Origin: an uncultured Eubacteriales bacterium
GTDB taxonomy: Bacteria; Bacillota; Clostridia; Saccharofermentanales; Fastidiosipilaceae
Assembly: GCA_902373515.1 (NCBI GenBank)
Contig: CABKML010000003.1
Coordinates: 1-64,000 of the forward strand
Direction of reading: 5' to 3'
Length of the DNA: 64,000 nt
This document shows positions 1 through 64,000 of this stretch, piece after piece. Each line of letters opens with the position of its first letter. Position 1 is the stretch's first letter. Under the pieces are notes generated by a model that had not been told where the DNA came from, made no database searches, and saw nothing but the letters and a program-made list of their open reading frames with translations. The position numbers and the translations under genes are program-made.

Positions 1-33
1 GGTTTTATAAATTAAAAAGAAATTTCTCTCATT

Positions 34-630
34 TTAACGCATATTTGTCTTTTTTTCGAGTAAAATCAAATCGAAATATGTATCCAAGTGATAAAATCTC
101 TTAATAAATACCTCCAAAAAGCGTTTGACATAAATATGCCACAACTCTTTACGTGCTATTTTGTCAACTAAAACACTGTGTACCGTCGCCTGATTGGCCG
201 CCCACACGTCCGTCAACAACTGATCTCCGACCACTATTATGCTTGTCAGGTCTATCTTCTGCTCCCGGCAATAGCGCAACAAAGTGTCAGCCTGCGGTTT
301 ATTAGCACGGTAGACTGCCGGAATTCCCAACTCCTTTGCAATTTGGCTCAAACGCCGTACGCCGGCATTGGAATAAAGTACCGGTTCTACATCCTGTTTC
401 TTCAACACTTTTACTAATTCTACCGCAGTAATATCTGCATGTCGACTACCATGCGGCATTAAAGTGTTGTCTATATCGATGAAAACGTATTTATAACCGA
501 GTCGGCGATAATCTGAAAAGGGGATGTCCCGAACTTTATTGTAGTAAGCTGAGGGCAAAAAAGATGATATTCCGCTTTTATTTTCCGCTAAATTAAGGCT
601 GCATCTTTTATTAATGTAGTGCTGCGGCAT
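34..630 (-). CDS. yqeG: YqeG-family HAD-IIIA phosphatase
   Basis: This is a small cytoplasmic haloacid-dehalogenase hydrolase of the YqeG family, related to phosphatidylglycerophosphate phosphatases (Gep4 type). The sequence shows HAD motif I (DIDNTL, residues 52-57) with both catalytic Asp, a motif II Ser in SNAG near residue 88, the motif III Lys in the NKPQ stretch and motif IV GDQLLTD (135-141). At 198 aa it is slightly longer than the usual ~170 aa because of an N-terminal lead. The start ATG (628-630) is preceded by GGGAGAGGTG. It lies 37 bp downstream of the CAP-like lipoprotein gene and is probably cotranscribed with it. The family call is firm; the substrate is inferred from relatives. 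Confidence 0.9.
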   Translation of the reverse strand: MPQHYINKRCSLNLAENKSGISSFLPSAYYNKVRDIPFSDYRRLGYKYVFIDIDNTLMPHGSRHADITAVELVKVLKKQDVEPVLYSNAGVRRLSQIAKELGIPAVYRANKPQADTLLRYCREQKIDLTSIIVVGDQLLTDVWAANQATVHSVLVDKIARKELWHIYVKRFLEVFIKRFYHLDTYFDLILLEKKTNMR

Positions 631-667
631 AACGTTTCACCTCTCCCTGCTATTCCTGAACAACTGT

Positions 668-1657
668 TCAGCGTTGACTGTACACGCCTTTGATTTCCGG
701 TTCCGGTAATCTCGGCTGAAAATTGTTTTTGGCTTGAGAATTGCACGACATCGCCAGCAACAAATAATGATACGGCAGCTTATCCCCCTGCCTATGACAA
801 ACTAAAACCTGTAAGCTCAACTGATCCATACCGTCACCTAAAAGCGCGATACGATACCGTTCGTTATTTCGGATTGTCGCAATAAAATAATCCGCCAACT
901 CCGCAATCCCGGCATGATTGGCCTTGGAATAAGATAATATCACGGCATTTTCTACACCCGTATTCAATTTATCTGCAGGCAAAAAGCTGAAATTATAGAT
1001 AGCCTGGCGCAGCAAATTCATGGTCAAATCGGGATTGGCAAAATAAGGTACCAGACCGACTTTGTCTCTTTCATCATCAATAAAACGTAACAGCTGAGCT
1101 TCTACCGTATCCATACGTCTGATATCGACAATCGTTCTGGTCGGTAAATTCAGCGTTTTTTGCTGCAGTTTCTTATCCTGAGCATAAGAGCGCAAAATCT
1201 CGGTAATTCGGTTATTTTCCTCCATAATCTCACTTTTACTTTTGCCGTTATGCGGCACGATATTGGTAGGAATAGGCATTTTTTCATTATCTGTAAGTTT
1301 TTCAGGTAGTTTTTCGTTCCGGGTCGCCTTAGGCAAGTTTGAGTTTTCCGGCAAACGGGTCGCTTGATTCTGCAAGTCCGGCTGTATGGGAATCAGCGGC
1401 ATATCAACAGGCTTGGTGACCCTAGCTGTTGTCGGTACAGTCTGCAACGGTTTTTGACTCCTGTCGGCTTCCTTGGCGGTAATTCCTCTGTTAGCGGGAT
1501 TCTTGCGGAAAAGAGAAAAGGGAGCTGTCCCGGGCGACAATTTCTGTTTAGTGATATTGCTCGCAGCATTGCAGGCCGTCAACATAAAGTATAAAAAAGT
1601 AAAGCTCAGCAACAAAGCCGACGAAACGAATCTCAAAGATACTTTATTTATGCGCAT
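668..1657 (-). CDS. lipoprotein with divergent CAP/SCP-like domain
   Basis: I do not recognise a named gene. The N-terminus is a lipoprotein signal peptide with lipobox LTAC (Cys29), so the protein should be anchored on the outer face of the membrane. Residues ~30-180 are Pro/Thr/Asn/Lys-rich and look disordered. The C-terminal ~130 residues resemble a bacterial CAP/SCP domain: an ERDKVGL stretch followed by a helix, then a late RIALLGDGMDQ-type segment. The usual CAP His/Glu metal ligands are not obvious, so the domain may be degenerate. The start ATG has AAGGAG about 7 bases upstream. It is the first gene of a probable two-gene operon with yqeG. The lipoprotein call is strong; the domain call is tentative. 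Confidence 0.65.
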   Translation of the reverse strand: MRINKVSLRFVSSALLLSFTFLYFMLTACNAASNITKQKLSPGTAPFSLFRKNPANRGITAKEADRSQKPLQTVPTTARVTKPVDMPLIPIQPDLQNQATRLPENSNLPKATRNEKLPEKLTDNEKMPIPTNIVPHNGKSKSEIMEENNRITEILRSYAQDKKLQQKTLNLPTRTIVDIRRMDTVEAQLLRFIDDERDKVGLVPYFANPDLTMNLLRQAIYNFSFLPADKLNTGVENAVILSYSKANHAGIAELADYFIATIRNNERYRIALLGDGMDQLSLQVLVCHRQGDKLPYHYLLLAMSCNSQAKNNFQPRLPEPEIKGVYSQR

Positions 1658-1708
1658 TGTTGCTCCTTACCCATTACAGATTTAATTAAACTGCAAATTA
1701 ACTGAAAT

Positions 1709-1737
1709 ATATTAGCACATTTGAACAGGTAAAACAA
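1709..1737 (-). promoter_or_regulatory. promoter for CAP-like lipoprotein operon
   Basis: On the minus strand, TTGTTT (-35) lies 17 bp before TAATAT (-10), with a TGC just before the -10 (extended form). It is about 50 bp upstream of the lipoprotein start and no other promoter is obvious in the gap. Confidence 0.55.
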
Positions 1738-1852
1738 TGACCTCTCCCCGAAAAACGGGTCAAGTCAAAGGCAAGCTGCGGAAGCGGAGTGACAGCGGCA
1801 AATTATTTTTATGTTGCATTTCCAAGTCAAAAAGCTGTAAGCGGAAAAAGGC

Positions 1853-1881
1853 AAAAAAAATCCGAGTTTTTGAAACTCGGA
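1853..1881 (-). terminator. intrinsic terminator after tRNA-Phe
   Basis: The minus strand has stem CCGAGTTT/AAACTCGG followed by eight T, directly behind the tRNA-Phe 3' end. Confidence 0.85.
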
Positions 1882-1884
1882 AAG

Positions 1885-1957
1885 TGCCCAGAGTCGGAAT
1901 CGAACCAACGACACGGGGATTTTCAGTCCCCTGCTCTGCCGACTGAGCTATCTGGGC
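1885..1957 (-). tRNA. tRNA-Phe (GAA)
   Basis: This is a 73-nt cloverleaf. The acceptor pairs GCCCAGA with TCTGGGC plus discriminator A. The anticodon loop CTGAAAA gives anticodon GAA, and the T-arm contains GGTTCGATTCC. CCA is not encoded. It follows tRNA-Asp on the same strand. Confidence 0.95.
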
Positions 1958-1980
1958 AAAAAAAGCGATCTGATGATCGC
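1958..1980 (-). terminator. intrinsic terminator between tRNA-Asp and tRNA-Phe
   Basis: On the minus strand, GCGATC-ATCA-GATCGC is followed by seven T and lies exactly in the spacer between the two tRNAs. It could end part of the transcripts after tRNA-Asp, or serve as a processing spacer. No separate promoter for tRNA-Phe fits in the gap, so read-through must occur. Confidence 0.65.
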
Positions 1981-1986
1981 TCTAAG

Positions 1987-2060
1987 CGACGCAGACGGGC
2001 CTCGAACCCGTGACCTCCAGCGTGACAGGCTGGCATTCTAACCAACTGAACTACTGCGCC
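1987..2060 (-). tRNA. tRNA-Asp (GTC)
   Basis: This is a 74-nt cloverleaf with acceptor GGCGCAG/CTGCGTC (one G-U pair), anticodon stem CCAGC/GCTGG and loop CTGTCAC giving anticodon GTC. CCA is not encoded. It is first in the tRNA-Asp/tRNA-Phe pair. Confidence 0.95.
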
Positions 2061-2090
2061 ATTCGTGACCCTGAGGTCAAACGCTTAATT

Positions 2091-2119
2091 ATAATAGTTT
2101 ATGTACAGAGTTTTGTCAA
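2091..2119 (-). promoter_or_regulatory. promoter for tRNA-Asp/tRNA-Phe
   Basis: TTGACA, 17 bp and TATTAT on the minus strand, 31 bp upstream of tRNA-Asp. This is a near-consensus sigma-A promoter. Confidence 0.8.
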
Positions 2120-2208
2120 TAGGATATTTTCCGTATTTGTAAATTTTGTCCGCTTCTCGCCGCTCACAAGCACGCATCGACCGCAACTGCAACTGTTGAG
2201 CGTACATA

Positions 2209-4335
2209 CTATTCCTGCAAAACCAATACCGTTGCCGGCGGAATTTTCAGCTCACCTTTAACCGGAACATCCTGAAGTTTGTCGGCAAAAATCAAGTGCC
2301 GTTCTCCCGGCAGCTGATATTTATACTCATAGCAAGTAGGATTAATAAAAATAAGTAAATCGTTGATCTGATACAACAAAATATCGTAATATTCCGTAAA
2401 ATGACAGAAACGGGCAACGGCCGTATTGGACGGCAGGCGAAACTCCTTGTACCGACGGCGCAATTTAACGAGCTCCTTAAAATAGTTGACGACATCATAA
2501 TTTTTAATCGCATCATACCAATTTATAGCATTAACCTTATCGCCGGCATTGTAAGTATTATCAGCTCCGCCTTTACTGCGCATAAATTCCTGGCCGCAGT
2601 GAATAAAAGGTACACCTTGAGAAATCATAATTAAAGCCAGACAGAACTTGGTCCGCTGTTTCCGCCAAAAAGTATCCAAGTTTTCACAACGTACCATTTT
2701 ATCGTAAAAAGTCATATTATCGTGGCATTCTATGTAGTTAACGGACTGACTCAAACTGCGCAATTTACCGTTCATACAGGAGCCGAGCAACAGGTCTTTC
2801 GCAAGTTGGACTTTACTGACATCGCCCAGGCCGTAGCCGATATCCATGATTTGATCCAAAGAAGTCTTACCTTTGATCGTATCGCGATAGCAATCATTAA
2901 AAAAGCCGATTTCCGGCATTTTATAATTATGGTACATCATAGCTTTCTTATCATCCGGCAAAACCGTCGGCATATTCCAACCTTCGCCGTAAAGCATAAA
3001 ATCAGGCTTGATTTTTTTGACCATAAACGCTATTTCGTTCATCGTCGTAATATCCAGCAGGCCCATTAAGTCGAAGCGTAAACCGTCAATATCAAATATT
3101 TTCACGTAGCGCACACACATATCAACGATATATTTGCGCAACATTTTCGCCTCACTACGCAATTCATTGCCGCAGAAAGAGCCGTTGGATAAATATTCTT
3201 CGTCAAAATAGCGATAATTGTAATACGGGACTAATTTTTCCCAAGCATAATCATCGGCATGGCCGACGTGATTAAAAACAACGTCCAAATTGACCCGTAA
3301 ATCGTGCTGATGATAAACATTCACCAATCTGCGTAAATCGTTAACACGGGCATAAGGCGTATCTTTCGCCAAATAAGAACCTTCAACAACGTTATATTGT
3401 TTCGGATCATAGCCCCAGTTGTAACTGGTATAATAATCCGCTTCCTTATACGAATCGAAGTCCAGAACCGGCATTAACTGAACGTGGGTCACACCCAAAC
3501 TGCAAAGATAAGCAAAAGCTGTTTCCCGCCCGTAAATTCCGGTATTACTTTCAATCATGCCCGACAGCTTGCCGCGATCATGAACTTGAGATGTAGGATC
3601 CATCGTAAAATCACGCACACTCAATTCATAGATCACAGCATCCTGGTAATTGGCAATTTTACTTTGCGGCCGATAAATATTGTGCAAAAATTTGGCGGGA
3701 TTCAGGACAACGGAAGCCGAAGCATCCGCCAAGCAGGAATAACTGTAAGGATCAATCGCTGTAGTATGCTCACCATTGAAATTCAATTCATAAACGTAAG
3801 CCGTTAAATCTAAATCGCCTTGAACGGTAACGGTGTAAACACCTTTATTCCCCCGCTCCATTATATAAAAGTCGTCATGACCGTCGGTGTTTTTAGACAA
3901 CAGCTTACCTGATTTTAATTGTAATTGTTCCGCCCGACCCAAAATATGCAAACTGACCTGATTGGCTGTCGGTGCCCATACCTTGAACGTCGTAGAAGTT
4001 TTGGTATACTGCGGCCCCAAATCATCGCCCTGATAGGCGAACATCCGGTCGAACTGCTCCGTCGCCACGATATGACGCCATTTAGCTGCCGGAAAATAAT
4101 GCTGTTCGCTTTGAGACTTGTACATCAGGCGATAAACTTCACCATATTTACAAGGTCGCGGCAAAGTTGTCTTAACCATATAAGCATCACTTGATTCTTT
4201 AACAATCTGAAAAGTGGCGGCAATCTCGCTGTTATCACGATATAAGTGTAAATAACTCAAGCAACCGACATCAACAGGCTTAAATATTTTGAACTGCAAT
4301 AACGTGTAATCGTCAATATAGGCTTCTATGCGCAT
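2209..4335 (-). CDS. pulA: type I pullulanase (glycogen/maltodextrin debranching)
   Basis: This enzyme hydrolyses alpha-1,6 branches of glycogen or maltodextrin in the cytoplasm (no signal peptide). It has an N-terminal beta domain, a CBM48-like region and a GH13 barrel. The type I signature YNWGYDP is at 305-311, the nucleophile Asp422 is in GLRFDLM, the acid/base Glu451 is in YGEGW and the transition-state Asp539 is in ECHDN. I chose the ATG at 4333-4335: it has AGAAGG six bases upstream and puts MRIEAYIDDY at the family's usual N-terminus. The frame stays open to a TTG at 4447-4449, which lacks a ribosome binding site. It sits downstream of glgP, and the two enzymes act together on glycogen. 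Confidence 0.92.
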   Translation of the reverse strand: MRIEAYIDDYTLLQFKIFKPVDVGCLSYLHLYRDNSEIAATFQIVKESSDAYMVKTTLPRPCKYGEVYRLMYKSQSEQHYFPAAKWRHIVATEQFDRMFAYQGDDLGPQYTKTSTTFKVWAPTANQVSLHILGRAEQLQLKSGKLLSKNTDGHDDFYIMERGNKGVYTVTVQGDLDLTAYVYELNFNGEHTTAIDPYSYSCLADASASVVLNPAKFLHNIYRPQSKIANYQDAVIYELSVRDFTMDPTSQVHDRGKLSGMIESNTGIYGRETAFAYLCSLGVTHVQLMPVLDFDSYKEADYYTSYNWGYDPKQYNVVEGSYLAKDTPYARVNDLRRLVNVYHQHDLRVNLDVVFNHVGHADDYAWEKLVPYYNYRYFDEEYLSNGSFCGNELRSEAKMLRKYIVDMCVRYVKIFDIDGLRFDLMGLLDITTMNEIAFMVKKIKPDFMLYGEGWNMPTVLPDDKKAMMYHNYKMPEIGFFNDCYRDTIKGKTSLDQIMDIGYGLGDVSKVQLAKDLLLGSCMNGKLRSLSQSVNYIECHDNMTFYDKMVRCENLDTFWRKQRTKFCLALIMISQGVPFIHCGQEFMRSKGGADNTYNAGDKVNAINWYDAIKNYDVVNYFKELVKLRRRYKEFRLPSNTAVARFCHFTEYYDILLYQINDLLIFINPTCYEYKYQLPGERHLIFADKLQDVPVKGELKIPPATVLVLQE

Positions 4336-4449
4336 ACAAATCCTTCTCGAATCATAACTAATGCTTTTATAATAGCAAGGCGATACAGCCTTAAGCGACT
4401 GTATCAGCCTCAAGTTCAAATCAATAATGTTGTTTTTCTTTTGCTTCAA

Positions 4450-4471
4450 GCGCCGGTAAATTACCGGGCGC
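4450..4471 (-). other. intercistronic hairpin glgP-pulA
   Basis: A GC-rich inverted repeat (GCGCCGGTAA / TTACCGGGCGC, one bulge) lies between the glgP stop and the pulA start. It has no T-run, so it is more likely an mRNA processing or stabilising hairpin than a terminator. Confidence 0.45.
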
Positions 4472-4485
4472 TAATTCGGCACATA

Positions 4486-6900
4486 TTAATGCAAATCCGA
4501 GTTATCAATCTGTTTGATATGCCAAATATCTTTGACATAATCCTTAATTGTCCGGTCGGAGGAGAAATATGCACTCTTGGCAATATTAACCAGGCAGAGT
4601 CTTGCCCAGACAGACGGATCGGAATAAAGCTCATTAATATGCTCATGCGCCTTGACATAAGCGGCAAAATCGGCCAAAACGAAATACTCATCATTGCGGA
4701 TAATCAAATCATTGTAAATATCAATGAAATCATCAGCTTCCGGACTGAAAGTCCGATCAATCAAAGAGTTGACCGCCTGCATAATGCGCGGGTCGTTTTT
4801 ATAATAATCGACACTGACATAATGACTGCGCAAGTCTTCAATCTCATTGTCTCTTAAGCCGAAAATCTCACAATTTTCCATACCGACGCGCTCGGAAATC
4901 TCGACATTGGCTCCATCCATCGTTCCCAGAGTAATTGCACCGTTCATCATGAACTTCATGTTGCCGGTACCGCTGGCTTCCTTACCGGCTGTAGAAATTT
5001 GTTCCGACACGTCGCTGGCATTCATCAAGTATTCCGCCACCGTTACACGATAGTTGGGAATAAAGACCACTTTAATAAATTTGGCTGCCTGCGGATCATT
5101 ATCAATTTTTTGCGCTACACAATTAATTAACTTAATAATCTTTTTCGCCAGAACATAGGCCGGAGCGGCTTTGGCGCCGAAGAGGAAAGTCGTTTTGGGC
5201 ATAGTAAAATTCGGCTCGGTTTTAATTCGATGATACAGATAGATAACATGCAGGATGTTCATCAGTTGCCGTTTGTAAGCATGCAGACGTTTAGCCTGAG
5301 TATCAAAAATCGAATTCGGGTCAACATCAATGTTGTAATTATCTTTTAAGAAGCGGCAAAGTTCCAACTTACGGGTATATTTAACTTTCATAAAATCTTT
5401 CTGCAACTTCTTATCATCAACAAATTGCAGCAATTTCTCGATCTGACTGAAATCGGTTTGGAATTCCGGGCCGATTTTCTTCGTCAACAATTCCGTCAAC
5501 TCCGGGTTGGAATAAAGCAACCATCTTCTTTGGGTAATACCATTAGTTTTATTGTTGAATTTTTCCGGCATAAAATTGAAGAAATCACGGAAAAGATCAT
5601 CTACCAGAATCTGTGTATGCAACTTGGCAACGCCGTTGACACTGAAAGAACCGACGATACTTAAATGTGCCATTCTGACTTGATTATCATGAATGATCGC
5701 CATTCTTTCAACTAAATCACGGTCATGTGATTTCTCAAAAACAGTTTCCCGGAAACGTCTGTCTATTTCTTCAATAATAGAATATACACGCGGCAGAAGT
5801 GTACGAATGTACTCAACCGGCCACTTCTCGAGCGCTTCCGACATAACGGTATGATTAGTGTAAGCGAACACTTTGCTGACAATCGACCAGGCTTTGTCCC
5901 ATTCATAACCGTATTCATCCAACATTATACGCATCAACTCGGCAATACTCATAGCCGGATGGGTATCATTCAATTGAATGCAAACCTTATCCGCCAAATT
6001 ATCGAGTGACGGATTCTTCTGTAAATGGTTCTTGACAATGCTGCCCAAACCGGCCGCGATGAAGAAATACTCCTGCTTAATACGGATGTATTTACCTTCA
6101 ACCGTACTGTCGTCCGGATAAACATTCAGGCAAATTTGATTAACTTCGTTCAAATATTTGATAAAGTCCTGATTAGCCGGTAAATTGTCCGACGCTTCGG
6201 CCGACCACATCCGTAAAATATTGGTGCAATTGGTATCAGCTCCGACGACAGGCATATCATAAGGAACAGCCAGAACTTCCTGTGCATCGACATGTTCGAA
6301 GTTCAAGCGGCCTGTTTCATAATTCATCGTAACTTTAACATGACCGTAGAATTTAACTTTAACAACCTCATCCGGATGTCTTGTTTCCCAGCCGTTGCCG
6401 TTACGTAACCACTGATCAGGCACTTCCACCTGCTCATTATTGACAATAAGTTGCTTAAATAAGCCGTATTGATAACGAATGGTATTACCGTTACCGGGCA
6501 AACGCAATGTTGCCAGCGAATCAAGGAAGCAGGCAGCTAAGCGGCCCAAACCGCCGTTACCCAAACCGGCATCGCCTTCGATATCCTCCAGTTTGTTCAA
6601 ATCAATACCGAAATCCGCCAAACCGGATTGTACTAACTTGTATAAACCTAAATTCATCAAATTATTAGTCAATAAACGACCCAATAAAAATTCCAAGCTG
6701 AAATAATACATCTTCTTCTGGGAAGTTTTTTGTAAGTAATTGTTGGTCTTATAAACATTGGAATTAGCATGTGCCTTAATCATTCCGACTAAAGTCAAAA
6801 ACTTCTCGACATCGGTTGCCTGTTCAATGGATTTACCGAAGTTGTTCTGCATAGCTTCGATATAAGCGTTCTTAAAGCTCTCTTTCGTATCAAAAAACAT
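4486..6900 (-). CDS. glgP: glycogen/starch phosphorylase
   Basis: This is a family GT35 PLP-dependent phosphorylase that releases glucose-1-phosphate from alpha-1,4 glucan ends in the cytoplasm. The PLP attachment site is visible as GTGNMKFMMNGA with the lysine at residue 649, followed by GTMDGANVE. The N-terminal segment YYFSLEFLLGRLL and the glycine-rich DAGLGNGGLGRLA region are also typical. At 804 aa it is full length. The start ATG is preceded by AAGGGGAT. It is the first gene of a glgP-pulA unit, so phosphorolysis and debranching are coexpressed. Confidence 0.97.
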   Translation of the reverse strand: MFFDTKESFKNAYIEAMQNNFGKSIEQATDVEKFLTLVGMIKAHANSNVYKTNNYLQKTSQKKMYYFSLEFLLGRLLTNNLMNLGLYKLVQSGLADFGIDLNKLEDIEGDAGLGNGGLGRLAACFLDSLATLRLPGNGNTIRYQYGLFKQLIVNNEQVEVPDQWLRNGNGWETRHPDEVVKVKFYGHVKVTMNYETGRLNFEHVDAQEVLAVPYDMPVVGADTNCTNILRMWSAEASDNLPANQDFIKYLNEVNQICLNVYPDDSTVEGKYIRIKQEYFFIAAGLGSIVKNHLQKNPSLDNLADKVCIQLNDTHPAMSIAELMRIMLDEYGYEWDKAWSIVSKVFAYTNHTVMSEALEKWPVEYIRTLLPRVYSIIEEIDRRFRETVFEKSHDRDLVERMAIIHDNQVRMAHLSIVGSFSVNGVAKLHTQILVDDLFRDFFNFMPEKFNNKTNGITQRRWLLYSNPELTELLTKKIGPEFQTDFSQIEKLLQFVDDKKLQKDFMKVKYTRKLELCRFLKDNYNIDVDPNSIFDTQAKRLHAYKRQLMNILHVIYLYHRIKTEPNFTMPKTTFLFGAKAAPAYVLAKKIIKLINCVAQKIDNDPQAAKFIKVVFIPNYRVTVAEYLMNASDVSEQISTAGKEASGTGNMKFMMNGAITLGTMDGANVEISERVGMENCEIFGLRDNEIEDLRSHYVSVDYYKNDPRIMQAVNSLIDRTFSPEADDFIDIYNDLIIRNDEYFVLADFAAYVKAHEHINELYSDPSVWARLCLVNIAKSAYFSSDRTIKDYVKDIWHIKQIDNSDLH

Positions 6901-6946
6901 GGGCTATCCCCTTTTCAAATAATTGAGTCAGGTCGTAATAAAACAA

Positions 6947-6955
6947 GTTATACCA
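6947..6955 (-). promoter_or_regulatory. extended -10 promoter for glgP
   Basis: The minus strand has TGGTATAAC (TGn-extended -10) about 47 bp upstream of glgP. The -35 (TAGATG at 17 bp) is poor, so this is a candidate only. Confidence 0.4.
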
Positions 6956-7024
6956 CCATCCCTTTTTGTCATCTATGAATGTAACACATATGAACTTAAG
7001 ATTAAAGGGGTAGAAGCTATTGCT

Positions 7025-7036
7025 TGATAATTATCA
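7025..7036. promoter_or_regulatory. Crp/Fnr-like palindrome between glgP and tRNA operon
   Basis: TGATAATTATCA is a perfect 12-bp palindrome. In context TTGAT-N4-ATCAC resembles a Crp/Fnr half-site pair. It is in the divergent spacer between glgP and the tRNA promoter. It is AT-rich, so chance is possible. Confidence 0.3.
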
Positions 7037-7080
7037 CAAATTATTTCTTGCAAAATTAGCAGAAATAGCAAAATTGCCTA

Positions 7081-7109
7081 TTGACAATGCCAAACGTTTG
7101 TCGTATTAT
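7081..7109 (+). promoter_or_regulatory. promoter for tRNA-Leu/tRNA-Val
   Basis: TTGACA, 17 bp and TATTAT end 17 bp before tRNA-Leu. This is a strong sigma-A promoter. Confidence 0.85.
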
Positions 7110-7126
7110 ACTTCCTGTTCACACCT

Positions 7127-7208
7127 GCTGGCGTGATGGAATTGGTAGACGTACTGGACTCAAAATCCAGCGGGGCGACCCGTGCCGGTTCGACTCCGGC
7201 CGCCAGCA
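7127..7208 (+). tRNA. tRNA-Leu (CAA)
   Basis: The acceptor is GCTGGCG/CGCCAGC plus A. The anticodon stem CTGGA/TCCAG encloses loop CTCAAAA, giving anticodon CAA. A long variable arm (GGGGCGACCC) marks a class II tRNA. CCA is not encoded. Confidence 0.95.
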
Positions 7209-7216
7209 TTTTTCCC

Positions 7217-7289
7217 GGAAGATTAGCTCAGCTGGGAGAGCACCTGCCTTACAAGCAGGGGGTCGTCGGTTCGAGCCCGGCATCTTCCA
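7217..7289 (+). tRNA. tRNA-Val (TAC)
   Basis: The acceptor is GGAAGAT/ATCTTCC plus A. The anticodon stem CCTGC/GCAGG encloses loop CTTACAA, giving anticodon TAC. It is 8 bp behind tRNA-Leu and cotranscribed with it. Confidence 0.95.
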
Positions 7290-7310
7290 TAGATTTTATT
7301 TCTTATATTG

Positions 7311-7335
7311 AACAACCTCGCGGTTGTTTTTTTTT
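7311..7335 (+). terminator. terminator of tRNA-Leu/tRNA-Val
   Basis: Stem AACAACC/GGTTGTT with a TCGC loop is followed by nine T, 22 bp after tRNA-Val. Confidence 0.85.
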
Positions 7336-7365
7336 GCTTTTTTCTTATCTTCCCTTCCCGTTCTC
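7336..7365. repeat. left 30-bp direct repeat flanking the abi cassette
   Basis: This 30-bp sequence (beginning GCTTTTTTCTTATCTTCCCT) recurs at 8654-8683 in the same orientation with one mismatch (29/30). The left copy abuts the T-run of the tRNA-Val terminator. The two copies bracket the Abi-family gene. Confidence 0.85.
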
Positions 7366-7471
7366 AACTGTTCACGGGGCAAACACCAATCCGCGCCGAA
7401 AAGTCGTTTTTACCGTATTAATCGAAATTAATCAAAGGCTTTAACTATTCATCTTGTCGTGACAGGAGTAA

Positions 7472-8425
7472 CTATTTCAACAGTTGTAAATCCTGAAGGT
7501 CAATTCCCATAATATTCAAAATCTCGGAAAAACTTACCGAGTGAAAGGCTTTTCTGTATTTTTCAAGTAATTTAGTAAGTTCTGAATAGAACTTCTGAAA
7601 ATACTTCTTATCAAGCAATAGTTTTAAATATAAGATCGCCACTATAATACGAGAGTTATCATAATGCTCAAATTTGAAATGTTTAGCAACATTTGCAACT
7701 TTCACATTTCTAAAATTGGAATTATACAATCGTTCGTCATGAGCACATTTATTTCTAACTAAGTTAATAATCTTTAATGCAGAAGCTAAATCAGCACCGG
7801 ATATTCGCAAAACGTTATTAGACACGTACTGTTTTACATATTTATCATAATAAAATTTTGCTATCACATTCTTATCCGCATCAATTAATATATCATAAAG
7901 GTGAGCCAGATTACCTATAGTAAGATAGTTTACTAAACCCCATAAAGGTACGGCACCATACTCTTCTATGTAATGCTTGATAGCACCTTCTTTATCGACC
8001 TTGTCATGGATGGTTTTTGTGAGAATAGCAATCTGTTGCAGAACTTTTTTCGGATTATTCTCAACATAGTTTTTAATTTCCAAATAAGAGTTAGGCTTAG
8101 GATATTTCCTGCAGAATTCATGTGATATGACCGTTTTAAATGAATTTTCGAATATTAGAACATATTTGAGAAATATAAATCTCAATTCACGGTCAAACAA
8201 AAACAATGCTTTTAACTCGTTAAAATGAGTTCCTTTGCGATACTGCTCCGGTATTATCGGTTTATTATCATCGGTTCTTTCCAAGAATAAATCTTTATAT
8301 CCGTTGATAATATTATAATAGTTTTCTGTTTCTAAGAATCTTTTAGGCTGACCGTTAGTGGGAACTTCAAGGCCTCTACTTCGTAGTATTGCTAATTGCT
8401 GATTGAATGTTTTATACTCTTTCAC
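7472..8425 (-). CDS. Abi-family (AbiD/F-like, HEPN-type) abortive infection protein
   Basis: This matches the Abi_2 family of phage abortive-infection proteins. The N-terminal YKTFNQQLAILRSRG and NYYNIINGYK stretches and a late HEPN-style RNKCAH motif (R224-H229, R-N-x3-H) are typical. HEPN proteins of this kind are usually ribonucleases acting on host RNA. I chose the GTG at 8423-8425, six bases after TGAGGTG; another in-frame GTG lies three codons upstream at 8432-8434. The gene is alone between two 30-bp direct repeats next to a tRNA operon. It has its own promoter (8489-8517) and a terminator hairpin in the leader. The family call is fairly firm; activity against phage is inferred. Confidence 0.85.
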   Translation of the reverse strand: MKEYKTFNQQLAILRSRGLEVPTNGQPKRFLETENYYNIINGYKDLFLERTDDNKPIIPEQYRKGTHFNELKALFLFDRELRFIFLKYVLIFENSFKTVISHEFCRKYPKPNSYLEIKNYVENNPKKVLQQIAILTKTIHDKVDKEGAIKHYIEEYGAVPLWGLVNYLTIGNLAHLYDILIDADKNVIAKFYYDKYVKQYVSNNVLRISGADLASALKIINLVRNKCAHDERLYNSNFRNVKVANVAKHFKFEHYDNSRIIVAILYLKLLLDKKYFQKFYSELTKLLEKYRKAFHSVSFSEILNIMGIDLQDLQLLK

Positions 8426-8437
8426 TCCGCACACCTC

Positions 8438-8473
8438 AAAAAAAATGGCCAGGGCACCGTATGCTTCCTGACC
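8438..8473 (-). terminator. leader terminator/attenuator in front of abi
   Basis: Minus-strand stem GGTCAGG/CCTGGCC with an inner GCA/TGC pair is followed by eight T. It lies after the abi promoter and immediately before its ribosome binding site. It should stop most transcripts before the gene unless something promotes read-through. Confidence 0.7.
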
Positions 8474-8488
8474 TAATCCTATGCTTAA

Positions 8489-8517
8489 AGTTTATTCTGT
8501 AAGTTTTGGTTTGTCAA
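8489..8517 (-). promoter_or_regulatory. promoter for abi
   Basis: TTGACA, 17 bp and TAAACT on the minus strand. The predicted transcript starts near 8482 and gives a leader of about 57 nt that contains the terminator hairpin. Confidence 0.75.
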
Positions 8518-8653
8518 GATACTATTAATCTATTTTGCTATTAATCTGTGATAATTTCACCCCTGTAACAACCGATTAATTCCGGACTGTTAATTCTAAA
8601 AGTTAGTTGAATACTTACTTGCAGTTACACAAGTTAGTAAACCGTTTTTGAGG
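8518..8653. other. intergenic stretch between abi promoter and right repeat
   Basis: The gap from the abi start to malG (8426-8760) is about 335 bp. It holds the abi leader and promoter, this AT-rich segment in which I see no gene, the right direct repeat, a 12-bp palindrome GGCGACGTCGCC (8684-8695) and the malG terminator. Confidence 0.6.
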
Positions 8654-8683
8654 GCTTTTTTCTTATCTTCCCTTCCCATTCTC
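8654..8683. repeat. right 30-bp direct repeat flanking the abi cassette
   Basis: This is the second copy of the sequence at 7336-7365, differing by one base. The unit length (repeat plus cargo) is 1318 bp. It is followed at once by the palindrome GGCGACGTCGCC. Confidence 0.85.
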
Positions 8684-8701
8684 GGCGACGTCGCCTGATA
8701 C

Positions 8702-8727
8702 AAAAAAGGACCGGCGAAAGCCGATCC
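8702..8727 (-). terminator. terminator of malEFG operon
   Basis: Minus-strand stem GGATCGGC/GCCGGTCC with a TTTC loop is followed by six T, 33 bp after malG. Confidence 0.9.
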
Positions 8728-8760
8728 TTAAATTGCGTTATATTGTCGTGCTGCAGACAA

Positions 8761-9621
8761 TCAGCCTTTGGCACCGCCTGCCGTCACGCCGCCGACATAA
8801 TACTTCTGCATGGAAATAAACAGCAAAGTAATCGGTATGGCCACGATGACAGCTCCGGCACAAAACTCCGTAAAATAGTTATAAATATTTTCTCGAGTCA
8901 GCATCTGATACAAGCCTAACGCTACTGTGTACTTGCTATAGGCATCTTTCATGATAACGGATACGAAAATAAAATCGACCCACGGTCCGATGAAAGAGCA
9001 CAAAATAGTGTAGATAACAACAGGCTTACTCATAGGCAAGATAATGTACCAGAAAACCTGATTCTTTGTACAGCCGTCGACCAGAGCCGCTTCATCGATG
9101 CTCTTAGGCACAGTGTCAAAGAAACCTTTAACAATGTAATAACCCATAGCCGCACCGCCGCTGTAAACCAGAACCAAAGCCGCCAAACTTTGCGTCAAGC
9201 CGAAAGCTTTCAAGATATGATAAATAGCAATCATACTCATAAAGCCGGGGAACATGCCCAAAACCAGAATAATATTCATCAACGGTTTACGAGCTTTAAA
9301 ACGCAAACGGCTGAATGCATAACCGGTCAACAGGACCAAAATGGTACTGATGATGCAGGTAAACACGGCAACAATAAAGGTATTAAGAAACCACTGTGGG
9401 AAATTGAACAGTTTTGTATCGGTGAACAGCCGCACATAATTATCCAAAGTCCAACCTTTCGGCACAATATATGAAATAAACGCACCCTTTTCCTCACGGA
9501 AGCTCTGCATAACCAGCCAAACGACCGGCAGGACCCACAAAACTGACAAAACCAGCAGAAAAACGTGAGTCAGAATGCCGTAGAGTAAACGGGAAGTTTT
9601 AACTGATGAAGTCGTCTTCAT
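8761..9621 (-). CDS. malG: maltodextrin ABC transporter permease MalG
   Basis: This is the second inner-membrane permease of a CUT1-type sugar importer. It has six predicted membrane helices, and the EAA loop that contacts the ATPase is visible as EAALVDGCTKNQVFWYIILP. At 286 aa it has the family length. The start overlaps the malF stop by 4 bp, so translation is coupled. No ATPase gene (malK/msmK) is in the operon, so a shared ATPase encoded elsewhere is inferred. Maltodextrin specificity rests on the MalF and MalE resemblance and the nearby glycogen genes. Confidence 0.92.
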   Translation of the reverse strand: MKTTSSVKTSRLLYGILTHVFLLVLSVLWVLPVVWLVMQSFREEKGAFISYIVPKGWTLDNYVRLFTDTKLFNFPQWFLNTFIVAVFTCIISTILVLLTGYAFSRLRFKARKPLMNIILVLGMFPGFMSMIAIYHILKAFGLTQSLAALVLVYSGGAAMGYYIVKGFFDTVPKSIDEAALVDGCTKNQVFWYIILPMSKPVVIYTILCSFIGPWVDFIFVSVIMKDAYSKYTVALGLYQMLTRENIYNYFTEFCAGAVIVAIPITLLFISMQKYYVGGVTAGGAKG

Positions 9622-11024
9622 TGGAACTGTTCCTCCTCTTTTACCGCCTTAGCGTTGTTATATGCAATTAAGCTGACAACAGCCGTGATTACAAAGATAA
9701 TGATACCGATGGTACTGGCCAAAGCGTAGTTCTTTTCCGATACGGTCAACTTGTATAACCAAGTAACCAGCAAATCGGTTTCACCCGCCTGATACAGACC
9801 CAAGGTTTTCGGATCGCCTCCGGTCAAGAGGTAAATAACGTTGAAGTTATTGATGTTACCGACAAATTGAGTAATCAAATACGGTGTGGTTACCTGCAAC
9901 ATATAGGGCATTGTAATGGACGTGAACTGCTTTACCGGACTTGCGCCGTCGATTAAAGAGGCTTCATACAAGTTCTGCGGAATATTCATCAAGATACCGG
10001 TACAAATAAGCATCGTATACGGAATACCTACCCACAAGTTAACGACAATAACCGTAATCTTGGCAATCAAACCGTCAGTCAAGAACGGAATATAATGCTT
10101 GATCCAACCAAGTTGCAGAAGCAAACCGTTCAACGGACCTTCATCGAGCAAAAATTTCGACAAAAGCATCAAAGAAACGAATTGCGGGACGGCGATAGTA
10201 ATAACGAAAAGTGTCCGCCAAAGTTTCTGGAATTTGACTCTTTTTTGGTTAATAATAATAGCCAATATAATACCGAGGATGTAGTTCAGGAAAGTGGCGA
10301 AGAACGCCCAAACAATCGTCCAAACGAACAACTTTTGGAAGGTATGCGCCCACAAGGGGTTACCTACAAAAATTTGTTGGAAGTTATCCAATCCTACCCA
10401 CGTAAACAGATTTCCCGGCGGCTGATGGTTTTTATTGAAGTTGGTGAAAGCCATCAAAATCATGAAGAGCAACGGTAAAACCGTAAACATGAAAGTTAAA
10501 ATTGTCGGTAAAGTCAAAACCGTAATATGAAAACGTTCATTAAACAGCGCCTTTACTTCTTCATGGAAAGTCTCGGGGCGTTGACCTGCAGCCAATAACT
10601 TCTGATTCTCATACGCATGTTTCACGTTGGCATAGTGTAAAGCGATAAATGCAATCCACATAATGACAGCTAAAACACCGAAGAGCAAAATCAGCATGGA
10701 GTTATGTCCCGGCACAACATCATAAATTTCCGTAGCTTCATTGTATACTTCAACTTGAGCTTGCGTACCCAAGGAAGATAATAGCTTCAAATAATATATT
10801 CCGTCTTTGAGCATATAGCCGAAGAATGCCAATTCTAAGACCAAATACACCAGGCCGTGCACAATCTGATGATTGAGAAAGCTGCCGGCACCCATGACGA
10901 TATAGGAAAGCCTAGTTTTATAATCACCCTTTACGAAGAAGGTGACATAGTTAATAAAAAAAGCAGCGATGGCGTGGAAAAAATTTGCCGTACCTGCTTT
11001 TACATGGTTTAACCAATTGCTCAT
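9618..11024 (-). CDS. malF: maltodextrin ABC transporter permease MalF
   Basis: This is the larger permease partner of MalG. It has an extended N-terminal part with two or three extra hydrophobic segments (residues ~50-140) before the core of six helices, as in the Gram-positive MalF/GanP type. The EAA motif reads EASLIDGASPVKQFTSITMP. At 468 aa it is normal for that subgroup. It is separated from malE by 57 bp that contain a stem-loop. Confidence 0.92.
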   Translation of the reverse strand: MSNWLNHVKAGTANFFHAIAAFFINYVTFFVKGDYKTRLSYIVMGAGSFLNHQIVHGLVYLVLELAFFGYMLKDGIYYLKLLSSLGTQAQVEVYNEATEIYDVVPGHNSMLILLFGVLAVIMWIAFIALHYANVKHAYENQKLLAAGQRPETFHEEVKALFNERFHITVLTLPTILTFMFTVLPLLFMILMAFTNFNKNHQPPGNLFTWVGLDNFQQIFVGNPLWAHTFQKLFVWTIVWAFFATFLNYILGIILAIIINQKRVKFQKLWRTLFVITIAVPQFVSLMLLSKFLLDEGPLNGLLLQLGWIKHYIPFLTDGLIAKITVIVVNLWVGIPYTMLICTGILMNIPQNLYEASLIDGASPVKQFTSITMPYMLQVTTPYLITQFVGNINNFNVIYLLTGGDPKTLGLYQAGETDLLVTWLYKLTVSEKNYALASTIGIIIFVITAVVSLIAYNNAKAVKEEEQFQ

Positions 11025-11039
11025 ACCGTCCCCTTTATC

Positions 11040-11072
11040 AAAAAAAGAGGCGAGCTTAATAAGCCCACCTCT
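11040..11072 (-). terminator. intra-operon attenuator between malE and malF
   Basis: Minus-strand stem AGAGGTGGGCTTA/AAGCTCGCCTCT is followed by seven T, just after the malE stop. Such elements usually allow more binding-protein mRNA than permease mRNA. Confidence 0.7.
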
Positions 11073-11081
11073 CTTGAACTA

Positions 11082-12365
11082 TTACTTAGTAGCAGGTTGC
11101 TGAATTTGTTTGACCATTTCGTCCAACAATTTCTTAACACTCTCTGTGCTCTTATCCAACATAGCTTTACCGAAAGCACCGGCCGGGTTCCAGTAAGAAC
11201 CTAAAACATTGTTTTGAGAAACAGAGAACTTCTGTTGTGCCATCAAAGCGGACAAAGCGACATCCTTCTTAACAGCTTCACTTTGTTGAACTTTGAGGTT
11301 GGCAGGGCCTGTACCGCGCATCTGGAAACGTTTGGCTTGAGACTCTTCGCTTGTCAGGAACATAGCCAAATCCATAGCTTCAGCCTTGTGCTTGGAGTGA
11401 GAGTTGATACCGTAGCCCTTATAACCGGCGAAAGAACCCATTTGTACTTTCTTACCGGCAGCTGTGAAGGTCGGCAATTTAGCAGCAGCATAACCGTCGC
11501 CCAAAATCTTCTTCAAGTCGGCAGCGTTCCAAGTACCGGAAACAGCAGCGCACAATGTGCCCTTAGTGAATCCTTCCTTCATAGCGTTGTCATCACCTGT
11601 AGCAAACGCAGGGCTGGCAGCGAAAGCCTTGATAGCTTCACCGGCTGCAACACCGTTGGCATCGTTGAAGTTAACTTTCTGGACACCCTTGTCGTCAACT
11701 TCGAACTTACCGCCGTTACCTACGAAGAAAGAAGCGATGTACCAACCGTTGGCAATGTCCATATGGACTTTCTTCTTAGCTTTGGCAGCCTTGGCCAACA
11801 TTGTATCCAAATCCTTGACATCGTCAGCGCTTAAAACACGCTTATCATAGTACATGAAGTAACCGTTATCGGCAGCAAACGGGAAAGCGTAAAGATCCTT
11901 ACCGATTGAGAAAGCATCAGCGCCTGTCTCCTGTTTTGTGATGTATTCAAGATCATTCTTACGTGAAACTTTAGTCAAAGCACCGGCCTTAACCAACTCT
12001 TTGACCTGGTCGTTCGGCATAGCGAAAACGTCTGCAGCTGCATCCAAATCTTCCAAAACTTTGGTTTGAGCATCAGGCTCACCGACAACGCTGACTTGGA
12101 TATCGAACTTCTTATCCTTATGTGCAGCCTCGAAAGCCTTAACGCGCTCGTTCAGGAATTCCTGATCATCCTGTGAGCCCCAAAGTTTCAAAGAGATAGC
12201 GCCGGCAGCCGGTTTCTTATCATCTTTTTTCTTTTCTGTTGCTTTACCGGCAGTAGCCTTATTGGACTCAGCCGGTTTCTTGCTGTCTGTTCCTGTCTTA
12301 GGAGCACAAGCAACCATTCCCAGCATCATTGTGCCGGCAACTAAAAGTGAAAATAACTTTTTCAT
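11082..12365 (-). CDS. malE: maltodextrin-binding lipoprotein MalE
   Basis: This is the substrate-binding protein of the importer and is exported as a lipoprotein: the signal peptide ends in the lipobox GMVAC (Cys20). A Lys/Thr/Ala-rich linker (to ~55) precedes the mature binding domain (family SBP_1), which begins ISLKLWGSQDDQEFLNERV. The C-terminal part with FLTSEESQAKRFQ is typical of MalE-like proteins. At 427 aa it is the usual size. Codon use looks like that of a highly expressed gene. It is first in malE-malF-malG. Confidence 0.93.
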   Translation of the reverse strand: MKKLFSLLVAGTMMLGMVACAPKTGTDSKKPAESNKATAGKATEKKKDDKKPAAGAISLKLWGSQDDQEFLNERVKAFEAAHKDKKFDIQVSVVGEPDAQTKVLEDLDAAADVFAMPNDQVKELVKAGALTKVSRKNDLEYITKQETGADAFSIGKDLYAFPFAADNGYFMYYDKRVLSADDVKDLDTMLAKAAKAKKKVHMDIANGWYIASFFVGNGGKFEVDDKGVQKVNFNDANGVAAGEAIKAFAASPAFATGDDNAMKEGFTKGTLCAAVSGTWNAADLKKILGDGYAAAKLPTFTAAGKKVQMGSFAGYKGYGINSHSKHKAEAMDLAMFLTSEESQAKRFQMRGTGPANLKVQQSEAVKKDVALSALMAQQKFSVSQNNVLGSYWNPAGAFGKAMLDKSTESVKKLLDEMVKQIQQPATK

Positions 12366-12427
12366 TTAATCTCCCCTTTCAATCTTACGATTGGTGTAGT
12401 ATTTACTACTTATTTACTTAATACCTT

Positions 12428-12456
12428 ACATTATTTCTCTAAAAAAATCAAGTAAA
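12428..12456 (-). promoter_or_regulatory. candidate promoter for malEFG
   Basis: TTTACT, 17 bp and TAATGT on the minus strand, about 60 bp before malE. The AT-rich context lowers certainty. Confidence 0.45.
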
Positions 12457-12495
12457 AGGAGGTACAAATAATATCTTTTAGTGCAAACTGCACAA

Positions 12496-12527
12496 AAATT
12501 GTAATTTTTTGTCCGGAATTACAATTT
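12496..12527. repeat. 11-bp inverted repeat between exporter permease and malE
   Basis: AAATTGTAATT and AATTACAATTT form perfect arms around a 10-base spacer. It may be a weak AT-rich terminator for the upstream exporter operon or an operator for malE. Confidence 0.5.
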
Positions 12528-12558
12528 GTCCTTATTTGATATTACTATCATCCGGCTG

Positions 12559-15423
12559 CTATTCGCACCCCAAATTTTTAATAATATCCGACTTCGTTGC
12601 CGCTTTGACCGGGAAGTAGGCAGCTAAAGTGACAAAAATCAGAATCAGGAAAATAACTGTTACTACTTCCAATGGCGGAACCACAAAGTTATAACTGATA
12701 TTTATACCGAAATCCAACGGCAGAACATACAAACCGAAGGCAGCAAAAGCCAAGCCTATAATGATACCGACAACAAGCGAAGTCACGCTTAAGCTGTAGG
12801 CTTCCAATAAAATCATCTGCCGCACCGATTTTTTATCCAAACCGACTGCCCGGAGTAAAGCTGTTTCCCGTTTTCTACTCCAAACGGCTAAATTCAAAGT
12901 GTTGGCCACGCCGATCAGGGCAACCAGAGAAACAATAGATATCAGCAGGATTAAAATCAGGCGCATCGACCACAATACAATATTTAACATGCTGAGTAAA
13001 ACTAATGCTCCCTGAATGTTCATCTGACTGTTCAAAGTCAGACTCTCGAATTCTTTCAGCAATTTGTAGCTGTCGAATAAACCTTTTTTCACGCCGGCGA
13101 CCAGCATAACATTCTGCTTTTTAACATTGCATTTCTTACTGATCATCTCGGCAGCATCAGGGCTGATATAAGCGGATATATTAAATAAGTTTGTCATAAA
13201 AGGACTTGATTCGGAATTAATTAAACGCAATTTGAATTCAAAAGTCTGCTCACCGTAGCGCAGCTGAACTTTTTGTCCGTCGCTGAACTTACCGTCCAAA
13301 TTTTTTGCCGGTGTATAAACGGCTATTTCCCCCGATTTCAACGTAAAATTGCGGCGGGAGATTGTCCCTAAATCCGGTAAAGCCAGAATTTTACCGTCAG
13401 CTTCTTTTTTCTCGATTTTCCGTTCGCCGATAATAAACGCATCCGGCTGCGGCAGCGCTGCTAAAAGCAAAGATTTATCGACGCCTGCAACTTGAGTTAA
13501 ATTTTCCCAAACTTCCGGTTTTACCTCATTTTCTTTTCCATTATACTGTTGCACAATTACATCGATCGGGCAAAGTTTTTTGACACTGTCAGTGATTGTG
13601 CTTTGTAAAGAAGCACCGCCGACGATAGTTGTAATAATCATTATTATGCCCATAAATAAGGCTGCCATCGTCGCTCCGCTGCGTTCCCTGTTACGACGTA
13701 AATTCATCGCCGCCAATTTTACTACAGCCGATTTCGGGCCCCACTTCTGCAAAATTCCGGCCGTCAATAAAGGCAAATATCTTTTACCGATATAAACTGC
13801 GAAAATCAAATACAAAACAGCTCCGAGAAACAGGCAGGGAACAGCATACGCAGCCTCTTGCGTTAATTTATGTTCCGCATTGTAACTGTTACGGAAATAG
13901 ACTGCCGCAGCAAAATTCAAAGTCGCAGCTACAGCTACTAAAAACATTACAAACTTACTCAGACGGCCCGTTTTACTTTTCCGCTGCTGCCATTGCAGAA
14001 GGTTTTCATTAAAAGCGGCAATCGGCGGAACTTTGTTATTTTCTTTCGCCGGTTTTAAGCTTCCCCAAGCGGTAATCAATGTGCCGGTCAAAACTGTAAT
14101 AACGGCAGCTTTATAGCCGAATAAATTCCAGGCATGTTGATAAGAACCGATAATCTCCAGTTTGACCATAAGTAGTAAGCTGAGAGCGTAAGCGATAAAT
14201 ACGCTGATTAAAGAACTGAATAATCCCAGTATTAAGCATTCAAGAATACTGTATCGTACCAATTTACGGTAAGAAGCACCGACACAACGCAGCAGCGCAA
14301 TTTCCCGCCGTCTCCGACTTAATATAACATTAAAGGTTGACGTGATGATTATATAGCAAACAAACATTGTCAACAGCGGGAAGGTCAATAAGGCGATATT
14401 CAAGCCGCGTTTAATGACTTGGGAGGAACCGCCAACCGCCTGCTTAAATTCCGCTGCTGAAAAAAGGCTCCAATTCCGCGGCAACAATTTATTTTTTTCC
14501 AAATATTGCTGCAGCAAAAGTTTTACCTGCTGCTTATTCGCGCCGTCCTGTAATTGAATTCGCCATGTTCTTACATTACTCAAATCTTCCTTGAATAAAT
14601 TACGCCAAGCGGCGGAAGAGACATAATACAAAGGTGCTCCTTGCGCGCGATGATAAGCATCTTGCGGAACAATTCCGACCACTTGGAACGCTTTTTCACT
14701 TTTTTTCTGTTTTAAGTTAACAGTATCGCCGATATGACAATGCAAATGTGCCGCCGTGTCGGCCGTAAGCAGAATTTCATTTTCCGACTGCGGGGCTCGG
14801 CCTTCTTTGATTGCGGGATTATATAAAGTTTTTTCAGTCATATAAGCCCCCAACATACCGCTTGTGCCGTATTTAGCGTTATCGGCTTGAACAACGCCGT
14901 AATACAGAGGATATACTGCCTTAATTTGCGGTATTTCTCTGATTATTTCCGGACGCAATTTATCTAATTCGTAATTTTCCGTGAGGTACTTTAATAAATT
15001 TTTCTGCACAATTTGCTGATATAAGTTCTCCCGCTTTTCCGGCTTATTTGCGTTCTTGCCGGCTTCTTTATCTTGAACGTGCTTAAAATCAGCTATCAAG
15101 TTGCTTAAATGTTTTTGTAAAAGTTCTTTATCCTCCTGCTGCAATTCTGAAATTTCAGCAATTCTGCCTTTTTTCGCCTGTAAATAATCAGGAATCGCTA
15201 CTGTAATATTTTTGTTTTTCTGTCCAATTAAAGTCTCGTCCAGCAAAAGTAGATCTGCTCCCTGAGTTTTAACATAATTTTTCGAGTTCATGATAAAGGT
15301 CATCGTATTGCCGGCGAATAAAGAACAAAGCATAAATATACAACTGATACCGATTGCCGATGCCGTTGCTATATACTGTTTTTTATTATTTTTTAAATAT
15401 GAGCGTACTAAAAAATTCATCAA
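12559..15423 (-). CDS. FtsX/MacB-type ABC transporter permease
   Basis: This large permease belongs to the MacB/LolC/FtsX group, which act as exporters or mechanotransmitters rather than importers. It has an N-terminal helix (~16-36), a long external domain (~40-340), an FtsX core with helices near 350-480, another pair of helices and external domain (~500-810), and a second FtsX core at the C-terminus containing SRKRETALLRAVG. The first core has the matching SRRRREIALLRCVGAS. The start overlaps the ATPase stop by 4 bp. The substrate cannot be told. With no two-component system or peptide gene nearby, a role in antimicrobial-peptide resistance is only a possibility. Confidence 0.88.
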   Translation of the reverse strand: MMNFLVRSYLKNNKKQYIATASAIGISCIFMLCSLFAGNTMTFIMNSKNYVKTQGADLLLLDETLIGQKNKNITVAIPDYLQAKKGRIAEISELQQEDKELLQKHLSNLIADFKHVQDKEAGKNANKPEKRENLYQQIVQKNLLKYLTENYELDKLRPEIIREIPQIKAVYPLYYGVVQADNAKYGTSGMLGAYMTEKTLYNPAIKEGRAPQSENEILLTADTAAHLHCHIGDTVNLKQKKSEKAFQVVGIVPQDAYHRAQGAPLYYVSSAAWRNLFKEDLSNVRTWRIQLQDGANKQQVKLLLQQYLEKNKLLPRNWSLFSAAEFKQAVGGSSQVIKRGLNIALLTFPLLTMFVCYIIITSTFNVILSRRRREIALLRCVGASYRKLVRYSILECLILGLFSSLISVFIAYALSLLLMVKLEIIGSYQHAWNLFGYKAAVITVLTGTLITAWGSLKPAKENNKVPPIAAFNENLLQWQQRKSKTGRLSKFVMFLVAVAATLNFAAAVYFRNSYNAEHKLTQEAAYAVPCLFLGAVLYLIFAVYIGKRYLPLLTAGILQKWGPKSAVVKLAAMNLRRNRERSGATMAALFMGIIMIITTIVGGASLQSTITDSVKKLCPIDVIVQQYNGKENEVKPEVWENLTQVAGVDKSLLLAALPQPDAFIIGERKIEKKEADGKILALPDLGTISRRNFTLKSGEIAVYTPAKNLDGKFSDGQKVQLRYGEQTFEFKLRLINSESSPFMTNLFNISAYISPDAAEMISKKCNVKKQNVMLVAGVKKGLFDSYKLLKEFESLTLNSQMNIQGALVLLSMLNIVLWSMRLILILLISIVSLVALIGVANTLNLAVWSRKRETALLRAVGLDKKSVRQMILLEAYSLSVTSLVVGIIIGLAFAAFGLYVLPLDFGINISYNFVVPPLEVVTVIFLILIFVTLAAYFPVKAATKSDIIKNLGCE

Positions 15424-16139
15424 ATCACCTCTTGCAGGAAGGCCATCTCGGGACGGTAGACATCGTTGGCAATTTCGCCGTCGCTTATAACAATTACTCT
15501 GTCGGCTGTAGCGGCAACTTTGCGATCGTGAGTTACGACAACAACAGTTTGCTGCAATTCATCAACAGCTTGGCGCAATATTGTCATTACTTCCTGCCCG
15601 CTTTTACTGTCTAAATTACCTGTCGGTTCGTCACACACCAACAACGCCGGCTGCATAATTAAAGCTCGAGCTATGGCAACTCTTTGTTGTTGGCCGCCTG
15701 ATAATTCCGCCGGTAAGTGACGCAAACGGGTTTGCAAACCTAAAGTTGCAGCAACTTGTCTAACCTTTTCCCAATTCTGTTTTTTACCTGCCAGCAGTAA
15801 AGGCAACATGATATTCTCTTCTACATTCAAATTCGGTAATAAGTTAAAGGCTTGGAAGACAAAACCTACTTGTTGTAAGCGAAATTTTGTCAATTGGGCA
15901 TCGTTCATTAAGTTCAACGCCTGATCGGCAACATTAACGGTGCCGGAACTGACGCTGTCCAAGCCGACCAGACAATGCAACAGAGTTGATTTGCCGGATC
16001 CCGACGCTCCCACGATGGCGGTAAATTCACCTTTTTTTAATCTTAAACTGACATTATTCAAAGCAATAACTCTACTGTTGTTTTCTCCGTAAACTTTGCT
16101 GACATTTGTTAATACTGCCAAATCTTCGCTCGTTTTCAT
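15420..16139 (-). CDS. ABC transporter ATP-binding protein (MacB/LolD type)
   Basis: This is the ATPase partner of the FtsX-type permease. Walker A is GASGSGKST, the signature is LSGGQQQRVAIARAL, Walker B/D-loop reads LLVCDEPTGNLDS and the H-loop is VVTHD. I chose the ATG at 16137-16139 because GGAGGA lies five bases before it; an upstream in-frame ATG (16170-16172) lacks a site. The product is 239 aa. It forms a two-gene operon with the permease. Confidence 0.93.
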   Translation of the reverse strand: MKTSEDLAVLTNVSKVYGENNSRVIALNNVSLRLKKGEFTAIVGASGSGKSTLLHCLVGLDSVSSGTVNVADQALNLMNDAQLTKFRLQQVGFVFQAFNLLPNLNVEENIMLPLLLAGKKQNWEKVRQVAATLGLQTRLRHLPAELSGGQQQRVAIARALIMQPALLVCDEPTGNLDSKSGQEVMTILRQAVDELQQTVVVVTHDRKVAATADRVIVISDGEIANDVYRPEMAFLQEVI

Positions 16140-16261
16140 AAGTCCTCCTACATTAAGACGTTTTATATACATTTAATTTAGCAATTATAAAAGCTGAAAG
16201 TCTTAATTGAGTATTAAGTTTTCAGCTCGGGGTAAAAGTTGCGAATTAGCAGTTTAAAAAA

Positions 16262-16294
16262 GATAAATAAAGCGGTGAAGTTCTTTTCACCGCT
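16262..16294 (-). terminator. terminator of protease/inhibitor operon
   Basis: Minus-strand stem AGCGGTGAA/TTCACCGCT with a six-base loop is followed by a T-rich tail, 7 bp after the last gene. Confidence 0.75.
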
Positions 16295-16300
16295 CCGTTC

Positions 16301-16867
16301 TTACTTGTTCGCTGTTGCCGGCTGCTTGAATTTCAAGGCAATTTGCAGGTGGTAGTTAATATGCCGTTCGTTAACGGGTTTCTTGTTTTCAGAACAGTTG
16401 TAGTAATAGAAGTGTAAAACTGTATCTTTGGCTTCAGTTAAAGTCATGTTATAAACTAAAACACATGGAGACCCTCCGTCAAGCTTCTCTCTTACTGCAA
16501 AGCATTCTCTTTTCAAGGAATAATTTTTAATACACTCCTGTTGATTAGGAAATGTCCATATAAAAACCACAGGTTTAGCAAGTATGATTTCCCAGTCGAC
16601 AGTTGCTTTATCCACCTCCACGGTAACAGTCTCATTAACTGTTTCGGCATTATGCGGAGTTTTCCGAGCATCTGAACTTTTGAAAATAGGTAAATCGTAT
16701 TTTTTACCGTTTATCAACAGCACATTACTATCAGGATAACCGGGGCGATGACAAGGAAACTTTTTCCAAGAAGGGCCTTCGCTGAAGATAAAAATCGCAG
16801 CTATTGCTATTAAAACAATTATCACCGGACAGATAATTTTTATTAGAATTCGATTGTGTTTTCCCAT
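16301..16867 (-). CDS. membrane-anchored protein, candidate chagasin-like (I42) protease inhibitor
   Basis: I do not recognise a named gene. One N-terminal membrane helix (residues ~8-28) is followed by an outside domain of about 160 aa. From ~78 on the layout recalls the chagasin inhibitor fold: VTVEVDKATVDWEIIL, then FIW, then a GG pair at 131-132 where chagasins have their glycine-rich loop, then VLHFYYYN where they have the RPW strand, and a final beta strand. The three chagasin loops (NPTTG, GxGG, RPW) are not conserved literally. The start (with GGAG 10 bases upstream) lies inside the 3' end of the protease gene, a 25-bp overlap, so coexpression is tight. A cognate inhibitor of that protease is inferred. 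Confidence 0.6.
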   Translation of the reverse strand: MGKHNRILIKIICPVIIVLIAIAAIFIFSEGPSWKKFPCHRPGYPDSNVLLINGKKYDLPIFKSSDARKTPHNAETVNETVTVEVDKATVDWEIILAKPVVFIWTFPNQQECIKNYSLKRECFAVREKLDGGSPCVLVYNMTLTEAKDTVLHFYYYNCSENKKPVNERHINYHLQIALKFKQPATANK

Positions 16868-17958
16868 GAAAAACTATCTCCATCAAGTACATAAGTAAAA
16901 TTGCCGGAATCATCAAGTGTTACACTCTCACGCCTACCCCCATTCGGTTCCAGTAAAATTAACACTCGATCGCCACCATAATTACTGTCCCACTCTTCAA
17001 AACCTATCAAGCCAACTGAATGGCCCTCATTTCCTACAAGACGTAGATGCATCGGATCACCACTGTTAATATTGCTTTTAACTCTACCAAATCCTATTAC
17101 ACCCATATAAGATGGATACACGCCCCAATGATTATAGGCATTTTTCATATCATCCCAACCTCCACCGTGATTCCAAGAATCTCCATAAATATAACGGGCA
17201 ACATCAATATCTGACAAACTTGTCCCTTTGTAATAATTAATAATTGCTGCACACGTTGCTGCCCAACAAGTTTCACCTTGCTGAGAAACTCCGGCAATCG
17301 ACAGGACATTAGATTCATACGGCGGTACCGGAGCCAACAACATACCGGCACTTCTTTCAGAACTTTTAACGGCAGTCTTCAAATCTTTTAAGCTTAATGC
17401 CGTATTTGTTGCTACCTCATAATCACCAACGCTTCTTACGGCATAATTTGTTTCAGACGGATTAAGAGCATATATAACTTTAGCAGTCTTACCGTCATAA
17501 GCGTACAAATTAACACTATCAGTAAACAAAGTATATTGAGTCTTTCCCTCTAAAAACAACTTTTCCAATTCTCGGGAAAAGGCAACACTCAAAATAGAGT
17601 TGTATTTACCGGCGCTTTTACTTACTTGTAAAATAGCAATTATTTTTTCTCTATCTACTACCGGATAATAGGCGGCAGATTGATGATTTTCTATATTATA
17701 AATCTCAAAAGCTTGTCCCAAGTAGCAATTATTGGAGACTTTTAATTCTTCAGCAGTATTCAGAGCGTGCAAATGCTTCGGTAAAATCCTCAAAGCATAT
17801 TCGTTAACTTCTGCAGCTACAGGATTGCTTTTAATAGTTACTCCATTATCGGCAGCACTTGAAAACACAAAACTGCCGCACGCAATAACAAACGCCAATA
17901 CTGTTGTCGTCAATTTGCGCAAACTAGAAAAACATTTTGTTATGTCTGATTTTTTCAT
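16843..17958 (-). CDS. secreted papain-like cysteine protease
   Basis: A signal peptide (residues ~1-36, ending near SSAAD) is followed by a pro-like region (~37-215) and a C-terminal catalytic domain (~216-371). The catalytic set is visible: Gln (226 or 227) and Cys231 in QQGETCWAA, His313 in NEGHSVGLIGF and Asn339 in LLEPNGG. This matches the papain-like/staphopain (C39/C47-like) layout. The protein should be exported, and the pro-region probably keeps it inactive at first. The ATG has GGAGG seven bases upstream. It has its own strong promoter with a palindrome in the leader. It overlaps the candidate inhibitor gene, which recalls protease-inhibitor operons such as staphopain/staphostatin. 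Confidence 0.85.
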   Translation of the reverse strand: MKKSDITKCFSSLRKLTTTVLAFVIACGSFVFSSAADNGVTIKSNPVAAEVNEYALRILPKHLHALNTAEELKVSNNCYLGQAFEIYNIENHQSAAYYPVVDREKIIAILQVSKSAGKYNSILSVAFSRELEKLFLEGKTQYTLFTDSVNLYAYDGKTAKVIYALNPSETNYAVRSVGDYEVATNTALSLKDLKTAVKSSERSAGMLLAPVPPYESNVLSIAGVSQQGETCWAATCAAIINYYKGTSLSDIDVARYIYGDSWNHGGGWDDMKNAYNHWGVYPSYMGVIGFGRVKSNINSGDPMHLRLVGNEGHSVGLIGFEEWDSNYGGDRVLILLEPNGGRRESVTLDDSGNFTYVLDGDSFSWENTIEF

Positions 17959-17982
17959 ACATAACCCTCCTTAATCTTTATT

Positions 17983-17999
17983 TTCTTCCTCAGGAAGAA
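17983..17999. promoter_or_regulatory. perfect 17-bp palindrome in protease leader (operator candidate)
   Basis: TTCTTCCT-C-AGGAAGAA lies between the predicted transcription start (~18006) and the protease ribosome binding site. A repressor bound here would block transcription. Confidence 0.55.
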
Positions 18000-18012
18000 T
18001 ATCTGTACTTAA

Positions 18013-18041
18013 CTTATAAATCCCCCACTCCTAAGTGTCAA
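18013..18041 (-). promoter_or_regulatory. promoter for protease/inhibitor operon
   Basis: TTGACA, 17 bp and TATAAG on the minus strand, about 55 bp upstream of the protease start. Confidence 0.8.
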
Positions 18042-18260
18042 CATCAGCAGGATTGTTAAGATAAAAAATCTCCAATTTATACAATTGTAAATTTTATATT
18101 TTGTTATTTTGCACAAATAATACCTAACGCAATCCGATTAAAAGCCTAAATCATCGGCTGTTAAAGGAAGAGCAGAAATTTTTGCCGCTCATTTCCCTTG
18201 GAAAATTTAACCATTAGTAAACGGCTGTAAACAAAAGTTTACAAAGAAAAATCGTTAAAG
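18042..18260. other. gene-free intergenic stretch upstream of protease
   Basis: The gap from the protease start to the purB end is 354 bp. Apart from the promoter, palindrome and purB terminator, this AT-rich part shows no credible ORF or RNA gene. Confidence 0.6.
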
Positions 18261-18288
18261 AAAAAGCGTGCCCGAATACAGACACGCT
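18261..18288 (-). terminator. terminator of purA-purB
   Basis: Minus-strand stem AGCGTGTCTG/CGGGCACGCT (10 bp with two G-U pairs) is followed by TTTTCTTT, 24 bp after purB. Confidence 0.8.
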
Positions 18289-18312
18289 CTAAAAAGTAAG
18301 CGCTTGCCGCAA

Positions 18313-20973
<2,661 letters not shown>

Positions 20974-21030
20974 TCTGCTTTTACTTTTATTTGTAAGATT
21001 TTCAGCAGGCGAAAGATTAAGGGCGATAGC

Positions 21031-21061
21031 AAAAAAAAGCCGCTTCTTCGAAGAAACGGCT
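21031..21061 (-). terminator. terminator of flavodoxin gene
   Basis: Minus-strand stem AGCCGTTTCTTC/GAAGAAGCGGCT (one G-U) is followed by eight T, 27 bp after the flavodoxin stop. Confidence 0.92.
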
Positions 21062-21087
21062 CTTAAAAGTCGACAAGCAATTATCCA

Positions 21088-21513
21088 TTATGACTTCAAC
21101 AAGTCTTCCGCCAGTTCAGCCAGCTCCTCTTCGGCATCCGCATCGGGCGACTCCAGACAAGCGTAAGGCTGATGCACTTCACGGCAACCTAATTCCTGCA
21201 TTTTTTCCGACCAGGCTTGCAAATATTCACCGTCTCCCCAGCCGAAAGTTCCGCAAAGGAAAATATCGCGTTGTTGCAACTTGTCGCCCAGATTCTCGAT
21301 AAACGGTAACATGTCGCTGTCGTTTACTTCTTCCGTACCGCAAGCGGGGGAAGCGAAAACCAGAATATCACCTTGTAAGAATTCATTAGCATCCGTTTCG
21401 TTGACCGGAGCAATATAGACTTCTGCGCCGGCATTAAGCAAAGCTGTCTCCAAGCTGCGGGCCAAGTTCTCGGTATTACCTGTTTCACTGTAATAAGTAA
21501 TGCTGATTTTCAT
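21088..21513 (-). CDS. flavodoxin
   Basis: This is a short-chain flavodoxin, an FMN-binding one-electron carrier that can replace ferredoxin in anaerobes. The phosphate loop reads YSETGNTENLA near the N-terminus, and the FMN-flanking loops are SPACGTEEV and GTFGWGDGEYLQAW. I chose the ATG at 21511-21513 with GAGAGGTG in front; an upstream GTG is two codons away. The product is 141 aa. PFOR at 34-37.6 kb is a plausible electron donor. It follows tRNA-Leu on the same strand and may share its transcript. Confidence 0.93.
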   Translation of the reverse strand: MKISITYYSETGNTENLARSLETALLNAGAEVYIAPVNETDANEFLQGDILVFASPACGTEEVNDSDMLPFIENLGDKLQQRDIFLCGTFGWGDGEYLQAWSEKMQELGCREVHQPYACLESPDADAEEELAELAEDLLKS

Positions 21514-21576
21514 AGTCACCTCTCAAATTATTAAAATTAAAATTAAATGCCGCTCTTCTGAGAAATAAAGAAAAAA

Positions 21577-21658
21577 TGCGGATAACAGGACTCGAACCTG
21601 CATGACTTTCATCACTAATACCTGAAACTAGCGTGTCTACCAATTCCACCATATCCGC
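21577..21658 (-). tRNA. tRNA-Leu (CAG)
   Basis: The acceptor is GCGGATA/TATCCGC plus A. The anticodon stem CTAGT/ATTAG encloses loop TTCAGGT, giving anticodon CAG, and there is a class II variable arm. CCA is not encoded. Confidence 0.93.
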
Positions 21659-21905
21659 ATTGTATACAAGGCACCTGCTTACAATCTCACGGGCAATTTC
21701 CTTAATTATAGCGGAAAAATCGGCGCCCGCCGACGAAGTTCGTGCAACATGTCACATATTTTAGCATAATTAACATTTTTCTGCACTACCCTGTGAAATA
21801 TAATTCGGCATCACTGCAGTTAATCGTCCGGCGATAATTTTTAGTTATAATAGGTTGTAGTCGCTTAAAATTATTTTTCTATTTAGGCAAAATTCGAGGT
21901 GAAAG

Positions 21906-24020
21906 ATGGCCGACAATATTAACGGTGACAATTTCAAAGAATGTTATCGCCGCCATATAGCAGACCGGGATGCCGGCTTAAAGCATTTAAAATTTCCTTT
22001 TGCCTCCTTGCGTCCGGGGCAGGCGGAAGTTATGCAGGAAGTAAGTAAATGTCTCGTAAACGGTACAACTTATTTACTTAATGCCCCGACCGGTTTCGGC
22101 AAAACACAAGTTTGTTTATTGCCGGCTTTATCCTGTTTAGGTAAACACCTGATTAAACGCATTTATTACTTCACCAATCAGGAAGCCCAAAGAGTTTTAC
22201 CGGTTAAATTATTACAGCAACTTAATACCTGCAACGAATTACATCTTTGGTCTCTGACCATGTACAGTGTGCAGAAATCCTGCTCGCATCATGACTTTTG
22301 TTATTTTTCCGTCAATAAAAAACTGCTGCAGGAAATAGCGCAGAATTATCTCAGAACGTGTAAAGAACACATTGATTTCGAGCAGGTACAGACTTTAGCT
22401 GCAAATTATAATGTTTGTCCTTATCTTCTGCAAAACAAGTTGGCGGAATATATGGACCTGGTAATTTTGGATTACAACTATCTTTTAGATCCGCTGCAAA
22501 CCTTGGCCTGTTTCAAAAGTGATAAAGAAAAATATGCTTTATTGTTGGATGAAGCGCACAATTTACGTCGGCGGGGAGAAAATATTTTTCACTGTCAAAT
22601 TAATCTCAACACATTTGTCGCTTATCGGCGGAGATTGCAAAAATTACAGGCCGCTTCCTCTGCGGCGAATGCGAAAAATTTAAGCGAACTGATCGGACGT
22701 TTGGATTTATTGTTGGATTTTTGTCGAAAAATTGCTCAACTGCTGCAGCAAAAAGATATTGATCGCAACAAGTTGTCCGCTTGCTTGGAGATTTCTCCGG
22801 AAAATTCTCTTTTAAGTCAAGATTCAAGTCGGGAAAAACAGGTAATAAACTTTTACAGTCGTCAGCCTTTGCCGCAATTCAATCAGCTGTTTTTAAATTT
22901 TTGGCAGTTATGGCAGGAGTTTTGGCAAAGTGAAAAAAATGTTTTTGCCGAAAATTGGGGAGAATTAAGGAAGTTTCAAGATGAAATCGCTAAATTTAAG
23001 CGTTTGCAATTTCTGATCACTAATTACTGCCCCGGTTTTATTAATATTTTCAGTTACCTGACAAACGCCAAGGGCCACACTTTACTTTTCACCATTCATT
23101 GCCTCGATGCTATGCCGTTAATCAAGGCTGCTTTGCCTGCAAATTCCGCCAAGATTTTTTTCTCGGCGACGCTTTTGCCGCCCGACTATTACAAAAAGAT
23201 GTTGTGTTCCGCTGCCGAACGCTGTATTTATCACGCCGCCCCTTCACCTTTTGACCCGGCTAAAAGAAGGGTTGCTCTGCTGGCTTATGCCGACTTGAGT
23301 TACAGCAACCGGCAAAGCAATTATGAATTAGTTGCCAAGTCGCTCTTGGCTTATCTTAAAATTGTCGGCGGCCACCTGCTGGTATTTGCACCTTCTTATC
23401 GTTATGCAGAAATTTTAGCTCAACGAATTAAATTAATCTTACCGCAAAACATGCGCTTAATTGTGCAAACTGCCAATACCGCTGCCGTGAAGGAACAATT
23501 TCTCAGGACTTTACAGGACAGAACTGACCCCTCCCCGTTATTGGCGCTGGCCGTTATGCAGGGAAGTTTCAGCGAAGGTTTGGATTTGCCGCACAAAAGT
23601 ATCACAGCTATTGCAATTATCAGTGTGAACTATCCGGCAAAATCCGACCTTTTAAGTTTGGCGCAGGAATATTATCAATCGGCTTACAATACTGCCGGTC
23701 AAAATATTAACGACGAATACGACAATCAGATACTGGCTGCCGATTATTATGAAAATACGCCTGAAAATACAACAAAATTACCCAATCTCAGTCCGGCTTA
23801 TCTTTTTACGCAATTATATCCGGGATTCAGTAAAATTCTGCAGGCTTGCGGCCGTTTAATCCGAAGTGAAGAAGACGAGGGCGACTTACTTTTGCTGGAT
23901 GCGCGTTTTACGCAACCGCAATTTCAGGATTTGTTAAAAGAAGCTTTCGGCAGTTACGCAATTCTCGACAGTCTGGCGGAATATGTTGCCTGGCTGCGCA
24001 ATCTGCCGAAATCTAATTAA
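21906..24020 (+). CDS. Rad3/XPD-type DEAH-box helicase
   Basis: This superfamily 2 DNA helicase of the Rad3/XPD/DinG group unwinds DNA 5' to 3'. Walker A is APTGFGKT (ending at residue 67) and the DEAH box is at 215-218. Four cysteines between them (C126, C132, C152, C171) fit an iron-sulphur cluster. The C-terminal half carries SEGLDLPHKSI and the motif VI-like QACGRLIRSEEDEGD. At 704 aa it is full length. The start is ATG after GAGGTGAAAG. It is one of few plus-strand genes and faces prfC with a single base between the stops. No nuclease partner is adjacent. Confidence 0.88.
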   Translation: MADNINGDNFKECYRRHIADRDAGLKHLKFPFASLRPGQAEVMQEVSKCLVNGTTYLLNAPTGFGKTQVCLLPALSCLGKHLIKRIYYFTNQEAQRVLPVKLLQQLNTCNELHLWSLTMYSVQKSCSHHDFCYFSVNKKLLQEIAQNYLRTCKEHIDFEQVQTLAANYNVCPYLLQNKLAEYMDLVILDYNYLLDPLQTLACFKSDKEKYALLLDEAHNLRRRGENIFHCQINLNTFVAYRRRLQKLQAASSAANAKNLSELIGRLDLLLDFCRKIAQLLQQKDIDRNKLSACLEISPENSLLSQDSSREKQVINFYSRQPLPQFNQLFLNFWQLWQEFWQSEKNVFAENWGELRKFQDEIAKFKRLQFLITNYCPGFINIFSYLTNAKGHTLLFTIHCLDAMPLIKAALPANSAKIFFSATLLPPDYYKKMLCSAAERCIYHAAPSPFDPAKRRVALLAYADLSYSNRQSNYELVAKSLLAYLKIVGGHLLVFAPSYRYAEILAQRIKLILPQNMRLIVQTANTAAVKEQFLRTLQDRTDPSPLLALAVMQGSFSEGLDLPHKSITAIAIISVNYPAKSDLLSLAQEYYQSAYNTAGQNINDEYDNQILAADYYENTPENTTKLPNLSPAYLFTQLYPGFSKILQACGRLIRSEEDEGDLLLLDARFTQPQFQDLLKEAFGSYAILDSLAEYVAWLRNLPKSN

Positions 24021-24021
24021 A

Positions 24022-25620
24022 TCAGTGTTTTTCTCTGATGCTGAGAAGTTTCAAACCGGGATTTTTTTCTAAAGCCCAGTTCTGTGCCCAATTGCTTTCG
24101 AATAACAAAACCGGCTGTTCATCCTGATCCAGAACTTTCATAGTTGTGGAAGTTAAATTCAATTCATCCAAGTCAACGGCTTCCTGACTTTGATCGACCC
24201 AACCGGCAATATGATAATTCAGTAATTGTCTGTTAATGGCAACGTTATACTCGTTCTGCAGGCGTACTTCCAGAACGTCCAGCTGCAAGATACCGACAAC
24301 ACCGCAAATATAAGTTTCCGTACCGATGCCGTATTCTTTATAAATTTGGATTGCCCCTTCCTGCGCCAACTGTTCCATGCCGCTGACAAAAGCCTTGCGT
24401 TTCATAGAATCTTTGGGGCTGATACGGGCGAAGTGTTCTGCCGGGAAAACGGGGATATCACCGAAGGTGAAGTTGCGGTTTTTCTCGGTTAAAGTATCGG
24501 CGATCCGGTAATTGCCCGGATCAAAAACACCTATAATATCGCCGGCATAAGCTTCGGTAACGGATTTGTGTTCCTGCGCCATAAATTGTTGCGGTTGCAC
24601 AATACGCAAGATTTTGCCGTTGCGTTGCAGTTTTACTTCCATATTGGGAGTAAATTGACCGGAACAGATGCGCATAAAAGCTATGCGGTCCCGATGTCCC
24701 GGATTCATATTCGCCTGAATCTTAAAGACGAAAGCGGAAAATTCCGGAGAATTCGGTTCAATCATACCGGCACTGCTCATCTTCGGCTGCGGCGAAGGTG
24801 CCAATTCCAGAAAGCTTTGTAAGAAGGTTTCAACACCGAAATTTGTTATGGCACTGCCGAAATAAAGCGGTGTAAGTAAGCCCTGATTGATCCGACTTTG
24901 CTCAAATTCTTCGCCTACTTCATCCAGCAATTCGATATCCTGTCGTAATTCCGAACAATAATTCTCGCCGATAGTAGCGACCAATTGTTCATCGTTCAAA
25001 TCAGCGACTGTAATTTGAGCCTTTTTCGCTCCGTGATCCTGACCTTTACGATACAATTCCACCTGTCGACTGAGACGATTGTAAACGCCTTGGAAATCAC
25101 CGTGAATGCCTATAGGCCAATTCATAACATAAGACTTAATGCCTAAAACTTTTTCAATTTCATCAATCAATTCCAAAGGCGGTTTCGACGCACGATCCAT
25201 CTTATTTATGAAAGTAAAAATCGGAATGTGTCTCAAACGACAGACTTTGAAAAGTTTAATTGTCTGCGGTTCAACGCCCTTAGCACCGTCAATCAGCATC
25301 ACGGCAGCATCAGCTGCACATAAAGTTCTGTATGTGTCTTCGGAAAAGTCCTGGTGACCGGGAGTATCCAAAATATTAATACAGTAATTATTGTATTCAA
25401 ACTGCATAACGGAGCTTGTAACTGAAATACCGCGCTGTTTCTCAATTTCCATCCAATCGCTGGTAGCATGAGTCGACGCTTTACGAGCTTTAACGCTGCC
25501 GGCCTGATGAATTGCGCCCCCGTAAAGCAAAAGTTTTTCGGTCATTGTGGTTTTACCGGCATCCGGGTGGGAAATAATCGCAAAGGTTCTGCGACGTTTA
25601 ACTTCTTTTTCTATTGCCAT
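24022..25620 (-). CDS. prfC: peptide chain release factor 3
   Basis: This is a GTPase that recycles RF1/RF2 after termination. The G1 motif is SHPDAGKTT, the switch region reads EIEKQRGISVTSSV, G3 is DTPGHQDF and G4 is NKMD. After the G domain come the EF-Tu-like domain II and a C-terminal domain III. I chose the ATG at 25618-25620 (GAAGAAAG upstream); another ATG five codons earlier has no site. The length is 532 aa. It converges on the helicase with no visible terminator between. Confidence 0.95.
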   Translation of the reverse strand: MAIEKEVKRRRTFAIISHPDAGKTTMTEKLLLYGGAIHQAGSVKARKASTHATSDWMEIEKQRGISVTSSVMQFEYNNYCINILDTPGHQDFSEDTYRTLCAADAAVMLIDGAKGVEPQTIKLFKVCRLRHIPIFTFINKMDRASKPPLELIDEIEKVLGIKSYVMNWPIGIHGDFQGVYNRLSRQVELYRKGQDHGAKKAQITVADLNDEQLVATIGENYCSELRQDIELLDEVGEEFEQSRINQGLLTPLYFGSAITNFGVETFLQSFLELAPSPQPKMSSAGMIEPNSPEFSAFVFKIQANMNPGHRDRIAFMRICSGQFTPNMEVKLQRNGKILRIVQPQQFMAQEHKSVTEAYAGDIIGVFDPGNYRIADTLTEKNRNFTFGDIPVFPAEHFARISPKDSMKRKAFVSGMEQLAQEGAIQIYKEYGIGTETYICGVVGILQLDVLEVRLQNEYNVAINRQLLNYHIAGWVDQSQEAVDLDELNLTSTTMKVLDQDEQPVLLFESNWAQNWALEKNPGLKLLSIREKH

Positions 25621-25682
25621 AAATCTTTCTTCCATTCGTTAACTATTTAAGTTTGACTTCAATTCTGTTGAATTAAGGCAAA

Positions 25683-27485
25683 TCAGGGTGTCGGCGTATC
25701 GCTTGTCATGTTCGTTGGTGTGTCCATCGGCGTATCCTTTGTCAAATTTGTTGTTGTCTCCGCTGTCGGATCGATAATATGTTTGAATTGTAAACGTGTA
25801 ATAATCGGTCTGACCTCTTCGCTGCGTTCAGGGCGGCGAATATTAGGTAGCGGGCGTTCTGCAGCTGTTTCCGGCTGCTGTGCGTATTGTTCGTTTTCCG
25901 GCTGTTCTTCTGCTTGTTCTTCTGTAAGTTCTTCCGGCCTTGTTTTCGCCTGCATTTCCGGCTGCTGTTCCGCTTGCTCTTCCGGCTGTTCTTCCGGCTG
26001 TGCGGGGACGGAATTTTCGGCACCAACTGCAGTATCTGCAAGTTCGGCGGCAGGTTCTGCGACTTTCTCCGTGCTTTCCTCTATCGGTAAATTACTTGCC
26101 GTTGCAATTTCGGTTGACTCTGCAAGCTCGGCGATTTTTTGCTTAGCTTGTACCTTATCATAAGTCATTGTCAACTGATCGTTTTGCATACAGCGCCAAA
26201 CTTCGAGGAAATCTCGTGCCACATCCAGGTCAAACGCCTTCTTTTGTTTAGCATATGTCAGCGCCGCCTGCGTCAAGTTCTGATCGTTAACCTCAAAGCC
26301 GGCTACTTTGGCAAAAGCATAAACAGCTGCCAAATACTCTTCCTGATTGGGTAATTTGAATTCCATCTGTAGTTTGAAATATTTATGCAACAAAGGTATT
26401 TTTTCTTTAATTTCGCTTAAATCGCCATCATAGCTGGCATAAATAAGGCAATTGGACGGTAAAGAATAATCAGCCGCCGCACTGAACAGGCGCAAACGTC
26501 TATCAAATTCCGTACCGGTTCCCGCGCTTCCCAAACGTAACAGCGCAAGCACAATCTTTAAGTTGCCGGCAGCATTAGCTTGGAGGAATTGCAAAAGTTT
26601 AGCGAAATCAATCTCCTTATCTGCAGCCTCCGGGCACAATTCCAAATAACGATAGCCGGCTTTGACGAATTGCTCCGGCAAAAGACGCAGAGTTGTAGTC
26701 TTACCTAAGCAGGCGGGGCCTGTGAGCAGGACATTGTTCCGTTCGCCGTGCACAATAAATCTTGCAGTATTTTCAATTACTTTCACGCAAATGCCGTTAT
26801 AATCGAAAAACTCGTAATCTTTCGGATAAAACTCCGGTTTGAGCGCTTTAATTTCGCCGGCAAAATAAGCTGCCGGGTAACGACAAAATATCCCGGAGCC
26901 GGCTGTTTCATGGAACTTTCTCAAGCGCGGCAGCATAGCAACAAAAGCTTCCCGCTTTTCCAAAGCAAAAATCAAAGACTTGTACATCAAGCACCATGTG
27001 TTGGAACTGCCGTCATCTTTACCTACGGCATCTAAATTGTTGACTTCGTTGAAAAACAGGGGTAAACGAGAAACTAACGGCAGCAGTTCCTCATGTGCGG
27101 TCAGAATATAAAGTGAGCGCAGATAATCTCGCAAAACTTCCGCACTGATTGTACAAATAGCTTGAATGCACTCCAAATCCGTCAATATAGCATCAGAAAT
27201 ATAATTGGAAGCAGCTACGGGATTTTGCGTAAAAGTGTTGCAATCGCATAATAGTTTTTCAATTAAAAATCCCGGCAAACTGACATCGGCGCGCTCTTTG
27301 GCCAAGGCGGCAAAAAATTCACAATAAGCTTCTATCAGGCGACCGTCAGGGTCATCAGCTTGTGAAAGTAAATCCAACAGGTGTTGCAAACTACGACCAA
27401 CAGGATTCGCAAAAATACCCTTGTACACTGTTATCAATTTATAACTTTGAGCAAATAAACGAATTGACTCCCGTGTGTATTCCAT
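25683..27485 (-). CDS. divergent DUF815-type AAA+ ATPase with Pro/Glu/Gln-rich tail
   Basis: An N-terminal helical region (1-230) is followed by an AAA+ core resembling DUF815 ATPases: ENTARFIVHGERNNVLL leads into Walker A GPACLGKT (256-263), and a later LPSNCLIYASYDGDL segment is typical. The Walker B acidic pair is missing: the matching strand reads IVLALLRL (311-318). ATP hydrolysis may therefore be lost while binding remains. Residues ~480-550 are a Glu/Gln/Pro/Ala repeat tail (EEQPEEQ, EEQAEQQPE, EEQAEEQPE), probably disordered, then a Thr/Pro-rich end. There is no signal peptide. It is last in a four-gene minus-strand group. Function unknown. Confidence 0.7.
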   Translation of the reverse strand: MEYTRESIRLFAQSYKLITVYKGIFANPVGRSLQHLLDLLSQADDPDGRLIEAYCEFFAALAKERADVSLPGFLIEKLLCDCNTFTQNPVAASNYISDAILTDLECIQAICTISAEVLRDYLRSLYILTAHEELLPLVSRLPLFFNEVNNLDAVGKDDGSSNTWCLMYKSLIFALEKREAFVAMLPRLRKFHETAGSGIFCRYPAAYFAGEIKALKPEFYPKDYEFFDYNGICVKVIENTARFIVHGERNNVLLTGPACLGKTTTLRLLPEQFVKAGYRYLELCPEAADKEIDFAKLLQFLQANAAGNLKIVLALLRLGSAGTGTEFDRRLRLFSAAADYSLPSNCLIYASYDGDLSEIKEKIPLLHKYFKLQMEFKLPNQEEYLAAVYAFAKVAGFEVNDQNLTQAALTYAKQKKAFDLDVARDFLEVWRCMQNDQLTMTYDKVQAKQKIAELAESTEIATASNLPIEESTEKVAEPAAELADTAVGAENSVPAQPEEQPEEQAEQQPEMQAKTRPEELTEEQAEEQPENEQYAQQPETAAERPLPNIRRPERSEEVRPIITRLQFKHIIDPTAETTTNLTKDTPMDTPTNMTSDTPTP

Positions 27486-27608
27486 GTAATTTACCTCGAT
27501 TTTTACTTAGCTAATACGTCAACGTAAATTCTAAGCAATAAAGCTCGTACTTGCATTGCATTATCATAAAATTAAAATTACATTTTCCTGACATTATAAT
27601 CGGCAAAA

Positions 27609-29123
27609 TCAATTCCCGCTCGCAGAGCTTGTCACAGTCGGCTGCTCGTCCGGGGTTACTTCACCGGCCAAAGAGGTGAAAATTTCTCGGCTGTAATGCG
27701 CCTCACCGTTCCATAAAATATATTCATCCAAGCCCGAATCATTCAAAGCTTTGATTTGTTTGGCAATTTCCGCCGGTGTATATTTATGCCAATAATTACG
27801 CGGTAAGTACCCGGCAGTAAAAGCCTGCAAATACGGGCGATAAAAAGTGCTGCCCTGTTTCGAAAAATTGCTCAAATAATAGTTGGCTGTGGCACTGATA
27901 ACACCATAAGGATCCAAATCCGGGGCTTTAAAAAGCTGACCGTTAATTTCCGTGCCCACGCCGTTGCCGCTCCAAGGCGAGGCATTGGCATAATCGGACG
28001 GGAACAAAATGGGTGTTATGCTGTCCAAGCCGCAACTGGAAAACATCCGATAGCTTTGACCGCTGCTGAGCTCACCTTGCTTACTGTGGACATCGAAAAG
28101 CGAGGCGGATAACGGAACGCCCAGTTTATCCGACAGTTCAACTCGCATAAATTCCAGGAAACGGGCGATAGCTGCCGGTTTATCGGGTAAATCTTCTTTT
28201 TCGCCATAATAAACGTTGCCCACTTCATTGGCGGCGACACCGAAAGGAAAGCGCACCTGGTCCAATAAAAGCTCATCGCAGCCCAAGTCAACCGCTTCAT
28301 AACAGCAATCACGAATATAACGCCAGACATTGATATTGTACGGATTGACGAAAGATGCTTCGCCCTCGTTCGACCAGTTAATTACGCGATTTTCTTTGTC
28401 TTTTACGGCAAATTCCGGATAATTACGGGCCAAAAGCGTGTCACGGAAGCAGGAAATTTTGCCGATGACTCTAATTCCCTGATCCTTCAATTTTTGAATG
28501 CGTTGGGCCAATTCATCGTTGCCGACAATACTGACGCCGGCTTTTCGGGCAATAATATTTTCAGTCGGATAATGAAAATAAGAATCGGATTTAACATTAA
28601 TCACAACACTGTTAATCTCGGTATTTTTCACTAAAGAGATAATCTCGCTTAAGTTATCGCCGTTGCCGATATAAACGCCTTTAACTTTGTAATGGCGCAG
28701 CAGTTTAAGGTGATTAATCGGAGGTAAAGGTCCGAAAAACTTATCAACTTTAACCTGTTCCTCCCGCGTATAAGCCGCCAAGCTGTCACCGTATTTGGCT
28801 GTAACGCCGCTACCTGCTTCTTTGGCCTCCTCGGCTGCCGAAATACCGGATTTATTGCGCAGCGGGCTTTTAGCCGCCCGGCTGTAATTCGGTTGAGAAA
28901 TTTTTGGTAAGTCGGCTTCCAATTCCGACCCGCTTTGGATACGCTTCGGCCCCTGTTCGCTGACTTTTACGGCAGCCGAACCGTTCACATCTGTCGGCCC
29001 GCAAGGTTCTGAAACTCCGGCAGTTCCTGTCGACTTCGGCAGCTGATTTTTGGGCATAGAACAGGCAGTCAAAAAAGCAAATGTTACAACTGACACTAAT
29101 AAGAGTTTGGCCGGAATTCGCAT
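27609..29123 (-). CDS. DUF4015 (glycoside-hydrolase-like) lipoprotein
   Basis: This matches the DUF4015/COG1306 putative glycoside hydrolase family, TIM-barrel proteins of unproven substrate. The signal peptide ends in lipobox LTAC (Cys21), so it acts outside the membrane. Residues ~22-140 are a Ser/Lys/Pro-rich linker. The barrel begins VKGVYIGNGDNLSEIISLVK and includes INSVVINVKSDS, GIRVIGKISCFRD and CDELLLDQVRFPFG, where the Asp is a likely active-site acid. The C-terminal part has EYILWNGEAHY. It starts 4 bp after the upstream gene stop, so it is in an operon with the two preceding genes. A cell-wall glycan substrate is inferred. Confidence 0.85.
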   Translation of the reverse strand: MRIPAKLLLVSVVTFAFLTACSMPKNQLPKSTGTAGVSEPCGPTDVNGSAAVKVSEQGPKRIQSGSELEADLPKISQPNYSRAAKSPLRNKSGISAAEEAKEAGSGVTAKYGDSLAAYTREEQVKVDKFFGPLPPINHLKLLRHYKVKGVYIGNGDNLSEIISLVKNTEINSVVINVKSDSYFHYPTENIIARKAGVSIVGNDELAQRIQKLKDQGIRVIGKISCFRDTLLARNYPEFAVKDKENRVINWSNEGEASFVNPYNINVWRYIRDCCYEAVDLGCDELLLDQVRFPFGVAANEVGNVYYGEKEDLPDKPAAIARFLEFMRVELSDKLGVPLSASLFDVHSKQGELSSGQSYRMFSSCGLDSITPILFPSDYANASPWSGNGVGTEINGQLFKAPDLDPYGVISATANYYLSNFSKQGSTFYRPYLQAFTAGYLPRNYWHKYTPAEIAKQIKALNDSGLDEYILWNGEAHYSREIFTSLAGEVTPDEQPTVTSSASGN

Positions 29124-29127
29124 ATAT

Positions 29128-30507
29128 TTACCTGCCGCTCCGATTATTGTTTGCAGTTGTAGTTTCCGTCCAGGCCTGCAAAACCTTTTTTGTACCCGCC
29201 TGCGTCTTTTTAGCCGTCCGCTGCAAGGCGAAATCCAAAAGCATCTGACTTACTTTCAAATCCCCGTCTGCCAACGGTAAAGAAATGATGCCTTTCAAAT
29301 TCCGATTGTTCAGCGCATCTGAAGCCAGACGAACACCCAAAGGCGGGGTTGCCAAATAAGTTTCCGGCAAGTCGCGCGCCAACATATTGCGGACTGTCGC
29401 GTTATCATAATAAAGTATTTGTTCAGTATTTTTACTATCATCAATTAACAAAAAGTCATGAAAACGCAAGGCTAAAATTTCGCTGTTCAAATCGGCAGCA
29501 TCCATAACATCATCCAGATAATTGAACAAAAAAGCGCGTTTTACGGCATTATTCAAGCAATGAATACTGATTTTGTCCTCTACCAGCCAACGTTGATATT
29601 GACGCCAAACCGCCGGTTGAATAAGCGGTTTAATACGGCGGTTGAAATCGTCCTGTGCCAGCACCTGTTCCAATTGCCGGAACAAAAAGTTTTTCGATTT
29701 GGCCGCCGACTGGTCCAAATTAATCAGACGTGAAACTATTTCACCGGCAACCTCATTGACCATCAAAGGCAAATGTAAAAATAACATTCTCGATTCCTTG
29801 ACATACCAAGTCCAATCAACCATCAGGAAAAAGTAGCCTAATACAGTGGCTGCGAAAGTACCTTTACTTTGAATGGCATAACGGCGGAAAAATTCCGTCA
29901 AATTGCTGCAAGTCTGCTTGATTAACAATTCCTTCTCCAACAAACGGACACATTGTTGAACAAATATCCGATCCGAAAGTTCCAAAGAGCATTTGTCCGC
30001 CAATAATTCTTGCGCAAACGGCGGTCTTTCTTCTCCGCGCCCCTGCAAATAGCGATAAACCAGACTCAAAGTCAACTGCATATCACTATTGGGAAAAGCG
30101 TGCTGCCAGATAACAAAGCCGATGATGAAAGTATAGTAACTGGCGCGATATAAGGCCATATTACGTAAAATCTGTTTTTCTTCTTTATACAATGGTTCAC
30201 TGAAAGCGGCATAAATCAAGCCGACCTGCTGCGTATTCAACTGATTGGTAAAATTCGCCAGTTGATTGGTTGACAAGCGCGCCAGCTGATCCAGAAAGGC
30301 ATTGACGGAACTGCGATCAATTTGAGCCGGGATTTCTTCAATCAGCAAGTGCGTCCGGCGCACAATCTGCAAAGCGTCCTGCAAACGCAACTTATTAAGC
30401 GGATGTTGCTCTTTTTCGTCAAGCTCCGGCTGTTCGCCGCCCGCCATCCAGGCACTCAATTCCGTTCCCTGTGTGTTTTTGCTGTTTTCCTGCTTATTTT
30501 CCGACAT
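29128..30507 (-). CDS. unknown mostly helical protein, possible EH-signature-like C-terminus
   Basis: I do not recognise this gene. It is 459 aa, soluble, without signal peptide, mostly alpha-helical, with a disordered, charged N-terminus (1-40). Around 320-390 a segment AVKRAFLFNYLDDVMD followed by LRFHDFLLID and an ILYYDN stretch loosely recalls the pattern I remember for EH-signature proteins (such as ZorC of Zorya), but the key Glu and His are not evident. The start ATG follows AGGGAAGCA. It lies 22 bp downstream of the ExbB-like gene and 4 bp upstream of the DUF4015 lipoprotein gene. This arrangement suggests it couples a membrane complex to other parts. The domain idea is speculative. 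Confidence 0.5.
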   Translation of the reverse strand: MSENKQENSKNTQGTELSAWMAGGEQPELDEKEQHPLNKLRLQDALQIVRRTHLLIEEIPAQIDRSSVNAFLDQLARLSTNQLANFTNQLNTQQVGLIYAAFSEPLYKEEKQILRNMALYRASYYTFIIGFVIWQHAFPNSDMQLTLSLVYRYLQGRGEERPPFAQELLADKCSLELSDRIFVQQCVRLLEKELLIKQTCSNLTEFFRRYAIQSKGTFAATVLGYFFLMVDWTWYVKESRMLFLHLPLMVNEVAGEIVSRLINLDQSAAKSKNFLFRQLEQVLAQDDFNRRIKPLIQPAVWRQYQRWLVEDKISIHCLNNAVKRAFLFNYLDDVMDAADLNSEILALRFHDFLLIDDSKNTEQILYYDNATVRNMLARDLPETYLATPPLGVRLASDALNNRNLKGIISLPLADGDLKVSQMLLDFALQRTAKKTQAGTKKVLQAWTETTTANNNRSGR

Positions 30508-30529
30508 TGCTTCCCTGCCGCCTTACCCA

Positions 30530-32164
30530 TTAAACCTGCTGATTATTCTTAGGAATACCGGTATCCGCACGCAAACTGTTGCTGATACTTTGAGCACTAT
30601 CTTTTATCTCCGTGGTCGTATTAGCTAAACGCAAGCTGATTTCCGCCAGGCTCTCGTCAAATTCATTCAAGGTGTTCTTAACACCGGCTGACAGCTGATA
30701 AGAGAACTGATTGACGGAACGATTAAGACTTTCATTCAAACCGGCCAGGCTGTCGTTAATTTGAGCACTTTGGCGACTTAAAGTATCGGCATTATGCGCC
30801 ATTTCCTGAGACAACTGATGCAAATCCGACAACAGACGGTTGTTAGAATCTTCCAGGCTCTGAACATTATTGCGCGTATTATTATTTTCATTAACCAAAG
30901 CCGACAGCAGATTATTCATTTCGGTCGAGAAGACCTGCAGTTCACTGCTTAAATTATTCAATCGATCGGCAAGTTGGTTCTGCTCACCGTTATAAATGTT
31001 TTCAAAATTACTTGTCGTCGCTGCAATGCTTTTGATAGCTTCACTATTGGCCTGCATATCATCTTGCCATTGCTGTCTGACTTCGGCTAATTGTTGCAAA
31101 GCCAGCTGCGTATTTTGTTGCAATTCCAGCTGATCGGCTTTAGCCTGGGCTAAATTATCCAAAGCAATATCAACTTGACTTGATCCTGCCTGCAGGCTTT
31201 GAGTCAATTTATCCATTTCCGTGTAAAAGCCTTGTAGACGCTCCGTCAAATTGCGACTGACTGCTGCCGTAAAATTATCTGCCAGCTCAGCCATACCTTT
31301 ACTTTGTTTATCAGCCAGATTCTCCGCCAAGTCTACCAGCGCATCGGAAGCTTTTTTATAAGCCGGCGCGATCTCATTCAGCATAACTTCTCTGATATTG
31401 GCACTTATTTCTTCCGCCAGTTCTTTATGGCTCAATTTATCTACGCTCTCAGCCAGATAAGCTACCGATTCGTTCATTTCCCGATCATAGCGCACGAAAG
31501 AGTCCACCAGAACAGCTGTACCGGCCAATTCTTCAAATACCGGAATCCGCCGCATGGTTACTTCTACAAGATAATTAATAGCCTGCTGCAACTTGTAGCG
31601 ATTACGCTGAACTGTAATTGCCAGCAGCAAAGCCATGAACGCGCCCAACAGCAAAGGCAAGCTGCTGACGCTCAGGACAACGGAACTTTGTTCGCTGCTG
31701 ATAAAAGAGAAACCGGAAAGCCAGAAAATTGCCGACAACAGGGAGGATACCGCAATAATTTGCAACGGAATTTCATAAGTAAATAAAGTATACTGTTTAG
31801 CCGTTAACAAGTTATCGAAGTTATAAACATTACTCGGTTTCGTAATCCACTTACCGTGATACAATCTCTCGGAATCATCTTCCAGTTGTTTGGTAGCACT
31901 GTCCAACAAATCAAAACCTTGTTGGGTCACAATCTGACTCAACAATTTCAAATTGGCAATATCGCATGACTTAATTTCCGTCACATTATGGGCTACCGCT
32001 CGCAAACTGCCGTGTAGGGAGCTGTAAGTCCGACGCATTTTGGCCAAGTAATGTAACGCCAAGGTCACAATCATCAACACCACCAGCAATACAAAAAAGC
32101 TGAAACTCAAAACCGGCAAATTACTGCTGCCGGCAATATAAAACGGTAACAAAGCTGCTGCCAT
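30530..32164 (-). CDS. MotA/TolQ/ExbB-like membrane protein with long coiled-coil tail
   Basis: The topology is that of ExbB/TolQ/ZorA. There is one helix near residues 15-40, a cytoplasmic loop of about 100 aa, two close helices (around 140-165 and 175-198; the second contains SLPLLLGAFMALLLAITV), then about 340 residues of heptad-rich coiled coil rich in Gln, Asn, Ser and Leu. Conserved channel residues of MotA/ExbB are not certain. I chose the ATG at 32162-32164 with AGGAGG seven bases upstream; the frame opens eight codons earlier. No ExbD, MotB or ZorB partner is adjacent. It is first in a group of four genes. Confidence 0.6.
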   Translation of the reverse strand: MAAALLPFYIAGSSNLPVLSFSFFVLLVVLMIVTLALHYLAKMRRTYSSLHGSLRAVAHNVTEIKSCDIANLKLLSQIVTQQGFDLLDSATKQLEDDSERLYHGKWITKPSNVYNFDNLLTAKQYTLFTYEIPLQIIAVSSLLSAIFWLSGFSFISSEQSSVVLSVSSLPLLLGAFMALLLAITVQRNRYKLQQAINYLVEVTMRRIPVFEELAGTAVLVDSFVRYDREMNESVAYLAESVDKLSHKELAEEISANIREVMLNEIAPAYKKASDALVDLAENLADKQSKGMAELADNFTAAVSRNLTERLQGFYTEMDKLTQSLQAGSSQVDIALDNLAQAKADQLELQQNTQLALQQLAEVRQQWQDDMQANSEAIKSIAATTSNFENIYNGEQNQLADRLNNLSSELQVFSTEMNNLLSALVNENNNTRNNVQSLEDSNNRLLSDLHQLSQEMAHNADTLSRQSAQINDSLAGLNESLNRSVNQFSYQLSAGVKNTLNEFDESLAEISLRLANTTTEIKDSAQSISNSLRADTGIPKNNQQV

Positions 32165-32286
32165 ATTATTCCTCCTAGAAAGTGTTGCCATGAATAGGCT
32201 CTGAACCTTAATTATAAATTAATCGGGCAAATTTTTCATAAGAATAAATTTCTTTTTGACTTCTTTTTAAAAACATTGTTGACATC

Positions 32287-33039
32287 TTAGACGATATTTT
32301 CTTCGCTCAGATTCTTCTCCGCCTGTTCTTGCGCCAAAGCCTTAATTTCACTGAAAGTTTCCGCCTCGAAAATACTTGTGCTCTTGGAGGAATTGGGAAG
32401 AAAACTGATGATATTTTCACTTATCCGGTCTAAATAATTTTTAATCGCCTGTTCGATTAAATCGCGCTTTCTGGTCCGCATCGCCTTAACTATAAGACAA
32501 CGATCTTTTATCGTATCCAGACATTGCGGCATGCTTTTACGAAAATATAAAATTTTAAAGCCTTCCAAGTAACCGAATATAATATTCTGCAAAGATGCCA
32601 ATCTGCTCATCCCGGAAAAGAAGGAAATTTTGGTATTAAAATCACGCGCTACCGCATGCAGTTTCACCGTATCGGCCTTTTCTTCCAAAACCCTGATTGC
32701 CTCTTCATTCATACGTTCAAGTTCCAGAAAATCTTCTTCCTGCATATTCAATGAAGCCTGATAGGCGGCAAGCGTGTCAAAAACCAGCCTGATAGCATAA
32801 ATTTCCGTTATGTCCTGCCGACAGACAATATTGGAATAATAACCGACATTCCGGTTATAACCGAGCAGACCTTCTTTGTGTAAAGCTTTTAAGGCATTAT
32901 GTACGGGCGTACGTGAAACAAAGAGAGTTTTAGCTAAAAGATTTTCATTAATTTTTTCGCCCAAAGGATAGACGCCGTCCAAAACGTCTTTTTTAATCGC
33001 TTTATATATTCGTGTCGATAACAAATCCTTAGTGCCCAT
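32287..33039 (-). CDS. GntR family (FCD) transcriptional regulator
   Basis: The N-terminal winged helix-turn-helix (residues ~5-70) has the GntR pattern: an IYKAIKKDVLDGVYPLGEKI start and SRTPVHNALKALHKEGLL as recognition helix. The C-terminal FCD domain (~80-220) is all-helical and usually binds a small carboxylic acid and metal. A charged tail of ~25 aa follows. It is a paralogue of the next upstream regulator, with matching GYN-VGYY and DITEIYAIRL segments. It lies behind PFOR on the same strand. The ligand is unknown; an organic acid related to pyruvate metabolism is a guess. Confidence 0.88.
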   Translation of the reverse strand: MGTKDLLSTRIYKAIKKDVLDGVYPLGEKINENLLAKTLFVSRTPVHNALKALHKEGLLGYNRNVGYYSNIVCRQDITEIYAIRLVFDTLAAYQASLNMQEEDFLELERMNEEAIRVLEEKADTVKLHAVARDFNTKISFFSGMSRLASLQNIIFGYLEGFKILYFRKSMPQCLDTIKDRCLIVKAMRTRKRDLIEQAIKNYLDRISENIISFLPNSSKSTSIFEAETFSEIKALAQEQAEKNLSEENIV

Positions 33040-33176
33040 AAATTAACCTTATAGCTTTCATACTATTCAATCCGACGGATTCAAACTGAACTGTCAGCAA
33101 TACAATTAAGATAAATTTAGCACATAAATAGCTTATATTTCTGTAAAATTTGCTAACAAACTGTAAATTGCTCCTT

Positions 33177-33842
33177 TTAATTCTCATTTTTTGAAAATTG
33201 TTGCAACAGATAGTCACGATAATCCAGCCAACGCTGCTCGACAATACGATAAATCGCCGCATGATCAAGCTGCCGCATCGCCGCCAGCAAATTATCATTA
33301 TATTGCCAAAAAGCTCTGTCATTACGTTCCATATTATTAATAAACCAAGCTTTATAGTCATGTAAATAATTACTGAGCAGCTCCTGAAAACGGGGTAAAC
33401 GCTGCATGCCGGCAGACTGCTGAATAATAGCGCAAAATTCCTCATTCAGGCAGTAAAGACAATTATAGTCGCCTTCGTGTTCCGAAATCGCCCGAATTTC
33501 CGCATTAATTTCCTGCAATTTCTGCCAATTGCCCTCACTCATGTTGCAAGCGGCCCGATAGCACTGCAAGGCTTCCAAAGCTATTCTGATAGCGAAAACT
33601 TCGATTATGTCCTCTCTTTTATTACCGACGACAAAATAACCGACATATTTATTATAGCCGAGCAGGCCCTCATTATATGCCCGTTGCAAAGCCTGCCGGA
33701 CGGGAGTACGGGAAACGAACAAAGTATCGGCAACCTTCTGCTCGTTAATCTGCTTATCAGGTTTCCAGGTACCGTTGCTTATATTGGATCTGATGTACTT
33801 ATAAATACTGTCCGACAACAGTTTTCGTTTGTCAAATTTCAT
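33177..33842 (-). CDS. GntR family (FCD) transcriptional regulator
   Basis: This is the second FCD-type GntR regulator, 221 aa. The winged helix contains SRTPVRQALQRAYNEGLLGY, and the C-terminal helical domain has EDIIEVFAIRIALEALQ. It is clearly related to the regulator at 32287-33039 and probably arose by tandem duplication. The start ATG follows CGGAAATT. It lies 118 bp downstream of PFOR. The promoter region carries TATAAT flanked by inverted GTACTTC/GAAGTAT arms that could be an operator. Ligand unknown. Confidence 0.88.
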   Translation of the reverse strand: MKFDKRKLLSDSIYKYIRSNISNGTWKPDKQINEQKVADTLFVSRTPVRQALQRAYNEGLLGYNKYVGYFVVGNKREDIIEVFAIRIALEALQCYRAACNMSEGNWQKLQEINAEIRAISEHEGDYNCLYCLNEEFCAIIQQSAGMQRLPRFQELLSNYLHDYKAWFINNMERNDRAFWQYNDNLLAAMRQLDHAAIYRIVEQRWLDYRDYLLQQFSKNEN

Positions 33843-33960
33843 AATTTCCGCTGTTATTCATTATTTTTTGTTAGAGATACTTCTATTGGTATTATAAATG
33901 ATTGGAAGTACAATAAATTTGTAGCGGCGGTAAAAATGCATTTCGAGCGATTAATGTTTT

Positions 33961-36900
33961 TTAGAGCGATTTTTCTGCTTCCTTTTGCCAGAAATCCGCC
34001 GGTACGGTTTCATATTCTTTACTTTTACGCAAATAAGAAAGATAGCGTCTTTGGGCATCGTGTTCCGCCCGGGCGATGAAGGCATCCACTTCGGCCGGCT
34101 GATATTTCTGCAACAGAGAACTGTAGCGTCCCTCCTGCATCAAAAACTCCTTAAATCCGCCCTTGGGCTGCTTGGAATCCAATTGGAACGGATTTTTACC
34201 GTTATGTTCGCGGGTCGGGTCATAGCGATAAAGATGCCAATATCCGGATTCCACCGCCATTTTCTCTATTTGTTGGGCATAGCGCAAACCGCCTTTGATT
34301 TGATGTTCAATACAGGGCGAATAAGCAATAACGAGTGACGGTCCGTTGTACTTTTCCGCTTCGACCAAAGCTTTCAGCGTTTGTGCCTGATTAGCCCCCA
34401 TAGCAATTTGCGCAACATACACATAGCCGTAATTCATGGCCATCATGCCTAAATCTTTCTTGGCAATAGCTTTACCGCCGGCGGCAAATTGTGCAATTGC
34501 AGCTGTCGGCGTCGCTTTGGAAGCCTGACCGCCGGTGTTGGAATAAACTTCCGTATCCAAAACCAGAATATTAACATTTTCGCCGGTAGAAATAACATGA
34601 TCCAAACCGCCGTAGCCGATATCATATGCCCAACCGTCGCCGCCGATAATCCAATTGGAACGCTTGCTGAAATAATCTTTGTACTCCAACAGGCGGGCTA
34701 TAATATTTTGCACTTCCGGCAGCGGCAACAGTTTCTGCCAACGCTCCAGCAAAGCCTGCAAAGCTGCCGCCCGTTCAAGTGTTCCCTCCGTCTCTGCCAG
34801 ATTTTCCTGCCACTCTTTAATTATGTTGCAATCTTCAGCTTCTACCTGCAAATTCTCAGCCTGTACGAGGTCAAGCAGTTGATTCAGCAAATTATTAATT
34901 CTTTGCTGTAACTGTTTAGCCGCCAAATACAAACCGAAGCCGTTCTCGGCATTATCTTCAAACAAAGAATTCGTCCAAGCCGGGCCGCGACCGCAACTGT
35001 CCTTACAATAAGATTGACTGGGAACAGCACCGCCGTAAATAGAAGAGCAGCCGGTAGCATTGGAAATAATCATTTTATCTCCGAAAAGTTGAGTCAATAA
35101 CTTTATGTAAGGGGTTTCGCCGCAGCCGGCACAAGCTCCCGAGAACTCGAAATAAGGTTGGTTGAATTGTGAACCTTTAACAACAGTGGCCTTCATCGGA
35201 TTGGGTTTACGCGGTAACTTAATAAGATAATCCCACTGTCCGGCCGCCTCCGGCATGTTCGTCAAATCTTCCATCACCAAAGCTTTTTTCGGTGCCGGGC
35301 AAGTTTCTACACAGGCAGCACAACCGGTGCAATCAAGCGGTGAAACCTGAATACGATAGCGATAGTTATTATAAGGTCTGGTTCCGGCAACTGTTTTAAG
35401 ATCGCCCTTTCCCGCCGCTTCCTCTTCCGTTAAGAGAAAAGGACGAATAACGGCATGCGGGCAAACAAGGGAACATTGGTTGCACTGAATACAATTTTCC
35501 GCGATCCATCTTGGAGCCTGTAAAGACACTTCTCTTTTTTCGAATTTAGTTGTACCTTGAGGAAAATTGCCCCATTTATAAGGCATAAAAGCGGAAACAG
35601 GCAAGTAATCGCCCTTCTGCCGATTCATCATTTCCGCAACATCGTTCATGAATTTCGCTTCATCGCTGTCACCGTAAAGATCCCAAGCCCGACTGCCCAG
35701 ATTATTGGTAACGCCGTCCAAAGGGCAATTAGCCCAGGAAGCAGGGACATCCACAAGCTCGGCTGCTTCCAAGCCGGCTTTAACGGCACGCAAATTCATC
35801 TGCACAATCTCTTCGCCCTTCATCTTATAAAAAGAAGCGACATATTCCTGCAAATATGCAGCCGCCTGCTCCAAAGGCAGCACCTTCGCTACAGCAAAAA
35901 AAGCTGCCTGCAAAACTGTATTCGTCCTTTTGCCCAAACCTACTTCTTTGGCCAATTTATAGGCGTCAATTAAATAAAATTTAATATTTTTCTCAGCAAT
36001 CTTACGTTTATATGCCGCCGGCAGAAAGCGCTCCAGGTCAGCTGCCGTCCAAATAGAATTTAAAAGGAAACTGCCGCCGGGTTTCAAATCATCCAGCATA
36101 TCGTACTTAAAAACATATGATTGTTGCGAGCAGGAAACGAAATCGGCGCTGTTAACCAAATAAGGCTGATTAATTGCCTGCCGGCCGAAACGCAAATCGG
36201 AAATAGTCAGACCGCCTGATTTCTTGGAATCGTAGGAAAAATAAGCCTGCACGGCCAAATCTATCTGATCACCGATAATTTTAATTGTATTCTTGTTCGC
36301 TCCGACCGTACCGTCTGAACCCATACCCCAAAAACGGCAGGAAACCGTGCCCTTTTCAGTTGTGTCGATATGTTGCGAACGGGGAAGTGAAAGATGCGTT
36401 ACGTCGTCATTGATAGCCAGGGTAAATTCCGGCTTGCACTCCGGGCTTTGCATATTCCGATAAAGAGCGAAAATATCATCCGGCGTTGTATCTTTGGAAG
36501 CTAAACCGTAACGGCCGCCGATAATTTTCGGTGCCTTCGCCTCACCGCTGAATGCCGCCATAACATCCAGTTTCAAAGGTTCATTGTTCGCTCCCGGTTC
36601 TTTGGTGCGATCCAAAACGGCCAAGCAGCGACAACTTGCAGGCACAGCTGCTCTTAATTTGGCATGGACAAACGGCCGATACAAGTGAACTTGCACCAGA
36701 CCCAAATCGTCAGACCCGTTTTTTTGCAAATAATTTATAGTATCTTTGATTGTCTCGCAAATTGAGCCCATGGCAACAATAACATACTTGGCATCCGCCG
36801 CTCCGTAATAATTGAACAGTTGGTAATTTTTCCCCGTCAAAGCGTTAATTGTCCGCATTTCCTTCTCTACAGTCTGCGGCAAAGCGGCATAAACGGAATT

Positions 36901-37599
36901 GCAGGCTTCTCGGGCCTGAAAAAATATATCGCCGTTCTGATTGGAGCCGTAAAGCCACGGATTGTTGGGCGACAATGAGCGGGCCCGAAATTGCCTGAGC
37001 GCCTCCCTATCGACCAATCCCGGCAAAATATCGTCCGGCAGAATCGCAATTTTCTGAATTTCATGCGAAGTACGAAAGCCGTCAAAAAAGTGCATAAAAG
37101 GCATTGATTGTTTAATTGCCGCCAAATGGGTAACTAAAGCCAAATCATAAGCTTCCTGTACGGAAGCTGAACAAATTTGCGCAAAACCGGTAGTTCTCGC
37201 CGCCATTACATCCGAATGGTCGCCGAAAATAGACAAAGCGTGTGTAGCAATTGTTCTGGCCGCCACATGCATAACAACGGGCAACATCTCACCGGCAATT
37301 TTGAACATATCCGGCAGCATCAAAAGTAAGCCTTGAGAGGCGGTAAAAGTGGTAGCCAACGTCCCGCCGGAGGCAGCGCCATGTAAAACACCGCTTGCGC
37401 CTCCTTCAGATTGCATCTCAATCACGTTCACTGTCTGGTGAAAAATATTCAGTTTGTTCTGTTTCGACCACTTATCAACGTAATCGGCCATCGGGGAAGA
37501 AGGCGTTATCGGATAAATGCCGGCAATCTCCGTAAAAGGATAAGCGGCCAATGCCGTCGCCTGATTACCGTCTACAGTTACGAACTTCTTATTTTCCAT
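33961..37599 (-). CDS. nifJ: pyruvate:ferredoxin (flavodoxin) oxidoreductase
   Basis: This single-chain PFOR converts pyruvate and CoA to acetyl-CoA and CO2 and passes electrons to ferredoxin or flavodoxin. It marks an anaerobic lifestyle. Domain order is complete: the N-terminal pyruvate-binding domain (YPITPSSPMADYVDKW), a gamma domain, a two-cluster ferredoxin domain (CIQCNQCSLVCP and CTGCAACVETCP) and a TPP domain with GDGWAYDIGYGG and NTGGQASKATP. A further Cys pair CAGCGE binds the third cluster. I chose the ATG at 37597-37599, preceded by GAGGTGGAG. At 1212 aa it is full length. It is preceded by a strong promoter and a terminator-bearing leader. Confidence 0.97.
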   Translation of the reverse strand: MENKKFVTVDGNQATALAAYPFTEIAGIYPITPSSPMADYVDKWSKQNKLNIFHQTVNVIEMQSEGGASGVLHGAASGGTLATTFTASQGLLLMLPDMFKIAGEMLPVVMHVAARTIATHALSIFGDHSDVMAARTTGFAQICSASVQEAYDLALVTHLAAIKQSMPFMHFFDGFRTSHEIQKIAILPDDILPGLVDREALRQFRARSLSPNNPWLYGSNQNGDIFFQAREACNSVYAALPQTVEKEMRTINALTGKNYQLFNYYGAADAKYVIVAMGSICETIKDTINYLQKNGSDDLGLVQVHLYRPFVHAKLRAAVPASCRCLAVLDRTKEPGANNEPLKLDVMAAFSGEAKAPKIIGGRYGLASKDTTPDDIFALYRNMQSPECKPEFTLAINDDVTHLSLPRSQHIDTTEKGTVSCRFWGMGSDGTVGANKNTIKIIGDQIDLAVQAYFSYDSKKSGGLTISDLRFGRQAINQPYLVNSADFVSCSQQSYVFKYDMLDDLKPGGSFLLNSIWTAADLERFLPAAYKRKIAEKNIKFYLIDAYKLAKEVGLGKRTNTVLQAAFFAVAKVLPLEQAAAYLQEYVASFYKMKGEEIVQMNLRAVKAGLEAAELVDVPASWANCPLDGVTNNLGSRAWDLYGDSDEAKFMNDVAEMMNRQKGDYLPVSAFMPYKWGNFPQGTTKFEKREVSLQAPRWIAENCIQCNQCSLVCPHAVIRPFLLTEEEAAGKGDLKTVAGTRPYNNYRYRIQVSPLDCTGCAACVETCPAPKKALVMEDLTNMPEAAGQWDYLIKLPRKPNPMKATVVKGSQFNQPYFEFSGACAGCGETPYIKLLTQLFGDKMIISNATGCSSIYGGAVPSQSYCKDSCGRGPAWTNSLFEDNAENGFGLYLAAKQLQQRINNLLNQLLDLVQAENLQVEAEDCNIIKEWQENLAETEGTLERAAALQALLERWQKLLPLPEVQNIIARLLEYKDYFSKRSNWIIGGDGWAYDIGYGGLDHVISTGENVNILVLDTEVYSNTGGQASKATPTAAIAQFAAGGKAIAKKDLGMMAMNYGYVYVAQIAMGANQAQTLKALVEAEKYNGPSLVIAYSPCIEHQIKGGLRYAQQIEKMAVESGYWHLYRYDPTREHNGKNPFQLDSKQPKGGFKEFLMQEGRYSSLLQKYQPAEVDAFIARAEHDAQRRYLSYLRKSKEYETVPADFWQKEAEKSL

Positions 37600-37611
37600 C
37601 TCCACCTCAAT

Positions 37612-37738
37612 AAAAAAGAACCGACAACGACCAATAAACTTAGGTCAAGTCGGCTCTTTTTTAAGAACAAAACTCTATACTAATATCTTCGATTTACAAC
37701 TATTCAATTAAGTTGATACGCTGTTTACCACAACTTGG
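37612..37738 (-). promoter_or_regulatory. PFOR leader with attenuator-like terminator
   Basis: The transcript should start near 37738 and run ~140 nt to the PFOR start. It holds an intrinsic terminator (stem GCCGACTTGACC/GGTCGTTGTCGG plus a T-rich tail TTCTTTTTT, 37612-37654) directly before the ribosome binding site. The first leader bases, CAAGTTG (37731-37737), can pair either with CAACTT (37710-37715) or with CGACTTG (37646-37652) in the terminator's 5' arm. That is the layout of an antiterminator switch. The upstream gene has its own terminator, so this hairpin belongs to the PFOR leader. No known riboswitch class is recognised. Confidence 0.65.
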
Positions 37739-37744
37739 ACTATT

Positions 37745-37773
37745 ATTATAGTCTTTTATACGAACTTAGTCAA
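37745..37773 (-). promoter_or_regulatory. promoter for PFOR
   Basis: TTGACT, 17 bp and TATAAT on the minus strand, the strongest promoter match in the window. Confidence 0.88.
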
Positions 37774-37832
37774 AAATTATGTCAAGCGCCGGATCGCCGA
37801 TTATTATAAATCGCCACATCTACCGCTCCGGC

Positions 37833-37864
37833 AAAAAACAGGCGGAAGATCTACATCTCCCGCC
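37833..37864 (-). terminator. terminator of PGK-TIM gene
   Basis: Minus-strand stem GGCGGGAGAT/ATCTTCCGCC (one G-U) is followed by TGTTTTTT, 27 bp after the stop. Confidence 0.88.
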
Positions 37865-37890
37865 CGCTTATCGCTTATTCGGACAATCAA

Positions 37891-39843
37891 TTACTTGGCA
37901 CTCTTGGCAATTACAGCGAAATCGGCAGCTTTCAAAGAAGCACCGCCGACCAGACCGCCGTCAATATCTTTTTGACCGAACAGTCCGGCTGCATTAGCGG
38001 CATTAACGGAACCGCCGTACAAAATCCGCAAGCTGTCAGCTGTCTCACGGCTATACAACTTGGCAACTTCGTCCCGAATGAAAGCGCAAACTTCCTCCGC
38101 CTGTGCATCGGTTGCTGTCTTACCCGTACCGATAGCCCAAATAGGTTCATAGGCGACAGTAAGGAAATGCAAATCAGACTCGGGTACACCGGCCAAAGCG
38201 GCTTTAATCTGGTGACCAATCTTAGTAAATGTTTGTTGAGCTTCCCGTTCCGCTAAAGTTTCACCGCAGCAGAGAATGGGTCTTAAGCCCCAATGACGGC
38301 AAGCTTTAATTTTTTGATTAACAGTTTCATCTGTCTCGGCAAAATATTCTCTCCGCTCGCTATGGCCTAAAATAACGTACTTGACACCCATCCGTGCCAA
38401 CCACTCCGGGCTGACTTCACCGGTGTAAGCTCCCTTATCGGCAAAATGACAATTCTGAGCGGCAATTCTGATATCAGTTCCGGCTACAGTATCCAAAGCC
38501 TTGGCCAAAGCTGTGAAAGGAACGCCCAGAACTACTTCGCTGTTTTCTTCACCTTTTAATTCGGCTTGCAGGTCTGTAATCAATTTTTCCGCCTGTTTCG
38601 GCACGCCCTGATTCATCTTCCAGTTACCGGCAGCCATAATTGTGCGCGGATTCTTATCATCCAGGCAGGCTACACCCGGTAAAGTCTTACCTTCGAGGAA
38701 TTCCAGTGAGGCGCCGCCGCCTGTAGAAATATGTGTAACTTTGTCGGCAAAGCCCAATTGTTCAATAGCTGCAGCCGAATCGCCGCCACCGATAATAGAA
38801 ACGGCACCTGAATCTGCCACGGCCTTGGCTACTGCTTTGGTACCGACAGCAAATTTGGCAAACTCAAAGACGCCCATCGGTCCGTTCCAGACAACAGTCT
38901 TGGCATCCTTAACTGCATCGCAGAATTGTTTAATTGTCTCCGGTCCGATATCCAAGCCTTCCATATCATCAGGAATGTTCATCGTATCGACAACCTCAGA
39001 TTCCGTATCGGCAGTAAAATCATGACCGGCCATCGTATCTACCGGTAAGAGCAGCTTCACGCCCTTGGCCTCGGCCGCCTGCAAAATTTCTTTAGCTAAT
39101 TCCACCTTATCTTCTTCCAGCAAAGACTTACCGACTTTACCGCCGCGAGCAACAGCAAAAGTATAAGCCATACCGCCGCCGATAATTAAAGTATCAACTT
39201 TTTGAATTAAGTTTTGGATAACACCGATTTTATCGGAAACTTTAGCACCACCTAAGATTGCTACAAACGGGCGTTTCGGATTTTGTAAAGCCTGGCCCAT
39301 TACTTCCAATTCTTTTTGAATCAATAAACCGGAAACGGCCGGTAAATAATTGGCAACGCCGGCAGTAGAAGCATGTGCACGGTGGGCACTGCCGAAAGCA
39401 TCATTAACATAAACATCTGCCAAACTTGCAAGTTCACGCGCGAAAGCCGGGTCATTCTTTTTCTCTTTCGGATCGAAACGGATATTTTCCAACAAAAGAA
39501 TTTGTCCTGCTTTTAAGTCAGCTGCTTTGGCCTTGGCATCCTCACCCAGAGTATCTTTGGCCATAATAACTTTTTGACCCAATAATTCACTTAAACGTTC
39601 GGCAACCGGAGCCAAGCTGAATTTAGGATCAACTCCCTTCGGACGGCCTAAGTGCGAAGTCAAAATCAATGCTGCGCCGTTAGCCAGCAAAGTTTTAATT
39701 GTCGGCAAAGCTGCTTTAATACGTTTATCATCGGTAATTTCACCGGTTTTCTTGTCCTGCGGTACGTTAAAATCCACGCGTACCAGAACTTTTTTGCCTT
39801 TTACACAAATATCGGCAATATTCTTCTTCTGCATTCCAGCCAT
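37891..39843 (-). CDS. pgk-tpiA: fused phosphoglycerate kinase - triosephosphate isomerase
   Basis: One 650-aa protein carries two glycolytic enzymes. Residues 1-~398 are [22 protein letters not shown], the GGAKVSDKI loop and the ATP site [13 protein letters not shown]. Residues ~400-650 are TIM: Lys409 in AGNWKMN, His494 in [10 protein letters not shown], Glu566 in [14 protein letters not shown] and the phosphate loop GGSVN. All catalytic residues are intact and there is no internal stop or separate tpiA start, so this is a true fusion, as known in Thermotoga. PGK makes ATP from 1,3-bisphosphoglycerate; TIM interconverts triose phosphates. The start ATG has GGAG seven bases upstream. Confidence 0.97.
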
Positions 39844-39862
39844 AAATAAACTCCTTTGATTA

Positions 39863-39880
39863 ATCCGTCGAAGGACGGAT
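39863..39880 (-). other. 5' UTR hairpin of PGK-TIM mRNA
   Basis: ATCCGTC/GACGGAT is a perfect 7-bp stem with a CTTC (UUCG-like) tetraloop immediately upstream of the ribosome binding site. It probably stabilises the mRNA or tunes translation. Confidence 0.5.
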
Positions 39881-39998
39881 AAACTTTCTCTGCTAATATT
39901 TTATAACCTTTTATCATTCAGTTCCAGTCTTTTCAGCAAATATCTCCGAACTGTGCAAATGTCTAATTTTTCTTAGAAGATTGCACAAATAGATATTT

Positions 39999-40027
39999 TT
40001 GACTATTATGTTGTTAATTCTTTATAT
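39999..40027 (+). promoter_or_regulatory. promoter for membrane protein gene
   Basis: TTGACT, 17 bp and TTATAT, 15 bp before the start at 40042. Confidence 0.55.
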
Positions 40028-40041
40028 AGGTGGTATAAATT

Positions 40042-40692
40042 ATGCTTTCGCGTTTTCTTACTTTATTACAATTATCGACCGCCAATCCTGCTGCCGACAG
40101 TCAGGAAATTGTCCGCCACATCACACTGTTAATCTTATTTGTCGTCGCTGTTGTGCTGCTGTTCTGGGGCAAAAAACTTCTGCATGTCATTCTTTTTCTT
40201 TTCGGTCTGACAGGCGGTTTGGCCATCGCTATCGGGACCAACAATTTTTTCTTTCATCTTCAAGGTGTCAGTCTGGCCGTTTACACCGTCGTTTTGGCTT
40301 TGACCGGCGCTGTAATATTGTCTTTCGCTTTAACTTTTTCTTTCTTTCTGGCCGGTAACACGCTCGCTTTTTTTGCTTTTAACAGTTGTAAGTCTCTTTT
40401 ACCGGTAAGTTGCCGGGAAACTTGGTGTCTGATTGTTTTCTGTCTGTTGTGCGGTATTTTGGCGACAGCTTTGAAGGAGCAGGCTATTGCCCTGTTTTCC
40501 GCATTCGGCGGCAGTTTAATAATTTTAGATGTTCTGTTTTCCTTGATTTTTCAACAGGATGCTTTGCTGTTTTTACAGGGAGGATTCGGTATTTTGGATA
40601 CAGCTACGGCCCTGATCGCTCTTTTATTGTTGGTTTTATTGACGGTTGTCGGTACCATGTATCAGTTGGGGAAAATAAAAGTTCGCTCGTAA
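40042..40692 (+). CDS. hypothetical multi-pass membrane protein
   Basis: I do not recognise a named gene. The 216-aa product has about six or seven predicted membrane helices, short loops and no catalytic motif. The glycine-spaced helix LFLFGLTGGLAIAIG and overall layout recall DUF4203/TMEM198-like proteins. The start ATG has AGGTGG eight bases upstream. It is read away from the PGK-TIM gene and towards plsC, which starts 88 bp further on and has its own extended -10. Confidence 0.65.
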   Translation: MLSRFLTLLQLSTANPAADSQEIVRHITLLILFVVAVVLLFWGKKLLHVILFLFGLTGGLAIAIGTNNFFFHLQGVSLAVYTVVLALTGAVILSFALTFSFFLAGNTLAFFAFNSCKSLLPVSCRETWCLIVFCLLCGILATALKEQAIALFSAFGGSLIILDVLFSLIFQQDALLFLQGGFGILDTATALIALLLLVLLTVVGTMYQLGKIKVRS

Positions 40693-40725
40693 CGGATAAT
40701 AAAGCTGATTTTGTTCAACGTTTTT

Positions 40726-40734
40726 TGTTATAAT
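40726..40734 (+). promoter_or_regulatory. extended -10 promoter for plsC
   Basis: TGTTATAAT (TGn-extended -10) about 45 bp before plsC; the -35 is poor. Confidence 0.4.
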
Positions 40735-40779
40735 TGATAGATATTATCACATAAGATAAGTTAAAGGAGTTGTTCCAGC

Positions 40780-41511
40780 ATGACTAACCTGCCACATGCC
40801 GGCGAAAAAGTGTATAAACGCAATTTTTTCTTTCGCGCTTTGCAAAAATTTTTCATTATGTGTCTTAAGCACAAAGTTGACATGGAATACGTCGGGACGG
40901 AGAACATTCCGACTGATACTTCATATGTGATGGTTTGCAATCATGAGACGATTGTAGACGGGTTACTGGTACAGGGAGCTTTGACCAATAAACAGTTGGC
41001 CAATTTTCATTGCCTTGCCGGCTCCGATCTTGCTTATAATTACGGTCTGATAGGTAAGTTGGCACTTTATATAGGCCAGGCCGTGCCTATTGATCGTCAC
41101 GGCAATCCGCTTAAAGGTCTATATAAAGCTAAAGATATTTTGGAGCAAGGTAATAAAGGTCTCTTAATTTTTCCTGAAGGCACACGTTCTTTTGACGGGC
41201 ATTTAAGTCCGATGCACGGCGGTGCGGCATTACTGGTCAGGAACACTTCCGTCCCTTTGATTCCGGTATTTATTGACGGCGCTTATGAATTTTTCAATCG
41301 TTATTACTCCTGGCCGCATTATCGTGATGCCGTCAGCCGGCAGAAACTCAAAATCAGAATCAGTTTCGGGCGCCCACTGGATATAAGTTCCTGCCGCAGA
41401 ACTAAGGAAATTACAGCTTTATATGCTGCCTGGTTCGACGATGCTTTTGCCCATAAAGTTATAAAACGTAATTTCGACCTGATTCCGAAATCTGAACCAA
41501 AAAGCAAGTAG
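40780..41511 (+). CDS. plsC: 1-acyl-sn-glycerol-3-phosphate acyltransferase
   Basis: This enzyme adds the second fatty acid to lysophosphatidic acid, making phosphatidic acid at the membrane. The catalytic HX4D motif is NHETIVDG, and the substrate-binding FPEGTRS motif is present about 80 residues later, followed by the LIPVFIDGA region. At 243 aa it has family length. GGAG lies about 10 bases before the ATG. It converges on rimI with 17 bp between the stops. Confidence 0.92.
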   Translation: MTNLPHAGEKVYKRNFFFRALQKFFIMCLKHKVDMEYVGTENIPTDTSYVMVCNHETIVDGLLVQGALTNKQLANFHCLAGSDLAYNYGLIGKLALYIGQAVPIDRHGNPLKGLYKAKDILEQGNKGLLIFPEGTRSFDGHLSPMHGGAALLVRNTSVPLIPVFIDGAYEFFNRYYSWPHYRDAVSRQKLKIRISFGRPLDISSCRRTKEITALYAAWFDDAFAHKVIKRNFDLIPKSEPKSK

Positions 41512-41528
41512 TACGGCTTAATTCAACT

Positions 41529-42110
41529 TTAATGCCGGAGAACTTTTTGCAGGCAATATGCCGCTTCTCCCTGATAATCCCAGTTTGTGCTGCGGTTGAA
41601 AGGCGCTTGGCGGTAAAATCCGGCTATCTTTCTTATTTGCACAAATCCGTTGCGTTGATAACAATTACAGGCGGATTTATTGCTGCTGCGAACTTCCAAA
41701 TTAATATATTGCCAATTAACTTCAGCGGCAAATTTATTCTCTAAATATCTTAAGGTTTCCGGCTCAATTTCGCACCGGGCGGCGGCCAAATATGCCGTTA
41801 ACTTATGCTGTAAAATCGCTGCCGGCAAATTGAGCAGTAAAGATGCCAAACCCCGCCGCCGATATTCCTCCCTGACTCCGATATTGAAAATATCTATAAA
41901 ATCGTAGGAACTCTGCCAATGTAACAGCGCGACCGGAAGCGCATTTTCCTCTTCCGTTTGGGCGAACAACAACAAAATTTGCTGCAGCTTCGACTGTAAC
42001 GCCGTTTGTAAAGTTTGACGTGACCAGGCATCCGGCAAAACAGCCGCTTCAAAAGCATAAACAGCATCTAAATCCTGCAAAGCGGCAACTTTCAGTGTGT
42101 ACTCAAGCAT
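41529..42110 (-). CDS. rimI: GNAT acetyltransferase, RimI-like
   Basis: This is an N-acetyltransferase of the RimI type, which acetylates the N-terminal alanine of ribosomal protein S18. The acetyl-CoA loop is visible as VREEYRRRGLASLLL, followed by LEVRSSNKSACNCYQRNGF, the RimI-type signature. At 193 aa it is longer than the usual ~150 and contains an insertion around 85-130. It is last in the tsaE-tsaB-rimI group, the common bacterial order, 15 bp after tsaB. Confidence 0.85.
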   Translation of the reverse strand: MLEYTLKVAALQDLDAVYAFEAAVLPDAWSRQTLQTALQSKLQQILLLFAQTEEENALPVALLHWQSSYDFIDIFNIGVREEYRRRGLASLLLNLPAAILQHKLTAYLAAARCEIEPETLRYLENKFAAEVNWQYINLEVRSSNKSACNCYQRNGFVQIRKIAGFYRQAPFNRSTNWDYQGEAAYCLQKVLRH

Positions 42111-42125
42111 GCTGACTGCCGCCTT

Positions 42126-42848
42126 TTATTTTTTCAGCTGTCTTTGTCTTTCAGCTTGAGATAAGGCCAAATAATTGGGCACCAACTCGTTGTACGGCAA
42201 CAGCTTCGCCCTTTGCTCCTGTATTTGCAAGGCTGCCACTTTTGCCGCCTGTACTGCGCTCAATTCCGTTATTTGCCAATTTACGGCTGTAAACTCGGGC
42301 TGAAAAGTCGCAGCATATTTATCAGCCCATTCCGGTTTGCCGGTGGAGATGAATTTTATTTTCTTTACAGTTTGCGGCAAATTGACCTGTAATTGCTCTT
42401 TAATAGATGCAAAAGCTGTCGCCTGCGCCGGAATAACTATTTTGCCGGCGACTTCAACCTGCAGGTAAACTCTTTCATTTCGGGCATCTAAGCAAGGAAT
42501 CAGGCAGGTATCTTCCGGCAAATCCATAACTGCCGCGGCCAAAGTGCTGAGTGAACTTACAGCTATACAGGGCTTATTCTGACTGTAAGCCCAAGTTTTC
42601 ACCAAAGTTACTCCGATTCTTAAGCCGGTAAAAGAACCGGGTCCGTTAACAGCAACAAAGTAATCAATATCTTTCAAAGTTAATTGCGCCGCCTGCAGGC
42701 AATTTTCCGCCAGAACCTGGCTTGTCTCGGAATGGGTCAAAGCGACATTCAAATAATTTGCCGCCAATAAAGTTGTTGTTTTGTCCGTAACTTGCAGAAG
42801 CGCGCAACTTGTAGCCTGCATGCTTGTATCAATTGCCAATATATTCAT
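42126..42848 (-). CDS. tsaB: tRNA t6A modification protein TsaB
   Basis: TsaB is the non-catalytic ASKHA-fold partner of TsaD in making threonylcarbamoyl-adenosine at tRNA position 37. The N-terminal MNILAIDTSMQATSCALL and the VNGPGSFTGLRIGVT motif are diagnostic. At 240 aa it has normal length. It overlaps tsaE by 4 bp. Confidence 0.94.
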   Translation of the reverse strand: MNILAIDTSMQATSCALLQVTDKTTTLLAANYLNVALTHSETSQVLAENCLQAAQLTLKDIDYFVAVNGPGSFTGLRIGVTLVKTWAYSQNKPCIAVSSLSTLAAAVMDLPEDTCLIPCLDARNERVYLQVEVAGKIVIPAQATAFASIKEQLQVNLPQTVKKIKFISTGKPEWADKYAATFQPEFTAVNWQITELSAVQAAKVAALQIQEQRAKLLPYNELVPNYLALSQAERQRQLKK

Positions 42849-43399
42849 ATTTCTCTCCGTTTTGCCTTTAATTCTTCACTCAATTTTACTAAATTTTGCC
42901 CCCGCTCCTGCCGTTGTTGCCACAAAGTTGTCGGTATGACTATTTCCAACAATCGCTTGGTATTGACGATTTCCGTACAGGTGTCACTGTCCGCATAAGT
43001 AAAGCGTAAAAAAATAGTAGAAGGCGGTAAAATATCGCTGATAAGATCGCCCCACTCGACAATACATAAAGCCTGACCGAAATAATCGTCCAGAGCCGAA
43101 GCGATAAAATTGGCGGAATTTTCCAAGCGATAAGTGTCAAAGTGATAAACTATCGGAACAGCCGGTTGTACACCTTTGCAAGGTTCACTATATTCGTGTA
43201 ATAAATTGAACGAAGGACTGGTAACGCTATCGGCCAGGCCCAAGGCTCGCACCAAAGCAGCAGTAAAAGTGGTTTTACCGGCACCTAAATCGCCGCTTAA
43301 GCTCAAGCAGTCATCCGCTTGCAAAAAAGGCGCCAAAGCCTGCGCAACTTTGTCTAAAGCCGCAACGCTTGTTACATAAAAAGTAAAAGATACTGCCAT
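42845..43399 (-). CDS. tsaE: tRNA t6A modification ATPase TsaE
   Basis: TsaE is the P-loop ATPase that drives the TsaB-TsaD complex. Walker A is GDLGAGKTTF, followed by SPSFNLLHEY and HFDTYRLE, and a late CIVEWGDLI. It is 184 aa with a C-terminal extension of about 25 basic residues compared with the usual ~155. It starts 1 bp after the YfhO-like gene stop. Confidence 0.93.
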   Translation of the reverse strand: MAVSFTFYVTSVAALDKVAQALAPFLQADDCLSLSGDLGAGKTTFTAALVRALGLADSVTSPSFNLLHEYSEPCKGVQPAVPIVYHFDTYRLENSANFIASALDDYFGQALCIVEWGDLISDILPPSTIFLRFTYADSDTCTEIVNTKRLLEIVIPTTLWQQRQERGQNLVKLSEELKAKRREI

Positions 43400-43400
43400 G

Positions 43401-46400
43401 TCATTCCTCCCGTTTCTTTCCGTTTCGTTGTCTATACACTATGTAGATATATATTATAGTTAAAAAAATGCCACTGATTGTTACAGCTGCGCCGGCCGTG
43501 AATTTCGGCGGCACATAATATAAATTAATTTTGTCGTTCATTTGGAGCGAAGACGGTAAAGCGAAGGCTAAGAAAGCGCCGCTTTCTTTTTGCTCCGGTT
43601 TTTGCGCATTCAGCCACGAAAAAGCCGGCAAAGTCTCTCCCCCCGCCTGTAAACGCCAACCGCTGTCATATGGGATGGTTGTATACAAATACAACTGTTT
43701 TTCCGCTGCCGGCGCGGTTTTCAGTTCCGCCAAATCAGCCTGCAGGAAAGCTGAACTTTCGGCCTCAAAATGCAAGGTAGCGGCCATTTTTTCCTGCCAC
43801 AGACGTCGGACTTCTTTATTCATGGAAGCTGCCGTAATCTCAGCTTTACCGTTATGTTCCTTGTAAGCAAACTGCAGTTCCACCGTATCTCCTTTTTGTA
43901 ATTGCGGCAGCTGAACAGCTTCCGGATAACCGAATTCATGCGTAACTTTCGTTTGACCGTTAATTGCACAGGTAAAATACAGCGTTTCATCACTGTCAAC
44001 ATATATACTTAAGTCTTCTTCATCTTCTGTCACCTGATAGGTCAAAATCGTACAGGCCTTGTCTTCTTCGACCGGGATGGAGCTGTGATAAGCGGCAGAA
44101 AAATCCTTGGTTTTAAAATTATCGCCCGCAGTCAGATGATAGCTGTGGTCGGCCGACGTAATTTCACTGAATTGTTGCCGACTCAATTGCAAAGGTACAG
44201 CTTCAAACAAAGCCGGCACCGAATTTTCTCCTTTCAAGTGCCAGTCATCCGTGATATTGCTGTCGGGCAGAAGTCGTTTCACCAGACGATTATAGTTAAG
44301 ATAAGGTTGTTTATCATCCAGATAAAAATCTTTTAAGTCTTTCGCCCAGACAAAAGCCTGCCCGGCAGCAGCCGGGTTACGGCGCAACTTGATATTCTCT
44401 TTATCCGGCCGTTCTTCCGGCGTCAACTGTAAAGTATCCCAATCAACCTCCGGCCAATGTTTATAGATATCGCCGGCGCTCCAAAGATATTGCACCCCGA
44501 ACAATTCGGCCCAGAAATTCAAAGGTTTCTGTAATTTATAAGAATTGATATTATTGCCGTTTATTCCCATTTTGCGCATACTTACAGCTGTCTGACAATT
44601 GGAGGTGGAAGAAAAGATACTGACACCGTTGTAATTGTATAAAGCGCCGTCATTTATAGTTTTACCATCCTGTACTTCCATGCGGAACAACTGCTTGCCG
44701 TATTGTTGCTGCAAAGCACGGGAAGCTGCTCTTTTCCAAGTAAAATCTTCCACATAAGCTTGATTGGAGGGAAAATATTCATTCTCATTCAAATCGGATA
44801 ATTGTCTTACCGTGTTGAAAAGCAATTCGGCGATCAGGGCGCAAGTTAAAAGGATAAAAGCCGATTGCCGCAAATACGGGATAAGTTTATAAAAAGTCGG
44901 GGCAACGACAAAACCGGCGCCTGTGCTTCGTCCGAGCTTAATCTGCGGTAAATTAATTGCCCGCAATTCCGCCTGTCTATGCCTTTTCCCCACCAAATAT
45001 TGGGCTACAGTTAAAAGTAAGGCAGCCAACAGATATACCAGGCTGAAACTCATATTGGCGGTAAGGAACAAGTTCTGCTCGGCATCGGCATAATTCAGCA
45101 AGGCAAAATTGCCGGCACACAGTACCGTAAACCAAACAGCCCCGATTAAAAGATATTTACTCCATCTTTTTTGGAAATCATATGTGCATTCAAAAATTGT
45201 CTGGACCATTAAAAAGCAGAAAACAAAGGCAAAGCGATGCGGTAACTGATTCGGATAGTGCAAACCGTGCCAAATAAAGTTCAAAATATTGTTACTGAAG
45301 CTGACGCCGATAAAAACTAAGAGCAGCGCTTTCGGTAAAATCGCTGCCGGTTTTTTAGCCAAATGATAAATCAGCAAAGCTATGCCTACTAAAGCCAGAC
45401 AACCGACATAAATATTCGGTTCGCCGGCTCGAATTTTCACATTGCCGCCGGCCATCAGGCGATTGATAATATCGGTTAAAGAAAGTTCAAACTTACAGGC
45501 GTCGGGAAAATGATCGCCGGCAGCTGACGAAAGATGAAAACCGGCCCAAACAGGATAAAGTACAAAGGCTGCAATCATGCCGCTGAAAACGGAAAGGCTG
45601 CTGAAGTCAAGCAAAGAAACAATAATATTTTTATAAATGTGTTGGCAAATTCCCGTCATTTTCTCAAAGTTACGCCGATACTGCCATTCGTCAATACAAA
45701 CAACGACACTGTACAAAGCTATAAAAAGGCAGACGAAAATAGCCGTGTAGTAATTAACTATTATCGTATAACTTAGAGTAAGTACGTACAAAATCAGCTT
45801 TCTTTCGCGGAAAATTTTACTTAATCCTAAAGCCACAAGCGGCAACATAAAAACAGCATCCAGCCACATTATATTCCACAAATAAGCCATAACGAAACCG
45901 GACCAGGCGTAAAAAGAAGAGGCAAAAAACAGGACAAAATTCTCCCGCTTCTTTATGCCTTTTTTTTGATAACAACTTTGCCAATAAAGTAAATTGTCCT
46001 TCTGTGCCGGTGCCAGCTCCATTAATTTTCGCGCCTGCAAAAGCGGGCGTTTGATGTAATAGTAGCGCAAAAAAGTACACATGGTTAAAGCAGCCGTAAT
46101 TATTTTAACAATAATTATCAAATAGAATCCGAAAGGCAAAGAATCGGCCGGTAAAAGTAACAGCAGCAAATTAAACGGCGACAAAGCGTAATAAGCAATT
46201 AAGGTCCAAAAATTGACGCCCAGGCCGACGGAAAAGGACATAAACAAGTTCTGCCAATGCAACAACTTATCGCGCAAAGCTGCCAAAAACGGGGCATATT
46301 GATAATACGAATCAACCGTTAAAATCATGCGGTCGCCCGCCGGATACAAGCGCAAGGCTATGGTCACAAATACTGCCAAAGCTAAATTAAAGCATAACAG

Positions 46401-46466
46401 ATAAGCATAAATTAAACCGGGGTGTTTCCAGGTTGAATGACAAAAACTCCTGATCTTCTGCAACAT
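43401..46466 (-). CDS. YfhO family membrane protein (GT-C-like glycosyltransferase)
   Basis: This is a large multi-pass membrane protein of the YfhO family, implicated in glycosylating lipoteichoic acid in Bacillus and Listeria. The N-terminal part has the family features: MILTVDSYYQYAPFLAAL after the first helix, with the Asp expected to be catalytic, and GLGVNFWTLIAYYALSPFNL. About a dozen helices span residues 15-560, an outside domain follows (~570-990) and a last helix lies near 1000. At 1021 aa it is slightly longer than usual. It stands between rsmI and tsaE. The family is firm; the acceptor here is not known. Confidence 0.87.
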   Translation of the reverse strand: MLQKIRSFCHSTWKHPGLIYAYLLCFNLALAVFVTIALRLYPAGDRMILTVDSYYQYAPFLAALRDKLLHWQNLFMSFSVGLGVNFWTLIAYYALSPFNLLLLLLPADSLPFGFYLIIIVKIITAALTMCTFLRYYYIKRPLLQARKLMELAPAQKDNLLYWQSCYQKKGIKKRENFVLFFASSFYAWSGFVMAYLWNIMWLDAVFMLPLVALGLSKIFRERKLILYVLTLSYTIIVNYYTAIFVCLFIALYSVVVCIDEWQYRRNFEKMTGICQHIYKNIIVSLLDFSSLSVFSGMIAAFVLYPVWAGFHLSSAAGDHFPDACKFELSLTDIINRLMAGGNVKIRAGEPNIYVGCLALVGIALLIYHLAKKPAAILPKALLLVFIGVSFSNNILNFIWHGLHYPNQLPHRFAFVFCFLMVQTIFECTYDFQKRWSKYLLIGAVWFTVLCAGNFALLNYADAEQNLFLTANMSFSLVYLLAALLLTVAQYLVGKRHRQAELRAINLPQIKLGRSTGAGFVVAPTFYKLIPYLRQSAFILLTCALIAELLFNTVRQLSDLNENEYFPSNQAYVEDFTWKRAASRALQQQYGKQLFRMEVQDGKTINDGALYNYNGVSIFSSTSNCQTAVSMRKMGINGNNINSYKLQKPLNFWAELFGVQYLWSAGDIYKHWPEVDWDTLQLTPEERPDKENIKLRRNPAAAGQAFVWAKDLKDFYLDDKQPYLNYNRLVKRLLPDSNITDDWHLKGENSVPALFEAVPLQLSRQQFSEITSADHSYHLTAGDNFKTKDFSAAYHSSIPVEEDKACTILTYQVTEDEEDLSIYVDSDETLYFTCAINGQTKVTHEFGYPEAVQLPQLQKGDTVELQFAYKEHNGKAEITAASMNKEVRRLWQEKMAATLHFEAESSAFLQADLAELKTAPAAEKQLYLYTTIPYDSGWRLQAGGETLPAFSWLNAQKPEQKESGAFLAFALPSSLQMNDKINLYYVPPKFTAGAAVTISGIFLTIIYIYIVYRQRNGKKREE

Positions 46467-46472
46467 AAATCC

Positions 46473-47561
46473 TCACTCGTTCGGTTCGACAATCTCTTTC
46501 AATATAAGCAACAAGCGGTAAATATCCTGTTGTTTGTATTGATTATAACGAGAACACAGGTCTTTGGCGTTAAGTTTAATCTTCATACCGGTAAAATAAT
46601 TATAGACGGCTGTCGTCATTAATTCTTCATCCTGCTCCCAATTCGTCCCGAGCTTTAAATCAAGCGCCGCTTTACACCAAGCTTTCTTTATAGTCGCCAA
46701 ATCCGGCAACTGATGTTCCTGACAATATTTGCGAATTTCTTCCCGGCGAAAATCCGTGCCGTTAGTCTCCTCCGACAACCCTGCAGCCTTATCGGCGGCT
46801 GCAAAAACCAGAACACATTCACCTTTCGGTTCCCGGGCGCTAACAAGGTTCAGCAATTCTGAAACTGTCGTTCTGGTATAATTTTCATAACGTTTAGTCA
46901 ATTCTCTGGCTAGGCAAACCGGCCGTGCGCCTAAATTATACGCCGGATAGTTGTCTATAAGCTCCTGCAGCAAAGACGCTATTCTGTGCGGCGACTCATG
47001 CACAATTACAGTTTGCCCGGCTGCAGCGATTTTTTGCAAAGCAGCCTGTCTCTCTTTGCCTTTGCGCGGCAGAAATCCCAAGAAAGTGAAAGCGGTCGGA
47101 TTCAGCGAACTTCCCAATAAGGCCGTTAATGCCGCATTGGCGCCGGGAACAACACATAAGTTATACCCCGCTGCTGTAACTTCTTTTGCTACCATACTGC
47201 CCGGGTCTGAAACTAAAGGCAAACCTGCATCGCTGACCAAAGCAACTTTAGCTTTATGCTGCAGCAATTGCAGCAAATAAGGAATTCGCGCCTGTTCGTT
47301 GTATGAATGCAAGGAAAAAAGCGGTCGTTTAATCCCATAATAGCTTAAAAGTAAAGCTGTATTGCGCGTATCTTCACAAGCAATATAATCACAGTTCGCT
47401 AAAACCGCCAGGGCACGCAAAGTTATATCGGCAACATTACCGATAGGAACTGCCACCAGATACAATGTCCCTCCGGTTAATTCGCCAACCGTTTTAAGCA
47501 TAATAGAGGAAAGTACCTCATTAAATTGCTGTTGTTCGTGCTCTGCGTCGGAAAATGCCAT
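46473..47561 (-). CDS. rsmI: 16S rRNA (cytidine1402-2'-O)-methyltransferase
   Basis: RsmI methylates the ribose of C1402 in 16S rRNA at the P site. The tetrapyrrole-methylase fold is clear: LYLVAVPIGNVADITLRAL, the ACEDTRNT motif, LVSDAGLPLVSDPG and SPHRIASLL. It has an extra ~20 residues before the conserved start and a C-terminal extension (~275-362). The annotated ATG lies 3 bp after ricT; an internal ATG 20 codons later would also start the family core, and neither has a close ribosome binding site. It is part of the tmk-rsmI group. Confidence 0.94.
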   Translation of the reverse strand: MAFSDAEHEQQQFNEVLSSIMLKTVGELTGGTLYLVAVPIGNVADITLRALAVLANCDYIACEDTRNTALLLSYYGIKRPLFSLHSYNEQARIPYLLQLLQHKAKVALVSDAGLPLVSDPGSMVAKEVTAAGYNLCVVPGANAALTALLGSSLNPTAFTFLGFLPRKGKERQAALQKIAAAGQTVIVHESPHRIASLLQELIDNYPAYNLGARPVCLARELTKRYENYTRTTVSELLNLVSAREPKGECVLVFAAADKAAGLSEETNGTDFRREEIRKYCQEHQLPDLATIKKAWCKAALDLKLGTNWEQDEELMTTAVYNYFTGMKIKLNAKDLCSRYNQYKQQDIYRLLLILKEIVEPNE

Positions 47562-47564
47562 AGT

Positions 47565-48626
47565 TTAATATTCGTTTCCCTGATAAACCTGCACTACCGA
47601 GTAGGATTTGCCGGCTAAATAAACGCTTTCATTATTTTCCCGTTTATGCGCACAACAGGGCTGCGCCTTATCCGTACGGCAGCAACAGGAAGCCGGTTTG
47701 GAATTATTCCGTTCCCGCTCCGCCGGCTGAGAACTTTTATTTTCCTGCACCTGAGCGAGAGCCGCTTTCTGCAATTTTTCCGCTTCTTTGACCGCAAGCA
47801 TGTACGATTTATCCTTGATCTCGTCAATACTCACAACTTGCCACGGATCGCTGTCTTTAGCCGAATCCAACCTGACTTGGACAATTTCTCTTTGCAAATT
47901 TACCGATTTAACTACGCCCTTACCGTAAACTGTATTAAGTGTATAACCTAAATGCGGTAATCTTACGGAAGCTTCATCGTACCAATTCTGTTCATATTGC
48001 AAACAGCAAAGCAGACGGCCGCAACTTCCCTGCGATTTACTGGAATTAATTGCAAGGTTCTGTTCTTTCGCCATCTTGATTGTCACCTGCGGAAAGGCTT
48101 CCAAATGTCTGACGCAACAGGCAACCTGGCCGCAAACACCGATACCGCCTTTAATTTTCGCCTTTTCCCTGGCGCCCACCTGCCGTAATTCAATACGCAT
48201 ATGATAGCGGTAGGCCAAACATTTCACCAGTTCACGGAAATCAAGCCGTTCCGGTGCTTCAAAATAAAAAACAAATTTATTATCAGCCGCGGATAAATGA
48301 GTTTGCAAAAAATGCATATCCATCTCCAACCGTTCGGCGTTTACAGCGGCAAAATGAAGTGCTTCTTTTTCGAACAGAACTTTGTCGGCCTGCTGTTTTT
48401 GATCCTCCGCCGTAGCCAAGCGAACAAAAGTATAATAATTTCCACGTAAATAGCGTTCCGGCATATCCATCGCCGTGCGATCAATTTCGGCGAAAAAATC
48501 TACGCCTTCCTGCCGACAAATAATCGGAGTTTTTACCCTTAATTCGGCCGAGCTGATTTTCTGCTCCACCAAACAATTATAGATACGACCGTTACCTTCT
48601 ATTTTAACACCGAGTACCTTTACCAT
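47565..48626 (-). CDS. ricT: PSP1 domain protein RicT (YaaT)
   Basis: RicT works with RicA and RicF in an iron-sulphur Y-complex that guides RNase Y mRNA processing in Bacillus. The PSP1 domain has the family cysteines in CGQVACCVRHLE and GSCGRLLCCLQYEQ. The C-terminal ~70 residues are unlike the Bacillus protein: a charged stretch, then PASCCCRTDKAQPCCAH, with five further cysteines. It could bind another metal or cluster. It sits between holB and rsmI as in Bacillus. Confidence 0.9.
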   Translation of the reverse strand: MVKVLGVKIEGNGRIYNCLVEQKISSAELRVKTPIICRQEGVDFFAEIDRTAMDMPERYLRGNYYTFVRLATAEDQKQQADKVLFEKEALHFAAVNAERLEMDMHFLQTHLSAADNKFVFYFEAPERLDFRELVKCLAYRYHMRIELRQVGAREKAKIKGGIGVCGQVACCVRHLEAFPQVTIKMAKEQNLAINSSKSQGSCGRLLCCLQYEQNWYDEASVRLPHLGYTLNTVYGKGVVKSVNLQREIVQVRLDSAKDSDPWQVVSIDEIKDKSYMLAVKEAEKLQKAALAQVQENKSSQPAERERNNSKPASCCCRTDKAQPCCAHKRENNESVYLAGKSYSVVQVYQGNEY

Positions 48627-48674
48627 AGTTGTTAATCCTTTATGTTCATCGCTAATATTCAGTTTATTTGTTAA

Positions 48675-49625
48675 TTATAGCACCTTTGCCAGCTCCGGCA
48701 AAAACGCCTGCATTTGAATTTCGAAACTGCCGTTGGCCTGTAAGCGGGCAACACATTTTTGCCAAGCGATAAAAACCGGGCGGCAGGATGGGTGGCGCAA
48801 GCTCGTTTTATAAAGAAAAAACGACCAGATTCGCCATAAATACGGCTGTTTATCTTTGTCTTTATACGCTCCCAGTTCAGTTAAAATTTCAGACAATAAT
48901 AAGGCCGGACTGCACTTAAGCGCTCGCCGAAAAATTTCCTGCAAATCATTGTAATATCTCAAAAAAGCTTCATCATGCAGAAGTTGCAAATAAAATCCGG
49001 GGTTTCCCTGACTGAATTCCGCCAAACGCTTTAATTCTGCGGCATCCTGGCATCCGTCTGCCGGCAAAGTTGCCGTGAATTGCTGTAAATCTTCCTGACT
49101 TAAATGCGGCAGATTGAATATCTGCGTTCTCGACTGCACAGTCGGTAAGACCTGGGTAAGATTATTGGCTAAAAGAATGTAAAAATTACCGGCAGCGCCC
49201 GACTCTAAAGTTTTAAGCAGCAGATTCTGAGCTTGTGGGCTGACAGCGTACAATTCCAGCAAAAAAACGCGTCTGCCGCCTAACAGCGGTTGTAAATTAA
49301 CCTGCTCGTCCGTAAAATTCCTAAGCTGCTCCATGGTAATCTGTTTCTGACCGGCCTGTAAAGTCAACTCAACATAGTCAGGATGTGACTGCGCATGAAA
49401 ATAGTTGCAGGAAGCACATTTATGGCAGGCATAATTATTACAGGGCTGCCGACAAAGTAAAATTTCGGCCAAAGCTCGAGCCACCGTATGTTTACCCAGA
49501 CCTTCTTCGCCTTGGAGCAAAAGCGAAACATTGTTACCTGTTTGTACCAGGCGCAATAAAGAATCCTTCAGTTCCCGGCGTCCGACTAAATTCTCCAAAT
49601 ATAAATTACCGTTCTGCTCTACCAT
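48675..49625 (-). CDS. holB: DNA polymerase III delta' subunit
   Basis: The delta' subunit is the stator of the clamp loader that places the sliding clamp on DNA. Walker A is modified (GEEGLGKHT), and a zinc-binding module CNNYACHKCASCNYFHAQSHPD follows, spaced as in HolB. VFLLELYAVSPQAQNLLLKTLES is the arginine-finger/sensor region (SRTQIF follows). At 316 aa it has normal length. It lies between the c-di-AMP receptor and ricT. Confidence 0.9.
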   Translation of the reverse strand: MVEQNGNLYLENLVGRRELKDSLLRLVQTGNNVSLLLQGEEGLGKHTVARALAEILLCRQPCNNYACHKCASCNYFHAQSHPDYVELTLQAGQKQITMEQLRNFTDEQVNLQPLLGGRRVFLLELYAVSPQAQNLLLKTLESGAAGNFYILLANNLTQVLPTVQSRTQIFNLPHLSQEDLQQFTATLPADGCQDAAELKRLAEFSQGNPGFYLQLLHDEAFLRYYNDLQEIFRRALKCSPALLLSEILTELGAYKDKDKQPYLWRIWSFFLYKTSLRHPSCRPVFIAWQKCVARLQANGSFEIQMQAFLPELAKVL

Positions 49626-49633
49626 GTAAATTT

Positions 49634-49990
49634 TTACATTTTCTCAAAATATTCCACCGGCGTCACAAATACTGTCGCTCCGCTCAAAGTCACTTCTACC
49701 GGCATCGGCAAATATGTAGCACCCGGCAAAGCGGAAGCAACATTCGGATTGATCGCCACACTGCGGGTGGAAGAATTTTTCCGGATAATATCCAGAACCT
49801 GTTTAACTTTGTCCGCCGGCACAACTGTAATCAAAGTCGTATTGCCGGAGCGCAGGAAACCGCCTGTAGAATTGAGTTTGGTTACGCTAAAATTATGGTT
49901 ATTCAATTCCGACAATAAGCGCGGGCTGTCCTCATCATGAACAATAGAATAAACCAATTTCATCTCCGTCTTATTAGTTTCATCCGTCAT
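49634..49990 (-). CDS. darA: cyclic-di-AMP receptor PstA/DarA
   Basis: This is a PII-like trimeric receptor of the second messenger c-di-AMP (DUF970/YaaQ). The signature TKLNSTGGFLRSGNTTL binds the nucleotide, and the T-/B-loop region ATYLPMPVEVT and the end VFVTPVEYFEKM are also typical. It has about eight extra N-terminal residues compared with the usual ~109 aa. GGGGAGG precedes the ATG. It is in the standard place between tmk and holB. Its presence implies c-di-AMP signalling in the cell. Confidence 0.93.
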   Translation of the reverse strand: MTDETNKTEMKLVYSIVHDEDSPRLLSELNNHNFSVTKLNSTGGFLRSGNTTLITVVPADKVKQVLDIIRKNSSTRSVAINPNVASALPGATYLPMPVEVTLSGATVFVTPVEYFEKM

Positions 49991-50106
49991 AGTTAAATCC
50001 TCCCCGAGCCTCCGGGCAATAAAATTTATTTAATTCTAACACAAATCCGCTCGGGCCACATACGCCGCACATACGCCGCTATGTTTGCGGTAGTCTGTCG
50101 TTGTGC

Positions 50107-50751
50107 TTATCGTTGCATCTGTTCAAGAAGCTGCGAAAAATCGGCTTTTATTTGTGCCTGCACGACAGGCACGGCAGCTGTTGCATCCAAGAGTAAATAA
50201 CGCGCTTCCTGTTTCTGTAAATGCAAATAAATACTGCGTACGCGGTGCCAAAATTCGCCATCAGCGATCAAGTCCAAGCGATCCTCGGCCGCATTACTCG
50301 TCTGTTGCAGACGCTGCAGGGCAACTGCACGCGGCAAATCCAGATAATAAGTCCGATCAATCACCAAATCGCCCAGAATATTGCGACAAAGGCTATTAAC
50401 TAAATTAGCATCCAGACCTCGACCGCCGCCTTGATAAGCGAGCGTACTGTCGATGAAGCGATCCATAATAACTATTTTTCCCGCCGCCAAAGCAGGTTTT
50501 ATTTTTTCAGCGATAATTTCGGCTCTGGCCGCAGAAAACAGCAATAATTCCGCCAAATCGTTAATTTTCAAATCAGGTCTGGTACTTTTAAGCAAAGTTC
50601 TGATTTCTTCACCTAAAACAGTTCCGCCCGGCTCCCGTAAATAGATATAAGGCAAATGAAGTTGCTGCAAATATTGCTGAAACAAATTAATTTGCGTCGT
50701 TTTTCCGGCCCCGTCAAGGCCTTCAAAAGTTATCAATAATGAATTTTTCAT
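50107..50751 (-). CDS. tmk: thymidylate kinase
   Basis: Tmk phosphorylates dTMP to dTDP. The P-loop is FEGLDGAGKTTQ, the DR(Y/F) motif appears as DRFIDSTLAYQGGGRGLD and REPGGT gives the substrate loop. At 214 aa it has full length. It opens the tmk-darA-holB-ricT-rsmI series and lies 18 bp behind a small basic-protein gene. Confidence 0.96.
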   Translation of the reverse strand: MKNSLLITFEGLDGAGKTTQINLFQQYLQQLHLPYIYLREPGGTVLGEEIRTLLKSTRPDLKINDLAELLLFSAARAEIIAEKIKPALAAGKIVIMDRFIDSTLAYQGGGRGLDANLVNSLCRNILGDLVIDRTYYLDLPRAVALQRLQQTSNAAEDRLDLIADGEFWHRVRSIYLHLQKQEARYLLLDATAAVPVVQAQIKADFSQLLEQMQR

Positions 50752-50769
50752 AAATGCGCACGTCTCGCC

Positions 50770-51192
50770 TCAAACCAGGCTGACTTCAGTTGTCCTTAAT
50801 TCCGCTAAGGCCAATTCAATCTCTTTTTGCAATCTTGTACAATCCTGGGCAATATCGGCAGCTGTCTCACTGACACGTTCCCGGTTTTTGCCGAATCGAC
50901 GATTCTTATTCAGCTTATCTTTTCTGACCGGCGCCTCATTGCTAAGCTGTTGCATATTATCCCGGCCGACAGCACGGGCTTCAGGATAGCGCAATTCCCG
51001 TTTCTTGCTCAGTCCCTGTTGGGAGGCATCGTTGCCGTTATTGAGCGCTGCTCGCCGTTTTCGGCTTTCGGCACTGAACGGTTTCTTTTCCGTTTCGCTC
51101 TTATTTTCCGACCGGTTGGTCTTATCTTTGTTGCGGCGACGATTATAGACAGGCTGTCCACCCTTACTGAAATCGTTGAATTCTCTCACCAT
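50770..51192 (-). CDS. small basic, disordered hypothetical protein
   Basis: I do not recognise this gene. The 140-aa product is rich in Arg, Lys, Asn and Glu, lacks hydrophobic core segments until a final helix (~110-135), and has no signal peptide. An RNA- or nucleic-acid-binding role is possible from composition alone. I chose the ATG at 51190-51192 with AAAGGA upstream; nine codons upstream another ATG is weaker. It lies between the membrane-anchored unknown and tmk in one gene string. It occupies the place where Bacillus has other small genes. Confidence 0.6.
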   Translation of the reverse strand: MVREFNDFSKGGQPVYNRRRNKDKTNRSENKSETEKKPFSAESRKRRAALNNGNDASQQGLSKKRELRYPEARAVGRDNMQQLSNEAPVRKDKLNKNRRFGKNRERVSETAADIAQDCTRLQKEIELALAELRTTEVSLV

Positions 51193-51240
51193 AAATAATT
51201 TTCCTTTCGCCTGCTGCACCCGGCAGCGCCTGTTCAGCGT

Positions 51241-52152
51241 CTAAGCATTATAATTAAAATTCCACGGACGATAAAATCTTTCCAAAACTTCACCGTAAAG
51301 TTCTTCTACCCGTAAGCCGTTTATAATCAGCTCATCCTTCAATTCTCCGAAGCTGAAATCGTAATTAAAGCAATACATAAATTTATCATGGGCATAACCG
51401 CTGGCAATCACTTTAGTTGCTTTTACATCCTGAATTTTCTTACCTTTATTGCTTTTCCCCGTTTTATTATTGTCTTTAACGACTTCGGTTTTTACAAATG
51501 TAGCGGCCGGAATCCCCAACTGCGCCAATTTATCAACCTTTAAAGGTAATACCGAGCTTTCAAAATATATAGCCTGCAATTCGGGAATATTCAATTGTTT
51601 GATCTTAGCTGTGCAATCCAAAATTGCCTTGCTCATATCTTCCCGGCTCTTAATTTTACCGTTGAAACGGATCAACAGACGGGCCTCAGGTCGAACTTCT
51701 TTTTCATGTTTTCCAGGATAAAAGACTTGAATGGAATAGCGTGAAACATATGGATGAAATTCATGCTGCAGCAGCTTACCGGCCTGATCGTTGACGGCTT
51801 TTGCCGCCTTCTGCTCTTTATAATTGTCACTATATTGACTGTCAGGTTCCCACAAATCGGAATTTTGCCCGTCGGAGGCCGCTTGAGCGTCGTGTTTAAC
51901 AGCCGGCTTACGCAGACGATAAGTGGATTTAGCCAGAAAGTCGACCTTATCCTGCATATCATGAACAGATAATTCATAGCGTAAAGGGAACAGCCGGACA
52001 ATCGGCTTGGCCAAAACAAACTTATTGTTCGGATACGTTTTATTCAGATATGCTCTAAATCCGCTATTAATCCCGGCCTGTACCGCCTGTAAACCTAAAA
52101 ACAGCACCAGCACCACTATTGAGGTAATAATTAATCGTCGATAACGCTGCAT
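51241..52152 (-). CDS. membrane-anchored hypothetical protein
   Basis: One N-terminal helix (residues ~6-26) is followed by an outside domain of about 270 aa. The segment FRAYLNKTYPNNKF just after the helix recalls YfjL/YxiC-type Firmicute exported proteins. The middle (~85-130) is Asp/Gln/Lys-rich; the rest alternates strands and helices. No catalytic motif is recognised. I chose the ATG at 52150-52152 with GGGAG about eight bases upstream. It is the first gene of the long string running to rimI. Confidence 0.6.
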   Translation of the reverse strand: MQRYRRLIITSIVVLVLFLGLQAVQAGINSGFRAYLNKTYPNNKFVLAKPIVRLFPLRYELSVHDMQDKVDFLAKSTYRLRKPAVKHDAQAASDGQNSDLWEPDSQYSDNYKEQKAAKAVNDQAGKLLQHEFHPYVSRYSIQVFYPGKHEKEVRPEARLLIRFNGKIKSREDMSKAILDCTAKIKQLNIPELQAIYFESSVLPLKVDKLAQLGIPAATFVKTEVVKDNNKTGKSNKGKKIQDVKATKVIASGYAHDKFMYCFNYDFSFGELKDELIINGLRVEELYGEVLERFYRPWNFNYNA

Positions 52153-52180
52153 CTTTTCACTCCCATGTATAACTTCGATT

Positions 52181-52189
52181 ATCATACCA
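52181..52189 (-). promoter_or_regulatory. extended -10 promoter for the long tmk-rimI gene string
   Basis: The minus strand has TGGTATGAT (TGn-extended -10), 29 bp before the first gene; a TTGAAA lies 15 bp upstream of the -10. Confidence 0.4.
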
Positions 52190-52237
52190 CAAATCGGAGT
52201 ATTTCAACCGTTGTCAATCTGACGGTATATAAATTTT

Positions 52238-52269
52238 GCCCTGTCACCGCTAATTACGGACAACAGGGC
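52238..52269 (-). terminator. hairpin after thiT, probable terminator
   Basis: The minus-strand GCCCTGT...ACAGGGC long stem with inner CCG/CGG pairs lies 21 bp after thiT. The tail is AAAATTTATA rather than a clean T-run. Confidence 0.55.
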
Positions 52270-52289
52270 AATTGAAGCTTGGCAGCCGT

Positions 52290-52865
52290 CTATTTTTTCA
52301 GACGGGTCAAAGCCGGTTGTAAGAGAATAATACCCAAAATAGCCAACAGCGTGTTCACGATGCCGTAAGGAATATTATATGTTGCAGAGCCGATGAAAGC
52401 TTCTAACCAACTCTTACCCGCCATATAGAAGAAAACTCCTGAAAAAATGGCAAAGAGGATGCGGACACAGCCGGCGATTAAGCAGCAAAGAACATTGGCA
52501 ATATTAATTCTTTGTTTGTTAAGAGCAGGAAATTTCCGATTCAGCGTACAGGCAAAACCGGCCAAACCCAAGCTGCCGTAGGCCAGAATATAATCCAACA
52601 GAACTTGAACTACATTAACAAAATAAGGATGAAGAATAAAATCAAGCAAGCCGAATATTGCGCCGACCAACATGCCCTTGCCCACGCCGTGACGAACGGC
52701 AAAGACAAACAAGGGTAAATAACCGAACAAATTAATCGAACCGCCTGCAGGCATTTGATACAATTTGAACCGGCTCAACACAATCGCCAATGCCAACATA
52801 ACGGCGCCTTCAGCCAGAACATATATCTTCTTGCTGTCAAATTTTTTACTACTTTCTTCAGGCAT
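52290..52865 (-). CDS. thiT: thiamine ECF transporter substrate-binding protein ThiT
   Basis: ThiT is the S component that captures thiamine for a shared ECF module. The sequence has six membrane helices and the family signatures: ALAIVLSRFKLYQMPAGGS and HPYFVNVVQVLLDYILAYGSLGLAG, which hold the thiamine-contacting residues. At 191 aa it has normal length. GAGG lies seven bases upstream of the ATG. A TPP riboswitch lies in its leader, confirming the substrate. The ECF ATPases must lie elsewhere. Confidence 0.95.
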   Translation of the reverse strand: MPEESSKKFDSKKIYVLAEGAVMLALAIVLSRFKLYQMPAGGSINLFGYLPLFVFAVRHGVGKGMLVGAIFGLLDFILHPYFVNVVQVLLDYILAYGSLGLAGFACTLNRKFPALNKQRINIANVLCCLIAGCVRILFAIFSGVFFYMAGKSWLEAFIGSATYNIPYGIVNTLLAILGIILLQPALTRLKK

Positions 52866-52922
52866 AAAAACCTCTTTCTCCCAATCCGCTTATATTAATC
52901 AACCGCTGAAATACGGGAAAAA

Positions 52923-52964
52923 CAAAAATGAAACGGCAAAATCGCAAAAATGAAACGGCAAAAT
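52923..52964. repeat. two 20-bp tandem copies in the thiT leader
   Basis: CAAAAATGAAACGGCAAAAT occurs at 52923-52942 and 52945-52964, identical, with two bases between. The minus-strand GCCGTT in each can pair with AACGGC next to the aptamer's P1. Confidence 0.9.
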
Positions 52965-52971
52965 AAACAGC

Positions 52972-53059
52972 CGTTATGATTCCCTCCGCCGGCATTATCC
53001 GGATCAGGTAATGATGGTCCTTGCGTCTCAGCTGTCTCAACAGCTCCCATACCATAACG
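52972..53059 (-). ncRNA. TPP riboswitch (THI element)
   Basis: The minus strand shows the conserved thi-box: GCTGAGA, then ACCTGATCCGGATAATGCC, then GGAGGGAA. P1 is closed by CGTTATG/CATAACG at both ends. Binding of thiamine pyrophosphate should reduce expression of thiT just downstream. Confidence 0.95.
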
Positions 53060-53082
53060 ATTAATTCAGGATTAATGTCTAA

Positions 53083-53111
53083 ATTATAGCACCTGCATGA
53101 AAGTTTAACAG
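53083..53111 (-). promoter_or_regulatory. promoter for thiT
   Basis: CTGTTA, 17 bp and TATAAT with a TGC-extended -10 on the minus strand, about 25 bp before the riboswitch. Confidence 0.6.
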
Positions 53112-53164
53112 GCAAACTGAGAGAAGAAACGGCAATAAATTTAACCGCAAACAAATTTCGCCGC

Positions 53165-53201
53165 AAAATTTATAAAGCCGGCGGAGATAATTGCCGCCGG
53201 C
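53165..53201 (-). terminator. terminator of proS
   Basis: Minus-strand stem GCCGGCGG/CCGCCGGC is followed by TTTATAAATTTT, 22 bp after the proS stop. Confidence 0.8.
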
Positions 53202-53223
53202 CGATTTTCCCGAGTCGGAGATT

Positions 53224-55083
53224 TCAGCCTAAAATACGACTGACAAAATCGGAAATTTCCGTAATTTTAACCATTTGCACATCCTGCAAATCGCTCGGAA
53301 CATCCGTACCGTTAAGCTTCACTTCCACCAAACCGTCGGCAATACTGCGACCGACAGTAATTCGGCAATAAGCTCCGACCAGCTCCATATCGTTAAACTT
53401 GACACCGACACGCTCTTTCCGATCATCCAGAACAATGTCGTAACGGCGAGCGTCCAAACTGTCATAAATTTTTTCGGCCACCTGCATCTGTTCCGCATTG
53501 GTATTATTGACAACCACGATTGCCACTTGAATCGGAGCTAAGTGTTTCGGCCATAGTAAGCCCTTTTCCGTATGTTGCTGTTCAACCATGGCGGCTAAAG
53601 TTCGACCGATGCCGATGCCGTAGCAGCCCATTTCCACATATTGCCGCTGATTATTCTCATCGACATAAGTTAAATTCAGAGCCTTGGCATATTTACTACC
53701 GAGTTTGAAAGTGTTGCCGACTTCAATGCCGTGCTTGAATTCCACTTTTCCCTTACCGTTGACGCAAGTATCACCGGCAGCAATATTACGCACATCGGCA
53801 ATTGTTACGCGTCCGCTGACGTAAGGCAAACTCGCCTGTAAAGTCTGTTTTTGTTCCAAAGTCAAGTGCCGGAAATCAGCAAGCGCCATTTCTGTCTGTA
53901 ATTCCGTTAAAGCCTTTTGCAAGTCGGCAATTTTCGTCCAATGACAATGAATCAGGTGATGTCCGTCCTGATTGGCACCCACAACGAAATCATCCAGACA
54001 AGCTGCTTCCTGATCGACAACAAGCGGTAAATTCAAGTCGAAGGGACCGACAGAACCGACATTGGCACCGGTGAGCTCTTTAACCTTTTCTTCGTCCGCT
54101 AAATTCAAATTAACAGCGTGTAAAAGCTTTTGTAACTTTGTTTCATTCACCGCCCGATCACCGCGGACAAGCACGGCAACATACTTCGTTTGCTCACTTT
54201 CAGCGGAATTATAGGCATAAATTAAGCTCTTGACAATTGAAGTCGGCAATATACCGTAACGTTCCTGCAATTCGTCGATAGTATGACCGTCAGGTGTGGA
54301 CAATAAAGTGAAATCGTCTCCCGGCAATGTGCACACCGGCAAGTTGTCAGTTTCTGCAAGGCATTCTGCTACTTCCAAATTGGAAGCATAAGCCGATTGC
54401 GGTTCATAAACGACAATATCTTCACCGATAGAACAAATAGCCTGGAATTCTTCCGACAACAAGCCGCCCATCACTCCCGTATCGGCCCGTACAATAGCAT
54501 AATGTAAGCCGACACGGTCGAAAATCCGTTTGTAAGCTTCAAACATCTCCTTGTATTGTACATCCAGGCCCTCTAAATCCCGCGCAAAAGTATAGGAATC
54601 TTTCATCACGAATTGCCGCACCCGAATCAAGCCGAAACGCGGTCTGGGTTCATCCCGGAACTTAGTTTGAATTTGATACAGCGACAAGGGCAAATCTTTG
54701 TATGAATTTACCGCCTGTTTGCAAGCTTCCGTGAATAATTCCTCATGTGTCGGACCCAAAACATAATCTTTGCCGTAACGATCATGCAATTGAAAAATCG
54801 ACGGTCCGAAATTTTCCAAACGACCGCTGGCTGCATAAACTTCGCTGGGAATCAAAACCGGCATCACCAGCTCCTGACTGCCGATAGCGTCCATTTCTTC
54901 GCGCACTATATTCTCAATTTTTTGGCAAATACGATGTCCCAAAGGTAAAAGAGTATAAATACCGGCGCCCACTTTTTTTATATAGCCGGCTCGCACCAGA
55001 AGATTGCCGCTGACAGAATCTTCGTCCCGCACAGCCTCTCTTAAAGTCGGAAAATAGGCCTGACTTAATTTTAATTTACCCAT
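53224..55083 (-). CDS. proS: prolyl-tRNA synthetase
   Basis: This is the bacterial long-form ProRS (class II): an N-terminal catalytic part with motif 1, motif 2 (RDEPRPRFGLIRVRQF), an inserted editing (INS) domain at ~225-405, motif 3 (GCYGIGIGRTLAA) and a C-terminal anticodon-binding domain. At 619 aa it is slightly longer than the ~570 typical. The start MGKLKLSQAYFPTLREAV follows GAGGAG. There is no T-box in the short leader. It lies between rpsI's terminator and thiT. Confidence 0.97.
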   Translation of the reverse strand: MGKLKLSQAYFPTLREAVRDEDSVSGNLLVRAGYIKKVGAGIYTLLPLGHRICQKIENIVREEMDAIGSQELVMPVLIPSEVYAASGRLENFGPSIFQLHDRYGKDYVLGPTHEELFTEACKQAVNSYKDLPLSLYQIQTKFRDEPRPRFGLIRVRQFVMKDSYTFARDLEGLDVQYKEMFEAYKRIFDRVGLHYAIVRADTGVMGGLLSEEFQAICSIGEDIVVYEPQSAYASNLEVAECLAETDNLPVCTLPGDDFTLLSTPDGHTIDELQERYGILPTSIVKSLIYAYNSAESEQTKYVAVLVRGDRAVNETKLQKLLHAVNLNLADEEKVKELTGANVGSVGPFDLNLPLVVDQEAACLDDFVVGANQDGHHLIHCHWTKIADLQKALTELQTEMALADFRHLTLEQKQTLQASLPYVSGRVTIADVRNIAAGDTCVNGKGKVEFKHGIEVGNTFKLGSKYAKALNLTYVDENNQRQYVEMGCYGIGIGRTLAAMVEQQHTEKGLLWPKHLAPIQVAIVVVNNTNAEQMQVAEKIYDSLDARRYDIVLDDRKERVGVKFNDMELVGAYCRITVGRSIADGLVEVKLNGTDVPSDLQDVQMVKITEISDFVSRILG

Positions 55084-55103
55084 ATATATCTCCTCTAAGT
55101 CCG

Positions 55104-55132
55104 ATTATAGTTAAATAACGGTAAAATATTAA
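55104..55132 (-). promoter_or_regulatory. promoter for proS
   Basis: TTAATA, 17 bp and TATAAT on the minus strand, 20 bp before the proS start. Confidence 0.6.
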
Positions 55133-55160
55133 AAAAGACCACAGCTTCGGGGCCATGGTC
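55131..55160 (-). terminator. terminator of rplM-rpsI
   Basis: Minus-strand stem GACCATGGC/GCTGTGGTC is followed by TTTTTT, 26 bp after rpsI. Confidence 0.85.
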
Positions 55161-55185
55161 CTTTGCAAGCAACAACACCCGAAGC

Positions 55186-55608
55186 TTAACGCTTGGAGAA
55201 TTGCGGTGCTTTACGAGCTTTTTTCAAGCCGTACTTCTTACGTTCTTTCATACGGGAATCACGAGTCAGGAAACCTGCACGTTTCAAAGGTGTATGGAAA
55301 GTAGCGTCGTCATTGGAGCATAAGGCTCTGGCAATACCGTGACGGATAGCACCGGCTTGACCGGAAATACCGCCGCCTGTAACTTCAGCGATAACATCAA
55401 ATTTTGTTGCTGTATCTGTTGTTTCCAACGGTTGACGAATAATCAGCTTCAATGTATCCAAGCCGAAATAATCATCGATGTCCTTACCGTTAACTGTAAT
55501 TTTACCTTCACCGGCAATTAAACGGACCTTAGCTACCGCATTCTTACGGCGACCGGTACCATAATAATAAACTTGGCCATTCGGGGCCTTCAATGTCTTT
55601 GCAATCAT
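55186..55608 (-). CDS. rpsI: 30S ribosomal protein S9
   Basis: S9 reaches into the small-subunit P site with its basic C-terminus. [16 protein letters not shown] opens the conserved core, [19 protein letters not shown] is the S9 signature and [17 protein letters not shown] is the terminal tail. At 140 aa it is ~10 longer than typical at the N-terminus. It is 16 bp after rplM, the usual order. Confidence 0.97.
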
Positions 55609-55624
55609 GATTTACCTCCCCAAA

Positions 55625-56053
55625 TTATAACTTCAGTTCTTCCGGCTTCTGGGCCTGCTGCTCATGTTCGGCGCCGGCATAAACCTTCAATTTACGATAC
55701 ATCTGACGTCCCAACTTGGTGTGCGGCAACATACCTTTAACTGCCAATTCAACCGGCTGTGTCGGATGTTTTTTAATAAAATCGGCATAACGTACGCACT
55801 TCAATCCGCCCGGATAGTTCGAGTGATGACGATATTCTTTTTGTTGCCATTTATCACCGGTCATTGAAATTTTCTCGGCATTAATCACGATTACATAATC
55901 GCCGCAATCGACATTCGGTGTGAAAATAGGCTTGTCCTTACCGATTAAAACGGCGGCAACTTTGGCTGCTAAACGACCTAAAGTCTGACCTTCAGCATCC
56001 ACAACATACCACTTACGCTTTAATTCCAAAGGTTTAGCAACAACAGTTTTCAT
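55625..56053 (-). CDS. rplM: 50S ribosomal protein L13
   Basis: L13 is an early assembly protein of the large subunit. [20 protein letters not shown] and [21 protein letters not shown] are family signatures. I chose the ATG at 56051-56053, preceded by GGAGG, giving 142 aa, the standard length; the frame opens five codons earlier. It is first in rplM-rpsI. Confidence 0.97.
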
Positions 56054-56110
56054 TCCTAAATCCTCCATAGATATTATTCATCTTTACGCTTTTTCATATA
56101 ACGCTCTGCT

Positions 56111-56138
56111 AGAATAACACATTTATCGCCAATGTCAA
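56111..56138 (-). promoter_or_regulatory. promoter for rplM-rpsI
   Basis: TTGACA, 16 bp and TATTCT on the minus strand, ~58 bp before rplM. The leader is short and holds no L13-leader-like structure that I can see. Confidence 0.65.
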
Positions 56139-56191
56139 GCTTATTTTCGCCGTTTTCGGCTTATTATTTATGTTTTCCCTGTTTTTTCTCT

Positions 56192-57019
56192 TTAATTCTC
56201 TTGTAATCGCCCGTTTTCTTCTTCATCTTTTTTATTTTGATGATAAGCAGAGGAGCGGGAACGGAAAATTTCGCAATTTTGCAAATCCCGATTAATCTCT
56301 TCCTCCTGTCTCAAAGGTGAGTCGGGCGCCTGATAATAAGCTTGCAAACGTCTAACCTCCGCTTCTTCGCCTTTACGGGCAATCATCTGATAAATCGCCA
56401 AACCGTCCTGCCGAAATTTCTCCTCATATTCCGTGCTGATACCGGTAACGTCCTCTTCTTTACTTATGTTTTCCTTAGCGAAGGTCAAAGTAAAGCCCAT
56501 ATATTGCAAATAAATTTTAGAAGCGTTGAAAAAATCATAGTTATCGGTTTTAAGATAAATCTCTCCGCCGACAGCTAAAATTCGCAAATAGCTTGCTAAA
56601 AATTCCGGGTAGGTCAAGCGCCGCTTGTGGTGGGCTTTTTTGGGCCAGGGCGTTGAAAAATTCAAATAAATTCGTGCAACTTCGTTCGGCGCAAATATTT
56701 GTTCCAAATGTTCCGCCGTCCCGTAAATTAAATTCAGCGGAGCTGCAGCTTCTGCTTTTGCTCGTTGTTCTTCACTCTTTTTAACGGCGAAACATAAAGC
56801 GTTAATTTCGCTGTCCATCCCGATCAGTCCGATATTCTCCTGCGTGCGAGCTAAGCCGGTAATAAATTTGCCTTTGCCGCAACCGATTTCCAAATAAATT
56901 TTCTGCCGCTGCAAAATTTCTCGCCACTTGCCCCGATTTTTCGCAGCTTCTGCTGTTGTTAAGCAGATATTGCTCTCCTGTATTGCTGTTTCAGCCCATT
57001 TTTTCTTTCTGACGCGCAT
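56192..57019 (-). CDS. trmB: tRNA (guanine46-N7)-methyltransferase
   Basis: TrmB puts m7G at position 46 of tRNAs. The SAM-binding loop is LEIGCGKGKFITGLA, and the catalytic region is LNFSTPWPKKAHHKRRLTYP; in most homologues it reads NFSDPWPK, so here Thr replaces the Asp. At 275 aa it is longer than the usual ~215; the extra C-terminal ~60 residues are charged and probably disordered. It precedes rplM on the same strand. Confidence 0.93.
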   Translation of the reverse strand: MRVRKKKWAETAIQESNICLTTAEAAKNRGKWREILQRQKIYLEIGCGKGKFITGLARTQENIGLIGMDSEINALCFAVKKSEEQRAKAEAAAPLNLIYGTAEHLEQIFAPNEVARIYLNFSTPWPKKAHHKRRLTYPEFLASYLRILAVGGEIYLKTDNYDFFNASKIYLQYMGFTLTFAKENISKEEDVTGISTEYEEKFRQDGLAIYQMIARKGEEAEVRRLQAYYQAPDSPLRQEEEINRDLQNCEIFRSRSSAYHQNKKDEEENGRLQEN

Positions 57020-57224
57020 AATTTCATCCTTGTTGTAAATTTTATCTTAACATGCACCAGTTTAGCATAGTATCGCTTTTCCGACATTATTATTGCGCCG
57101 CTGCCGCTCGCTCAAAGTTGCTAACTGCATACATTTGCAACTGTAAGTCCACTAAAGGCAAGTTATCCAAAAATATCGTGCTTTTTTTGTTCAGTTTGTA
57201 GATTATTTATTGATAGTTGAAGTT

Positions 57225-57270
57225 TTTGATATCTTTAAAGTGTTCATTCTGTTAAAATAAAGATATCAAA
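57225..57270. repeat. 13-bp inverted repeat upstream of membrane protein gene
   Basis: TTTGATATCTTTA and TAAAGATATCAAA are perfect arms around 20 bases, ending 27 bp before the gene at 57298. It could be an operator, a leader hairpin, or the mark of a mobile element. Confidence 0.6.
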
Positions 57271-57297
57271 TTAAGCATTTGTGGGAGGGCTTACCTT

Positions 57298-57696
57298 ATG
57301 AATCTGCTAATGTATAAAATGGATCCTAAGGAAAATTTCAAATCACACCTTTCTGTATTTGTTTTTCTTATAATATTGAGTGGTTTGGAATTAGCACTTG
57401 TTAAAGAGCGAAAAACGCTCTGGATACCTCTCGTGTGGTCACTGATTACCTTACTTATTGCTTACAAAGCCAGAAATTTGTCCGAAACGAAAGAAATTGA
57501 ACGAGCATATTTATTAGGTTCATTTTGTCCTTCAATTCTACAAGTTATATTAATATGGCCATTGTATTTCTGTTTCTATCCTCGTATGTTCAATCTCCAT
57601 TTAACTCTGATGGCAAATATTCCGTTCTTTCTCGTGCCGTTGCTTGTCTATTTACATCGCAAACATAGGCTCAAACTGAATAAATTGCCTAACTAA
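57298..57696 (+). CDS. small membrane protein, unknown
   Basis: I do not recognise this gene. The 132-aa product has a short cytoplasmic start and about four helices (near 20-35, 42-58, 70-92 and 102-120), then a basic tail. There is no catalytic motif. GGGAGGG lies about nine bases before the ATG. It is on the plus strand alone, AT-richer than its neighbours, behind a perfect inverted repeat and before tRNA-Arg. These features could point to recent gain. Confidence 0.6.
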   Translation: MNLLMYKMDPKENFKSHLSVFVFLIILSGLELALVKERKTLWIPLVWSLITLLIAYKARNLSETKEIERAYLLGSFCPSILQVILIWPLYFCFYPRMFNLHLTLMANIPFFLVPLLVYLHRKHRLKLNKLPN

Positions 57697-57803
57697 TCCA
57701 ATCTAATCAATTCAAGCTGTCTAAATAAGTACTGATCTTATGCGGCAGCTTGAATTATTATCGTGTTTATTTTAATCGGCGTATTTGAACTAATACATTC
57801 CGT

Positions 57804-57832
57804 TTGAAATAAAGTCGCCATACCTATATAAT
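57804..57832 (+). promoter_or_regulatory. promoter for tRNA-Arg
   Basis: TTGAAA, 17 bp and TATAAT, ending 9 bp before the tRNA. Confidence 0.85.
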
Positions 57833-57841
57833 AACTATGAT

Positions 57842-57913
57842 GTCCCGTTGGCCTAACGGATAAGGCAACAGTTTCCGGAGCTGTTGATGTGGGTTCGATT
57901 CCTATACGGGACG
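57842..57913 (+). tRNA. tRNA-Arg (CCG)
   Basis: The acceptor is GTCCCGT/ACGGGAC plus G. The anticodon stem ACAGT/GCTGT encloses loop TTCCGGA, giving anticodon CCG. CCA is not encoded. Confidence 0.93.
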
Positions 57914-57920
57914 TATATCG

Positions 57921-57953
57921 CCTGTATGTCGCTTTCGATATACAGGTTTTTTT
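57921..57953 (+). terminator. terminator of tRNA-Arg
   Basis: Stem CCTGTAT/ATACAGG followed by seven T, just after the tRNA. Confidence 0.85.
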
Positions 57954-58005
57954 GTGTCCTTTTCCGGTGATATAGCGGTGAGCGATGTAACAGCAGCGTC
58001 GACGG

Positions 58006-58042
58006 CAAAAGCAAAGCCTCCTTATTTGGGTAAAGAGGCTTC
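58006..58042 (-). terminator. terminator of zinc/histidine-triad operon
   Basis: Minus-strand stem AAGCCTC/GAGGCTT followed by TGCTTTTG, 54 bp after the stop. Confidence 0.7.
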
Positions 58043-58096
58043 GTTTGTTATTCGTTAGTTATAAGTTCGCTTCGTTTTATTCAGCTGCGAGCCGTC

Positions 58097-60088
58097 TTAT
58101 TTTCTGTCGGCCGGGATTGCTGCAACTTGCGAATTGTTCTTGTCCGCTTGCTTTTCAGCGGCCTTATTCACCGGCTTATTAGACGGGTCGGCAGCTTTCT
58201 TCTCAACGTTCTTATCAGTTTCCTTGGCCGGCTTCTCGCTCCTGCCTTCAGGTTGTTTGGCAGCACCCTTATTTACCTGTTTATCGGACGAATTGTCGGC
58301 TTTCTTGTCAGTTTTCTCGTCGGCTTGTGCGGCTTGGTCGGCTTTAGCGACGTTCTTATCAACATTCTTAGCAGCGTTCCGGTCCGGCTTGCTATCCTTG
58401 TTAGTATCTTTGTCCTTTGCCTTATCCTTGGCCTTGTCCTCAGTTACAGCTGCATTTGAATTGCCTGTATCTACCGGCGTGTCACCACTATCTGTACCCT
58501 CATTGTCTTTAGGCGCTGCCGGCTTTAATTTCGGCAAAATATAGCCGTCTTTAAGTTCGACTTTGCCGTTTTTGACTTCCAAATCGTGACTGCTGACTTC
58601 AATATCCTGATCATCTTTGTAGATATGGAAAACAGCTTCGATATTCATAATATCGCTATCATCTACACCGTAATGCTCCATGAGATATTTTTTCATCAAA
58701 TCGACGCTTTGATCATCAACAATACCTTCCTGCTTCTTAATTTCTTCCTCATAATCGCCTACTTCAATATCTTCATAAATCAAGCTCGGATCTTCATAGG
58801 CAATACCGCCTGTTCCGTCAGCCCGATAAATATGCCAATGGTTACCGTGTTTCAAAGATTTGACGATACGCTTAGGGTCATTCGGATCCTGTTTGATTTT
58901 TTTCCGCGGAACATTCGGCTTAATATTTTGCGGATCGCCGTGCTTGCCTTGGAAAGTGCCGATTGTTACACCCGGACAATATTTTTTGATATCTTCATCC
59001 GTCGCGCCATGGCCAACAACATACTCTTTACCGTTTTTGTCATATACATGGTAATGATCGTCGTGCTTCAAAATCGTCACAATGCCTTTACCCGGCAATT
59101 CACTGGCATAAATAACATCAACGAACTTCAAACCCGGAACACTCGGTTCTTCCGAAGTTGTAGAAGAGCTGTCCGTTTGTCCGCTGCCGCTGCCTGTGCC
59201 TGAAGCATTGTAATCAGGAGAATTATGCTCATAATCACTGTCGGAAGGGGAACTTTCTTCGCTACTGTAATCCGGCGCAGCCTGCGGAACATTGTAATTA
59301 CCGCTGCTGCCGCTATTCGGCTTTATCGGATTAACCGGACAGTTTTTACCGGTGTAAATACCGAAAGAAGCATGCGGATACATGGATCTGGGGTCGCTGT
59401 AAGTAACTAATTCCCGCCCGTCGGCTGTATAGCAATGATAATGATCACCGTGTTGTAAAATTGCCACGATTTCATTGCGATTCGCCCTACGGCCTGAAGC
59501 TGAAGGACCCGCCTCGCTTCCGTCGCCTGCGAAAATGCCGGAAGTTTCTTCACCCATAACACCGCTCTCGCCGTCTGCAGTTTCCCGGTGCTGATGTTTA
59601 TGTTTCGCATGATCGGCATGTGTTCCGACGTATTGCGTGATTTTAATGTTCGGGAAAGCCGCCTGCGGGTTATCATGCGTAATATACTCTGTTCCGTCGG
59701 CCGTATAACAATGGTAGTGATCTCCATGTTGTTTGATCGCGACAATATTCAATTTTCTCAATTGATTCAAAGTTACGACGCTGACAAATTCCAACTCATC
59801 TTCTCCTGCAGTTTGAGCATTAGGATCAGAATAAGTAATTCTCTCCCGACCGTCCTTGGTGAAAACATGCCAGTGATCTCCGTGTTTAATCACTTTAACA
59901 ATATCTTCCTTTTTGATCTCGCTGTCCACCAGAACTTCAGTCGTGCTGTCTTTCTGATAATTAGTTGCTTTTTCTACAAAAGTTGTCTTCGCCTCCGTCA
60001 CTGCCGGCACGGTTCTTTTCGGACCGCTGCAAGCTGCCAACAATGAAGCTGTAATTAAAACACTTAAAATAATTTTTGCCGGACGCAT
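58097..60088 (-). CDS. histidine-triad (Pht-like) surface lipoprotein
   Basis: This is a surface lipoprotein (lipobox LAAC, Cys20) with five HxxHxH histidine triads: HGDHWH at 69, HGDHYH at 121 and 213, HDDHYH at 342 and HGNHWH at 414. Each triad is followed by a V/Y/C-x-x-x-D/NG-type turn, as in the Pht proteins of streptococci, which bind Zn2+ and pass it to the importer. A His-rich stretch (HADHAKHKHQH) lies near 157-167. Residues 255-315 are Ser/Asp-rich, and from ~515 to the end runs a Lys/Ala/Asp/Asn-rich low-complexity tail with repeats of the type DKNVxK and NKPVNKAA. It follows znuB by 94 bp. A zinc-scavenging role is inferred from motif and context. Confidence 0.88.
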   Translation of the reverse strand: MRPAKIILSVLITASLLAACSGPKRTVPAVTEAKTTFVEKATNYQKDSTTEVLVDSEIKKEDIVKVIKHGDHWHVFTKDGRERITYSDPNAQTAGEDELEFVSVVTLNQLRKLNIVAIKQHGDHYHCYTADGTEYITHDNPQAAFPNIKITQYVGTHADHAKHKHQHRETADGESGVMGEETSGIFAGDGSEAGPSASGRRANRNEIVAILQHGDHYHCYTADGRELVTYSDPRSMYPHASFGIYTGKNCPVNPIKPNSGSSGNYNVPQAAPDYSSEESSPSDSDYEHNSPDYNASGTGSGSGQTDSSSTTSEEPSVPGLKFVDVIYASELPGKGIVTILKHDDHYHVYDKNGKEYVVGHGATDEDIKKYCPGVTIGTFQGKHGDPQNIKPNVPRKKIKQDPNDPKRIVKSLKHGNHWHIYRADGTGGIAYEDPSLIYEDIEVGDYEEEIKKQEGIVDDQSVDLMKKYLMEHYGVDDSDIMNIEAVFHIYKDDQDIEVSSHDLEVKNGKVELKDGYILPKLKPAAPKDNEGTDSGDTPVDTGNSNAAVTEDKAKDKAKDKDTNKDSKPDRNAAKNVDKNVAKADQAAQADEKTDKKADNSSDKQVNKGAAKQPEGRSEKPAKETDKNVEKKAADPSNKPVNKAAEKQADKNNSQVAAIPADRK

Positions 60089-60182
60089 ATAGTCATCTCC
60101 TTTGATTTTTCATAATTTATATTAATGACTCAGAGTTTTATTCTGAGGAATTTTTCAAATTAAAAACTTGCAAAAAACTTAA

Positions 60183-60983
60183 TCAGGCTCGCCGTCTGTA
60201 CTTAACCGCCATCACTGCCAACAGAACGATAACTGCAATCAAAACGATAACCGAACCGGGTTTCAGGTCAAAATAATAAGAACAGATCAAGCCGATATAA
60301 ACATAGGCTGCAGATAATGCTATTGAAATGAACAAAGTCTGTTTATACGTTTTGCTGAATTGCATCGCACAAATGACGGGCAAAACCAGAAGCGAGGAAA
60401 CAATCAGGGAACCGATTGTTTTAGCGGCGATGGAAATAGTAATCGCGCCCAACAGTGTAAAAATAAAATTCAGCCAACGACTCTTTATTCCCAGAATTTC
60501 CGCCGCTTTGCTGTCAAATACCAGTAAATACAGCTGTTTGTAAATAACGGTGTATACGATTACTACCAGCGCTGAAACTGCTAAAACGAGGTAAAATTCG
60601 GCATCGCTGATGGTTACGATCGAACCGAACAGATACGAGCTGATCGCATTGCCGCTTGTATAGCTTGTAAATATACCGGCCAGACCTATAGCCGCCGAGA
60701 GAATTATTACGGTCGAAATTTCCTGATAGGCTTTAAGTTTAGCGGCTATCGTTTCAATACCCAAACCGGCGATCACGCAGGCTGCAACCGCGAAAAACAG
60801 CGGGTTAATTCCTACCAACAAACCCAAAGCCACGCCGGCCAGGGAAGCGTGCGCCAAGGTATCACCCATCATGGAGAGACGTTTCAAAAGTACAGTCAAT
60901 CCGATACACGGCAGGATAACGGCTAAAAGTGTACCGACTATAAAAGCTCTTTGCAGAAACTCGTATTCAAATATTGCACTCAT
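60183..60983 (-). CDS. znuB: zinc ABC transporter permease ZnuB
   Basis: This is a cluster 9 (Zn/Mn) ABC-3 family permease with eight predicted helices. The core signature is SMMGDTLAHASLAGVALG, and a late GSLIVSSLLVLPVICAMQF lines the path. At 266 aa it is normal. The ATG overlaps the znuC TGA by 4 bp. Confidence 0.93.
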   Translation of the reverse strand: MSAIFEYEFLQRAFIVGTLLAVILPCIGLTVLLKRLSMMGDTLAHASLAGVALGLLVGINPLFFAVAACVIAGLGIETIAAKLKAYQEISTVIILSAAIGLAGIFTSYTSGNAISSYLFGSIVTISDAEFYLVLAVSALVVIVYTVIYKQLYLLVFDSKAAEILGIKSRWLNFIFTLLGAITISIAAKTIGSLIVSSLLVLPVICAMQFSKTYKQTLFISIALSAAYVYIGLICSYYFDLKPGSVIVLIAVIVLLAVMAVKYRRRA

Positions 60984-61660
60984 AAGTCCGACTCCTCCAC
61001 ATTTTGAGCTTTGGCAAGTGCCACTTCCTGCAAACTGCCGTTTTTCAAGCGTAAAACCCTATCCGTATATTCCAGAACATCCGTCAAATTATGAGTTACC
61101 AATAATACGGTACAGCCCTGAAGCGTCAACTCTTTCAGCTTTTGCATCAACGATTTGGCGAAGCAACGGTCAATTGCAGCTGTCGGTTCATCCAGAATGA
61201 TCAATTTTGCTTCTTTGACCAAAGCCAACATCAAGGCTACCTTTTGTAACTGGCCTCCCGATAACTGACTCAGTTGCAGATTCGCCTGTTCAACCAAATC
61301 AACTTGCTGCAAATAAGGTTGCAAATCAACTTTCTTGTGCAAATAAGCCAAGTGAATTTTGAGTGCCTCTTTTACCGTTGTCGGAAAATTGCGATAAGAG
61401 GAAAAGGAGTTTTGGGAAATATAAGCTAAGTCGCGGTAATGCCGATCTTGGCAAATATCGTCCCCGAACAATTCGATTGTCCCGTTTTGCGGCGACAAGT
61501 TGCCCAACAACAGATTCAGCAGGGTGCTTTTGCCGCTGCCGTTAGCACCGATAATTGTCAATAACTCGCCTTTTTTTACTGTCAGACAAAGTTGTTTAAG
61601 TACGGTTTTACTTTCATAAGCAAAATCTATTTTCTCGGCTGAAATTACCGGCACCATCAC
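60980..61660 (-). CDS. znuC: zinc ABC transporter ATP-binding protein ZnuC
   Basis: This is the ATPase of the zinc importer: Walker A GANGSGKST, signature LSGGQLQKVALMLAL, Walker B LIILDEPTAAID and H-loop VTHN. At 226 aa it is compact. It starts 20 bp after znuA. Confidence 0.93.
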   Translation of the reverse strand: MMVPVISAEKIDFAYESKTVLKQLCLTVKKGELLTIIGANGSGKSTLLNLLLGNLSPQNGTIELFGDDICQDRHYRDLAYISQNSFSSYRNFPTTVKEALKIHLAYLHKKVDLQPYLQQVDLVEQANLQLSQLSGGQLQKVALMLALVKEAKLIILDEPTAAIDRCFAKSLMQKLKELTLQGCTVLLVTHNLTDVLEYTDRVLRLKNGSLQEVALAKAQNVEESDL

Positions 61661-61680
61661 AGTTTTCCTTTCTCTTTCTC

Positions 61681-62610
61681 TTACTCGCTCAGGACTTTCT
61701 CCAACTCCCGCAAATTACGTCGCATCAATTCAATATAACCGAGTTTGGCTTCTTCTTCCGTCAAATTCTCCAATGTATATATAGTTCCTGTCTTTGTGCC
61801 GGTATTTTTCGCCAAAGTTTCAGCAACTTTCGGGGTAGCTTTACCCTCGAACAGAATTGTTTTTATTCCGTGCTCTTTGACGAAATCGGCAATTTTCTTC
61901 AGTTGGGCTGCTGTCGGCTCATCTTCCGGGGAAATTCCGGTTACAGCTATCTGTTTCAGGCCATAATCACGGGCCAAGTAATTGAAGGCCGCATGCGAAA
62001 CTATAAAGCATTTGTCCTTTTTCTTAATACCGCTCAGAACTTTAGTAAACTCGTCGTCCAGAGCTTTAAATTCTTTGAGCGATTTTTGCAGATTCTGCTC
62101 ATAATAAGCCTTGTTGGCCGGGTCAATAACCGACAATTTACGGCAAATTGTATCCAACTGTTCCATCGCATTCTTGACGCTCAACCAGGTATGAGGATTA
62201 ACCGCATCGTGGTTGGCACTCGCCAAATCGCTCGCCGCTTCCAATAAAGTTAAGCCCTGCGATAAGTTCAGAAATTTTTCTTTATTTTTAACTGCCGCTT
62301 CAACGTCTTTGATGAAACCCTCCATATTGGCGCCGTTATAAACAATTAAATCTGCTTTGTTCAAGGCCGCCATATCACTTGATTTCAGTTCGAAGCTGTG
62401 CGGTTCTTCGTTGCTTTTGATCAGCATTTTCACATTCATTTTGTCGCCGACAATGCGTTTGGTTAAGTCATAGACGGGATAAAATGTTGTATAGATCAAC
62501 TTTTTACCGTTCTGTTCTGCCGGCGCTTTGTCTTTAGTTTGACAGGCGACAAGACCGAACAATAGACTTAAACTCAAAACTAAACTTAAAGTCTTAACTA
62601 ATTTTCGCAT
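61681..62610 (-). CDS. znuA: zinc-binding lipoprotein ZnuA (AdcA-like)
   Basis: This is the cluster A-I metal-binding protein. The lipobox is LVAC. Metal ligands appear as His in EEPHSFELK, His in NPHTWLS and His in VSHAAFNYLARDYG, with an acidic fourth ligand position near ILFEGKA. The His-rich loop of many ZnuA proteins is absent; its work may be done by the histidine-triad protein in the same operon. I chose the ATG at 62608-62610 with AGGAG 11 bases upstream; GTG codons and an ATG further upstream are in frame. It is first in znuA-znuC-znuB-pht. Confidence 0.92.
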   Translation of the reverse strand: MRKLVKTLSLVLSLSLLFGLVACQTKDKAPAEQNGKKLIYTTFYPVYDLTKRIVGDKMNVKMLIKSNEEPHSFELKSSDMAALNKADLIVYNGANMEGFIKDVEAAVKNKEKFLNLSQGLTLLEAASDLASANHDAVNPHTWLSVKNAMEQLDTICRKLSVIDPANKAYYEQNLQKSLKEFKALDDEFTKVLSGIKKKDKCFIVSHAAFNYLARDYGLKQIAVTGISPEDEPTAAQLKKIADFVKEHGIKTILFEGKATPKVAETLAKNTGTKTGTIYTLENLTEEEAKLGYIELMRRNLRELEKVLSE

Positions 62611-62744
62611 TTTCACTTTCACTCCTGTTGTTTGCCCTGTTTTGATCATTGAAGCTGAAATAAGGGCTTTTGTTTTCCAAGCAAGTCAAGCTGTATTCGG
62701 CTTCTTCAATTTTGCAAACGATTTTCAATTTCAATTACACTATT

Positions 62745-62772
62745 ATTCTATTAGATTTTGTGAGTTTGTCAA
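62745..62772 (-). promoter_or_regulatory. promoter for zinc operon
   Basis: TTGACA, 16 bp and TAGAAT on the minus strand, 134 bp before znuA. I see no clear Zur or AdcR box. Confidence 0.6.
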
Positions 62773-62854
62773 TAGGAATTGGAAAATATTCAGCCGGAAA
62801 TATAACTTACAGGACGGCAAGCCTATCCGGGATAACCTTCACCGGTCATAATAT

Positions 62855-62863
62855 TGCTATAAT
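62855..62863 (+). promoter_or_regulatory. extended -10 promoter for RNA methyltransferase gene
   Basis: TGCTATAAT (extended -10) 37 bp before the start; -35 weak. Confidence 0.45.
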
Positions 62864-62900
62864 ATCTTTAATTCGGAAATGAATTGTACTGGAGAAAAAC

Positions 62901-63686
62901 ATGGCTTACAAACTCTATCATAAAGATGCCGATTATTCCTATGTCCTCGGACCTTTTCCCGCCTTTGAATGTCTCAAATGGCGCCCCGACCTGCTGCTGG
63001 CTGCTTACTATGATCCGGCCTTCAGGGAAATCGACAAATTTTGTAAATTAGCTGAAAAATCGGGCATTAAAGCTGAAGCTGCCCCGAAACTGATCAATAA
63101 ATTGGCCCACGGGCAAAAAGAACCTTATGTTGCCGTAATTTATCGTAAAGACGGTTTTTTCCGTTCACTTTCTCCCGCTGCCGACCATATAGTCCTGCAC
63201 AGTATTGCCAACAGCGGCAACCTCGGGACAATTTTGCGCTCGGCCTTGGCTTTCAACTTTGCCGACATCGCTTTAATCGGCAATTGTGTCAGCTGTTTTC
63301 TGCCGGAAATAGCGAAAGCCAGCATGGGAGCGATGTTCGCTTTGAATATTGAGTATTTCCCCACAATGAGCGATTATCTCCGCCGATACTGTGCAAGCGA
63401 AAATAAACGGCAACTTTTCAGTTTCTGTCTGAGCCCGACTGCCGTTAATTTAAGCGCTATTGCAACGCAATTCAAGCAAGATGAACCGCGCAGTTTAATT
63501 TTCGGTAACGAAGGTCAGGGTTTAGCTCCCGAATTTGAAAGAGAGCCTTATACGCCCGTCATCATCGAGCAAAGTCCGGCTGTCGATTCTTTGAATTTGG
63601 CAATCGCCGCTTCAATCGCCATGTATAACGTCAAAAAATACCCGCTCAATCCGGCGATGACCGATCAAGCGGGCAAAATAAAATAG
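62901..63686 (+). CDS. SpoU/TrmH family RNA 2'-O-methyltransferase
   Basis: This is a SPOUT methyltransferase that methylates a ribose in tRNA or rRNA. The three family motifs are present: NSGNLGTILRSALAF, LIFGNEGQGL and DSLNLAIAASIAMY, which form the trefoil-knot SAM site. The N-terminal ~95 residues form a substrate-binding region. At 261 aa it fits TsnR/RlmB-like members; the exact target base cannot be told. It is on the plus strand and faces ppa. Confidence 0.9.
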   Translation: MAYKLYHKDADYSYVLGPFPAFECLKWRPDLLLAAYYDPAFREIDKFCKLAEKSGIKAEAAPKLINKLAHGQKEPYVAVIYRKDGFFRSLSPAADHIVLHSIANSGNLGTILRSALAFNFADIALIGNCVSCFLPEIAKASMGAMFALNIEYFPTMSDYLRRYCASENKRQLFSFCLSPTAVNLSAIATQFKQDEPRSLIFGNEGQGLAPEFEREPYTPVIIEQSPAVDSLNLAIAASIAMYNVKKYPLNPAMTDQAGKIK

Positions 63687-63693
63687 CAGATAT

Positions 63694-63721
63694 AAGTTAC
63701 CGGCACAAGTGCCCGGAACTT
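63694..63721. terminator. bidirectional terminator between methyltransferase gene and ppa
   Basis: AAGTTACCGGCAC-AA-GTGCCCGGAACTT forms a nearly symmetrical stem (63694-63721) between the two convergent stops, with T-rich sequence on the plus side. It touches the ppa stop codon. Confidence 0.55.
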
Positions 63722-64000
63722 TATTTGTTTGTCTTATGTTCTACTTCGGGTAAATTTTCATCCAAAGCCGTTTCCTGCTGCAACATTTTGGCCGTAAATT
63801 CCTTACCCCGGAAATGTACCTGATAGCGTTCCATGCAATCGCTGATAATATCACGGGCAACTTTGGCGCCCATGGCCTCACTGGTTGTCGTGGACTTGTG
63901 TTCCAGACTCTTATAGACTTCAAAGAAATGGATAATCTCACTCGCTACATGACTCGGCAATTCGCTGATTTCATGATACGGAGAATAGTTCGGGTCATGG
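63721..64000 (-). CDS. ppa: inorganic pyrophosphatase (family I), C-terminal part
   Basis: This is the end of a family I soluble pyrophosphatase, which hydrolyses PPi to phosphate. The frame is open to the window edge. Reading across it gives DPNYSPYHEISELPSHV followed by EIIHFFEVYKSLEHK, the family's C-terminal signature. The last ~60 residues include a charged tail. The catalytic N-terminal part, with the Asp metal ligands, lies outside the window. Confidence 0.88.
   Translation of the reverse strand, partial: HDPNYSPYHEISELPSHVASEIIHFFEVYKSLEHKSTTTSEAMGAKVARDIISDCMERYQVHFRGKEFTAKMLQQETALDENLPEVEHKTNK

Follow-up and report, generated by a model that had tools for sequence, protein, structure and literature searches.

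A secreted staphopain-like protease gene overlaps the gene of a putative membrane-anchored, chagasin-like inhibitor in a Fastidiosipilaceae bacterium

The window analysed in this work, that is, a stretch of 64,000 nucleotides from an uncultured Eubacteriales bacterium of the Fastidiosipilaceae (assembly GCA_902373515.1, contig CABKML010000003.1), carries on its minus strand a papain-fold protease gene (16843-17958, 371 aa) and, directly downstream, a smaller gene (16301-16867, 188 aa) whose product, the partner, is a candidate inhibitor. As a preliminary description of this DNA had stated, the protease ends inside the next gene: the two minus-strand reading frames share exactly 25 bp (16843-16867), and the partner ATG is made up of the last base of the protease Ser364 codon and the first two bases of the Trp365 codon. 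A Shine-Dalgarno-like GGAG (16878-16881, minus strand) lies within the last codons of the protease, 10 nt upstream of this ATG. An intrinsic-terminator-like hairpin of 11 pairs, recognized by consensus match only (16269-16296, minus strand), is found 4 nt past the partner stop, so that protease and partner look like a two-gene unit, of which the hairpin is likely to be the end; six terminator-like sites were found in 15900-18600, against a mean of 2.2 in shuffled sequence. The pair lies between two genes identified by eye, one purB-like (18313-19611) and one encoding an ABC-transporter ATPase (15420-16172), and the right edge of the region under study (18041) lies 83 bp past the protease start codon.

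Judged from its sequence, the first gene product is a secreted, prostaphopain-like cysteine protease of the papain fold with an export signal. It has the prostaphopain architecture, with an N-terminal hydrophobic helix (residues 3-28) followed by a staphopain-type pro-domain (about 40-211) and a papain-fold catalytic domain (about 212-371) that contains Q226, C231, H313 and N339. The last three residues had been proposed at the outset as those of a papain-like enzyme, and the alignment bears this out: Q226, C231 and H313 are identical in all 20 aligned proteases and N339 in 19 of them. The protein matches PF12385 (C70) barely above the cut-off and PF14731 below that family's own cut-off, and the staphopain family PF05543 (C47) was absent from its Pfam matches at E up to 10. 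Such proteases are rare: in one class, five genomes out of 391 had a match at E 1e-10, and two of these five were already known; no relatives were found in the plasmid and phage collections searched.

The partner shows a single strongly hydrophobic stretch, with a best 19-residue mean hydropathy of 3.12 starting at residue 11, in agreement with the one membrane helix described before. The helix covers residues about 11-29 and, according to the positive residues around it, judged by eye, would be oriented N-in/C-out, probably as an anchor rather than as a cleaved signal. Custom scripts were used both for this hydropathy scan and for the lipobox pattern mentioned below. A FPC..GYP..NVLLINGKKY module (residues 37-57) leads into a predicted chagasin-like domain (about 52-181), delimited on the AlphaFold2 model with Foldseek and VIA. 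The model contains seven strands (77-85, 91-97, 102-105, 113-122, 135-143, 149-157 and 172-180), with GG at 130-131 and YYYN at 154-157, much as expected from the beta-rich outer domain with a GG loop and a YYYN strand that had been read from the letters alone. When compared with solved structures, this model was most similar to chagasin-type inhibitors (I42/I71), which took Foldseek ranks 1-5 and VIA ranks 1-9, the latter above all unrelated rows, with modest scores in both cases. The structure comparison suggested earlier thus favors, at the level of a model, the proposed I42-like layout: the predicted structure is a chagasin-type Ig fold, based on one AlphaFold2 run per protein, on single chains.

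According to the strand order in the AlphaFold2 model, the places of the chagasin loops L2, L4 and L6 are taken in the partner by residues 98-104 (16556-16576), 123-134 (16466-16501) and 158-171 (16355-16396), all on the minus strand; the first loop is variable in close relatives and the second is the most variable stretch. The I42 motifs of these loops, NPTTG, GxGG and RPW/F in the account given in the available part of PMC2607524, do not occur in the window partner, where the equivalent places read KPVVFIW, DGGSP and YYYNCSE; that the match would not be literal had been anticipated. The Trp following the first loop is identical in all 30 rows of the partner alignment A7. The conserved overlap and the 35 homologues of the partner led us to set aside the idea of a chance reading frame. 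Of these sequences, an alignment of 32 rows (A1) was used below, with P0002, P0008, P0009 and P0035 omitted.

Sequence comparison gave a less direct link to family I42. The window partner matched no Pfam family at E up to 10, and PF09394 (I42) was matched by none of the 30 rows of A7 at E up to 1. The sole linked partner above the Pfam I42 cut-off is that of Haloimpatiens lingqiaonensis (locus L008; 39.3 vs 27.2 bits). This protein, deliberately excluded from alignments A4, A5 and A7, scored 19.3 bits against a window-family HMM that did not include it, compared with a maximum of 14.2 among 2,000 shuffles; it was missed when the same alignment was used in a whole-genome search. Of eight other clostridial I42 proteins compared with this HMM, one scored 18.9 bits and seven at most 6.1. 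Profile-profile comparison with I42 was weak with untrimmed columns (four profiles, with probabilities of 43, 6.2, 4.6 and 2.6%); with trimmed columns the scores were 36.4 for A4 and 30.1 for A7, while the best of 200 column shuffles reached 17.1 and 18.7, respectively. Moreover, inspection by eye shows, in place of GxGG and RPW, the stretches GxS and FKYxN in the Haloimpatiens protein and GxS and FK[W or other]xN in most of the window family. PDB sequence searches with the partner or its profiles returned chance-level matches or none, as did those with the Haloimpatiens protein, and scans of genome and viral contigs with the partner alignment returned nothing useful.

Taken together, these comparisons give a chagasin-type fold of the partner good support, as predictions go, and homology with I42 moderate support. 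The chagasin-like identity first proposed for this protein therefore stands as far as the predicted fold and the I42 membership of one linked relative are concerned; a Pfam match of the window partner itself and the loop motifs are the parts that did not hold. Two other identities were considered. We set aside a staphostatin, there being no Pfam or PDB sequence match and the predicted fold being chagasin-like; absence from the fold lists excludes nothing. An anti-phage role for the pair was likewise set aside, since PADLOC gave no match for protease or partner.

The pairing is not restricted to the window. Strong protease matches numbered nine, eight from the genome scan (L001-L008) and one added by the family search (L038), and in all nine a small partner with an N-terminal anchor is encoded directly downstream on the same strand. 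The overlap measures 25 bp in seven loci and 28 bp in L005, and L008 has a 68-nt gap. The recurrence of the same 25 bp in seven of nine related loci, and of 28 bp in another, indicates an overlap beyond chance. Additionally, the partner ATG requires A as the third base of the codon preceding the protease Trp365 codon, and this wobble base is A in all nine overlapping loci, window included; given each gene's own GCN/TCN codon usage, the product probability of such a result is about 9e-4, or 1.8e-3 when the near-duplicate L007 is left out. A purine-rich, Shine-Dalgarno-like stretch precedes the partner ATG in nine of ten loci, again counting the window, L005 having no clear one by eye.

A lipobox pattern is present in eight of the nine linked partners, and L008 has a hydrophobic N-terminal stretch instead; among the 32 rows of A1, the lipobox pattern is found in none and a hydrophobic N-terminal stretch in all. 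The anchor is thus kept while its chemistry changes, which suggests that anchoring matters.

Such a protease was not found at ten other I42 loci within the 2.5-3.3 kb examined at each. Six weaker, more distant protease matches (G104, G154, G112, G410, G426 and G621) had no chagasin-like partner among the adjoining reading frames, and one of these genomes, G410, carries such a partner elsewhere; the six proteases may have another kind of partner. More distant staphopain-like proteases were also seen to be followed by a small protein of 118-131 aa with a hydrophobic N-terminus (L018:2856-3212, L040:2567-2962 and L041:2567-2962). Those of L018 and L040, the two that were scanned, had no Pfam match above the cut-off, and the three small proteins perhaps represent a second, unrelated type of inhibitor.

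In the family of genome G004, 17 of 130 genomes match the inhibitor profile. Leaving out G440 and G447, whose matches (E 1.8e-5 and 9.2e-4) are too weak to count, 15 remain: two with a protease-linked copy (G004 and G446), two with a broken copy (G459 and G468) and 11 with an open copy. The copy of G459 is broken by stops. In G468 (L074), where the flanks are about 94% identical to those of L004, a deletion took the protease and over half of the inhibitor, leaving the 3' tail at the same site. All 11 open copies carry the lipobox pattern, the one in G442 being a few residues short at its end, and no such protease was found in the roughly 10 kb examined around each. Across 16 carrier genomes (these 15 plus G171), C70 is matched in two at an E value no higher than 0.01, both protease-linked, and C47 in two others, above the cut-off but far from the inhibitor in G410 and weak in G192.

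Some metagenomic copies of the partner have N-termini that resemble those of the proteases: 17 of the 35 relatives begin with MRKF or MKKF; in the two that were compared, 13 of 14 residues agree with the beginning of a protease, and the agreement is 16-17 of 19 in three Kallipyga-like copies. Protease-like starts on inhibitor copies P0016, P0017 and P0093-P0095 fall into two separate groups. It is possible that these starts arose by deletion from the protease start to the inhibitor and are a trace of protease loss.

Variation among close relatives is unevenly distributed along the inhibitor. In the window clade (seven inhibitors), 15 of the 25 variable domain positions fall within the 19 residues of the L2- and L4-equivalent loops, and none of 100,000 permutations was as extreme; these p-values are after the fact, because the clustering was seen in the alignment before the test, and the seven close inhibitors stand for few events, because recombined blocks are common to them. 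For the same two loops, two further clades gave 13 of 35 (p 0.0009, n=4) and 8 of 24 (p 0.035, n=18), and the whole block 98-134 showed no enrichment in the third clade (p 0.32). All three binding-end loops together (33 residues) gave p 0.00014, 0.14 and 0.00028 for the three clades, while no clustering was seen in the opposite-end loops that served as control (p 0.54-0.63); both this set and the control were added later. The clades were picked by eye and cover 29 of the 32 rows of A1, P0026, P0033 and P0034 being omitted. On the protease side, differences lie in the catalytic domain in 46 of 51 cases between the window and P0037, 11 of 14 between the window and P0036, and 53 of 66 between P0038 and P0039. 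Such variation in loops and catalytic domains, unpaired across contigs, would fit a diversifying binding interface; loops are often tolerant of change.

We propose, with a probability of roughly two in three, that a secreted protease is translationally coupled to an anchored chagasin-fold inhibitor that plugs its cleft and guards the cell surface. The staphopain-like zymogen would be secreted, its translation coupled to that of its inhibitor, and the divergent chagasin-type (I42-fold) domain would be attached to the outside of the membrane by one helix, or by a lipid anchor in most relatives. Once the protease has matured, its active-site cleft would most likely be plugged by loops 98-104, 123-134 and 158-171, and the anchored inhibitor may in this way keep the secreted enzyme off the producer's own surface proteins. 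The recurrence of the pairing in distant bacteria suggests a shield against the own protease. A broader scheme, which we regard as somewhat unlikely, is a bacterial protease/immunity system in which the released protease harms competitors and the anchored chagasin-fold domain confers immunity; clefts and loops would diversify into matched types, and relatives that do not make the protease would retain the inhibitor purely for immunity, some of these copies having a protease-like N-terminus.

The open copies also bear on the targets of the inhibitor. The anchored domain could be a true cysteine-protease inhibitor directed chiefly against foreign enzymes, such as host cathepsins or the proteases of bacteria living nearby, and only secondarily against the linked protease. 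This would account for the 11 of 130 genomes that keep a lipobox-bearing open copy with no such protease within about 10 kb and for the restriction of C70 to the two linked genomes among 16 carriers, C47 being above the cut-off in G410 and weak in G192; in addition, host proteases are targets of Cip1, a chagasin of Pseudomonas, as stated in the available part of PMC5014320. Nevertheless, the conserved overlap and the presence of a partner beside nine of nine strong protease matches tie the inhibitor to its own protease, and an anchored inhibitor would be badly placed against distant host enzymes, which makes foreign enzymes an unlikely main target. Linkage and anchoring would fit equally well a non-inhibitory role at the surface, in which the partner folds the protease as a chaperone, holds it as a tether or activates it as a maturation factor, and we also count on this side that the protease already has its own staphopain-type pro-domain. 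However, the fold predicted for the partner is a protease-inhibitor fold, and some copies are retained where the protease is missing, a situation in which a dedicated helper would be needless, so that we consider such a role quite improbable. Least probable of all is a general Ig-like lipoprotein with a chance likeness to chagasin, its coupling reflecting co-expression only, given that the nine top VIA rows all belong to the inhibitor group, above unrelated rows, and that the Haloimpatiens partner is an I42 member by Pfam.

The predicted topology and the binding-end loops are common to the partner and the chagasin family (MEROPS I42), including T. cruzi chagasin, EhICP2, P. aeruginosa ICP and P. 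syringae Cip1, and the linked Haloimpatiens protein is placed in I42 by Pfam. The window partner differs from these inhibitors in lacking NPTTG, GxGG and RPW, in its probable membrane anchor and in overlapping a protease gene. According to the available part of PMC5014320, the role of bacterial chagasins had not been elucidated as of 2016, and Cip1 was shown to act on plant proteases. A chagasin-fold protein accompanied by a candidate endogenous target in an overlapping gene, in several bacterial lineages, makes this role testable with two purified proteins.

Staphostatins act intracellularly, and the staphopain-staphostatin pairs (C47/I57) differ from the pair described here, whose partner is chagasin-like and probably anchored. 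In the part of PMC7863939 at hand, staphostatins are described as beta-barrels with substrate-like binding. The Bfi protein of the Bacteroides fragilis Bfp-Bfi pair is described as staphostatin-like and judged likely to be located in the periplasm and cell membranes (PMC2873492, in part). The precedent for linked pairs, previously drawn from staphylococci, can be extended to C10-linked Bacteroides inhibitors, which are probably exported (PMC2873492 and PMC7863939, in the portions available). In Bfp-Bfi and SpeB-Spi, as in the window, the protease gene adjoins a small inhibitor candidate. Their proteases are nevertheless of family C10, whereas that of the window is staphopain-like, and Spi is described as a propeptide analogue. 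The papain-like toxin/immunity pair 9l5u and the CdiA-CT/CdiI pair 8ssm, which we take to be delivered toxins with soluble immunity proteins, contrast with the window pair, in which the protease has an export signal and the partner is an apparently anchored, Ig-like protein. Papain-like domains of polymorphic toxins with immunity proteins provide a further parallel (available part of PMC3482391). Among the matches listed from open-licence PubMed Central, no title or abstract opening described a staphopain-like protease linked to an inhibitor of the chagasin fold. If the proposed reading is right, the pair adds to staphostatins and C10-linked inhibitors another protease-inhibitor operon architecture, with the inhibitor tethered outside, and its relatives offer a natural series of paired variants for reading specificity.

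Other features were observed in the window, all on the minus strand where a strand is given. An AbiD-type abortive-infection protein is encoded at 7472-8434 (minus strand; PADLOC E 6.3e-51), and phosphoglycerate kinase and triosephosphate isomerase, named by eye, are seemingly fused in one 650-aa frame at 37891-39843 (minus strand). A TPP riboswitch (52964-53060, minus strand; Rfam 63.1 bits) precedes the gene for a small membrane protein (52290-52865) that is perhaps, by eye, a thiamine transporter. Finally, a large histidine-rich lipoprotein with HxxHxH-like repeats (58097-62649, minus strand) is encoded near what appear by eye to be a metal ABC transporter and its binding protein.
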